NCBI GenBank assembly: GCA_903920435.1
Contig: CAIXMB010000052.1
Location: forward strand, 1 to 36,590
Length of the DNA: 36,590 nt
Direction: 5' to 3'
Origin: an uncultured Actinomycetes bacterium
Lineage (GTDB): Bacteria > Actinomycetota > Actinomycetes > Actinomycetales > Microbacteriaceae
Positions 1 to 36,590 of the stretch are shown here, piece after piece; position 1 is the stretch's first letter; the number at the start of each line of letters is the position of its first letter. Both the position numbers and the translations under genes were made by a program. A model generated the notes under the pieces. That model worked only from the letters and a program-made list of their open reading frames with translations. It did no database searches and was not told the DNA's origin.

Positions 1-1014
1 CTTGGCGTTCTCGATGACCTTCTCGTCGGTCATCGCGTCGATGGCACCGACGATCGACGCCATCGCGAGCGGGTGGCCGGAGTACGTGAGGCCGCCGGGG
101 AAGACCTGCGACTCGAACGCGTTGGCGATCGACTCGGAGATGAGCACGCCGCCCGCGGGGACGTAGCCGGAGTTGACGCCCTTCGCGAAGGTCACGAGGT
201 CGGGAGTCACGCCGAAGCCCTGCCAGGCAAACCACTCCCCCGTGCGGCCGAACCCGCACATGACCTCGTCGAAGATCAGGACGATGCCGTACTTGTCGCA
301 GAGTGCGCGCACGCCCTGCAGGTAGCCGGGCGGCGGCACGAGCACGCCCGCGGTGCCGGGCACGGTCTCGAGGAGGATGGCGGCGATGCCGGTCGCGCCC
401 TCCGACAGGATGACGCGCTCGAGGTGGTGCAGCGCGCGCTCGCTCTCCTGCTCCTCCGACTCGGCCCAGAACTCGGAGCGGTAGAGGAACGGTCCGAAGA
501 AGTGGGCGTGGCCGCGCGAGTACTCGTTCGGCTGACGGCGCCAGTCACCGGTCGCCACGATCGCTCCGCCGGTGTTGCCGTGGTAGCTGCGATAGGTCGA
601 GAGCACCTTGTCGCGGCCGGTCGTGAGCCGGGCCATCCGGATTGCATTTTCGTTCGCATCCGCACCGCCGTTGGTGAAGAAGACCTTGCCGAACGGGCCG
701 CCCGCCTTGGAGATGATGCGCTTGGCCGCTTCGCCGCGTGCGAGGTTCGCGTGCGCGGGAGCCACGGTCGCGAGCACGTCGGCCTGGGCCTTGATCGCAC
801 CGATGACGGCCGGATGCTGGTGGCCGAGGTTCGTGTTGACGAGCTGGCTGGAGAAGTCGAGGTAGTTCTTGCCGTCGTAGTCCCACACCGTGGAACCCGA
901 GCCGCCTGCGATCACGAAGGGGGTGAGGGCACCCTGGGCCGACCAGGAGTGGAAGACGTGGGCGCGGTCCAGGTCGTAGGCGAGCTGGCCGTCGGCGCTG
1001 TTGAGGTCTGGCAT
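1..1014 (-). CDS. Class III (omega) aminotransferase, 3' end outside window
   Basis: PLP-dependent class III aminotransferase of the aspartate/ornithine-aminotransferase fold. The 338 visible codons start at ATG 1014 and run off the left edge, so the C-terminus is missing. The Schiff-base lysine lies in FAKGVNSG (K278), the cofactor-binding aspartate in LIFDEVMCGFGRTG, and HGNTGGA and TNGGADANE are family blocks. It is the last visible gene of the pyrimidine-type operon, 73 bases after the substrate-binding protein gene. Placed with dihydropyrimidinase and beta-ureidopropionase, the likely substrate is beta-alanine (or beta-aminoisobutyrate), giving malonate semialdehyde; this is inferred from context, since class III members are hard to separate by sequence. 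An AGGAAG lies about 11 bases upstream of the start. Confidence 0.85.
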   Translation of the reverse strand, partial: MPDLNSADGQLAYDLDRAHVFHSWSAQGALTPFVIAGGSGSTVWDYDGKNYLDFSSQLVNTNLGHQHPAVIGAIKAQADVLATVAPAHANLARGEAAKRIISKAGGPFGKVFFTNGGADANENAIRMARLTTGRDKVLSTYRSYHGNTGGAIVATGDWRRQPNEYSRGHAHFFGPFLYRSEFWAESEEQESERALHHLERVILSEGATGIAAILLETVPGTAGVLVPPPGYLQGVRALCDKYGIVLIFDEVMCGFGRTGEWFAWQGFGVTPDLVTFAKGVNSGYVPAGGVLISESIANAFESQVFPGGLTYSGHPLAMASIVGAIDAMTDEKVIENAK

Positions 1015-1041
1015 CGGTATCTGTTCTTCCTGCGAAGGGTG

Positions 1042-1075
1042 GAACGGGGCCGGCCGAAACCGGCCGACCCCGTTC
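1042..1075 (-). other. Strong hairpin between ABC binding-protein gene and aminotransferase gene
   Basis: Bases 1042-1049 pair with 1068-1075 (8 bp), then one C/A mismatch (1050/1067), then CGGCCG 1051-1056 pairs with 1061-1066, leaving a 4-base loop. It sits 13 bases after the binding-protein stop codon. No T-run follows on the minus strand, so it is more likely an mRNA-stabilising or partial-termination hairpin, lowering aminotransferase expression relative to the binding protein, than a full terminator. Confidence 0.55.
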
Positions 1076-1087
1076 ACTGTATAGCTG

Positions 1088-2254
1088 TTACTGGCCGCCC
1101 TCGGTGAGGGTCACGTCGATCGGCGTGTAGTCGCCATTCACGACGACGCCCTCGGCCGCGAGCTCATCGAGAGCCTTCTGGATGTAGGTGTTCGAGTAGG
1201 CCGATGCGGCCGGCTCGGCGGTGATGAGGTTGAGACCGTCCTGGTTGACCGCGGCGAGCGCGCCCTTGACCGTCTTGTCCCACGCCGCCTTGTCGACGAT
1301 GCCGAAGTCGCCACCCGTCCAGATGAGCTTGTTGACCTCGTTCATCTGCCACAGCTGGTGCACGGGACCGACCGGGAACGCGGCCTCGGCGGAGATCGCG
1401 GCCTGGTACGTGATGTCCGCAGCCTCCTCGGGGTTGTCGCGTGCGTAGATCCAGCCCTTGGTGACGGCCTTCAGGAAGCGCACGGCGGCGTCGGCGTAGG
1501 CCGGGTCGTCGAGGCGGGCGGTGTCGGCCCAGATCGCGTCCTGCAGCATGGCACCCTCGGTGTCCTCGTACGAGACGACATCGAAGTCCGACGGCTGGTA
1601 GAGCTTGCCGGTGGCCGGGTTCACGACCTCGAGGATCTGCGCCCACTCGTTGTACGTCATCGCCTGTGCGGCGTCGACGTCACCATCGAGGAGGGCGTTC
1701 ATCGAGAAGTCCTGCGTCGTGATCGAGACGGTCGAGGCGTCGAGGCCCTCGGCGGCCATGGCCGCGAAGATCTCCCACTCGTTGCCGAAGCCCCACGAGC
1801 CGATGCGCTTGCCCTCGAAGTCGGCAACGGAGGGAACTCCCTTGTCGGCGAACGAGACCTGCAGCGTTCCGGACTTCTGGAACACCTGCGCGATGTCGGT
1901 GAGCTCGGCGCCGGTGGCCTCGAGCGTTCCGAGCACCTTGGGCACCCATGCGACGGCGAAGTCGACGTCACCCGCGACGAGGGCGTCCTGCGGAACGATG
2001 TCGCCGCCCGAGGGGAGGATCTCGACGTCGTCGAAGCCCTCGTCCGTGAAGTAGCCCTTGTCGAGAGCCACGTAGTATCCCGCGAACTGCGACTGCGGGA
2101 GCCATTGGAGCTGGAGCTTGATCGAGGTGATCGGCTCGAAGTCGCCGGTGTCAGAACCCGTGTCTGCTGCCGGAGCCGAGCAAGCGGCGAGCGCGATGGC
2201 CGACACTGTCGCGACGGAGGCGACGGTGAGAGCGCGGCGAATGCTGTGTCTCAT
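1088..2254 (-). CDS. ABC importer substrate-binding lipoprotein, SsuA/THI5-like
   Basis: Extracytoplasmic binding protein of the NMT1/THI5/SsuA superfamily, 388 aa. The N-terminus is a lipoprotein signal with lipobox LAAC (Cys25), followed by an Ala/Asp/Ser linker. Family blocks include LQLQWLPQSQFAGYYVALDKG near residue 45 and GKRIGSWGFG in the middle. The ATG at 2254 was chosen because it begins the signal peptide and follows GAAAGGA 6-7 bases upstream. It is encoded 41 bases after the second permease gene, the usual order for a co-transcribed importer. Family members bind sulfonates, pyrimidine-like thiamin precursors and related small molecules; with catabolic dihydropyrimidinase beside it, a pyrimidine, dihydropyrimidine or hydantoin ligand is the best guess, not shown by the sequence. 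Confidence 0.88.
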   Translation of the reverse strand: MRHSIRRALTVASVATVSAIALAACSAPAADTGSDTGDFEPITSIKLQLQWLPQSQFAGYYVALDKGYFTDEGFDDVEILPSGGDIVPQDALVAGDVDFAVAWVPKVLGTLEATGAELTDIAQVFQKSGTLQVSFADKGVPSVADFEGKRIGSWGFGNEWEIFAAMAAEGLDASTVSITTQDFSMNALLDGDVDAAQAMTYNEWAQILEVVNPATGKLYQPSDFDVVSYEDTEGAMLQDAIWADTARLDDPAYADAAVRFLKAVTKGWIYARDNPEEAADITYQAAISAEAAFPVGPVHQLWQMNEVNKLIWTGGDFGIVDKAAWDKTVKGALAAVNQDGLNLITAEPAASAYSNTYIQKALDELAAEGVVVNGDYTPIDVTLTEGGQ

Positions 2255-2290
2255 TGCTGTTCCTTTCTTGGTGGGATGGGGATGCAAGGT

Positions 2291-2305
2291 GTCGGTCAGA
2301 CCGAC
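2291..2305. promoter_or_regulatory. Perfect 7+1+7 inverted repeat at the permease stop codon
   Basis: GTCGGTC-A-GACCGAC is a perfect dyad overlapping the stop codon of the permease gene and lying 36 bases before the binding-protein start codon. The shape resembles operators of GntR/FadR-type repressors (GGTCnGACC core), but it could equally be a small RNA hairpin. No regulator gene is nearby, so function is unassigned. Confidence 0.3.
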
Positions 2306-3087
2306 GTTCGCCTCGACACGAGCCGCTCGAGCAGCGACGTGACGAGGAAAAGGACGAGGCCGATGGCGATGCCGCCGGCCACGTAGGCGAAGGCCAGGGC
2401 GGCTCGCCCCGACTTGGCATAGGTGGCGATCGCTGTGCCGATGCCATCGGCCGGGCCACCGAAGTACTCCGCGACGAGTGCAGCGATCACCGCCACCGAG
2501 CTCGCGATCCGCAGGCCCGTGAGCAGGTACGGGAGTGCAGTGGGAAGGGTGAGGTACCGGAAGGTCTGTGCGCCGGATGCCGCGGACGCACGCAGCACGT
2601 CGCGATGCACCGGCCGCGTCTGGCGCAGCCCCCGCAGCACGTTCACGAAGACCGGGATGAACGCGGCGATCGCCGCGACGTACTGCCTGCCGAACTGGCT
2701 CGACGCGCCGAACATCGTGTTGAGGATCGGCGTGATCGCGACGATCGGCACCACCGCGAGGGCGGCGACGAGCGGCGCGAGCATGCCGTCGATCGGCCGG
2801 AAGGTCACCGCGAGCGCGGCGAGGACGATGGCCAGGATGGTGCCCGCAGCGAGCCCCACGAGCGCGTTCGTGGCGGTGATGCCCATGTCTTCGAGGATGA
2901 TGCCGTAGTGCTTGCCGACCTCGGTGAGGATGGCCACGGGGCTCGGCAGCGCCCGCGGCGCCGCGTGCAGCACGTCGACCAGCAGGAACCACACCGCGAG
3001 GATCGCGAGGCCCACCACGATCGGCGCGACGACCCGCACCCACGGCGCGGGCGGTCTCGGATCCGCTCGACCGGCGAGGGCGCTCAT
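2296..3087 (-). CDS. ABC importer permease (SsuC/BPD_transp_1 type), second subunit
   Basis: Inner-membrane permease, 263 aa, with about six hydrophobic segments (first at residues 20-40) and the cytoplasmic coupling motif region LRASAASGAQTFRYLTLP that contacts the ATPase, in the EAA-loop position. The start is ATG 3087, overlapping the upstream ATPase stop by 4 bases (ATGA), so the two are translationally coupled. Together with the 304-aa permease at 3872-4786 it would form a heterodimeric pore, which is less common in this family than a homodimer. It works with the ATPase and lipoprotein on either side. Confidence 0.88.
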   Translation of the reverse strand: MSALAGRADPRPPAPWVRVVAPIVVGLAILAVWFLLVDVLHAAPRALPSPVAILTEVGKHYGIILEDMGITATNALVGLAAGTILAIVLAALAVTFRPIDGMLAPLVAALAVVPIVAITPILNTMFGASSQFGRQYVAAIAAFIPVFVNVLRGLRQTRPVHRDVLRASAASGAQTFRYLTLPTALPYLLTGLRIASSVAVIAALVAEYFGGPADGIGTAIATYAKSGRAALAFAYVAGGIAIGLVLFLVTSLLERLVSRRTSV

Positions 3088-3875
3088 CGCTCGTTCGCCC
3101 GCTCGATGGGTGTTCCGTGCAGGGCCTCACGCACTGCCGTCACACGTTCGAAGTACTCGGTCGATTCGCGCAGCGCCTCCGTGCGGGACGGCCCAAGGTT
3201 CGTGGGCAGTATCTCGGTGATGCGCCCCGGTCGCGGACTCATGACCACCACACGGTCGGAGAGGAACACCGCCTCGGGAATCGAGTGCGTCACGAAGACC
3301 ACGGCGGCGCCCGTCTCGGCGGCGATGCGCGTGAGTTCGCCCTGCAGGTACTCGCGTGTCATCTCATCGAGCGCTCCGAACGGCTCGTCCATGAGCAGCA
3401 GGCGCGGCTGCTCGGCCAGCGCCCGCGCAATCGCGACGCGCTGCTGCATGCCGCCGGACAACTGGTCGGGGTAGCGGTCGACGAAGTCGGTGAGCCCCAC
3501 GAGCTCGGCGAGCTGCGTGACCCGGGTGGCGCGTGCCGCCTTCGTGACGCCGTGGAGCTCGAGGGGCAGCGCCATGTTGCCGCCGACCGTGCGCCACGGC
3601 AGGAGGCCGGCCTGCTGGAAGGCGATGCCGTAGTCCTGGTCGATGCGCGCCTGCTTCGCGGGCTTGCCGAAGATCTCGAGCGTGCCCGTCGTCGCCGAGT
3701 CGAGGTCGGCGATGAGCCGGAGCAGTGTCGACTTACCGCACCCCGAGGGGCCGATGAGCGACACGAACTCGCCGGCCTCGACGGTCAGGTCGACGTCGGT
3801 CAGCGCGACGACGTCGCCCTCCTTCGTGCCGAACGTCTTGCCGACGCCTACGGCGTTCACTGCGAGGTCAGTCAT
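3084..3875 (-). CDS. ABC importer ATP-binding protein (SsuB/TauB type)
   Basis: Cytoplasmic ATPase, 263 aa. Walker A GPSGCGKST at residues 42-50, signature LSGGMQQRV, Walker B LLLMDEPFGALD and H-loop VTHSIPEA are all intact. This is the nitrate/sulfonate/taurine subclass of ATPases, which pairs with SsuC-like permeases. ATG 3875 is chosen because it overlaps the preceding permease stop (ATGA), whereas a longer frame upstream would run well into that gene. A single ATPase gene between two different permease genes implies an ATPase homodimer driving a permease heterodimer. Confidence 0.92.
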   Translation of the reverse strand: MTDLAVNAVGVGKTFGTKEGDVVALTDVDLTVEAGEFVSLIGPSGCGKSTLLRLIADLDSATTGTLEIFGKPAKQARIDQDYGIAFQQAGLLPWRTVGGNMALPLELHGVTKAARATRVTQLAELVGLTDFVDRYPDQLSGGMQQRVAIARALAEQPRLLLMDEPFGALDEMTREYLQGELTRIAAETGAAVVFVTHSIPEAVFLSDRVVVMSPRPGRITEILPTNLGPSRTEALRESTEYFERVTAVREALHGTPIERANER

Positions 3876-4786
3876 GCTGCTGCTTCTCCCCTGCGGTAGT
3901 TCTTGAGGCCCACGCCGATCAGTGCGACGGATCCGGCCGCCACGAGTCCCAGCGCGATCGAGCCGAACGTGGGCCCCCACGGTGCCGCCGGGTCACTCGA
4001 GCCCTGCCCGGCGAGCTGGATGAGCATCCGGCCGATGCCGCCGCGCATACCGATCGACACCTCGGCGACCACCGCGCCGACCACCGCGTTCGCTGCGGCG
4101 AGGCGCAGGGCGGGCAGCAGGTGCGGCACGGCGGCGGGAAGCCGCAGACGGAACAGCGTCGCCCAGTAGCCGGCGGCGTAGGTGCGCATCAAGTCGAGGT
4201 GGATGCGGTCTGGCGCCTCGAGGCCGCGGAGCACCCCGACCGCGACAGGGAAGAACGCGAGGTAGGACGCGATGATCGCGACGGAGAGCCACTGCGGCCA
4301 CGGGATCGTGCCCGCCCGGTCGACCTGCGACCCGATACTCGCGATGAGCGGCGCGAAGGCGATGAGCGGAACGGTCTGGCTCACGACGATCCAGGGCAGG
4401 AGGCCCCACTCGGCGAGGCGCCAGCGCTGCATGACGAGCCCGAGGAGCGCGCCCACGGTCACGCCGATCAGCCAGCCCACTGCGGCGATGCCGAGCGTGG
4501 TGAGCGCCGCCGTGACCACCGGGACGATGAGCGGCGGGGTGTCGCCGCCCGAGGTGGACTGGAACAGGCGCGCCACCATGTCCCAGATGTGGGGCATCGC
4601 GCGGTCGTTCGTGCGCGGCAGGAGCATGACGCCGGAGCCGGTCTGGCCCGAGATCGCGCCGACGACGAAGCCCTCAGCCGGACCGAGGAATTTGTAGACC
4701 TCCCAGGCCACGAGGATGAGGAGCACCCCGAGGGCGCCCCAGCCCACCGCCCGCGCGCGCCTGCCCTGAGGCTCTCGAAGGGTCAT
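3872..4786 (-). CDS. ABC importer permease, first subunit
   Basis: Inner-membrane permease, 304 aa, SsuC-like, with a first membrane helix at residues 15-27, a roughly 60-residue extracytoplasmic stretch, and about five more helices. The coupling region is LMRTYAAGYWATLFRLRLPAA. ATG 4786 overlaps the LLM oxidoreductase stop (ATGA). The first eight codons (MTLREPQG) are encoded by a copy of a 21-bp dispersed repeat that also occurs at 7277-7297, so the start codon itself lies at the repeat edge. The N-terminus has probably been reshaped by repeat insertion. Confidence 0.85.
   Translation of the reverse strand: MTLREPQGRRARAVGWGALGVLLILVAWEVYKFLGPAEGFVVGAISGQTGSGVMLLPRTNDRAMPHIWDMVARLFQSTSGGDTPPLIVPVVTAALTTLGIAAVGWLIGVTVGALLGLVMQRWRLAEWGLLPWIVVSQTVPLIAFAPLIASIGSQVDRAGTIPWPQWLSVAIIASYLAFFPVAVGVLRGLEAPDRIHLDLMRTYAAGYWATLFRLRLPAAVPHLLPALRLAAANAVVGAVVAEVSIGMRGGIGRMLIQLAGQGSSDPAAPWGPTFGSIALGLVAAGSVALIGVGLKNYRRGEAAA
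4764..4784. repeat. REP-like 21-bp repeat, copy 1 (inside a start region)
   Basis: Identical over 21 bases to 7277-7297. The core CCCTGAGGCTCTCGAAGGG belongs by appearance to the widespread CCTGAG...TCGAAGG class of short extragenic palindromic repeats known from many high-G+C bacteria (from memory). Here it is not extragenic: it supplies most of the start codon and the first codons of the permease gene and touches the stop codon of the LLM gene. Confidence 0.7.
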
Positions 4787-5799
4787 GCCTTCGCAGTGAT
4801 GTGGTCGCGGAGAGCCGGCATGACGGTCTCGCCGTACACGCGCAGCGTCTCCTCCTTGTTGTCGTGCTGGAGATAGCCCGCGAACTGGTCGACGCCGAGC
4901 TCCTGGAGTGCCCTGAGCTTCTGGATGTGCTGCTCGGCGGTGCCCAGCACGCAGAACCTGTCGACGATCTCATCCGGCACGAAGTCGACGTGGTCGTTGC
5001 CCGCCCTGCCGTGCGAGTTGTAGTCGTAGCCCTCGCGCGCCTTGATGTAGTCGGTGAGCGCTTTCGGAACGTTCGATCCCTCGCCGTACTTGGCGACGAT
5101 GTCGGCGACGTGGTTGCCCACCATACCGCCGAACCAGCGGGTCTGGTTGCGCATGTGGTCGACGTCGGTGCCGATGTACATCGGCGCCGCCACGCAGAAC
5201 TTGATCGCCATCGGATCGCGCCCGGCCTTCTCGGCGGCATCGCGCACGGTCTTGATCATCCACTCGGCGATGTCGAGGTCGGCGAGCTGGAGGATGAACC
5301 CGTCACCCACCTCCCCCGTCAACTTGAGCGCGAGGGGTCCGTACGCGGCCACCCACACCTCGACCTGCGAGCCCTTCGACCACGGGAACTGCAGCTGCGC
5401 GCCGTTGTACTCCACCGGCCGCGAGTTCGCGAGCTCGCGGATCACGTGGATCGACTCGCGCAGCTCGGCGAGCGTCGTCGGCTTGCCGTTCGTCACGCGC
5501 ACCGCCGAGTCGCCGCGACCGATGCCGATCACCGTGCGGTTGCCGTACATCTCGTTCAGGGTCGCGAAGACGGATGCCGTCACCGTCCAGTCACGTGTCG
5601 CCGGGTTCGTCACCATCGGGCCGACGATCACCCGGTTCGTCTCGGCGAGGATCGCGCTGTAGATGACGTACGGCTCCTGCCACAGCAGGTGCGAGTCGAA
5701 CGTCCACACGTACTCGAATCCGTACTGCTCCGCGAGCTTGGCGAGGTGCACCGTGCGCGAGGCCGGCGGGTTGGTCTGGAGTACTGCTCCGAATTCCAT
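4783..5799 (-). CDS. LLM-class oxidoreductase linked to pyrimidine catabolism
   Basis: Luciferase-like monooxygenase fold, 338 aa. Visible family features are GPMVTNPATRDW, GIGRGDSAVR (phosphate-binding region) and the DGFILQLAD strand. From memory it matches the putative F420-dependent subfamily that co-occurs with dihydropyrimidinase (TIGR03842-like). The cofactor could be F420 or FMN; the host clearly makes or uses F420. Start ATG 5799 follows AGGGA about 8 bases upstream and lies 8 bases after the dihydropyrimidinase stop. Its likely role is reduction or oxygenation of a pyrimidine-like ring feeding the neighbouring hydrolases. Substrate is unknown. Confidence 0.82.
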   Translation of the reverse strand: MEFGAVLQTNPPASRTVHLAKLAEQYGFEYVWTFDSHLLWQEPYVIYSAILAETNRVIVGPMVTNPATRDWTVTASVFATLNEMYGNRTVIGIGRGDSAVRVTNGKPTTLAELRESIHVIRELANSRPVEYNGAQLQFPWSKGSQVEVWVAAYGPLALKLTGEVGDGFILQLADLDIAEWMIKTVRDAAEKAGRDPMAIKFCVAAPMYIGTDVDHMRNQTRWFGGMVGNHVADIVAKYGEGSNVPKALTDYIKAREGYDYNSHGRAGNDHVDFVPDEIVDRFCVLGTAEQHIQKLRALQELGVDQFAGYLQHDNKEETLRVYGETVMPALRDHITAKA

Positions 5800-5807
5800 C
5801 TGGATCC

Positions 5808-7250
5808 CTAAATCAGGTACTGCGAGAGGCCGCGCTTGACGAACTTGCCGTCGCCCTTGGCGCCGAGGTCCTGGTTGTCGTCGACGACGACCTTGCCGCG
5901 CGAGATCACGGTGTCGACGTGGCCGTCGACCTCGAAGCCCTCCCACGCGGAGTGGTCCATGTTCATGTGGTGCGTCTTGCCCTCGCCGTACCCGATCGAC
6001 GTGTGGCCGTTCGGGTCGTAGATGACGATGTCGGCGTCGGCCCCGGGCTGGATGACGCCCTTCTTGCCGTACAGGCCGAACATGCGCGCCGGCGTGGTCG
6101 CCGTGATCTCCACCCACCGCTCGAGCGAGATCTGACCGTCGACGACGCCCTGGTAGAGCAGGTCCATCCGGTGCTCGACCGAGCCGATGCCGTTCGGGAT
6201 CTTGCGGAAGTCGCCGAGGCCGAGGTCTTTCTGGCCCTTCATGCAGAACGGGCAGTGGTCGGTCGAGACCATCTGGATGTCGTTCGTGCGCAGCGACTGC
6301 CACATGGCGTGCTGGTGGCCCTCCTCCTTGGAGCGCAGTGGCGTCGAGCACACCCACTTGGCACCCTCGAACGTGCCCCACTCCTCGCTCGAAGCTCCGA
6401 GCTGCTCCTCGAGGGAGAGGTAGAGGTACTGCGGGCAGGTCTCACCGAACACGTTCTGGCCGTTGTCGCGGGCCCACGCGAGCTGCTGCACCGCCTGCTT
6501 CGCCGAGACGTGCACGACGTACAGCGGTGCGTTGGTCAGGTCGGCGAGCATGATCGCGCGGTGCGTCGCCTCCTCCTCCATCTGCCAGGCGCGCGCGATG
6601 CCGTGGTAGTACGGGTCGGTCTTGCCCGCCTCGGCGAGCTGGGCGGCGAGCACGTCGATGGCCGGTCCGTTCTCGGCGTGCATCATCGTCATCAACCCGG
6701 TGTCGGCGGAGACCTGCATCGCCTTGAGGATCTGCGCGTCATCCGAGTAGAAGACGCCCGGGTAGGCCATGAAGAGCTTGAAGCTCGAGATGCCCTCGTC
6801 GGGCAGCTTGCGCATCGCGGCGAGCGAGTCGTCGTTGACGTCGCCGATGATCTGGTGGAACGCGTAGTCGATGGCACACTGGCCCTCGGCCATGCCGTGC
6901 CAGGTCGCCAGACCGTCGAACACCTTCTGGCCGTAGGTCTGCACCGCGAAGTCGATGATGGTCGTGGTGCCACCCCACGCCGCCGCGCGCGTTCCGGTCT
7001 CGAAGTTGTCGGAGGCCGACGTGCCGCCGAACGGCAGCGACATGTGCGTGTGCGCGTCGACACCGCCCGGGATCACGTACTTGCCCTGCGCGTCGATGAC
7101 CGTGTCGACATTGCCCGCGACGTCGAAGCCGAGCAGGCTCGAGCCGGGCGCGAGCACGGCGGCGATGGTCTCACCGTCGATGAGCACGTCGGCGAGCGAG
7201 CGCCCCGTCGAGGTCACCACGGTGCCGTTTTTGATGAGCGTCTTTGCCAC
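5808..7250 (-). CDS. hydA: Dihydropyrimidinase (cyclic amidohydrolase)
   Basis: Zinc-dependent hydrolase opening 5,6-dihydrouracil/dihydrothymine (or hydantoins) to N-carbamoyl amino acids; cytoplasmic, normally a tetramer. The 480-aa length fits the family. Metal ligands are visible: HTH at 67-69, the lysine that becomes carboxylated in SSFKLFMAYPG (K158), H191 in MMHAENG, H247 in VVHVSAKQA, and the aspartate in VSTDHCPF. The start is GTG 7250, with AAGGAG seven bases upstream. It is flanked by beta-ureidopropionase upstream and the LLM oxidoreductase downstream, supporting a pyrimidine-degrading role rather than allantoin or D-hydantoin use, although hydantoins cannot be excluded. Confidence 0.95.
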   Translation of the reverse strand: MAKTLIKNGTVVTSTGRSLADVLIDGETIAAVLAPGSSLLGFDVAGNVDTVIDAQGKYVIPGGVDAHTHMSLPFGGTSASDNFETGTRAAAWGGTTTIIDFAVQTYGQKVFDGLATWHGMAEGQCAIDYAFHQIIGDVNDDSLAAMRKLPDEGISSFKLFMAYPGVFYSDDAQILKAMQVSADTGLMTMMHAENGPAIDVLAAQLAEAGKTDPYYHGIARAWQMEEEATHRAIMLADLTNAPLYVVHVSAKQAVQQLAWARDNGQNVFGETCPQYLYLSLEEQLGASSEEWGTFEGAKWVCSTPLRSKEEGHQHAMWQSLRTNDIQMVSTDHCPFCMKGQKDLGLGDFRKIPNGIGSVEHRMDLLYQGVVDGQISLERWVEITATTPARMFGLYGKKGVIQPGADADIVIYDPNGHTSIGYGEGKTHHMNMDHSAWEGFEVDGHVDTVISRGKVVVDDNQDLGAKGDGKFVKRGLSQYLI

Positions 7251-7276
7251 TGGGTTACTCCTTAAAAGAAATCGGA

Positions 7277-7297
7277 CCCTGAGGCTCTCGAAGGGTC
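7277..7297. repeat. REP-like 21-bp repeat, copy 2
   Basis: Perfect 21-base match to 4764-4784. This copy lies between the beta-ureidopropionase and dihydropyrimidinase genes, where it forms the left half of a long hairpin (7279-7313). Confidence 0.7.
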
Positions 7298-7313
7298 GCT
7301 TCGAGAGCCTCAG
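7279..7313. repeat. 15-bp perfect inverted repeat (REP hairpin)
   Basis: Bases 7279-7293 are the exact reverse complement of 7299-7313, with a GGTCG loop. It lies 7 bases downstream of the beta-ureidopropionase stop codon and upstream of the dihydropyrimidinase ribosome binding site. It lacks a T-run on the minus strand, so RNA stabilisation or partial attenuation is more likely than termination. It is built from one REP-like repeat plus an inverted partner. Confidence 0.75.
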
Positions 7314-7319
7314 CGCCCG

Positions 7320-8168
7320 CTACGGCTTGGGGATGCTGGTGTACGACTCCGGGCGGCGGTCGCGGTAGAACTGCCAGTCGTCGCGCATCTGCTGCACCAT
7401 GTCCATGTCGAGGTCGCGGATGAGGATCTCCTCGTGCTCGCCCGAACCGCGCTCGCCCACGAAGTTGCCGCGCGGGTCGATGACCTGGCTCGTGCCGTAG
7501 AAGTCGACGGCCAGCTCGCCGTACTCGTTGTCCTCACGGCCGACGCGGTTGGGCTGCAGCACGAAGTAGCCGTTCGCCACGGCCGCGCACGGGCCCTCGA
7601 CCTCCCACAGCCGGTTCGAGAGACCCGGCTTGGTGGCGTTGGGGTTGAAGACCATGTGCGCTCCGCCCAGCCCGAGCTCGCGCCATCCCTCGGGGAAGTG
7701 CCGGTCGTAGCAGATGTACAGGCCGATCTTGCCGACGGACGTGTCGAACACCGGGTAGCCCAGGTTGCCGGGGCGGAAGTAGAACTTCTCCCAGAAGCGG
7801 TCGAGGTGCGGGATGTGGTGCTTGCGGTACTTGCCGAGGATCGTGCCGTCGGACTCGACGATCACCGCGGTGTTGTAGTACACGCCCGTGATGTCCTCCT
7901 CGTAGATGGGGAGGATCATCACCAGGTTCAGCTCCTTGGCGAGAGCCGCGAAGCGCTGCACGATGGGGCCGTCGGCCTGCTCGGCGTAGCGGTAGTACTT
8001 CTTATCCTCGGTGATGCCGAAGTACGGCCCGTAGAAGAGCTCCTGGAAGCAGATGACCTGGGCGCCGTCTGCGGCGGCGTCACGCGCGAATTGCTCGTGC
8101 TTGTCGAGCATCGACTCCTTGTCCCCGGTCCAGGTCGTCTGGGTGATTGCCGCGCGTACAACTGTCAA
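7320..8168 (-). CDS. Beta-ureidopropionase / N-carbamoyl amidohydrolase (nitrilase superfamily)
   Basis: Carbon-nitrogen hydrolase, 282 aa, expected to convert N-carbamoyl-beta-alanine to beta-alanine, CO2 and ammonia. The catalytic triad is visible: Glu43 in CFQELF, Lys116 in GKYRKHHIPH and Cys153 in YICYDRHFPE. It is the first gene of the catabolic operon. The start is TTG 8168: GGAGG lies 6 bases before it, while the ATG just upstream runs into a stop after one codon. That out-of-frame ATG-CAT-TGA between the ribosome binding site and TTG may lower initiation. N-carbamoylputrescine amidase is an alternative family name, but the dihydropyrimidinase neighbour favours the pyrimidine pathway. 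Confidence 0.92.
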   Translation of the reverse strand: MTVVRAAITQTTWTGDKESMLDKHEQFARDAAADGAQVICFQELFYGPYFGITEDKKYYRYAEQADGPIVQRFAALAKELNLVMILPIYEEDITGVYYNTAVIVESDGTILGKYRKHHIPHLDRFWEKFYFRPGNLGYPVFDTSVGKIGLYICYDRHFPEGWRELGLGGAHMVFNPNATKPGLSNRLWEVEGPCAAVANGYFVLQPNRVGREDNEYGELAVDFYGTSQVIDPRGNFVGERGSGEHEEILIRDLDMDMVQQMRDDWQFYRDRRPESYTSIPKP

Positions 8169-8358
8169 TGCATTCCTCCGGGTGTCTGACCCTCATCATC
8201 GAGGGCGAACGTTTCCCCATTGTTTCTGTTTGTGACGGCCGCGTAAATAGACTGGGGCAATACAGACCCGTGCGCCGTGTATGGCGTGGTGTGCTGCCCA
8301 CGAGTTGGGGCGGCAGGTCGATTTCCGACCATTCACGCCTGCCCACACGGAGAACTCC
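8169..8358. promoter_or_regulatory. Divergent intergenic region between catabolic and F420-import operons
   Basis: A 190-base region with start codons at both ends. On the plus strand TAGACT (8248-8253) is a plausible -10 box for the F420 importer, leaving a leader of about 100 bases. A small dyad CCCTC-N6-GAGGG (8190-8205) and the AACGTT-containing block around 8208-8213 lie on the catabolic side and could be operators. No convincing minus-strand -35/-10 pair and no known riboswitch was recognised. Confidence 0.35.
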
Positions 8359-9318
8359 TTGCGCACCCTCCCCCTCGTCCTCGTTGCCACCCTCGCCCTC
8401 GCCGGCTGCGCCGCGGCCCCCTCGGCCACCACTCCCACCCCTACCGCCGACAGCCCGATCACGGTCTCCAACTGCGGCACGGAGGTCACCTTCGACTCCG
8501 CGCCCGAGCGAGTGGTCACCATCAAGTCGACCTCCACCGAGATGCTCCTGGCCCTCGGCCTCGGCGACCGGATCGTGGGCACCGCCTTCCAAGACGGCCC
8601 GGTTCCCGAGCAGTGGGCGACGGATGCCGCCTCCCTCACGTCCATCGCCGACAAGGTGCCGAGCGAAGAGGTCATCCTCGAGCAGGAGCCCGACCTCGTG
8701 TACGCCGGCTGGGAGTCCGCGTTCGCCGCCGACGGCGCTGGCGCGCGCGGTGAGCTCGCCTCGCTCGGCGTGAACAGCTACGTCTCGCCCTCCGCGTGCC
8801 AGAGCGCCGAGCAGCCGGCCAAGCTCAGCTTCGACAACATCTTCGGCGACATCACCCAGATCGCCTCCATCTTCCGGGTCGACCCCGCTCCCCTGCTCGC
8901 CGACCAGCAGAAGACCCTCGACTCGATCGACGCCGACGGCGACGGGCGCACGGCGTTCTGGTACTCCTCGGGCTCCGACACCCCGTACTCCGGCGCGGGG
9001 ATCGGCGCGCCCGAGCTCGTCATGGACACGGTGGGGCTGAAGAACATCGCCGCCGACGTGAACGCCACCTGGGCCCCGCTCAGCTGGGAGGCGGTCGTCG
9101 ACGCGAACCCGTACTTCATCGTGCTCATCGACGCGAGCTGGAACACCGCCGAGTCGAAGATCGAGAGGCTCGAGACGAATCCGGCTACGGCTAACCTCGA
9201 TGCCGTGGTCAACAAGCGGTACCTCGTGCTCCCGTTCGCGTCGAGCGAGGCCGGCGTGCGCACGGTTGAGGCCGCGGCATCCCTGTCGAAGCAGATCGCG
9301 GAGCTCGATGCGCAGTAG
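8359..9318 (+). CDS. Proposed F420-0 ABC importer, substrate-binding lipoprotein
   Basis: Periplasmic-binding protein of the BtuF/FhuD (class III) fold, 319 aa. Lipobox LAGC (Cys17) follows a short signal. The helical-backbone type is recognisable by APERVVTIKSTSTEMLLALG and later VDANPYFIVLID. From memory it matches the actinobacterial cassette (TIGR03868/03869/03873) proposed to import F420-0. Start TTG 8359 is preferred over ATG 8281 because it begins the signal peptide and has GGAGA about 5 bases upstream; the ATG would put 26 polar residues before the signal. It is the first gene of a three-gene operon, and overlaps the permease start by 11 bases. Confidence 0.85.
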   Translation: MRTLPLVLVATLALAGCAAAPSATTPTPTADSPITVSNCGTEVTFDSAPERVVTIKSTSTEMLLALGLGDRIVGTAFQDGPVPEQWATDAASLTSIADKVPSEEVILEQEPDLVYAGWESAFAADGAGARGELASLGVNSYVSPSACQSAEQPAKLSFDNIFGDITQIASIFRVDPAPLLADQQKTLDSIDADGDGRTAFWYSSGSDTPYSGAGIGAPELVMDTVGLKNIAADVNATWAPLSWEAVVDANPYFIVLIDASWNTAESKIERLETNPATANLDAVVNKRYLVLPFASSEAGVRTVEAAASLSKQIAELDAQ

Positions 9319-10315
9319 GCCGGTGCTGGTGGGGGCGGCGCTCGGCGCAGCCCTCCTGCTGTCGATCGTGGTCGCGGTCACCATCGGTCCCGCGAACATC
9401 ACGTTCGGCGAGGTGTGGGGCTCGATCGGCAGCCACCTGGGCCTCGGTAACTCGCCGCTGCCGGTGCTGCGCGACGGCATCGTGTGGGAGCTGCGCCTGC
9501 CGCGCGTGCTCACCGCCGCCGCCGTCGGCGCTGGTCTCGCGATCGCGGGCGCCGTGATGCAGGCGATCACCCGCAACCCGCTCGCCGACCCGTACCTGCT
9601 CGGGCTGTCGTCGGGCGCGTCGCTCGGCGCCGTGAGCGTCGTGCTGCTCGGGGCATCGGTCGTGCTGCCGCTCGCGGCGTTCCTCGGGGCGATGGTCGCG
9701 CTGCTGCTCACCCTCCTGCTCGCGAGCTCGCTCGGTGCGATCACGCCGACACGCACGGTGCTCGCCGGTCTCGCCGTCTCGTCGTTGGCCTCCGCCATCA
9801 CGAGCCTCATCATCTTCTGGACGGCAACGGGCGACTCGTACCGCGAGATACTCGGTTGGCTGCTCGGCTCGCTCGCGGGCGCCCGCTGGCCCGCTGTCGC
9901 CATCGCCGTCGTCGCACTCGTGGTGGCGGGCATCCCGATCATGCTCACCGGCCGCGTGCTCGATGCCTTCGCCTTCGGGGATGTCTCGGCCGCCGCCCTC
10001 GGCATCAACGTGCCCGCGACCCGCTGGGGCCTGCTCGCGGCCACGGCGCTACTCACCGGGGCGATGGTCTCGGTGAGCGGATCGATCGGGTTCGTCGGCC
10101 TCATCCTGCCGCACGGCGTGCGGCTGCTCGTGGGCCCGGCCCACCGCGCGCTCCTGCCGCTCAGCGCACTCGTGGGGGCGATCTTCCTGCTCTGGGCGGA
10201 CACTGCCGCGCGCAGTCTCTTCGACCCGCGCGAGCTCCCGGTCGGAATCGTGACCGCCATCATCGGTGCCCCGCTCTTCGCCTTCCTGCTCGGTCGGCGC
10301 CGGAGTGCGACATGA
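9308..10315 (+). CDS. Proposed F420-0 ABC importer, permease (FecCD/BtuC type)
   Basis: Inner-membrane permease, 335 aa, FecCD family, about nine to ten helices. Family landmarks are LRLPRVLTAAAVGAGLAIAG with GAVMQAITRNPLADPYLLG (residues about 60-100) and GSIGFVGLILPHGVRLLVG towards the C-terminus. ATG 9308 lies inside the end of the binding-protein gene and the TGA at 10313-10315 overlaps the ATPase start (ATGA), giving tight translational coupling through the operon. By family it could carry siderophore or cobalamin; the cassette identity and nearby F420 genes favour F420-0 or FO. Confidence 0.88.
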   Translation: MRSRPVLVGAALGAALLLSIVVAVTIGPANITFGEVWGSIGSHLGLGNSPLPVLRDGIVWELRLPRVLTAAAVGAGLAIAGAVMQAITRNPLADPYLLGLSSGASLGAVSVVLLGASVVLPLAAFLGAMVALLLTLLLASSLGAITPTRTVLAGLAVSSLASAITSLIIFWTATGDSYREILGWLLGSLAGARWPAVAIAVVALVVAGIPIMLTGRVLDAFAFGDVSAAALGINVPATRWGLLAATALLTGAMVSVSGSIGFVGLILPHGVRLLVGPAHRALLPLSALVGAIFLLWADTAARSLFDPRELPVGIVTAIIGAPLFAFLLGRRRSAT

Positions 10316-11079
10316 GCCTCGACGCGTCGCGCATCCGGATCACCGCAGGGCAGAAGCTCATCATCGACGGCGTCGACTGCTCGGTTCCCGCTGGCAGTGT
10401 CTCCGCGCTCGTCGGCCCGAACGGCGCCGGCAAGTCGACACTGCTGCGCACGCTCGCGGCCGTGCACCGCCCCGACGCCGGCACCGTCTCGTTCGACGGA
10501 GCTGATCTCTTCGCGACCCCGCGGCGCGAGCGGGCGCGCATCGTGGCGTTCGTCGAGCAGGACACGTCGACCGACACGGCGATGAGCGTGCGAGCGGTGG
10601 TCGGCCTCGGCCGCCTACCCCACGAGGGTGTGTGGAGCGGCGGGTCCACCGCAGCCGTCGACGCCGCCCTCGAGACCACGGGCACCGCTGCCTTCGCCGA
10701 CCGCGAGTTCGCCACACTCTCCGGCGGCGAGCGCCAGCGCGTGCTGCTCGCCCGCGCCCTCGCCCAGGAGCCGTCGCTCCTGCTGCTCGACGAACCGACG
10801 AACCACCTCGACATCGGGGCGCAGCTCACCGCGCTGACCCTGCTGCGCACGCTCTCCGCGGGCGGAATGACCGTGCTCGCGGCGTTGCACGACCTCGGGC
10901 TGGCGGCAACCTACGCCGAGCACGTGATCGTGCTGAGCGCGGGGAAGGTCGTCGCGGCCGGCCCCACGGCGCAGACGCTGACACCCGAGTTGCTGCGGGC
11001 GGTGTACGGCGTGCAGGCGACCGTGCTCGTGAACCCCGTGACCGGCGGGCGGGTGCTCGCGTTCAGCCCGCTGGACTAA
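10312..11079 (+). CDS. Proposed F420-0 ABC importer, ATP-binding protein (FepC/BtuD type)
   Basis: ATPase of 255 aa. Walker A GPNGAGKST (35-43), signature LSGGERQRV, Walker B LLLLDEPTNHLD and H-loop AALHDLGLA are intact. ATG 10312 overlaps the permease stop. It ends in TAA at 11079, followed by a 109-base convergent region with inverted repeats. It belongs to the iron-chelate/cobalamin ATPase subgroup; specificity comes from the binding protein. Confidence 0.9.
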   Translation: MSLDASRIRITAGQKLIIDGVDCSVPAGSVSALVGPNGAGKSTLLRTLAAVHRPDAGTVSFDGADLFATPRRERARIVAFVEQDTSTDTAMSVRAVVGLGRLPHEGVWSGGSTAAVDAALETTGTAAFADREFATLSGGERQRVLLARALAQEPSLLLLDEPTNHLDIGAQLTALTLLRTLSAGGMTVLAALHDLGLAATYAEHVIVLSAGKVVAAGPTAQTLTPELLRAVYGVQATVLVNPVTGGRVLAFSPLD

Positions 11080-11156
11080 CGACCCGCCTACTCGCGCGCC
11101 GGTAGCGGGGCCGCGCGCCGACGCGCGTTGGCGCCTCACCCCGAAAGCGACGCGTC

Positions 11157-11189
11157 GGCCGCGCTGGTGATACGGGCGCTAGCGCGGCC
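11157..11189. terminator. Inverted repeat between convergent operons
   Basis: GGCCGCGCT (11157-11165) and AGCGCGGCC (11181-11189) are perfect 9-bp arms with a 15-base loop that includes a nested GCGCTAGCGC palindrome. It lies between the F420 importer (ending 11079) and the transglutaminase gene, whose stop codon begins in the right arm. No T-run is present, so a bidirectional terminator role is only plausible. The rest of 11080-11156 is G+C-rich with no gene seen. Confidence 0.35.
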
Positions 11190-13432
11190 TACTCGACCGG
11201 GCGCGACGGCTCGGGCAGCCAGCCCGCGAAGAGGGAGCGCGGCAGCAGGAACGCGACGGCCGAGCGCATCGGCCCCGCCTTGCGCCGCAGCGACCACGTG
11301 ACGGCGGCGACATCGCGCGCGGCGGGCGCGGCGGAGCGGTCGTGGAACGCCTCGGTCTCGAGGGCGATCCGGAGACGCGTGAGCGCGGCGGCCCCGCGGT
11401 CGTCGAGGTGCGGCGCGAGATCGAGGGCGAGCTGGCGCGGCGTGCGCGTGACACTGGTCGCGAGCCCGAGGTCGTCGGCGGTGTCGCGCAGTTCGTCCCA
11501 CGCGGCGGCAGCGGAGCCGCCGGATGCCGCGGCAATCCGCCTCGAGCGACGGATGCCGCGCACCACTGCCGGGGCCAGGAGCAGGGCGGCGAGTGCCGCC
11601 ACCACCGCCCACCACCACGAGATCGTGCGGGACGGGGCATCCGGCAGCGCGCCCGCCGTGGCGCTCGGGGTCGGGACATCCGTGGGCACGGCGCTCGGCG
11701 CGGTCGACGGTGCCGGGGTGCTGGTCGCGACGGGGGTCGGCACGGACTCGTCGACGTCGGGGGTCGCCGGGTCGTCGACGGCGAGTGGCGCGAAAGCGGG
11801 AACGATCCCCCGCCCGGGAGTGGGCTCGAAGCGCACCCAGCCGATGCCGGTGACGTAGAGCTCAGGCCACGCGTGGAGGTTGTGCGTCGACACCCGGTAC
11901 TCGAGCCCGCCGCCGTCGGGGAGCGTCGACGGTTCGCCGGGGGTGAAGCCCACGGCGACGCGCGCGGGGATCCCCAGCGTGCGCGCCATCGAGGCCATGG
12001 CCGAGGAGAAGTGCACGCAGTAGCCGGACTTCGCCTCCAGGAAGGCGGCGAGCACCGATGCGCCCGACCCGTCGTAGCCGTTCTCGACCGGGGCGTCCTC
12101 CGAGTAGGTGAACTGGTCGCTCAGGAAGTACGACTGCAGAGCTATCGCCTTGTCGTAGTTGGTCGCCGCGCCGCCCACGACCTCGAGCGCGGTCTGCGCG
12201 ACCACGGGCGGGAGATCGTCGGGTATCTCCAGGTAGCGCTCGAGCCCCGGGTCGACGGTCGTTCCCGCTGCCTGCAGCTGGTCGACCGACGGGGTGATCG
12301 TGACGCTCTGCACCTCGTAGTCCTGGTTGCGTGCGTTGGACGAGTCGGTGCGCACCGCCAGCGCGTCGGGCTCCCACGACCAGCTGCCGTCGAGCCCCGT
12401 GATGCTCGTGGGCGCGTAGGGCGCCGGCAGCCAGCGACTGAGGACGTTGGCGACGGTCACCTCGGTGGTCGCCGTCGTGCGAGTGACAGCGTCTCCCAGC
12501 CCGGGTGCGGCGCCGATGAGTGCGACGTCGTTACCGGGGATGACCTCGGCCGAGCTCGGCTTCCACGACGCGCCCGTGAAGTCGTCCAGCGCGGTCAGCC
12601 TCAGATAGAGACCGCCCTCCTGGGTGGTCGTGTAGGTGAGGGCGAGGGCGGGGTCACCCCGGCGCAGGTCGTCGCCGAGCGTGATGATCGGGTTGAGCCC
12701 GGTCGCCGCGGCCGGGCCGCCGCTGCCCGTGTTCTCCGGCAGGGTCACCGGGGGCAGTGCCGACGGGATGATGAGCGCGATCAGGACGGCGGCGGTGCCG
12801 ATGCCGAGCGCGGCGCCACGGCCGGCCGGCCGGGAGCGCACGAGAAGCAGCGCGATGAAGGCCGCGGCGGTGAGGGCGAAGTACAGGCCGTCCTCGAGGG
12901 TCGGGTCGACGATGCTCGGCACGACGAGGAGCACCACGAGCGGGATGCCCGCGAACGCCGGCACCCGGAGGGTGACCGCCACCAGGTCGAGCACGATGCA
13001 GATCGCGGCGACCCCGAGGCACAACAGGTACACGATGCCCTGGTCGGCGTCTGCGGGCAGCGACTGGTTGGCGATCGACTCGGCGCCCGCGACCTCGAGC
13101 TCGTGCAGGGCGCCGATGGTGTCGAAGGTGGGGATGAACCCGAGGATCGCCGACCCCGGCGCGAAGAAGAGCGTGACCGTGCCGATCGTCGCGAGCACCG
13201 CACCGACGCTGCCCCAGATCCTGCGTCGCGTGAACGAGCGCACCGCGGCTGCTGTGCCGAGCACCACGGTCGCCACCAGCATGCCCACGAGCCACCACTG
13301 CACGTCGGTGAGGATGCTGCCGAGCGCGGCCGTCGACGCTCCGACCGCCACGAGCAGGAGGCCGCTCGTGATCCAGTCGAGGCCGATAGTGCGCTGGGCG
13401 GGCGGGCTGCCGGTGGTCCTACGCTCCGGCAC
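11189..13432 (-). CDS. Membrane transglutaminase-like protein (TgpA type)
   Basis: Predicted 747-aa membrane protein. About six N-terminal helices (residues 15-220) precede an extracytoplasmic transglutaminase-like domain with Cys472 in SGYCVHFSS and His520 in NLHAWPEL; the third position reads FEPTP, glutamate in place of the classical aspartate. A Pro/Thr/Ser-rich linker, one more helix (ISWWWAVVAALAALLLAPAVV region) and a DUF4129-like cytoplasmic tail follow. GTG 13432 is chosen because it lies just inside the end of the DUF58 gene (14-base overlap); an open frame continues upstream but only over that gene. With MoxR and DUF58 it makes the common MoxR-DUF58-TgpA unit, whose substrate is unknown. 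Confidence 0.87.
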   Translation of the reverse strand: MPERRTTGSPPAQRTIGLDWITSGLLLVAVGASTAALGSILTDVQWWLVGMLVATVVLGTAAAVRSFTRRRIWGSVGAVLATIGTVTLFFAPGSAILGFIPTFDTIGALHELEVAGAESIANQSLPADADQGIVYLLCLGVAAICIVLDLVAVTLRVPAFAGIPLVVLLVVPSIVDPTLEDGLYFALTAAAFIALLLVRSRPAGRGAALGIGTAAVLIALIIPSALPPVTLPENTGSGGPAAATGLNPIITLGDDLRRGDPALALTYTTTQEGGLYLRLTALDDFTGASWKPSSAEVIPGNDVALIGAAPGLGDAVTRTTATTEVTVANVLSRWLPAPYAPTSITGLDGSWSWEPDALAVRTDSSNARNQDYEVQSVTITPSVDQLQAAGTTVDPGLERYLEIPDDLPPVVAQTALEVVGGAATNYDKAIALQSYFLSDQFTYSEDAPVENGYDGSGASVLAAFLEAKSGYCVHFSSAMASMARTLGIPARVAVGFTPGEPSTLPDGGGLEYRVSTHNLHAWPELYVTGIGWVRFEPTPGRGIVPAFAPLAVDDPATPDVDESVPTPVATSTPAPSTAPSAVPTDVPTPSATAGALPDAPSRTISWWWAVVAALAALLLAPAVVRGIRRSRRIAAASGGSAAAAWDELRDTADDLGLATSVTRTPRQLALDLAPHLDDRGAAALTRLRIALETEAFHDRSAAPAARDVAAVTWSLRRKAGPMRSAVAFLLPRSLFAGWLPEPSRPVE

Positions 13433-14735
13433 GCGACCGACCCGTCTCGTAGACGACCGCCTGCCAGGCCGAGGCGTGGTCGTCGTCTGCGCGCCCGGGC
13501 ACCGCGAGCCAGCCGGCCTCGGCGAGGCGCTCGGCGGCGTCGGTGGTACCCATGGCGTGCACGCCGAACTGGCGGTTGATGATGTCGACCGACGAGACTC
13601 CGGCGACCAGGTACGCCACCGAGGTCTGGCCCGCGCGGGCCTGGCCCGCCAGCCAGTCGAGGGTCGCGGCATCCGGCGACCCGAGGAGCGCGATGGTCGG
13701 ACCGACGCGGCGCGACGCGGGGTGGCGCAGCGTCACATCGTGCACGAGGTCGAACGAGGCGAGGCTCACGAGGAACTCCTCGTCGCCCCACGACCGCCGC
13801 GCCTTGCGCCCGAGCGCCGCGAGCTGCGGGGCTCCGGTCTCGATGACGGTCACGATGAAGCCCGCGCGGCGCAGATGAAGCGTGACGGAGGCGAGCATGC
13901 GCACCACCCACTCGAACGACTCGCTCTCGACCTCGTCGAACGGGTCGGTGCTCACGTCGTGGTAGCCGACCCGGCGCGTGTCGACGATGATGCGCGCCTC
14001 GGGCAGCGTGCGCTGCTCCTCCTGCCGCACCATGAGGTCACCGTGCCGTGCCGTGGCGCGCCAGTGCACGCGCCTCATGGCGTCGCCCGAGCGGTACTCG
14101 CGCGTGATCGTGTCATCGTCGTCGCCCGCCGACCGGCGCTGCACGAGGCGGGCCTCGCCCTCGGCGCCATCGCCCGTCAACCCGGATGCGGGAAGCGCAA
14201 CGACCTCGGGGGTGACGACGATCGACTGGGGCTCACCGGTGGTGAGCGAGCTCTTCGCGAGCCCGAGGGCGTCGGCCACGTCGACACCGAGCGGACCGAT
14301 GGAGAACACCCCGCGCCGCGGTGGCCGCAACTCGTAGCGAAGGGTCGCCGCGTTGCCCCGGCCCGTGAAGCGCACGCCCCTCGGCATCAGCGCGGGCAGG
14401 TCGGCGTCGGGAGTCGCCCCTCGCCCCCACGGCAGCGTGTCGCGCCAGCGCGACCGGGCGCTGCGCCGGTATGAGCGGTTCTCGACGTGCAGGGTGGCCG
14501 TGGCGCCCGCGCCCGCCTCCAGGATGTGCGGGCTGAAACTGCGCGTCACCCGGAGGTTGGGCCGCGCCCGCCACACGAGGATGAAGGCCGCGATCGGCAG
14601 CACCGCGAGCAGGATCGAGACGTACAGCAGCTCGCGCAGTCCTGCGGCGTAGGCGATGACCGTCGTGACGATGGACGCGACGAGGAAGACCGTGCCACGG
14701 CGCGTGAATCCCGCGCGCGCCCGAGGGGCCTTCAT
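13419..14735 (-). CDS. DUF58 domain membrane protein
   Basis: 438 aa. Two N-terminal membrane helices (about residues 14-32 and 36-54) are followed by a beta-rich region and the DUF58 signature, here TREYRSGDAMRRVHWRATAR, then a von Willebrand A-like C-terminal part. DUF58 proteins are partners of MoxR ATPases; their exact role is not established. ATG 14735 lies 10 bases after the MoxR stop. It overlaps the transglutaminase start, so the three genes are one transcription unit. Confidence 0.85.
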   Translation of the reverse strand: MKAPRARAGFTRRGTVFLVASIVTTVIAYAAGLRELLYVSILLAVLPIAAFILVWRARPNLRVTRSFSPHILEAGAGATATLHVENRSYRRSARSRWRDTLPWGRGATPDADLPALMPRGVRFTGRGNAATLRYELRPPRRGVFSIGPLGVDVADALGLAKSSLTTGEPQSIVVTPEVVALPASGLTGDGAEGEARLVQRRSAGDDDDTITREYRSGDAMRRVHWRATARHGDLMVRQEEQRTLPEARIIVDTRRVGYHDVSTDPFDEVESESFEWVVRMLASVTLHLRRAGFIVTVIETGAPQLAALGRKARRSWGDEEFLVSLASFDLVHDVTLRHPASRRVGPTIALLGSPDAATLDWLAGQARAGQTSVAYLVAGVSSVDIINRQFGVHAMGTTDAAERLAEAGWLAVPGRADDDHASAWQAVVYETGRSRAGA

Positions 14736-14745
14736 CCCGACAGCC

Positions 14746-15759
14746 CTAGGACGACGCGCTAATCGGGACGGGGGTGTCGGCGATGATGCGCGCGATGATG
14801 TCGGCGACGCTCGACCCCGAGAGCACGGATGACCCGGCGCCCGCCCGGCGGGTGGCGATAAGTCGATGGCCCAGCACCGGGATCGCGAGGGCGTCGATGT
14901 CATCGGGAAGCACGAACTCGCGGCCGTCGAGCGCGGCGCGCGCCTTGGCGGCACGCACGAGTTGCAGCGTCGCGCGCGGGCTCGCCCCGAGGCGCAGGTC
15001 GCGGTCCTCGCGCGTGGCGTTGGCGATCGCAACGGCGTACTGCTCGACGGCGCGGCTGGCGTACACCGCGCGGGCCGTGGTGATCATGTCGCCGAGCTCC
15101 GTGGCGTCGACCACGGGGCGCACGGCGTCGAGGGGGCTCGAGGTGGCCCGCGTGCGCAGCATGGCGAGCTCGGCCGTGGCATCCGGGTAGCCCATCGAGA
15201 TGCGCGCCATGAACCTGTCTCGCTGCGCTTCCGGGAGGGGGTAGGTGCCCTCCATCTCGATGGGGTTCTGGGTGGCGATGACGATGAAGGGCGCGGCGAG
15301 CGAGTAGCTGCTGCCGTCGACGGTGACCTGCCGCTCCTCCATGCTCTCGAGCATCGCCGACTGGGTCTTCGGGCTCGCGCGGTTGATCTCGTCGCCGATG
15401 ACGATGTTGGCGAAGATCGGCCCCGGCTTGAACTCGAACACCCGCTCGGCCTGGTTGTAGACCGAGACCCCGGTGATGTCGGCGGGCAGCAGGTCGGGCG
15501 TGAACTGCACGCGCGACACCGAGCAGTCGACCGTGCGGGCCAGGGCGCGGGCGAGCATGGTCTTGCCGACGCCCGGAACATCCTCGATGAGGAGGTGCCC
15601 TTCGGCCAGGAGCACCGTGAGTGCCATCTCCACGGCGTCGCGCTTACCGTCGATGACCGTCTCGATGGTCGAGATGATCGCCTGCGCCTTCGCGTGGAAG
15701 GCGTCGTAGGTCATGGCTGCCGCGGGCACGCCATCGTGCTGCATCTCGAGGTTGGACAC
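14746..15759 (-). CDS. MoxR-family AAA+ ATPase
   Basis: 337-aa AAA+ chaperone-like ATPase. Walker A VPGVGKT (61-67), Walker B IVIGDEINRA, and sensor ATQNPIEMEGTYPLPEAQRDRF are intact. MoxR proteins are thought to mature or remodel partner proteins, here the DUF58 and transglutaminase products. The assigned start is GTG 15759; CAGACT lies exactly 6 bases before it, matching the leaderless pattern seen elsewhere in the window, and no Shine-Dalgarno is visible. ATGs at 15744 and 15714 are alternatives, also without a ribosome binding site. Confidence 0.9.
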   Translation of the reverse strand: MSNLEMQHDGVPAAAMTYDAFHAKAQAIISTIETVIDGKRDAVEMALTVLLAEGHLLIEDVPGVGKTMLARALARTVDCSVSRVQFTPDLLPADITGVSVYNQAERVFEFKPGPIFANIVIGDEINRASPKTQSAMLESMEERQVTVDGSSYSLAAPFIVIATQNPIEMEGTYPLPEAQRDRFMARISMGYPDATAELAMLRTRATSSPLDAVRPVVDATELGDMITTARAVYASRAVEQYAVAIANATREDRDLRLGASPRATLQLVRAAKARAALDGREFVLPDDIDALAIPVLGHRLIATRRAGAGSSVLSGSSVADIIARIIADTPVPISASS

Positions 15760-15816
15760 GCTACGAGTCTGCCACGGGTAACGAAAGGGTCACGCTGGGA
15801 GTTCGCTGCGGAAGGC

Positions 15817-16173
15817 TCACGGGTTTGGGTTCGCCCGCTTCGCCTTGAGCTGCGCCTCGAGCCGACGGATCTCGGCCTGCTTCTCGTGGAACTCGATCTC
15901 GCGGTCGATCGCGGCGAGATCGTCCTCCGTGCTCGACTGCCGCACGACTGCCGCCTCGCGGCGCGGATCGCCGAAACTCCCGAGCGCCTCGGCGACACCG
16001 CGATCCTTGCCCAGGAACAGCCAGAGCAGCGAACCGATGAGCGGCAGGAACACGACGAGCAGCACCCAGCCGAACTTGGGGAGGTACCGGATGCGCCAGT
16101 TGTCGGACGTGATGATGTCGACGAGCGCGAAGATCAAGATCGCCAGATAGATGAGCGAGACAATCTGAGCCAT
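15817..16173 (-). CDS. Small membrane protein, PLDc_N (phospholipase D-nuclease N-terminal) domain
   Basis: 118 aa. Two hydrophobic helices (about residues 3-19 and 34-53) with the conserved WxxxYLPKFGWVLLVVFLPLIGSLLW type motif identify the PLDc_N family. The C-terminal half (80-112) is charged and probably a coiled coil. Function is unknown; such proteins are widespread actinobacterial membrane proteins. ATG 16173 is preceded by TAGGGT six bases upstream and no ribosome binding site, suggesting a leaderless mRNA. It is divergent from cofD across only 30 bases. Confidence 0.8.
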   Translation of the reverse strand: MAQIVSLIYLAILIFALVDIITSDNWRIRYLPKFGWVLLVVFLPLIGSLLWLFLGKDRGVAEALGSFGDPRREAAVVRQSSTEDDLAAIDREIEFHEKQAEIRRLEAQLKAKRANPNP

Positions 16174-16179
16174 ACTCCG

Positions 16180-16185
16180 ACCCTA
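16180..16185 (-). promoter_or_regulatory. Leaderless -10 box for PLDc_N gene
   Basis: TAGGGT on the minus strand, six bases before ATG 16173. A TANNNT hexamer at this spacing places the transcription start at or next to the start codon, the usual architecture of actinobacterial leaderless mRNAs. Confidence 0.55.
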
Positions 16186-16191
16186 TCCAGC

Positions 16192-16197
16192 TACGGT
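16192..16197 (+). promoter_or_regulatory. Leaderless -10 box for cofD
   Basis: TACGGT on the plus strand, six bases before GTG 16204. It is the mirror counterpart of the TAGGGT element at 16180-16185, the two hexamers being 6 bp apart. Confidence 0.55.
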
Positions 16198-16203
16198 TGA
16201 CCA

Positions 16204-17148
16204 GTGAAAGTAGCAGTTCTCTCCGGAGGCGTCGGTGGCGCACGATTCCTGCTCGGCGTGCGTGAGCACTTCGCGGGAACCGGCACCGAGATCACGGCGA
16301 TCGTCAACGTCGGCGACGACATGTGGCTCACCGGCGTGCGCATCGCACCCGATCTCGACTCGATCATGTACGCGCTCGCGGGGGTCAATGACACCGAGCG
16401 CGGCTGGGGCCGCGCGGGCGAGACCGAGCGGGTGAGCGCCGAGCTGCGCGCCCACGGCGTGGGCTGGCCGTGGTTCACCCTCGGCGACCTCGACCTCGGC
16501 ACGCACCTCACGCGCACCCACTACCTGCGCGAGGGTCTCGGCCTCGCCGAGGCCACGCGCCGCATCACCGAGCGCTGGCCGCTCGGTGTGACCCTCGTGC
16601 CCTCGACGAACGACGAGATCGAGACGCACGTGCTGACGGCCGAGGGCACCATGCACTTCCAGGAGTGGTGGACCCGGCACCGCGCGGCGATCCCCGCCCT
16701 CGGCTTCGAGTACCGCGGCTCGGAGGCGGCGACCCCCGCGCCCGGCGTGCTCGAGGCGATCGCCGCGGCCGACCTCATCCTCGTCGCCCCCTCGAACCCC
16801 GTCGTGTCGATCGCGCCGATCCTCGCGATCCCGGGCATCCGACAGGCGATCACGGATGCCCCGGCCCCCGTCATCGGACTCTCCCCGATCATCGCCGGCG
16901 CCGTCGTGCGGGGTATGGCCGACGCGTGCCTCACGGCCATCGGGGTCGCCACGGCGGCGGACGCCGTCGCGCTGCACTACGGCGCGCGCTCGCGCGGCGG
17001 GCTACTCGACGCCTGGCTCGTCGACTCCGCGGACGCGGCGGTGGTCCCCGTGATCGAGGGGGCGGGCATCCGTGCCGCGGCCGTGCCGCTGTGGATGACC
17101 GACCCAGCCACGACCGCGGAGATCGTGCGCGCCGCTACAGCAGTCTGA
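16204..17148 (+). CDS. cofD: 2-phospho-L-lactate transferase (FbiA/CofD)
   Basis: Transfers the phospholactyl or phosphoenolpyruvyl moiety from its GDP-activated form to FO, making F420-0 or dehydro-F420-0. The 314-aa length fits. Family landmarks are the N-terminal VLSGGVGGARFLLGV, the metal/FO-binding VNVGDDMWLTGVRIAPDLDS and the LVAPSNPVVSIAPIL block. The start is GTG 16204, with no ribosome binding site but a -10-like hexamer six bases upstream (leaderless). It converges on cofC, overlapping it by 14 bases. No FO synthase (fbiC) gene is in the window. Confidence 0.95.
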   Translation: MKVAVLSGGVGGARFLLGVREHFAGTGTEITAIVNVGDDMWLTGVRIAPDLDSIMYALAGVNDTERGWGRAGETERVSAELRAHGVGWPWFTLGDLDLGTHLTRTHYLREGLGLAEATRRITERWPLGVTLVPSTNDEIETHVLTAEGTMHFQEWWTRHRAAIPALGFEYRGSEAATPAPGVLEAIAAADLILVAPSNPVVSIAPILAIPGIRQAITDAPAPVIGLSPIIAGAVVRGMADACLTAIGVATAADAVALHYGARSRGGLLDAWLVDSADAAVVPVIEGAGIRAAAVPLWMTDPATTAEIVRAATAV

Positions 17149-17692
17149 GCGTGCGCGGCCCGAGTCGCGCGGGCGGGATCGCCGCGAGGGATTCCGGCGA
17201 GTCGACGTCGAGCCGCAGTCCGCTCGTCGCGGGGAGCTCGAGCTCGCGGTAGCCGAGGGCGCGGTGCGCCGCGCGGGATCCGGCACCGAACGCCGGGACG
17301 CGACCGGTGATGAGCGTGGTGCCCGTGCCGTCGGCATCCGGCACCATGCTGTTCTCCACGAGCGCGGCCGCCAGCTCGTCGGGGCGCAGCGCCGGCAGGT
17401 CGGCGAGGAGCACGGCGACGCTGCCCTGCACCGTGGCGACCGCGCGTTCGATGGCGCCGTTGAGGCCGTCTCCCGGCTCCTCGGGCATGGTGAGCGCGCC
17501 GAGCTCGGCGAACGGCGACAGATCGCCCGATCCCACGACGAGCACTGCCGCGACCTGCAGGGCGGCCTCGACGGTGTCGAGCGCCATCGCTTCGGCGAGG
17601 TCGAGGCGCCGCGCATCGGCCCCGAACCGGGACTTCGCCGCGTCGGTGCCCTTCACCGGCACGACGATCGTCCAGCTACTGGCGGGCTGCAT
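17135..17692 (-). CDS. cofC: 2-phospho-L-lactate (phosphoenolpyruvate) guanylyltransferase (CofC/FbiD)
   Basis: 185-aa nucleotidyltransferase that activates phospholactate or PEP with GTP for CofD. N-terminal [15 protein letters not shown] is the nucleotide-binding motif and [14 protein letters not shown] the metal-binding region; [12 protein letters not shown] is the conserved C-terminal block. Start ATG 17692 overlaps the end of cofE by 17 bases; the frame is open further upstream but only across cofE. The 3' end overlaps cofD on the opposite strand. Actinobacterial FbiD uses PEP (from memory), so PEP is the likelier substrate. Confidence 0.93.
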
Positions 17693-18434
17693 GCAGTCCG
17701 GCCTCGAAGCCCTCGTTCCAGGCCTCCCTGGTGCCGAGCCGGAACATGTCGCTCTCCGACGATCGCACGAGCGACCGGGCACCCGGCAGGTCGAGCTCGC
17801 CCACGACGTGGCCGAGGCCGCGCACGACCGCCACGGGCAGCCCGCCCGACTTGCCCTTCACGAGGTCAGCGGCCGAGGCGATCTCGTCGGCGGTCGCACC
17901 GATGGTCGCCTCGAGCTGACGCCCGTTGGCGTCGGTGGTGCCCCGCAGGTCGTCGAGCACACGGATGCCCGCAGCCCCGATCGCCGCATCGGCCTGCCCC
18001 TCGCGCCACGGCCGCCCCAGGGTGTCGGTGATCACGACGCCGACGGCCACACCGAAGCGCTCGCGCAGCGCGGACGCGAGCGCGCGGGCCGACGCATCCG
18101 GGTCTTCGGGCAGCAGGAGCACGTAGCCCTCGGGGGTGTTGCTCGAGTCGACGCCCGCGGCCGCGAGCACGAGGCCCAGCTTGTTCTCGACGATGCGGGT
18201 GGCGCCGCGGGTCGCGACGATGCGCACGGTCTCGGCCGTGATCGCGTCCTCCCGGTCGGCGGCCCGCACGAGCCTGCCCTCGGCCTTGCTCACGATCTTC
18301 GAGGTGACGGCGAGGATGTCGCCGTCTTCCAGCCCGGTGGTCGAGCCTGCCGAGACCGCATCGCCGATGATCGTCGCGAGGTCGTCGCCCGCGATGATCT
18401 CGGGGATGCCCTCCACCGCCCACACCGTGAGCAT
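17676..18434 (-). CDS. cofE: F420-0:gamma-glutamyl ligase, single-domain CofE
   Basis: Adds gamma-linked glutamates to F420-0 using GTP. The 252-aa protein covers only the ligase domain: [10 protein letters not shown] at the N-terminus, [18 protein letters not shown], and the catalytic region [21 protein letters not shown]. The mycobacterial homologue FbiB is about 450 aa because of an added nitroreductase-fold domain that reduces dehydro-F420-0; that domain is absent here. ATG 18434 overlaps the LLM oxidoreductase stop by one base (TGATG), so the genes are translationally coupled. Confidence 0.94.
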
Positions 18435-19435
18435 CAGCGCACCAGCTTCGGCAGCACGTCCCGGGAGAACACGTCGATCCACTCCTTCTGGTTGCGGCCG
18501 GCATTGTGCAGGTACACCCTGTCGAACCCGAGGTCGAGGAAGCGCTGGATGTGGGCGCGGTGCTCGTCGGGATCGTCGGAGACGAGCATCCGGCCCTCGA
18601 AATCCTCCGGGCGCACGAGTTTGGCCAGCTGCTCGAGCTCGAACGGCGAGCGCACGTCGCTCTTCGAAAAGCGCATGGCGCCGTTCGGCCACTCCGCGAG
18701 GGCGCTCGCCATCGCCTCCTCGGCGGTCGGCGCCCAGCTGAGGTTGAGGCGGAGCACACGGGTCTGCGTCTCGGGCTTGCGGCCCACCTCGCGCGCGCCC
18801 TCCGCGAACCGCTGCAGCAGCGGCGCGATCTTGTCGAGGGTGGCCCCCTCGGTGATGAGCCCGTCGACCGTGCGCCCTGCGCGCTTCGCGGCGACCGGGC
18901 CGGATGCCGCGACCAGGATGCTCGGGGCGTGCTCCGGCATCGTCCACAACCGGGTGGACTCGAGCCGGTAGTACTGGCCCTCGTGCCGCACGTCTTTGCC
19001 CGCGAGGCCCGAGGCGAACAGCTTCTTGATGATGTCGACGGCCTCGAACATGCGGTTGATGCGCTCGTGCGGCTCTGGCCAGTACTGCCCGACCACGTGC
19101 TCGCTCAGCGCCTCGCCGCTGCCGAGCCCCAGCCAGTGCCGCCCCGGGTACATCGCCGCGAGCGTCGCGCTCGCCTGCGCGACCATCGCCGGGTGCCAGC
19201 GGAACGTGGGGGTCGTGACGCCCGTGCCGAGATCACCGGTGGTGACCTGGCCGAGAGCACCGAGGACGTTCCACACGAAGGACGCCTCACCCTGGTGCGG
19301 CAGCCAGGGCTGGAAGTGGTCGGTGGCCATGACACCCTGGAAGCCCCGGGCCTCCGCGTAGCGGGTGAGGTCGATCGCCTCGTTCGGGCCGAAGCGCTCG
19401 AGCATGGCGGCATAGCCGATGTGCGGGAGCGTCAT
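18434..19435 (-). CDS. F420-dependent LLM oxidoreductase, G6PDH-like (TIGR03557-type)
   Basis: 333-aa luciferase-like F420 enzyme related to Fgd. Family features are ATDHFQPW near residue 38, [20 protein letters not shown], and the phosphate-binding [14 protein letters not shown]. Its place directly before cofE and cofC supports F420 as cofactor. Substrate is unknown. ATG 19435 has no ribosome binding site; GAGAAT lies exactly six bases upstream, a variant of the leaderless pattern. It now lies 30 bases from the island's left repeat and was probably once next to the lipoprotein gene at 24385. Confidence 0.85.
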
Positions 19436-19449
19436 GGGACTATTCTCGC

Positions 19450-19461
19450 GCCTCGCGAGGC
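19450..19461. repeat. 12-bp perfect palindrome beside left island repeat
   Basis: GCCTCGCGAGGC lies 4 bases outside the left attachment-type repeat (starts 19466). It may be a recombinase or regulator site, or chance in G+C-rich DNA. Confidence 0.3.
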
Positions 19462-19465
19462 ACGA

Positions 19466-19491
19466 CTACTCCGCTGAGCCCTTGCTCGCCC
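19466..19491. repeat. Left direct repeat of genomic island (att-like)
   Basis: 26 bases identical to 24385-24410 except for position 10 (T at 19475, G at 24394). The right copy is the 3' end of the lipoprotein gene, including its stop codon; this left copy is a displaced fragment of that gene end and encodes nothing here. Similarity stops sharply at both ends. The methyltransferase stop codon begins at the very next base, 19492. Confidence 0.8.
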
Positions 19492-20616
19492 TTAGGCGGC
19501 GCTCGTTCTATCCTGCGAGCCACATGAACATTCGCTCATCATGTCGCTGGGTCCAGCCTGCCGCGGTTCGAAGCCTAAGAAGCGCAGGATCACTTCGAGT
19601 CGCTGCAGAGTCAGATGCGGCGCTCCAGTCCCCGCGTAGCCGGATGCCAAGTGCGCGAACGACTCCAGCAGCAATTCGTGCAATCGGTCCGCAACGTTTC
19701 TGTCGAGAGCTCTTAGGGCAAATACGCAGTCGCTCAACAGCATCCGCCCGGACGCTATCTGAACCTTCCGCACATCGGGCTTGCCGACCCGAGGTAGCAG
19801 CGTAACGCGACCCTCGACTGCGCGAGGGTCCAAGCTGCCGCGTCGAACTGAATCCAAGTCCGCGCCGAGATTCCGCGTATGTACGAGAGTTTCGAGCTCT
19901 TGGTGCCGGTGAACCTGCACTCGGCCCCGAATGACGTCAACGCACACGCATTCGTTGGGCTGCAGCGGCGGCGCGGTCCTATTCGGCGGGAGCCGACCTG
20001 CTCCCGAATTTACACCGCCGATTCGGATTAACAGGGAACTGGCCGACACACCCGGAAACGTTCCTCGCGGAAGTGACCGAAGCACTTCCAGCGACCGTTG
20101 TCTTTCGATCCACTCCCAGAACTCTAGGTCGCGCTTGTTTGCGAAGGAGCCGGCCGGCAGTATTCCGATCATCTGTCGCGCTGGCTTCGCAACGTCCAAG
20201 GACAACGCCACGTACGCCGTCGCCGGGCTCAGCGTTCTTTGAACTCCACCGAGCTCCAACCTCACGCCCCCATTCCCCCGGAACGAGAAGGGAGGGTTGA
20301 AAACCACGGCTTCGCAACTGGTTTGGACCGCGCGCCACGCACGCGATTGAGACCTGGACTTCGGGTCCAAGGCATTGGCCTCGCTCACGATCCATTGAGG
20401 CTGTCTTTCGCGCAGTCGAGCGACTCGATGCCGATCAATATCGGCACCCACATACTCCAGGGCGCCGTTTCCGTGGACCTCCTGCACCGCGAGCAGCAAT
20501 GAACCTTCTCCGACGGTCGGGTCGAAAACACGACCTGAATCGACATCGATCAATTGTTCCGCAATCAAGCGAGCGATCCGGACCGGAGTGTCGACTTGGT
20601 CGAGTGCAGATCTCAC
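19492..20616 (-). CDS. N6-adenine DNA methyltransferase-like protein of the island
   Basis: 374 aa with a class I SAM-dependent methyltransferase core of the HsdM-like gamma type. Motif I is FDPTVGEG (D32 to G38), an acidic loop GADID follows at 57-61, and the catalytic motif IV is NPPF (107-110). The C-terminal third has no recognisable target-recognition domain. The start is GTG 20616, overlapping the upstream gene's stop (GTGA). It is the last gene of the island operon. No HsdS or restriction subunit is adjacent, so it may mark self DNA for the operon's own effector or act as a modifying effector; neither is shown by the sequence. Confidence 0.8.
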   Translation of the reverse strand: MRSALDQVDTPVRIARLIAEQLIDVDSGRVFDPTVGEGSLLLAVQEVHGNGALEYVGADIDRHRVARLRERQPQWIVSEANALDPKSRSQSRAWRAVQTSCEAVVFNPPFSFRGNGGVRLELGGVQRTLSPATAYVALSLDVAKPARQMIGILPAGSFANKRDLEFWEWIERQRSLEVLRSLPRGTFPGVSASSLLIRIGGVNSGAGRLPPNRTAPPLQPNECVCVDVIRGRVQVHRHQELETLVHTRNLGADLDSVRRGSLDPRAVEGRVTLLPRVGKPDVRKVQIASGRMLLSDCVFALRALDRNVADRLHELLLESFAHLASGYAGTGAPHLTLQRLEVILRFLGFEPRQAGPSDMMSECSCGSQDRTSAA

Positions 20617-21572
20617 GCAGCACTCACCGCCGTGTACGCACGCGACTGGATGAACTCCGACATGTAGTAGACACAGACGCGCGAAGCCCCTTGAGTCGGT
20701 CTGGCTGCCCTCTTGGGGTGATCATAAATGAGCTCAACGTCACCGTCGCAGGCGAGCGCAAAAAGGGCCGCAGCGACGGCGTGCGGTTTGGTGCCAATCG
20801 GCGCCACCTGAAGGCGCACACCGCCGAGCGCAGCGCGGATGTTACTAAGCGCCACGAAAGCCTCAAATGGGCAGTTTGCGCGCGCATGAACCACCTGCGA
20901 GTAAAGAAAGTTCTGTTCCAGTTCTCGCTGATTGCCCTCATAGCTATAGAAGGGAAACTCGACCTTGTAGCCGGGTACCCCGATTACGGGAAATGTTTGG
21001 CCAGGTGGCGGCTCTAGGCGCTGAATGATTCGTGTGAGGCGTGCGCCCTCGAATCCGAGCATCGCGATGAGCGGAACTGGTTCGTCAGTGATTGATGCGA
21101 CGGAGGCGAACCCAGGGATGCTCGAAATGCCCTCGGTGTAGTCGGAGAGAGAAAAATCGCGACCACCCAGCTGACGCACGTAGTCGCTCGGCTCGACGTA
21201 TACGAACCGAAATTTGGCGCCGACCGAGAGCGCCGCACGGAGGATTGGAGCCCAAGTTCGCAGTGCCAGTGACGTCATGTCAACAAAGATCGGCTCCGCC
21301 AGCGATGCCAGCCAGCCACTAATGGCTCCCTGATCATGGAGATAGATCCTTTCAAAGTCCCCTGCAGAGTGCTCGACCTCTATCCATTCGGCGTCCTCCT
21401 GCGTCACCACCTCGAAGGTGACTCGCCGGGCTTCTTGCCGCGCGCGCCAAACAGGACCGCCGACGGATCGCTCCTCCGGAACAGCGTGCCCACGGAGATA
21501 GCTGGCGCCTTCTGGGACTTCGAATCTCGCGACGGAGATCTCACGCGTGAACGAAGGGCCGAGGTCAACCAA
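20613..21572 (-). CDS. Island protein of unknown family
   Basis: 319 aa, not recognised. Blocks that look like conserved motifs are FVDMTSLALRTWAPILRAAL (a Rossmann-like strand-helix), LGFEGARLTRIIQRLEPP, GVPGYKVEFPFYSYEGN, ARANCPFEAF, and APIGTKPHAVAAALFAL followed by VELIYDHPKR. The GTKP turn before a helix recalls the GTK motif of CARF-like nucleotide-sensor domains, a weak resemblance only. No membrane helix or signal peptide is seen. The assigned start is TTG 21572, overlapping the ATPase stop by 8 bases; no ribosome binding site is visible, so reinitiation is likely. No ATG or GTG start was found in the first 20 codons. Confidence 0.75.
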   Translation of the reverse strand: MVDLGPSFTREISVARFEVPEGASYLRGHAVPEERSVGGPVWRARQEARRVTFEVVTQEDAEWIEVEHSAGDFERIYLHDQGAISGWLASLAEPIFVDMTSLALRTWAPILRAALSVGAKFRFVYVEPSDYVRQLGGRDFSLSDYTEGISSIPGFASVASITDEPVPLIAMLGFEGARLTRIIQRLEPPPGQTFPVIGVPGYKVEFPFYSYEGNQRELEQNFLYSQVVHARANCPFEAFVALSNIRAALGGVRLQVAPIGTKPHAVAAALFALACDGDVELIYDHPKRAARPTQGASRVCVYYMSEFIQSRAYTAVSAA

Positions 21573-23469
21573 CGCCGGGCCAATCGAACAACTGGCCAGG
21601 GGTGTATTGCAAGGTCGACCGCTTGTGTGATCTCAGGATGCGCTCGATCGTCCGTCCTGCAGTGCTGGCGTCAGCCAAGGAAGTCAGCGTCGCGGCCGAT
21701 AGCAAGAAGCGTCGTTTTCGACGATGACTGTATTCGAAATATGCAGCGAAGATCGGGTGGAGTTGGTAGTCGTATGCTCGCGTCTCACCGGACGCGGCGG
21801 CCCTCTTGTCGCCGGGGAATCGTACGATCCCCGAATGCATGATTGAGGCATTGAGAAGCCGCTCAAAACCCTCGTCCTCACCGTCTCGGTCGAGTCTGAA
21901 CTGATTCACCTCGGGAGTATGCCCCCAAGGCTCTCTGGCCATGACTCCCAGGATTCGGCCGAGTCCAAGCACGAGGAGCATGATCTGTCGACCTAGATCG
22001 TCCTGACCCTCCAGATCAAAGGCAAGCTTCTCGCCGACATTGGCCGCCGCTCGCGTCTGCACAGAAGCGTCAACGGGTACAGTCATGTCGTTTCCTGACT
22101 GCACATGCTGTGTCAACGCCGTACTCACAAGGTCCAGCAGATACCGGATGTTCCCGTCCGCGAGCAAGACCATAGTCGACCAGCCAGCGAAGTACTTCCT
22201 TACGGTTGGGCCGGTAGTTTCACGAATCGTAAACATTGCGGCATAGCCGTAATTGTTGACACGATTGGCCCAGGCCTTCGGCCTTTCCACCGCTTCTCTC
22301 AGGACTGCGAGTTCGCGCACGCTAGTGGACCGCGCCCAGTAACCGATCAGGAAGGAAGAAACGCGCCCCATCCGGTCGAACTCGCGAAGATCCTCTGCGG
22401 TCGCCCCTTGGTCCACAAGGTTCGAGCGTAAGTCCAGAAGGCGCGCGTCGACGCCCAACCTCGCTGCCTCTTCTTCGTCGCTTAGGTCTTCAAAGAGCGC
22501 AGTGATTGGAAGGGTCTTTTCGAACGCCGAGCTAAGCAACTGTAGGCGCTCGGTACACACACGCTCCGCAAATGCCGCGAAACCTTGTTCTTTGTGGTGC
22601 TCGACAATCTCGAGGAGGGCGTAATCTGCCACGGCGCTGATCGACTCGTGGGCATTCAGTGTGTGTCGATCTCGGATGCCGGTTGGTTTCACACCGATCT
22701 TTAGGGTGTAGGGCGCATCTCCTACATGCTTGAGCAGGCTGTTGACTACTCGCTGCTGATAGGTCTCGAGGTTCTCAAACTCGTCGAGGCAAATCGCGAG
22801 AAGTCGGCCGCTGAAGATTGGGTCCCCGCTCAACGCCTGGAGCACTGTTTCTAGGGGAGCGCCCAACATCGACAGTGTGATGCTCGGCAATGTGGTCGAC
22901 GTATTGTTTATGAGCGCTTGGAACTCAGCCAGATGATCTTCGACGCGGTTGCTCAGTTCGGCGTAGTCCTCGGTGGGGACTAGCCCCAAAGACAAGGCTG
23001 TCCGTCTGATGGCCGAGCCATCAACCGATGTCTCCTGGCCCATTTCAGTCTTGCGCCACGATACGAACCGCAATATGCGACCGACCAGCTGGAGGTTCAC
23101 CCAGTGCGAAAAAAGCCGCGTCCACTCGCTCTCGTCGAGCCTCGGTCCTTTGAACGCAGATAGCGCTAGAACACTCATCCTCCAATAGATTCCGAGAACT
23201 GGCCACCTGTCGATTGAATCGCCGTGTAGCGCCCGCTGCCCGTCGTATGCAACCATCCTCAAAGCAACCGTTTTGCCTGTGCCACGACCACCCACCAGGA
23301 AGGTCGGTCGGCGATCCGTTAGCGATTGCCAAAATATCGGTTCCTGAAAGACACGTGCAATCGTCGTGTCTGCGTACTCAGCCCGATACATCCCAAACAG
23401 ATTCGTGATCTCCGCGACCAACCTTTGCGGTGAAGCGCCGAGCGCTAGCGCGTCGTCAATGGGATCCAT
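21565..23469 (-). CDS. ORC/CDC6-like P-loop ATPase of the island
   Basis: 634-aa P-loop NTPase. Walker A GGRGTGKT (60-67), Walker B LLAICLDEFENL with D229/E230, and IGVKPTGIRDRH about 30 residues later in the sensor position resemble the ORC-CDC6-like STAND/AAA group associated with prokaryotic conflict systems. The C-terminal 350 residues are helical and probably contain a winged-helix or scaffold region, not assignable. ATG 23469 follows a strong AAGGAG with 5-base spacing and overlaps the preceding PRTase gene by 25 bases. It probably senses or relays a signal by ATP-driven assembly; this role is inferred. Confidence 0.82.
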   Translation of the reverse strand: MDPIDDALALGASPQRLVAEITNLFGMYRAEYADTTIARVFQEPIFWQSLTDRRPTFLVGGRGTGKTVALRMVAYDGQRALHGDSIDRWPVLGIYWRMSVLALSAFKGPRLDESEWTRLFSHWVNLQLVGRILRFVSWRKTEMGQETSVDGSAIRRTALSLGLVPTEDYAELSNRVEDHLAEFQALINNTSTTLPSITLSMLGAPLETVLQALSGDPIFSGRLLAICLDEFENLETYQQRVVNSLLKHVGDAPYTLKIGVKPTGIRDRHTLNAHESISAVADYALLEIVEHHKEQGFAAFAERVCTERLQLLSSAFEKTLPITALFEDLSDEEEAARLGVDARLLDLRSNLVDQGATAEDLREFDRMGRVSSFLIGYWARSTSVRELAVLREAVERPKAWANRVNNYGYAAMFTIRETTGPTVRKYFAGWSTMVLLADGNIRYLLDLVSTALTQHVQSGNDMTVPVDASVQTRAAANVGEKLAFDLEGQDDLGRQIMLLVLGLGRILGVMAREPWGHTPEVNQFRLDRDGEDEGFERLLNASIMHSGIVRFPGDKRAAASGETRAYDYQLHPIFAAYFEYSHRRKRRFLLSAATLTSLADASTAGRTIERILRSHKRSTLQYTPGQLFDWPGVG

Positions 23470-24308
23470 CCGTTCTCCTTCCAGGTGAACAGCGGCAACG
23501 TATTGTTCGGCGTCTTGTGCTCAAAAGAAACCGCGAGACCGGAGCCCCGATAGCCCCACACCATATGTTCGGGGATGCCCGCCACTCGCGAATATCTCTC
23601 AACAAGATCGACCGCGGCGGCCCGTATGGAAGGTGCGACCAAGTGTGTGTTAGGTGCTCGAAGCGACGAACTCGACGGCAGCACATTTCCAGCAGAAACA
23701 CCGAACGGCGAACTGCTTTCGATACGATCCTTGGCCATCCCACTGGCGACGGCCACGACGTAGTGGGCCGACGTTACCCCAAGTCGAGACATCTCATCAA
23801 GGAGCGAAGTCCCGCCAGCCCAGGGCTTCCGCACGGTTCGAAGGAACTGATCACCGGTTCCGATGAAATCGTCTACAAGTACAACAGGTGGTGGAGTGGT
23901 CAACCCGGTGAGTTCCGCGACAAGGTCATCAAGCTCGTAAATTCGCCCTTCGTCGACTCCGAAGTCATCGCGCATGATGCGGACAAACATGTGGCCCGAG
24001 TCGGTTGGGTTTATCGAGGGAAAGCTAAAGAGGGCGTGGTCTCGAAGCTCGGTCCACCGCTCTTCCGCGCTTTCAGCGCTTGTCTCAGCGAGTTGACGTG
24101 TCCCGAGTCGCCTGAAGGCTGCGTGAAAACACCTGTCAACGAGACGTGAATTCATGTAAACGAAGCCATCAAGGAGATGCCTTGCGATGCCCTTGTCCAC
24201 GTCGTCGAAGTTGCTAAGCCATGCACGTGGGTTGAGCGCGATCGGATGAGGCCAAAGGCTTATGTGAGCGAAGTAGTCGCGCACGGAGAGCACGTGTCCC
24301 GCATCCAT
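23445..24308 (-). CDS. Phosphoribosyltransferase-like protein of the island
   Basis: 287 aa. VVLVDDFIGTGDQ at 142-154 matches the type I phosphoribosyltransferase PRPP loop (hydrophobic strand, two acidic residues, then a TG-containing loop). The N-terminal 130 residues are helical and unassigned; APSIRAAAVDLVERYSRVAG and VWGYRGSGLAVSFEHKTPNNTLPLF lie in the C-terminal half. No purine/pyrimidine biosynthetic hood is obvious. From memory, such proteins (called PRTase-CE) pair with ORC-CDC6-like ATPases in predicted conflict systems. ATG 24308 follows AGGAGA. It is the first gene of the four-gene operon and probably the nucleotide- or ribosyl-modifying effector or signal producer. Confidence 0.8.
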   Translation of the reverse strand: MDAGHVLSVRDYFAHISLWPHPIALNPRAWLSNFDDVDKGIARHLLDGFVYMNSRLVDRCFHAAFRRLGTRQLAETSAESAEERWTELRDHALFSFPSINPTDSGHMFVRIMRDDFGVDEGRIYELDDLVAELTGLTTPPPVVLVDDFIGTGDQFLRTVRKPWAGGTSLLDEMSRLGVTSAHYVVAVASGMAKDRIESSSPFGVSAGNVLPSSSSLRAPNTHLVAPSIRAAAVDLVERYSRVAGIPEHMVWGYRGSGLAVSFEHKTPNNTLPLFTWKENGWIPLTTR

Positions 24309-24332
24309 AGCTCTCCTGACAACTTCGACTGG

Positions 24333-24338
24333 ATGCTA
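24333..24338 (-). promoter_or_regulatory. Possible -10 box of the island operon
   Basis: TAGCAT on the minus strand fits TANNNT and would give a leader of about 18-20 bases carrying the AGGAGA ribosome binding site. An alternative pair is TTGAGC (24363-24368) and TAGACA (24339-24344) with an 18-base spacer. Both are weak matches. Confidence 0.3.
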
Positions 24339-24359
24339 TGTCTACCATTTGAAATGAGT

Positions 24360-24378
24360 CCCGCTCAATCCCAGCGGG
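24360..24378 (-). terminator. Hairpin just inside the right island end
   Basis: CCCGCT (24360-24365) and AGCGGG (24373-24378) form a 6-bp stem with a 7-base loop, 6 bases after the lipoprotein stop codon on the minus strand; a short TTT follows some bases later. It could end lipoprotein transcription before the island operon, or be part of the recombination site. Confidence 0.4.
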
Positions 24379-24384
24379 GATGAG

Positions 24385-24410
24385 CTACTCCGCGGAGCCC
24401 TTGCTCGCCC
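24385..24410. repeat. Right direct repeat of genomic island (att-like)
   Basis: Copy that retains coding function: it is the 3' end of the lipoprotein gene, from its stop codon (24385-24387) through eight codons into the C-terminus. It matches 19466-19491 at 25 of 26 positions. Confidence 0.8.
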
Positions 24411-25071
24411 GCGCGTAGAGCACCGACGAGGTGTTCACCAGGAGCTTGTCGTCGGCGTCGTTCGTCGCCACGCCCTGCACGGCGAAGGCGAGGTTGCCCT
24501 GCAGCACGATGTACGTGCGGAAGCTGCGCGCCGCATCCGACGTACCCGCGACGGTGTCGATGAAGAACCCGCGGCCGTCCGGATCCTGGTCGGAGACGGC
24601 GACCGCGACGCCGATCGTGTCGCCGCCCTTCGTATCGGTGAACTGCGGGCAGGCCGCGACGGCGGTGTGGAAGTCGGTGAGGAAGGCCTTGGCCGCGGCA
24701 TCCGTGGAGAACAAGCGGGCCTGCACGGTGACTACCGCCGAGCCGGTGACGAGGGTCGGCAGCTCGTAGAACCGGTCGGTGCTGCTCGCGTCGCGACCGG
24801 AGAGCAGCAGCGGGCGGGCGGAGTTGCCGCACTTGGCGGGCGCGAAGACGTCGGCCGCGTCACTCACGTTCGCGAGGTAGTTGGCCACCGAGTCGGTCGC
24901 GAGGGTGTTCTTCTCCGCCGTGTAGCCGAGGGTGCCGAACGACGCCTGAGTGTCTTTGCCGAACAGGATCTCCTGCGCGTCGGCGTCGGTGAAGCTCGCC
25001 GTGGAGTCGGCGGCGCACCCGGAGAGGGCGAGCAGTGCGAGGGCGGCGACGAGCAGGGGCAGCTTCTTCAT
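24385..25071 (-). CDS. Putative lipoprotein, possibly PknH-like sensor domain
   Basis: 228 aa with a lipoprotein signal and lipobox LSGC (Cys19). The exported part has two further cysteines (in APAKCGNSARP and VAACPQFTDT) and resembles, weakly, the extracellular PknH-like sensor domains of actinobacterial lipoproteins. Ligand is unknown. Start ATG 25071 begins the signal; TACCCT lies seven bases upstream, fitting a leaderless start. A GTG at 25107 that overlaps the fgd stop is an alternative but would add 12 polar residues before the signal. Its 3' end serves as the island's integration site, and the C-terminus remains intact. Confidence 0.75.
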   Translation of the reverse strand: MKKLPLLVAALALLALSGCAADSTASFTDADAQEILFGKDTQASFGTLGYTAEKNTLATDSVANYLANVSDAADVFAPAKCGNSARPLLLSGRDASSTDRFYELPTLVTGSAVVTVQARLFSTDAAAKAFLTDFHTAVAACPQFTDTKGGDTIGVAVAVSDQDPDGRGFFIDTVAGTSDAARSFRTYIVLQGNLAFAVQGVATNDADDKLLVNTSSVLYARASKGSAE

Positions 25072-25078
25072 GGTGCTG

Positions 25079-25084
25079 AGGGTA
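25079..25084 (-). promoter_or_regulatory. Leaderless -10 box for the lipoprotein gene
   Basis: TACCCT on the minus strand, seven bases before ATG 25071, within the 32-base gap after fgd. No Shine-Dalgarno sequence is seen. Confidence 0.4.
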
Positions 25085-25103
25085 CCGATGCGTGCCTGCG
25101 AGT

Positions 25104-26108
25104 TCACAGGGCGCGGAGCCTCGGCGCGAGGTCGCGCTCGAAGAGCTCGAGGAAGCGGCGCTGGTCGTGCCCGGGAGCGTGGAATACGAGGTGGTTGAGT
25201 CCGGCATCCGTGTACTGCTTGATCTGCTCGACCACGGCGTCGGGGTCGTTGCCGACGATCCAGCGGCTCGCGATCTGCTCGATGGGCAGCGCGTCGGCGG
25301 CCTTCTCCATCTCGATCGGATCGGTGATGTCGTGCTTCTGCTCCTTGCTGAGCGCGAGCGGGGCCCAGAACCTGGTGTTCTCGAGGGCGGTGTCGGCATC
25401 GGTGTCGTAGGAGAGCTTGATCTCGATCATGCGGTCGATCTGGTCGAACTCGCGCTGCGCCTGCTCTGCACCCTCCTTGACCGCGGGGATGAGCTCCTTC
25501 GTGTAGAGGTCCATGCCCTTGCCCGACGTGCAGATGAACCCGTCGCCGGCGCGGCCGGCGTAGCGGGCGACGAACGGCCCGCCCGCGGCGATGTACACGG
25601 GGATCGGGGCATCCGGGCGGTCGTAGATGCTCGCGTCGACGGTCGTGTAGTACTCACCCTCGAAGTTCACGCGGTCGCCCGTCCACAGGGCGCGCATGAG
25701 GTCGACCGACTCGCGCAGCCGCGCGAAGCGCTCCTTGAACTCGGGCCACTCCTTGTTCCAGCCCGTGGCGATCTCGTTCAGGGCCTCACCGGTGCCGACA
25801 CCCAAGAACACGCGGCCCGGGTACAGGCACCCCATCGTCGCGAACGCCTGCGCGATGACGGCCGGGTTGTAGCGGAAGGTGGGCGTCATCACGGATGTCC
25901 CGATCGTGATCGTCTTCGTGCGCTCACCCACCGCGGCCATCCAGGTCAGCGAGAACGGCGCATGCCCGCCCTCGTGCCGCCACGGCTGGAAGTGGTCGGA
26001 GACTGTCACCGACTCCATGCCGTGACCCTCCGCCGCCACCGCGATCTCCACGAGCTCGCGCGGGTCGAACTGCTCTGCCGATGCCTTGAATCCGAGTTTG
26101 AGGGTCAC
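25104..26108 (-). CDS. fgd: F420-dependent glucose-6-phosphate dehydrogenase
   Basis: Oxidises glucose 6-phosphate to 6-phosphogluconolactone while reducing F420 to F420H2, the main supply of reduced F420 in actinobacteria. The 334-aa sequence matches recalled mycobacterial Fgd1 through nearly its whole length: [73 protein letters not shown] and [20 protein letters not shown]. The start is GTG 26108 (MTLKLGF...), with CACAAT six bases upstream and no ribosome binding site. It heads the minus-strand F420 cluster and would supply F420H2 to the LLM oxidoreductases in this window. Confidence 0.95.
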
Positions 26109-26180
26109 GTGTCTATTGTGCCCCTTCGGCTTGCTGCTCCCCTCCGCGCTAAATCTGTGGAGAGTAGCTTTCCACATTCG

Positions 26181-26196
26181 TAGAACATAGGTTCGA
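26181..26196. promoter_or_regulatory. Probable LexA (SOS) box
   Basis: TAGAAC-ATAG-GTTCGA differs from the actinobacterial SOS box TCGAAC-N4-GTTCGA at one base. It lies 9 bases before GACAAT (26205-26210), which sits six bases before the GTG start of the HNH gene, so LexA bound here would cover the -35/spacer region. From memory, members of the same DUF222/13E12 family are in the mycobacterial LexA regulon. Confidence 0.65.
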
Positions 26197-26216
26197 TTAT
26201 CTGGGACAATATATGT

Positions 26217-27584
26217 GTGACCCTCCCCTCCGCCCTCACCGAGCTCGCCGCCCTCGCGGCGCGCTGCGTGGAGTCGGCTTCGGGCTCGGCGTCGGCGGCC
26301 TCAGACGACGGCCTACTCGACCTCCAGCGGTCCCTCGCGCAGTCGATCCGCCTGCTGGAGACGGCCGCGGCGTCGGTGGCTGCCGAGGTCGCGCATCGTT
26401 CGCGCCGCGAGCTCGGTTACCAGGGGCTCGCCCAGAAGCGCGGCCTGCGCACGCCGGAGGCGCTCGTCCAGACGGTCACGGGCACCAGCTCGTCCGCGGC
26501 CCGCCGACTCGTGCGCGTGGGCACGCTCGTGGCGCACAGTGCCGGCCGCTACGACTCCCCCGCCGAGCCCTGGCTTGCCGCGGTCCTCGCGGCGGCGGGC
26601 CGCGGCGAGATCTCGGCCGAGGCCGTGGACGCCATCCGGCACGGCCTGGGTGCACCGACAGAGGGTGTCAGTGCGGATGCCCTTGCGACCGCCGCCCGCG
26701 AGCTCCTCGGCCGCGTGCCGTCGGTCACGCTCGAGAATCTCGCATCGCTCGCGCGGGAGAAGCGCGACGACCTCGATGCCGCGGGGGTCGCCCTTCGGGA
26801 GCATGAGCTGCGGCAGAAGCGCTTCGCCCGCCTGACCCGTCTTGCCGATGGCACCACCCGACTGGTCGCTGTGCTCGACCCCGAGTCCGCGGCCGTCGTG
26901 GTTTCCGCGATCGATGCCGCAACCTCCCCGCGGCGAGGCGGCCCGCGCTTCGTCGATCCGCAGGAGATCGAGCGGGCCGAGCGACTCATGAGCGACGAGC
27001 GCACGACCGAGCAGATCGCGCTCGACGCCCTCGTCGAGCTCATCGACGTGGCGGTGCGCGGTGAGTCGAGCCACATCCTCGGTGCGCGTCGCCCCGAGGT
27101 CCGCGTGCTCGTCGCAGCCCGCGACCTGACCAGCGGCGTCGGGGCCGCTCAGCTCGAGGGCCAGTCCGTCGTCATCTCGATACCGTCGGCGCAGCGCTTG
27201 GCCTGCGACGGCGGCATCATCCCCATCCTGTTCGACGCCAAGGGCGCGGTACTCAACCTCGGGCGTAAAAAGCGGCTTCACAGCGATCGTCAGCGGGTGG
27301 CGGTCGCCGCGCGAGACGGCGGCTGCCGCATCGACGGGTGCGACCGGCCGCCGAGCTGGACAGAAGTGCACCACATAGTTCCGTGGAGCGAGGGCGGCCG
27401 CACCAGCGTCGATGACGCGGTGCTGCTGTGCCGGCACCACCACCTGCTCGTCCACAACAACGGGTGGGCGATCCACCGCACCGGCCGGGAGTACTGGTTG
27501 TACCCGCCGCCCGGGGTCGCCGACCCGCCGGTACTCCTCGAATCGAAGAGTCGAGCGCTGCGGCGCCTGCTGCAGGCGGCGTGA
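26217..27584 (+). CDS. DUF222 / HNH endonuclease domain protein (13E12 family)
   Basis: 455 aa. The N-terminal two thirds is the helical DUF222 region ([21 protein letters not shown] typical). The C-terminus is an HNH domain with zinc cysteines and histidines: [18 protein letters not shown] and [15 protein letters not shown]. The family is highly multicopy in actinobacteria, is related to group II intron/intein-type nucleases, and has no settled function; a DNA-damage-related role is suggested by the LexA box upstream. The start is GTG 26217 with GACAAT six bases upstream, apparently leaderless. A two-copy 10-bp tandem repeat (27583-27602) lies at its stop codon. Confidence 0.9.
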
Positions 27585-27611
27585 GCTGGGCTGAGCTGGG
27601 CTGACTAACTA

Positions 27612-28100
27612 CTACTCGCGCGGGGACTGCAGGTAGTTCGCGACCGCCGCGGGCACGTAGGGGCTCACGTCACCGCCGAGGGCGGCGACCTGCCGCACCA
27701 ACGAGCTCGACACGTGGGCGTGCGCCGGGTTGGGCAGGAGGAAGACCGTCTCCACGCCCGCGAGGTCGCGGTTGACGATCGCCATCGGCGTCTCGTAGGC
27801 CACATCGATCTGGGAGCGGATTCCCTTCACGAGCACGCTGGCGCCGACATCCGTGCAGTAGTCGACGAGCAGGCCGACGCTCCAGCTGGTCACCTTGATG
27901 TTGTCGGGAAGGCCGCCGTCGCGCACCGACTTCTCGATGAGGGCGACGCGCTGGGCGATCGGCAGCAGCGCGGTCTTGCCGGGGTTGTGCACCACCAGCA
28001 CGTGCAGTTCGTCGAAGAGCCCCGCAGCCCTCTCGATCACGTCGATGTGGCCGAGCGTGATGGGGTCGAAAGACCCAGGAACAACGGCGATCCTGTGCAT
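27612..28100 (-). CDS. coaD: Phosphopantetheine adenylyltransferase
   Basis: Fourth step of coenzyme A synthesis: ATP plus 4'-phosphopantetheine gives dephospho-CoA. 162 aa, family-typical. [10 protein letters not shown] (9-18) carries the nucleotidyltransferase T/HxGH motif; [12 protein letters not shown] and the C-terminal [10 protein letters not shown] (ISSTxxR-equivalent) bind ATP. ATG 28100 has no ribosome binding site; TAGGGT lies exactly six bases upstream. It lies 64 bases downstream of recG on the same strand. Confidence 0.96.
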
Positions 28101-28106
28101 GCTGCC

Positions 28107-28112
28107 ACCCTA
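28107..28112 (-). promoter_or_regulatory. Leaderless -10 box for coaD
   Basis: TAGGGT-N6-ATG on the minus strand, the same hexamer and spacing as for the PLDc_N gene at 16173. Located in the 64-base gap after recG. Confidence 0.55.
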
Positions 28113-28164
28113 CCCGGCGGAGGTTACGGGCTTATTAAAGCTCCGGTCATAGTGCGCAACGAGA

Positions 28165-30321
28165 CTAGTTCTTTGCAAGGAACGCCTCGGACTCGGCATC
28201 CAAGCGCCGGTCGAGCGCGGCCCGCAGCGCGGGGTGCGCGGCGAGGTCGGGGTCGTCGGCGAGGATGCCCGCCGCAACCTCGCGCGCCTCGGCGATGAGT
28301 TCGCCGTCCTTGGCGACGCGCACCAGGCGCAGACTCGACCTGCCACCGGACTGGGTGCTGCCGAGCACGTCGCCCTCCTGGCGCAGCTCGAGGTCTTTGT
28401 TGGCCAGCTCGAACCCGTCGAGGGTGGACGCCACCGCCTCGACGCGCTCGCGGGCGAGGGTGAGCTCCTCGGCGGTGGTGACGAAGAGGGCGAGCCCGGG
28501 CACTCCCCCGCGGCCGACCCGGCCGCGCAGCTGGTGCAGCTGCGAGACCCCGAAGCGCTCGGCATCGAGCACGACCATCGTCGAGGCGTTGGGCACGTCG
28601 ACGCCCACCTCGATCACGGTGGTGGCGACCAGTACGTCGATGGAACCCGCGGCGAACTCGCGCATCAGCCGGTCTTTCTCCTCGCCCGGCAAGCGCCCGT
28701 GCAGGGCCTCGATGCGACGGCCGGCCAGCACGGAGTTGCTGCGCAGCGATGCGAGCACGTCGGTGACGTTCGCGGTGGGTGGCGCCATGGGCGCGGCCGG
28801 CGCGGCGTCGAGCAACTCGCCCTCCGTTACGGTGCGGTCGATCGCGGGCACGACGACGAACGCCTGGTGGCCCTTCGCGAGCTCCTCGGCGACGCGCTCC
28901 CACACCCGCGCCACCCACCCCGGCTTCTCGGCGAGCGGAACGACGAAGCTCTGGATCGGCGAGCGGCCGGCGGGCAGCTCGGCGATCGACGAGATGTCCA
29001 GGTCACCGAAGACCGTCATCGCCACCGTGCGCGGGATGGGCGTCGCCGTGAGCACGAGCACATGCGGAGGCTGGCGGCCCTTCAGCCGCAGGGCCTCACG
29101 CTGCTCGACACCGAACCGGTGCTGCTCGTCGACGACGACGAGGCCGAGGTCGAAGAACTCCACCTTGTCGCCGAGGAGTGCGTGGGTGCCCACGACGATC
29201 TGGGCAGAGCCCGACACCGCCGCGAGCAGTGCCTTGCGCCGCTCGGCCACCGGGAGCTGCCCCGTGAGCAGGGTCGGGCGAAGCCGCGCCGCGAGGTCAG
29301 GCCCCAGAGTCCGCACGATCGAGCGCAAGTGCTGGTGGGCGAGCACCTCGGTAGGCGCGAGCAGCGCCGACTGGCCGCCCGACTGCGCGACGGCGAGCAT
29401 CGCCCGCAGCGCGACGAGCGTCTTGCCCGAGCCCACCTCGCCCTGCACCAGCCGGTTCATGGGCACGGGCTCGGCGAGATCGACAGCGATCTGCTCCCCC
29501 ACCGCGCGCTGGTCGCCCGTGAGCGTGAAGGGCAGCGCGGCGTCGAAGCCCTCGAGCAGCGGGCCGGACTCGCGCGCCGTCGCGGCCACCTCGCGCAACC
29601 GCGCACGCTGCTGCAGCAGGGCCGCCTGCAGCACGAACGCCTCTTGGAAGCGCAGCGCCTTGCGGGCGGCACCCCAGTCCGCGTCGACGAGCGGCCGGTG
29701 GATGAGCTCGAGCGCGCGCGCGAAGGGCATGAGCGAGCGGGAGTGGCGCACCGCATCCGGTACCGGGTCGTCGAGCGGCCCCAGGGTGTCGAGAACGACG
29801 CCCACGGCCTTCTGGATCTGCCAGCTCGCCACCGTCGAGGTGGCGGGGTAGATCGGGATGGGCAGGAGGGCCCAGGCCTCGGCCTTGGCGGGGTCGGGGT
29901 CTTCCCCGTCGTCGGGGAAGAGCTCGTAGTCGGGATGGGCGAGTTGGGCCGAGCCTTTGTAGTCGCCGACCTTGCCCGCGAAGATGCCGCGCACACCCGG
30001 GCGCAGCTCGTTGGCGCGCCACGCCTGGTTGAAGAACGTGAGCGACAGGATGCCCTTGCCGTCGCTGATGCGCACCTCGAGGATCGACCCGCGCTTGGCC
30101 CGCATCGGCCGGTTGTGCACCTCGAGCACCTCGGCGACGATCGTGACGTTCTCGTCGCGCGGAAGCTCACTCAGGGCGCTGAGCTCGCCCCGACGGGCGT
30201 AGCGGCGCGGGTAGTGGCTCAGCAGGTCTCCGACGGTGTGCAGGCCGAGGCCCTTGGCGAACGCGGACGCCGTGCGATCACCGAGCGCACGGTCGAGCTT
30301 CACGTCGAGGGGGGATGCCAC
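28165..30321 (-). CDS. recG: ATP-dependent DNA helicase RecG
   Basis: Branch-migration helicase that remodels stalled forks and Holliday junctions, cytoplasmic. 718 aa, near the family's usual 690-750. An N-terminal wedge/OB-fold (IVAEVLEVHNRPMRAKRG) precedes helicase motifs: Walker A GEVGSGKT, DEQH in VVVDEQHRFGVEQ, TATPIPRT, and C-terminal VATTVIEVGVDVPNAS and QLHQLRGRVGRG. Start GTG 30321 (MASPLDVK...) is chosen because RecG homology begins there and TACCGT lies six bases upstream; the open frame continues upstream over the divergent gene. Confidence 0.96.
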   Translation of the reverse strand: MASPLDVKLDRALGDRTASAFAKGLGLHTVGDLLSHYPRRYARRGELSALSELPRDENVTIVAEVLEVHNRPMRAKRGSILEVRISDGKGILSLTFFNQAWRANELRPGVRGIFAGKVGDYKGSAQLAHPDYELFPDDGEDPDPAKAEAWALLPIPIYPATSTVASWQIQKAVGVVLDTLGPLDDPVPDAVRHSRSLMPFARALELIHRPLVDADWGAARKALRFQEAFVLQAALLQQRARLREVAATARESGPLLEGFDAALPFTLTGDQRAVGEQIAVDLAEPVPMNRLVQGEVGSGKTLVALRAMLAVAQSGGQSALLAPTEVLAHQHLRSIVRTLGPDLAARLRPTLLTGQLPVAERRKALLAAVSGSAQIVVGTHALLGDKVEFFDLGLVVVDEQHRFGVEQREALRLKGRQPPHVLVLTATPIPRTVAMTVFGDLDISSIAELPAGRSPIQSFVVPLAEKPGWVARVWERVAEELAKGHQAFVVVPAIDRTVTEGELLDAAPAAPMAPPTANVTDVLASLRSNSVLAGRRIEALHGRLPGEEKDRLMREFAAGSIDVLVATTVIEVGVDVPNASTMVVLDAERFGVSQLHQLRGRVGRGGVPGLALFVTTAEELTLARERVEAVASTLDGFELANKDLELRQEGDVLGSTQSGGRSSLRLVRVAKDGELIAEAREVAAGILADDPDLAAHPALRAALDRRLDAESEAFLAKN

Positions 30322-30327
30322 GTGACA

Positions 30328-30333
30328 ACGGTA
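30328..30333 (-). promoter_or_regulatory. Leaderless -10 box for recG
   Basis: TACCGT-N6-GTG on the minus strand, in the 40-base region divergent from the M50 peptidase gene. Confidence 0.5.
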
Positions 30334-30361
30334 CCCGCGACCGCCGTGGAAGGATTGCGGC

Positions 30362-31204
30362 ATGACGGAACCCCGGTACGGACAACTCGGCCCCGTGAAT
30401 CCGGCGGCCTCGTCGGGCTCCGGTGACAGCGCTCCGCCGGCCCGGAGCCGCACGGGGTGGCGCCCCAGCCCGGTCTTCCTCGGGATCGTCGCGGTGGCCG
30501 CCCTCTCGGGCTGGGTGCTGTGGAGCGGCAACCTCTCGTGGGGTATCGGGCTCGGTATCGCCGCGTTCTTCTTCGTTACCGCGTGCTGGGTGATCACGCT
30601 GTGCCTGCACGAGTTCGGTCACGCGATCGTCGCGTACCGCAACGGCGACCTGTCGGTGGCGCACCGCGGCTACCTGACCCTCGACCCCCTGCGGTACACC
30701 CACATGCTGTTCAGCATCGTGCTGCCGCTGCTCTTCCTCGTGCTGGGCGGCATCGGCCTGCCCGGCGGCGCGGTGTTCATCGACCGGCGGGCGCTGCGCA
30801 GCCGGTTCGCCCAGTCGGCGGTGTCGGCCGCCGGTCCCCTCATCAACCTCGCCATCGCGATCGTGCTGGCCGTGGCGCTCGCGCTGCGCGAGGCGAACAC
30901 GCCATTCTGGGCGGCCGTCGCGTTCCTGGTGTTCCTGCAGGTGACGTCGGCGATCCTGAACCTCCTGCCCGTTCCCGGGCTCGACGGCTACGGCATCATC
31001 GAGCCGTACCTGCCGCGCGCGTTCGCCGCGCAGGCGGCGCGCATCGCGCCGTTCGCGGTGCTCGGGCTCTTCGCCCTGCTGTGGATACCGGCGTTCAACG
31101 CCGCGTTCTTCAGCGGCATCAACGGGCTCGTCTCGCTGCTGGGCGTGCCCGACGGCGCCGTGGGCGCCGGCTACGGCCTGTACCAGTTCTGGCGGCAGTC
31201 GTGA
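30362..31204 (+). CDS. M50-family (site-2 protease-like) membrane metallopeptidase
   Basis: 280 aa, about six membrane helices. Zinc site HEFGH (H83, E84, H87) lies in a helix and the second motif NLLPVPGLDGYGI supplies the aspartate, as in intramembrane zinc proteases. There is no PDZ domain, so it is the compact type; its substrate is unknown. ATG 30362 is preceded by GGAAGG about eight bases upstream. The stop overlaps rsmD (GTGA), making a two-gene operon. Confidence 0.88.
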   Translation: MTEPRYGQLGPVNPAASSGSGDSAPPARSRTGWRPSPVFLGIVAVAALSGWVLWSGNLSWGIGLGIAAFFFVTACWVITLCLHEFGHAIVAYRNGDLSVAHRGYLTLDPLRYTHMLFSIVLPLLFLVLGGIGLPGGAVFIDRRALRSRFAQSAVSAAGPLINLAIAIVLAVALALREANTPFWAAVAFLVFLQVTSAILNLLPVPGLDGYGIIEPYLPRAFAAQAARIAPFAVLGLFALLWIPAFNAAFFSGINGLVSLLGVPDGAVGAGYGLYQFWRQS

Positions 31205-31791
31205 CGCGCATCATCGCCGGGTTCGCCGGCTCGCTCACCCTCGCCGTGCCGGGCGCGGGCACCCGGCCCACGAGCGACCGTGTGCGCGAGGCGATCTTCT
31301 CCGCGCTCGAATCGCGCGACGCGATCGACGGGATGCGCGTGCTCGACCTCTACGCGGGGTCGGGGGCCCTCGGTCTCGAGGCCGCGTCGCGCGGCGCCGC
31401 CCACGTCACCCTCGTGGACCGCAACGTCCGGGCGTGCAAGACCAACACCGCCCTCGTGCTCAAGGCCGCGCCGAAAGACGCACGCCCCACCATCGAGAGC
31501 ACGGGCTCGCCCGTGCAGAACTTCCTGACCTCGGCGAGGGCGTTCTGGGACCTCGTCTTCATCGACCCGCCCTACGAGCTCGGCGTCGCCGAACTCACCC
31601 ACAACCTCGAGGCCCTCGCACCCAGGCTCGCCCCCGACGCGGTTGTCGTGCTCGAACGCAGCTCGCGTACCCCCGCGCCCGAATGGCCGGAGGGCATCGA
31701 GCTCGATCGCCGCAAGGACTACGGCGACACCGCGCTCTACTGGCTGGTCGCGACCGGGGCTCAGCCCGCGGCGCCGTCCCAACCCGCGTAG
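31201..31791 (+). CDS. rsmD: 16S rRNA (guanine966-N2)-methyltransferase
   Basis: Methylates G966 of 16S rRNA in the small subunit. 196 aa. N-terminal TRIIAGFAG and TRPTSDRVREAIFSAL are RsmD hallmarks; SAM motif I is LDLYAGSGALGLEA and the catalytic motif FIDPPYEL. GTG 31201 overlaps the upstream peptidase stop by 4 bases. Its 3' end overlaps thiL, on the other strand, by 31 bases. Confidence 0.95.
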   Translation: MTRIIAGFAGSLTLAVPGAGTRPTSDRVREAIFSALESRDAIDGMRVLDLYAGSGALGLEAASRGAAHVTLVDRNVRACKTNTALVLKAAPKDARPTIESTGSPVQNFLTSARAFWDLVFIDPPYELGVAELTHNLEALAPRLAPDAVVVLERSSRTPAPEWPEGIELDRRKDYGDTALYWLVATGAQPAAPSQPA

Positions 31792-32741
31792 GGGTCCCAC
31801 CCCGATCGTTCGAGGTACGGCACGCCGTCGACGAGAACACCCTCCCCCGCGACCACCGTGCCGATGGCGCGGAAGCCGCCGGGCAGCGCGATCCCCGGCG
31901 GGAACGTCGCGAGCAGCGAGTGGTCCTCCCCGCCGTCGAGGGCGAGCGTGGGGGCGGCCGATCCGCGTGCCACCTCGACCGCTGACAGGTCGAGCGCCAC
32001 CGCGCTCGCGCGGGCGAGCCGCCGTGCGTCGATCGCGAGACCGTCGCTCAGGTCGAGCATCGCCGTCGCGCCGGCGCGGGCGGCCGCGCGGCCGTCCGCG
32101 ATGGGGGGCCGCGGCGTGAGCTGGGCGGCGACTGCCGCCGGATGCTCGCGCCTGAGTGCGGCGGCGGCCGCGGCATCCGGCGCTGGGGCGCTCGCGAAGA
32201 GCAGTGCGAGGCCCTGGGCCGCGGCGCCGAGCACGCCCGAGACCGCGACGACATCGCCCACCCGGGCCCCGGCGCGGGTGACGGGCGCCCGGCCCTCGAG
32301 GTCGCCGAAGGCCGTGACCGCGATGGTGAGGGTGTCGGAGACGGAGAGGTCGCCGCCCACGACACCGCAGCCGGGCGAGAGGGCGTGGCATCCGTCGCGC
32401 AGGCCGTCGGCGAACTGCTCGAGGAAGTCGATGCCGGTGTCGACGGGGGCCGCGAGCGCGACGACGAGGGCGGTCGGCACCGCGCCCATCGCCGCGATGT
32501 CGGAGAGGTTGGAGGCCGCGGCCGTCCAGCCGAGGTCGTGGGCCGTCGACCAGGCGAGGCGGAAGTCGGGGCCGTGCACCATCATGTCGGTGGTAATCAC
32601 GACGCGGCCGTCGGGGGCGGCGACCACCGCCGCGTCGTCGCCGGGGCCCAGGAGTTCCGCGGCGGCGGCGGGCAGGCGCGGGAAGATGCGCGCGAGAACC
32701 TGTGACTCCCCCAGCGAGCCGAGGGTCTCGGGGGATGTCAT
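31761..32741 (-). CDS. thiL: Thiamine-monophosphate kinase
   Basis: Final step of thiamine diphosphate synthesis: phosphorylates thiamine monophosphate. 326 aa, PurM-like fold. LGPGDDAAVV (31-40), TTDMMVHGPDFRL, SNLSDIAAMGAVP, GGDLSVSD and LDLSDGLAIDARR are ThiL landmarks, and the C-terminal GGEDHSLLATFP and GWDPYAGW blocks are present. Start ATG 32741 has no ribosome binding site; TATCGT lies seven bases upstream and overlaps the divergent promoter of the DUF3515 gene. Confidence 0.95.
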   Translation of the reverse strand: MTSPETLGSLGESQVLARIFPRLPAAAAELLGPGDDAAVVAAPDGRVVITTDMMVHGPDFRLAWSTAHDLGWTAAASNLSDIAAMGAVPTALVVALAAPVDTGIDFLEQFADGLRDGCHALSPGCGVVGGDLSVSDTLTIAVTAFGDLEGRAPVTRAGARVGDVVAVSGVLGAAAQGLALLFASAPAPDAAAAAALRREHPAAVAAQLTPRPPIADGRAAARAGATAMLDLSDGLAIDARRLARASAVALDLSAVEVARGSAAPTLALDGGEDHSLLATFPPGIALPGGFRAIGTVVAGEGVLVDGVPYLERSGWDPYAGWDGAAG

Positions 32742-32748
32742 GGTTCAC

Positions 32749-32754
32749 ACGATA
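32749..32754 (-). promoter_or_regulatory. Leaderless -10 box for thiL
   Basis: TATCGT-N7-ATG on the minus strand. It shares two base pairs (32753-32754) with the plus-strand hexamer TAACCT (32753-32758). Confidence 0.55.
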
Positions 32755-32758
32755 ACCT
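32753..32758 (+). promoter_or_regulatory. Leaderless -10 box for the DUF3515 gene
   Basis: TAACCT-N7-ATG on the plus strand, physically overlapping the thiL -10 box, so RNA polymerase cannot occupy both at once. Confidence 0.55.
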
Positions 32759-32765
32759 GACGACG

Positions 32766-33251
32766 ATGAAACTCCGTGCCGCGCTGCTCGCGCCCGTGCT
32801 GCTCCTGGCCCTGACCGGCTGCGTTCCCACAGTCGCCCTCGAGCCCGCCGACGACGCGGCCAATCCGCTGTGCGCCCGGGTCACCGTCGCCCTGCCCGAC
32901 ACCGTCGGCGGTCTCGCCGCCCGCGAGACGAACGCGCAGGCGACGGGAGCGTGGGGTGACCCCACGGGCGTGATCCTGCACTGCGGCGTGCCGACGCCGG
33001 CACCGACCACGAAGTCGCTGTGCGTGGCGGTGGACGGTGTGGACTGGATCCGCGACGACAGCGGCGACCCGAACTTCGTGTTCACCACCTACGGCCGCAC
33101 GCCGGCGGTCGAGGTCGTCGTCGACAGCGACGGCGACCCGGAGGTCGACAACGACGGCGTCTCCGGGCTCGAGGCGCTCACCGACCTCGCGAACGCGGTG
33201 GCGCTCATCCCGCAGGTGGGCAAGTGCGTCGCCCTGCAGGATGCGGGCTAG
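32766..33251 (+). CDS. DUF3515 family lipoprotein
   Basis: 161 aa. Lipoprotein signal with LTGC (Cys19). The exported part has WGDPTGVILHCGVP and a late GKCVALQ, typical of the actinobacterial DUF3515 family that sits between ddl and thiL. Function is unknown. ATG 32766 has no ribosome binding site but a -10-like hexamer seven bases upstream. The stop codon TAG shares a CTAG palindrome with the ddl stop on the opposite strand. Confidence 0.88.
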   Translation: MKLRAALLAPVLLLALTGCVPTVALEPADDAANPLCARVTVALPDTVGGLAARETNAQATGAWGDPTGVILHCGVPTPAPTTKSLCVAVDGVDWIRDDSGDPNFVFTTYGRTPAVEVVVDSDGDPEVDNDGVSGLEALTDLANAVALIPQVGKCVALQDAG

Positions 33252-34333
33252 CGGATAGCGTCCACGCCGAGGGTGATGAGCTCGTCGATGAGCTCGGGGT
33301 AGCTGAGGCCGCTTGCCGCCCAGCACTTGGGGAACATCGAGATGGGCGTGAAGCCCGGCATGGTGTTGAGCTCGTTGACGATGAACTCGCTGCCGGTGAA
33401 GAAGAAGTCGACGCGCGCGAGACCCGAGCCGTTGATCGCCTCGAACGCGCGCGCGGCGATGCGCTGCATCTCGAACAGCTCGCCGTCGCCGAGCTCCGCG
33501 GGGCACACCAGTTGCGCCGCCGAGTCGTCGAGGTACTTCGCCTCGAAGTCATAGAAGCCGTCGCCCTCGATGACGATCTCGCCCGGCAGGCTCACCCGGG
33601 TCGCTCCGCCGTCGCGGCCCGAGAGCACGCCGCACTCGATCTCGCGGCCCTCGATCGCGGACTCGATGAGCGCCTTGCCGTCCTCGGCCCACGCGACGTC
33701 GAGCGCCGCGTCGAGGTCCTCGGCGCGGGTCACCTTGGTCACGCCCACCGACGAGCCGGCGCGCGCGGGCTTGACGAACACGGGGAGGCCGAGCGACGAC
33801 GCCCGACGTCGCCACAGGTCGTTCTCGCGCGACCACTGCGCCGGCGACACGGTGACCCACGGTGCCACCGAGACGCCGGCGGCCTCGAGCGCGAGCTTCG
33901 TGAAGTGCTTGTCCATGCCCAGGGCGGAGGCGAGCACGCCGTTGCCCACGTAGGGCAGTCCGACCAGCTCGAGCAGCCCCTGCACGGTGCCGTCCTCCCC
34001 GTACGGCCCGTGGAGGATGGGGAAGACCACGTCGACGTCGCCGAGCGAGCGGGTCGTGCCGTCGGCATCCGTGACCCGCAGTTCGCGGGAGGCCGTCGAC
34101 GACGGCCACAGCACGCGCGAGCCGTTGTCGACGACCATCGGCATGGCGTCGGGGTTGAGGGCAAAGAGCTCGGCGTCGTCGGGCTGGAGTGTGAAGGCGC
34201 CCTCGAGCGTGATGCCGACGGGGATCACCGTGTACTTGCTGCGGTCGATCGCCGAGAGCACGCCGCCGGCCGTCGCGCAGCTGATGGTGTGCTCAGACGA
34301 CCGGCCACCGAAGAGTAGGACGACGGTGAGCAT
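33248..34333 (-). CDS. ddl: D-alanine--D-alanine ligase
   Basis: Joins two D-alanines for the peptidoglycan stem peptide using ATP. 361 aa, ATP-grasp fold. LLFGGRSSEHTIS near the N-terminus, PILHGPYGEDGTVQG, VKPARAGSSVGVTKV, and the metal-binding RVDFFFTGSEFIVNELNTMPGFT are all intact. ATG 34333 is preferred to ATG 34339: GGGAG is seven bases before the former and only one base before the latter. The latter would overlap the gpsA stop as ATGA. It is the last gene of the murA-plsC-gpsA-ddl run. Confidence 0.95.
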   Translation of the reverse strand: MLTVVLLFGGRSSEHTISCATAGGVLSAIDRSKYTVIPVGITLEGAFTLQPDDAELFALNPDAMPMVVDNGSRVLWPSSTASRELRVTDADGTTRSLGDVDVVFPILHGPYGEDGTVQGLLELVGLPYVGNGVLASALGMDKHFTKLALEAAGVSVAPWVTVSPAQWSRENDLWRRRASSLGLPVFVKPARAGSSVGVTKVTRAEDLDAALDVAWAEDGKALIESAIEGREIECGVLSGRDGGATRVSLPGEIVIEGDGFYDFEAKYLDDSAAQLVCPAELGDGELFEMQRIAARAFEAINGSGLARVDFFFTGSEFIVNELNTMPGFTPISMFPKCWAASGLSYPELIDELITLGVDAIR

Positions 34334-34335
34334 GG

Positions 34336-35367
34336 TCATTCTCCCTGGGGCACGTCGTCGGTGGTGAGGTGCGGGGCGATGTCCCGCGGAGCCAGCGTAC
34401 CCGCAAGCACTTCGGCGACCTGGCTCACGATCGGCATCTCTACGCCCTTCGCGAGCGCGAGCTCGAGCACCGGCGCGACGGACGAGAGCCCCTCGGCGGT
34501 CTGGTTCATCTGCTTGATGACCTCGCTGAAGCTGTAGCCCTGGCCGAGCAGTCGGCCCGCCGTGTTGTTGCGGCTGAGGGACGACTCGCAGGTGGCGATC
34601 AGGTCGCCCAGCCCCGCGAGGCCCGCGAGTGTCTCGGCGCGGCCGCCGTACGCGACGGCGAAATCCGTCATCTCGGCGAGGCCGCGCGTGATGATCGCGG
34701 CCTTCGTGTTCTCGCCGTAGCCGACGCCGTCGACGATGCCGATCGCGACCGCGATCAGGTTCTTGAGCACCCCCGCGAACTCGGTGCCGATGACATCGGT
34801 GTTCACGAACGAGCGGAAGTAGGGGTTGGTCGCCGTCATCGCCACGGATGTCGCGGTCTCCCGCGTATCGGACGACACGACGGCCGCCGTCGGCTGCTCC
34901 TTCGCGATCTCGAGAGCCAGGTTCGGACCCGACACGACGGCCACGCGCTCGGAGTCGATGCCCAGCTCCTGCAGGATCACCTCGCTCATGCGCGCGCGGG
35001 TGCCCTTCTCGACGCCCTTCATGAGCGAGACGATGATCGCCGAGTCGGGGATGAGGTCTTTGACGATGCGCAGGTTCTCACGCAGCGACTGCGCCGGCAC
35101 CGAGAGGTAGACCTGCTCCGCGTCGTCGAGCACGTCGTGCAGGTTGGCGCTCGCCCACAACCCGCGCGGCAGGTTGATGCCGGGCAGGTAGTCGCTGTTG
35201 CGCTTGGACTGCGTGATCTCGCGCGCGAGCTCGGCCCGCCGGGCCCACAGTGCGACGTCGGAACCGCCGTCGGCGAGGATCTTCGCGAACGTCGTCCCCC
35301 ACGAACCCGCACCGAGAACGGCGACCTTCTTACGGGAGACACCCTCGACGTTGCTCACACTCACCAT
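34336..35367 (-). CDS. gpsA: Glycerol-3-phosphate dehydrogenase (NAD(P)+)
   Basis: Reduces dihydroxyacetone phosphate to sn-glycerol 3-phosphate for phospholipid synthesis. 343 aa. The Rossmann motif is VAVLGAGSWGTTFA (15-28); catalytic lysines lie in MKGVEKGTR and FAGVLKNLIAVAIG, and TRGLAEM is typical. Start ATG 35367 is the longest; GTG codons at positions 2 and 4 are alternatives, and GAGAAT lies seven bases before the second of these, so a leaderless start three codons in is possible. It lies 30 bases after plsC. Confidence 0.95.
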   Translation of the reverse strand: MVSVSNVEGVSRKKVAVLGAGSWGTTFAKILADGGSDVALWARRAELAREITQSKRNSDYLPGINLPRGLWASANLHDVLDDAEQVYLSVPAQSLRENLRIVKDLIPDSAIIVSLMKGVEKGTRARMSEVILQELGIDSERVAVVSGPNLALEIAKEQPTAAVVSSDTRETATSVAMTATNPYFRSFVNTDVIGTEFAGVLKNLIAVAIGIVDGVGYGENTKAAIITRGLAEMTDFAVAYGGRAETLAGLAGLGDLIATCESSLSRNNTAGRLLGQGYSFSEVIKQMNQTAEGLSSVAPVLELALAKGVEMPIVSQVAEVLAGTLAPRDIAPHLTTDDVPQGE

Positions 35368-35397
35368 TCTCGCACCCGTGCCGGCGGCGGCCGGGCG

Positions 35398-36165
35398 CTA
35401 CGACTTCGGCTTGGGGTTCTTCGCGGTCGCCTTCTCGAAATTGCCGATCTCGCTCTGGCCGTGCTCCGCCGGGTCCCAGCGTTTGTCGGGCGGGGTCTCG
35501 CCGCGCAGCTCGCCGACCATGGCCGCGAGGGTATTCATGAGCAGGAGGGTCGCCTCGGCGAGCGCCTTGCCGTCTGACGACTTGCCGTGCCACGTCGACA
35601 GGTCCAACGGCGGGCCGAACACGACATCCACCGGCTTGCGCGGGAACAGGCTCAACTTGCCGTACCGCGGCAGGATGCGCTGGGCGCCCCAGCTCACCGT
35701 GGGGATCAGCGGGATCCCCGCGTCGAGCGCCGTGCGCACCGCGCCGAACTTGCCGCGCATGGGCCAGTAGTCCGGGTCGCGCGTGAGGGTGCCCTCGGGG
35801 TAGATGACCACGGCGTGACCGGCGGCGGCGATGCGGCGCGCGGCCGCGAGCGGGTCCGCTCCGGCGCCCCCGGCGCGCTGCACGGGCACCTGCCCGGCCT
35901 TCGTGAGCATCCACCCCAGCACCGGCACCGAGAACAGCGACGCCTTGGCGAGGAAGCGGGGCATCCGTTTCAAGCGGTACAGCGCGTAGCCGATGACGAT
36001 CGGGTCGATGTCGCTGTAGTGGTTGGGGGCGATGACCACCGAGCCGGTCTTCGGCACGTTCTCGCTGCCGTGCAGCGTGTACTTGCCCACGAGCTGCATG
36101 AACGGGATCAGAAGGAACGCGAAGACCCTGAAGATCAGGGTCTTCTCAGACCTCGGCTCGCCCAC
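35398..36165 (-). CDS. plsC: 1-acyl-sn-glycerol-3-phosphate acyltransferase-type protein
   Basis: 255-aa membrane-associated acyltransferase, probably making phosphatidic acid. Catalytic NHYSDID (HX4D, H49-D54) and the glycerol-phosphate binding YPEGT (122-126) are visible, with an N-terminal hydrophobic segment at residues 10-25. The C-terminus is Lys/Pro-rich (KNPKPKS). The start is GTG 36165, five bases after the murA stop, with a weak GAGGG upstream. The adjacent gpsA supplies its glycerol 3-phosphate backbone. Confidence 0.9.
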   Translation of the reverse strand: MGEPRSEKTLIFRVFAFLLIPFMQLVGKYTLHGSENVPKTGSVVIAPNHYSDIDPIVIGYALYRLKRMPRFLAKASLFSVPVLGWMLTKAGQVPVQRAGGAGADPLAAARRIAAAGHAVVIYPEGTLTRDPDYWPMRGKFGAVRTALDAGIPLIPTVSWGAQRILPRYGKLSLFPRKPVDVVFGPPLDLSTWHGKSSDGKALAEATLLLMNTLAAMVGELRGETPPDKRWDPAEHGQSEIGNFEKATAKNPKPKS

Positions 36166-36170
36166 CGTAC

Positions 36171-36590
36171 CTAGCCCTCGTAGACGAAGTCGGCCCCGAG
36201 CTGGGTGAGCTTGTCGATGAAGTGCTCGTAGCCGCGGCTGATGATCCCCACGTTCGTGACCGTCGACTGGCCCTCGGCGGTGAGCGCCGCGATGAGGTGG
36301 CTGAAGCCGCCGCGCAGGTCGGGAATCTCGATGTCGGCGCCGTGCAGATCGGTCGGACCCACGATGACCGCTGCCTGCTCGAGCGGGCGGCGCGGCACGC
36401 GACGGCTGATCGACTCGATGCCGTCTTTGTGCACGACGATGTTGGCACCCATCTCGATGAGCGCGTCGGTGAAACCGAAGCGGTTCTCGTACACGGTCTC
36501 GTGCACCACCGACCGGCCCTCGGCCTTGGTGAGTGCGACGATGAGCGGCTGCTGCCAGTCGGTCATGAAGCCCGGATGCACATCCGTCTC
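36171..36590 (-). CDS. murA: UDP-GlcNAc 1-carboxyvinyltransferase, C-terminal part
   Basis: First committed step of peptidoglycan synthesis. Only the last 139 residues are inside the window; the reading frame is open to the right edge and the N-terminus is missing. HPGFMTDWQQP, VYENRFGF, PDLRGGFSHLIAALTAEG and ISRGYEHFIDKL are MurA C-terminal landmarks. It is the first visible gene of the murA-plsC-gpsA-ddl run. Confidence 0.94.
   Translation of the reverse strand, partial: ETDVHPGFMTDWQQPLIVALTKAEGRSVVHETVYENRFGFTDALIEMGANIVVHKDGIESISRRVPRRPLEQAAVIVGPTDLHGADIEIPDLRGGFSHLIAALTAEGQSTVTNVGIISRGYEHFIDKLTQLGADFVYEG

Follow-up and report, generated by a model that had tools for sequence, protein, structure and literature searches.

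Conflict systems built around the PRTase-CE family are reportedly the subject of Nicastro et al. 2023, NAR 51:11479, and the CARF6 family is said to be covered by the classification of Makarova et al. 2020. The pair formed by PRTase-CE and an ORC-CDC6-like ATPase has already been described computationally, as can be told from two consecutive Pfam accessions (PF24390 and PF24389) that carry conflict-system names. Another phosphoribosyltransferase-like (PRTase-like) protein, DS-32 (NCBIfam NF053875; DefensePredictor), is presented as anti-phage (PMC13092281). For the DprA-PRTase anti-phage system of P2-like phages, the PRTase is proposed as effector next to a DNA-sensing partner (PMC9122126). 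BREX pairs methyltransferases with ORC-Cdc6-like ATPases (PMC12839542). Here we describe a locus in which a PRTase-CE gene and an ORC-CDC6-like ATPase gene stand together with a CARF6 gene and a methyltransferase gene. Among open-licence papers we found no experimental description of this gene set. An earlier note on the same DNA had mentioned the computational prediction of the pair, which the Pfam family names confirm, but its claim of novelty was too strong; the family names show that the parts had been predicted already.

Structure of the operon

The window, i.e., the whole stretch of DNA analysed, comprises 36,590 nucleotides from an uncultured Actinomycetes bacterium of the Microbacteriaceae (contig CAIXMB010000052.1). 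Four minus-strand ORFs occupy positions 19492-24308 with successive overlaps of 25, 8 and 4 bp, as the earlier note had read them and as the ORF coordinates confirm. An AGGAG lies four bases upstream of the ATG start of gene 1, and a promoter search at the operon gave nothing sigma-70-like. The genes and their main motifs are:

23445..24308, minus strand: gene 1, PRTase-CE phosphoribosyltransferase-like protein, 287 aa, ATG start
23847..23885, minus strand: PRPP-loop-like motif VVLVDDFIGTGDQ, gene 1 residues 142-154
21565..23469, minus strand: gene 2, ORC-CDC6-like AAA ATPase, 634 aa, ATG start
23269..23292, minus strand: Walker A GGRGTGKT, gene 2 residues 60-67
22771..22785, minus strand: Walker B region DEFEN (within LDEFEN), gene 2 residues 229-233
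20613..21572, minus strand: gene 3, CARF6-family protein, 319 aa, TTG start
20781..20795, minus strand: CARF6 conserved GTKPH loop, gene 3 residues 260-264
19492..20616, minus strand: gene 4, N6-adenine DNA methyltransferase, 374 aa, GTG start
20287..20298, minus strand: NPPF catalytic motif, gene 4 residues 107-110

The assignments that the earlier note had made for the first two genes stood up well in the profile searches. Gene 1 matches Pfam PF24390 (PRTase-CE) far over the cut-off (130.2 bits against 27 bits, E 1.6e-37) along profile positions 2-253 of 253, and also the PADLOC model PRTase_III-A (E 5.9e-20). Its structure was predicted with a pLDDT of 94.3, and a fold search with this model gave phosphoribosyltransferases as top matches with weak scores (best E 1.3e-3). 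These weak but consistent matches, together with the conserved motif, support a predicted PRTase fold, and the absence of such a fold, the outcome that the earlier note had set against its own reading, was not what we found. In the PRPP-loop-like motif D147, G152 and Q154 are invariant among 74 sequences and D146 is conserved in at least 90% of them. Gene 2 matches PF24389 (ORC-CDC6-like) along positions 1-570 of 571, again far over the cut-off (390.7 bits, E 1.7e-116), and in 49 sequences G60, G63, G65, K66 and T67 of Walker A and D229, E230, E232 and N233 of the Walker B region are all invariant. Searches against the sequences of solved structures gave no match for gene 1 and chance-like matches alone for gene 2.

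The third protein, which had been taken as unknown, can be placed in a family. Nine CARF6 models of PADLOC match it, the best with E 1.1e-80, and the six other third-gene proteins tested all match CARF6 models too. The predicted structure (pLDDT 93.6) appears to adopt a CARF (Rossmann-like) fold: 11 of the 50 matches listed in the fold search had a probability of at least 0.95 and all 11 were CARF proteins, with weak E-values (about 0.005-0.04), the top match by E-value being a sugar-binding (solute-binding) protein. The GTKPH loop follows a predicted strand, and across 75 sequences conservation is no lower than 90% at any of its positions. Sequences of solved structures gave no match for this gene either.

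Gene 4 matches Pfam PF02384 (N6_Mtase) with 24.6 bits (cut-off 20.4, E 1.9e-5), a family matched by 62 of its 70 homologues, and the weak matches that it found among solved structures are adenine methyltransferases. N107, P108 and P109 of the NPPF motif are invariant in 70 sequences. A target-recognition domain in the C-terminus, suggested by motifs of the kind found in type I specificity subunits, is a guess; the Pfam listings of the 70 homologues showed no such domain. The PRPP loop, Walker A/B and NPPF motifs that the earlier note had pointed out are real, intact and conserved in homologues, with the correction that the PRPP-loop aspartates are D146/D147 and not D147/D148.

Recurrence and joint inheritance

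We compared 100 loci (99 related ones and the window), using HMMs that were first built from relatives which are counted as well, and ORFs that were picked mechanically. The ATPase adjoins the PRTase in all 100 and CARF6 is present in 97. A methyltransferase is found in 97 loci too, homologous to gene 4 in 92 of them and of another family in five. Among the eight loci devoid of the homologous enzyme, those five carry the different methyltransferase at the PRTase end. Locus L049 has kept the core with no recognisable methyltransferase, so that self-marking may not be essential. Since 97 of the 99 related loci were found through the ATPase (the remaining two, both plasmid records, through CARF6), it is the other three genes that provide the real test. 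The genes have been inherited jointly, with protein distances correlated across 86 loci (rho 0.79-0.89, against at most 0.23 in shuffles). Nor is the gene order due to chance, because it recurs at loci from many phyla. The four genes recur together as a system, and the conserved gene content supports the view that they work as a unit; a housekeeping context, which would have spoken against the earlier note's reading, was not what we found.

The system is found in about nine phyla, including many contigs that are not labelled as plasmid, and within the phylum of the window a full-length ATPase was detected in 2 of 396 genomes. Relatives of the ATPase occur in 150 plasmid records, 134 typed as conjugative and 129 from Klebsiella, the operon content having been checked in nine plasmid or phage records. 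No near-identical copies of the operon were found in plasmids. A viral-contig scan seeded with CARF6 gave no further locus, the single one returned being on an already known contig. An Acinetobacter record labelled as phage contains chromosomal genes too.

Genomic setting

A genome of the same genus (G414, locus L130) has an empty site, in which some 40 bp separate the two flanks, and this delimits the insertion:

19452..24435, no strand assigned: operon-bearing inserted segment, missing in same-genus G414

The segment has a GC content of 0.56-0.62 against 0.65-0.76 outside, i.e., the operon is a low-GC insertion of about 5 kb among ordinary chromosomal genes. Of the five flanking genes tested, two code for luciferase-like monooxygenases and one for an F420 ligase, while two had no Pfam match. 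The mobile island in which the earlier note had placed the genes is too strong a term given the empty site in the relative, and we have rejected it because the insert is only operon-sized, the flanking genes tested are ordinary or without Pfam match and the whole window contains no tRNA gene. A housekeeping operon was rejected as well, on account of the patchy distribution, the empty site in the same genus and the copies on plasmids.

The flanks of the loci gave more matches to defence models than a control did: their ORFs match 62 PADLOC models (25 of them listed) against 6 in the control (138/139 ORFs from 12 arbitrary regions), figures that count models matched and not proteins, several models per protein being possible. 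These flanks bear on the idea of a maintenance (addiction) module of plasmids or other elements, where loss of the methyltransferase would let the ATPase and the PRTase kill the cell. The 150 plasmid records point in that direction, and a methyltransferase with a predicted toxic effector resembles restriction-modification addiction. However, the system is also found on many contigs not labelled as plasmid, in many phyla, the L049 core has no recognisable methyltransferase and the flanks match defence models, so that we regard this reading as highly improbable. Addiction and defence are, in any case, compatible and not mutually exclusive.

Proposed function

The interpretation that we favour, with moderate confidence, is that the four genes form one horizontally moving anti-phage (conflict) system, with the methyltransferase for self-marking, the ATPase and CARF6 for sensing and the PRTase for attacking nucleotides. 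In the mechanism that we infer, the methyltransferase would label host DNA as self at a certain motif. The predicted switch, the ORC-CDC6-like ATPase, and the predicted ligand sensor, CARF6 (a role suggested by analogy), would sense invading DNA or a nucleotide made during infection and act as an ATP-driven threshold switch. PRTase-CE, the predicted effector, would once on attack the nucleotide pool, either by PRPP-dependent transfer or by breakage or exchange of the N-glycosidic bond. Phage replication would be stopped, and probably host growth too.

A possible source of the ligand was sought in 46 host genomes (that of the window, G257 and those of 44 loci out of the 80 in genomes, for the most part hand-picked isolates). 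Type III-A Cas10 (Csm1) was over the cut-off in none of the 46, and a SMODS synthase in eight, leaving 38 without; the window's own genome has a SMODS match below the cut-off (E 2.6e-4). The Cas10 palm profile PF22335 matches 15 of the 46 genomes, eight over the cut-off, and cannot serve as a test, since it also matches the E. coli control, perhaps, at a guess, by cross-matching GGDEF. On the Csm1 and SMODS counts in the 46 hosts, a hidden type III-A CRISPR or CBASS locus was set aside as improbable.

With CARF6 near-universal at the loci and the hosts mostly devoid of the synthases, a ligand made by the operon itself becomes attractive, and no other nucleotide-making enzyme was recognised among its genes. 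The PRTase would then be the signal maker, producing a phosphoribosyl-derived nucleotide bound by CARF6, after which the ATPase and the methyltransferase would act on DNA. Against this, PRTase-CE is a reused module that keeps the company expected of an effector: in G414 it is linked with an AAA_16 domain, in G665 it forms a fusion with an OLD-like TOPRIM, and NADAR genes adjoin distant relatives named DS32_1 anti-phage. In five such loci (AAA_16, OLD-like TOPRIM or NADAR partners) there is neither a CARF6 match nor a methyltransferase. We know of no precedent for a messenger-making PRTase, and the reading seems unlikely to us. Rather doubtful, too, is a self-contained form of immune signalling, independent of Cas10 and CD-NTases, in which the PRTase would make or deplete a non-canonical nucleotide to which the CARF receptor responds, and methylation and the ORC-like ATPase would decide on firing.

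The methyltransferase at 97 of the 100 loci also fits a restriction- or BREX-like exclusion, where methylation would mark self, the ATPase complex would block or modify unmarked DNA and the PRTase would act on nucleic acid (base exchange) and not on free nucleotides. The ATPase is indeed an ORC/CDC6-like AAA protein, as in the like pairing of BREX (PMC12839542). We consider this distinctly unlikely, as the operon has no nuclease gene, Pfam and PADLOC searches revealed no BREX hallmark (e.g., pglZ, brxC) among the four genes and the five other PRTase-CE loci lack a methyltransferase.

The favoured anti-phage system would unite three themes of bacterial immunity that are usually found apart, namely methylation that marks self, the sensing of a ligand by a CARF-type protein and an enzyme predicted to attack nucleotides. 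The gene set also poses a testable question, what the CARF protein senses where most hosts are without the cyclic-oligonucleotide synthases that we searched for.

Comparison with known systems

Identity with DS-32 or DS-41 was rejected, the similarity being weak and, for DS-32, the context different. DS-32 is a distant relative of the PRTase, matched weakly by 12 of the 74 PRTase homologues (best E 8.2e-7), but the PRTase of the window does not match NF053875 (cut-off 250 bits), and the two loci above the cut-off have an adjoining NADAR gene and no ATPase, CARF6 or methyltransferase match. DS41_1 matches 22 of 49 ATPases, also weakly (best E 3.5e-5). The likeness to the DprA-PRTase system is one of proposed role, a PRTase effector controlled by a partner that senses DNA; the partner there is DprA. 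Gene 3 resembles the CARF6 family in matching its models and differs in that type III-A Cas10 (Csm1) reached the cut-off in none of the 46 host genomes. With the PF24390/PF24389 conflict systems the likeness is that genes 1 and 2 match the two families over nearly their whole length.

Gene content and recurrence of the operon

The operon comprises four minus-strand ORFs that overlap by 25, 8 and 4 bp, just as the earlier note had read them.

19492-24308, minus strand: the four-gene operon
gene 1, minus strand: 287 aa, Pfam PRTase-CE (E 1.6e-37)
gene 2, minus strand: 634 aa, Pfam ORC-CDC6-like (E 1.7e-116)
gene 3, minus strand: 319 aa, CARF6 protein
gene 4, minus strand: 374 aa, Pfam N6_Mtase (E 1.9e-5, over the family cut-off)

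The third protein, at first called unknown, falls in the CARF6 family, being matched by nine PADLOC CARF6 models (best E 1.1e-80), and a Pfam search at E 1 gave no match for it. Five PADLOC models for PRTase_III-A matched gene 1 (best 5.9e-20), and none of the four genes had an NCBIfam match over cut-off. The catalytic motifs are kept in the PRTase, the ATPase and the methyltransferase (MTase).

The comparison set consisted of 99 related loci (L031-L129). Nine are plasmid or phage records, of which the ATPase led to seven and CARF6 to two; nine more come from viral contigs, one from a genome of the same family, and 80 are the best of 159 from GTDB genomes. Gene content was scored with HMMs built in this analysis over these loci and the window, i.e., 100 in all. 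By these models the PRTase adjoins the ATPase in 100/100, CARF6 is present in 97/100 and the window-family MTase in 92/100. The loci missing CARF6 are cut at the contig end (L112), have a shortened ATPase (L115) or an ATPase that is split, on a short contig (L116); counting these apart as incomplete, six of the 100 are without the window-family MTase, and five of the six carry a different one (N6_N4_Mtase or UPF0020) at the PRTase end. In the sixth, L049, the search for any MTase nearby found none.

The order PRTase-ATPase-CARF6-MTase is found in 76 of the 100 loci, and in 70 of 89 after dereplication at 90% ATPase identity. The earlier note had proposed looking for this order in other phyla, and loci of many phyla have it. 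From organism names in the GTDB-genome locus set, we take the phyla represented to be Actinomycetota, Pseudomonadota, Bacteroidota, Planctomycetota, Acidobacteriota, Myxococcota, Nitrospirota, Bacillota and Desulfobacterota. The MTase comes first in eight loci, and also in L123, whose PRTase is split; it is convergent in 2/100, matched at both ends in 3/100 and split in L054. One locus (L083:11904-14451) has two extra genes between CARF6 and MTase; the first contains a zinc ribbon and gives the locus its second match to ORC-CDC6-like (E 9.9e-9). The distances of the four proteins correlate pairwise across the 86 loci compared (rho 0.79-0.89, against at most 0.23 in 200 label shuffles), which shows that they travel together, physical contact being unproven by such a correlation.

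Genomic setting and distribution

The GC content of the operon is 0.56-0.62 versus 0.65-0.76 in its surroundings. The flanks, separated by 4,984 bp in the window, are only ~40 bp apart in the same-genus genome G414 and ~1 kb apart in G408, while G401 lacks the nearer right flank and has 1.7 kb between the outer genes. PRTase-CE passes the cut-off in 3/27 genomes of the genus; the other two copies are at other sites that show no match to ATPase, CARF6 or MTase (that of G398 near a contig end). From these comparisons, an operon-sized segment was gained in the window or lost in the others. The flank genes include two luciferase-like monooxygenase paralogues (window 18434-19435 and 25104-26177), 36% identical, one of them adjoined by an F420 ligase gene.

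The ATPase is rare and patchy in the window's phylum: among 396 genomes, 66 had some match to the family, five were over cut-off, and only the window's genome and G257 had it at full length. Among 72,556 plasmids, the ATPase query found 150 records (129 Klebsiella; 134 typed conjugative), the CARF6 of a Moraxella copy found 144 (128 Klebsiella; these may be the same records), and a query with CARF6 from the window itself yielded no more than 11. All eight plasmid records opened had PRTase-ATPase-CARF6. The Klebsiella version was present in 4/5,426 E. coli genomes; the strains are named C600 or J53, and each copy is plasmid-borne.

The defence-island context that had been suggested for checking was probed by a rough count. 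For 32 relatives, the two ORFs on either side were searched (126 proteins; a size limit removed a further 12, from three loci) and gave hits to 62 PADLOC models at E <= 1e-20, among the 25 listed Avs2, dGTPase, AbiE, PifA, PtuA, SoFic and PD-T4-6, whereas 138 ORFs from 12 other host-genome regions matched six; since the models overlap, the contrast is only rough, pointing to a defence neighbourhood.

Predicted structures and possible CARF6 ligands

AlphaFold2 modelled gene 1 from a 74-row alignment with a mean pLDDT of 94.3. The model's 50 listed PDB matches were phosphoribosyltransferases or PRPP synthetases, save 7f06 and 1v9s, with uninformative titles; the fold scores were weak (among the matches listed, 0 at E <= 0.001, best 1.3e-3, TM ~0.3). 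For gene 3 (75 rows, pLDDT 93.6), 11 of the 50 listed matches had a Foldseek probability >= 0.95 and all 11 were CARF proteins, of the kinds Csm6, Can2, Cam1 and Csa3 (E-values 0.005 to 0.044); the sole listed match at E <= 0.001 was a solute-binding protein (probability 0.85). Together with the PADLOC matches, these results support a predicted CARF fold. Ligand sites of Rossmann-like folds sit at or just past strands, and many kept CARF6 residues are at or just past predicted strands (D98, E127, P128, G173-E175, G260-H264, D284, P286).

A type III-A CRISPR ligand for CARF6 seems unlikely, because Csm1 was over cut-off in 0/46 host genomes (two matches were below it). SMODS synthases were over cut-off in 8/46, and since the window's genome has a sub-cut-off SMODS match (E 2.6e-4), a CBASS-like ligand is possible there.

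Proposed roles and comparison with known systems

We infer the roles of the parts as follows. The PRTase would be the effector, since in other genomes PRTase-CE is linked with partners of very different kinds and DS32_1 relatives adjoin NADAR. In G414 (L137:6110-10063) PRTase-CE makes up the C-terminal portion of a 1318-aa protein that also carries AAA_16 and whose gene adjoins a 1461-aa gene without Pfam match; in G665 (L145:5402-6946) a 515-aa protein fuses it to a TOPRIM domain of OLD-like type. By analogy, ATPase and CARF6 may together act as the sensor. The MTase could be a self-marker, as it is present in 97/100 loci and swapped for another family in five. L049, whose PRTase-ATPase-CARF6 core (L049:8110-11806) has no recognisable MTase nearby, is a natural test of the need for this gene and speaks against a strict one.

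The Pfam accessions of PRTase-CE and ORC-CDC6-like follow one another directly, from which we infer that the two families were described together. PRTase-CE reportedly comes from Nicastro et al. 2023, predicted there to target nucleotides, and the CARF6 family is said to come from Makarova et al. 2020. No paper on the four-gene system turned up in listings of the open-licence PMC literature, to which the search was confined. We therefore assign the locus to a computationally predicted kind. The anti-phage proteins named DS32_1 are distant relatives of the PRTase sited beside NADAR genes: in both genomes over cut-off (L143:1222-2852 and L144:4545-6194), the DS32_1-type PRTase gene directly adjoins a gene with a NADAR domain.
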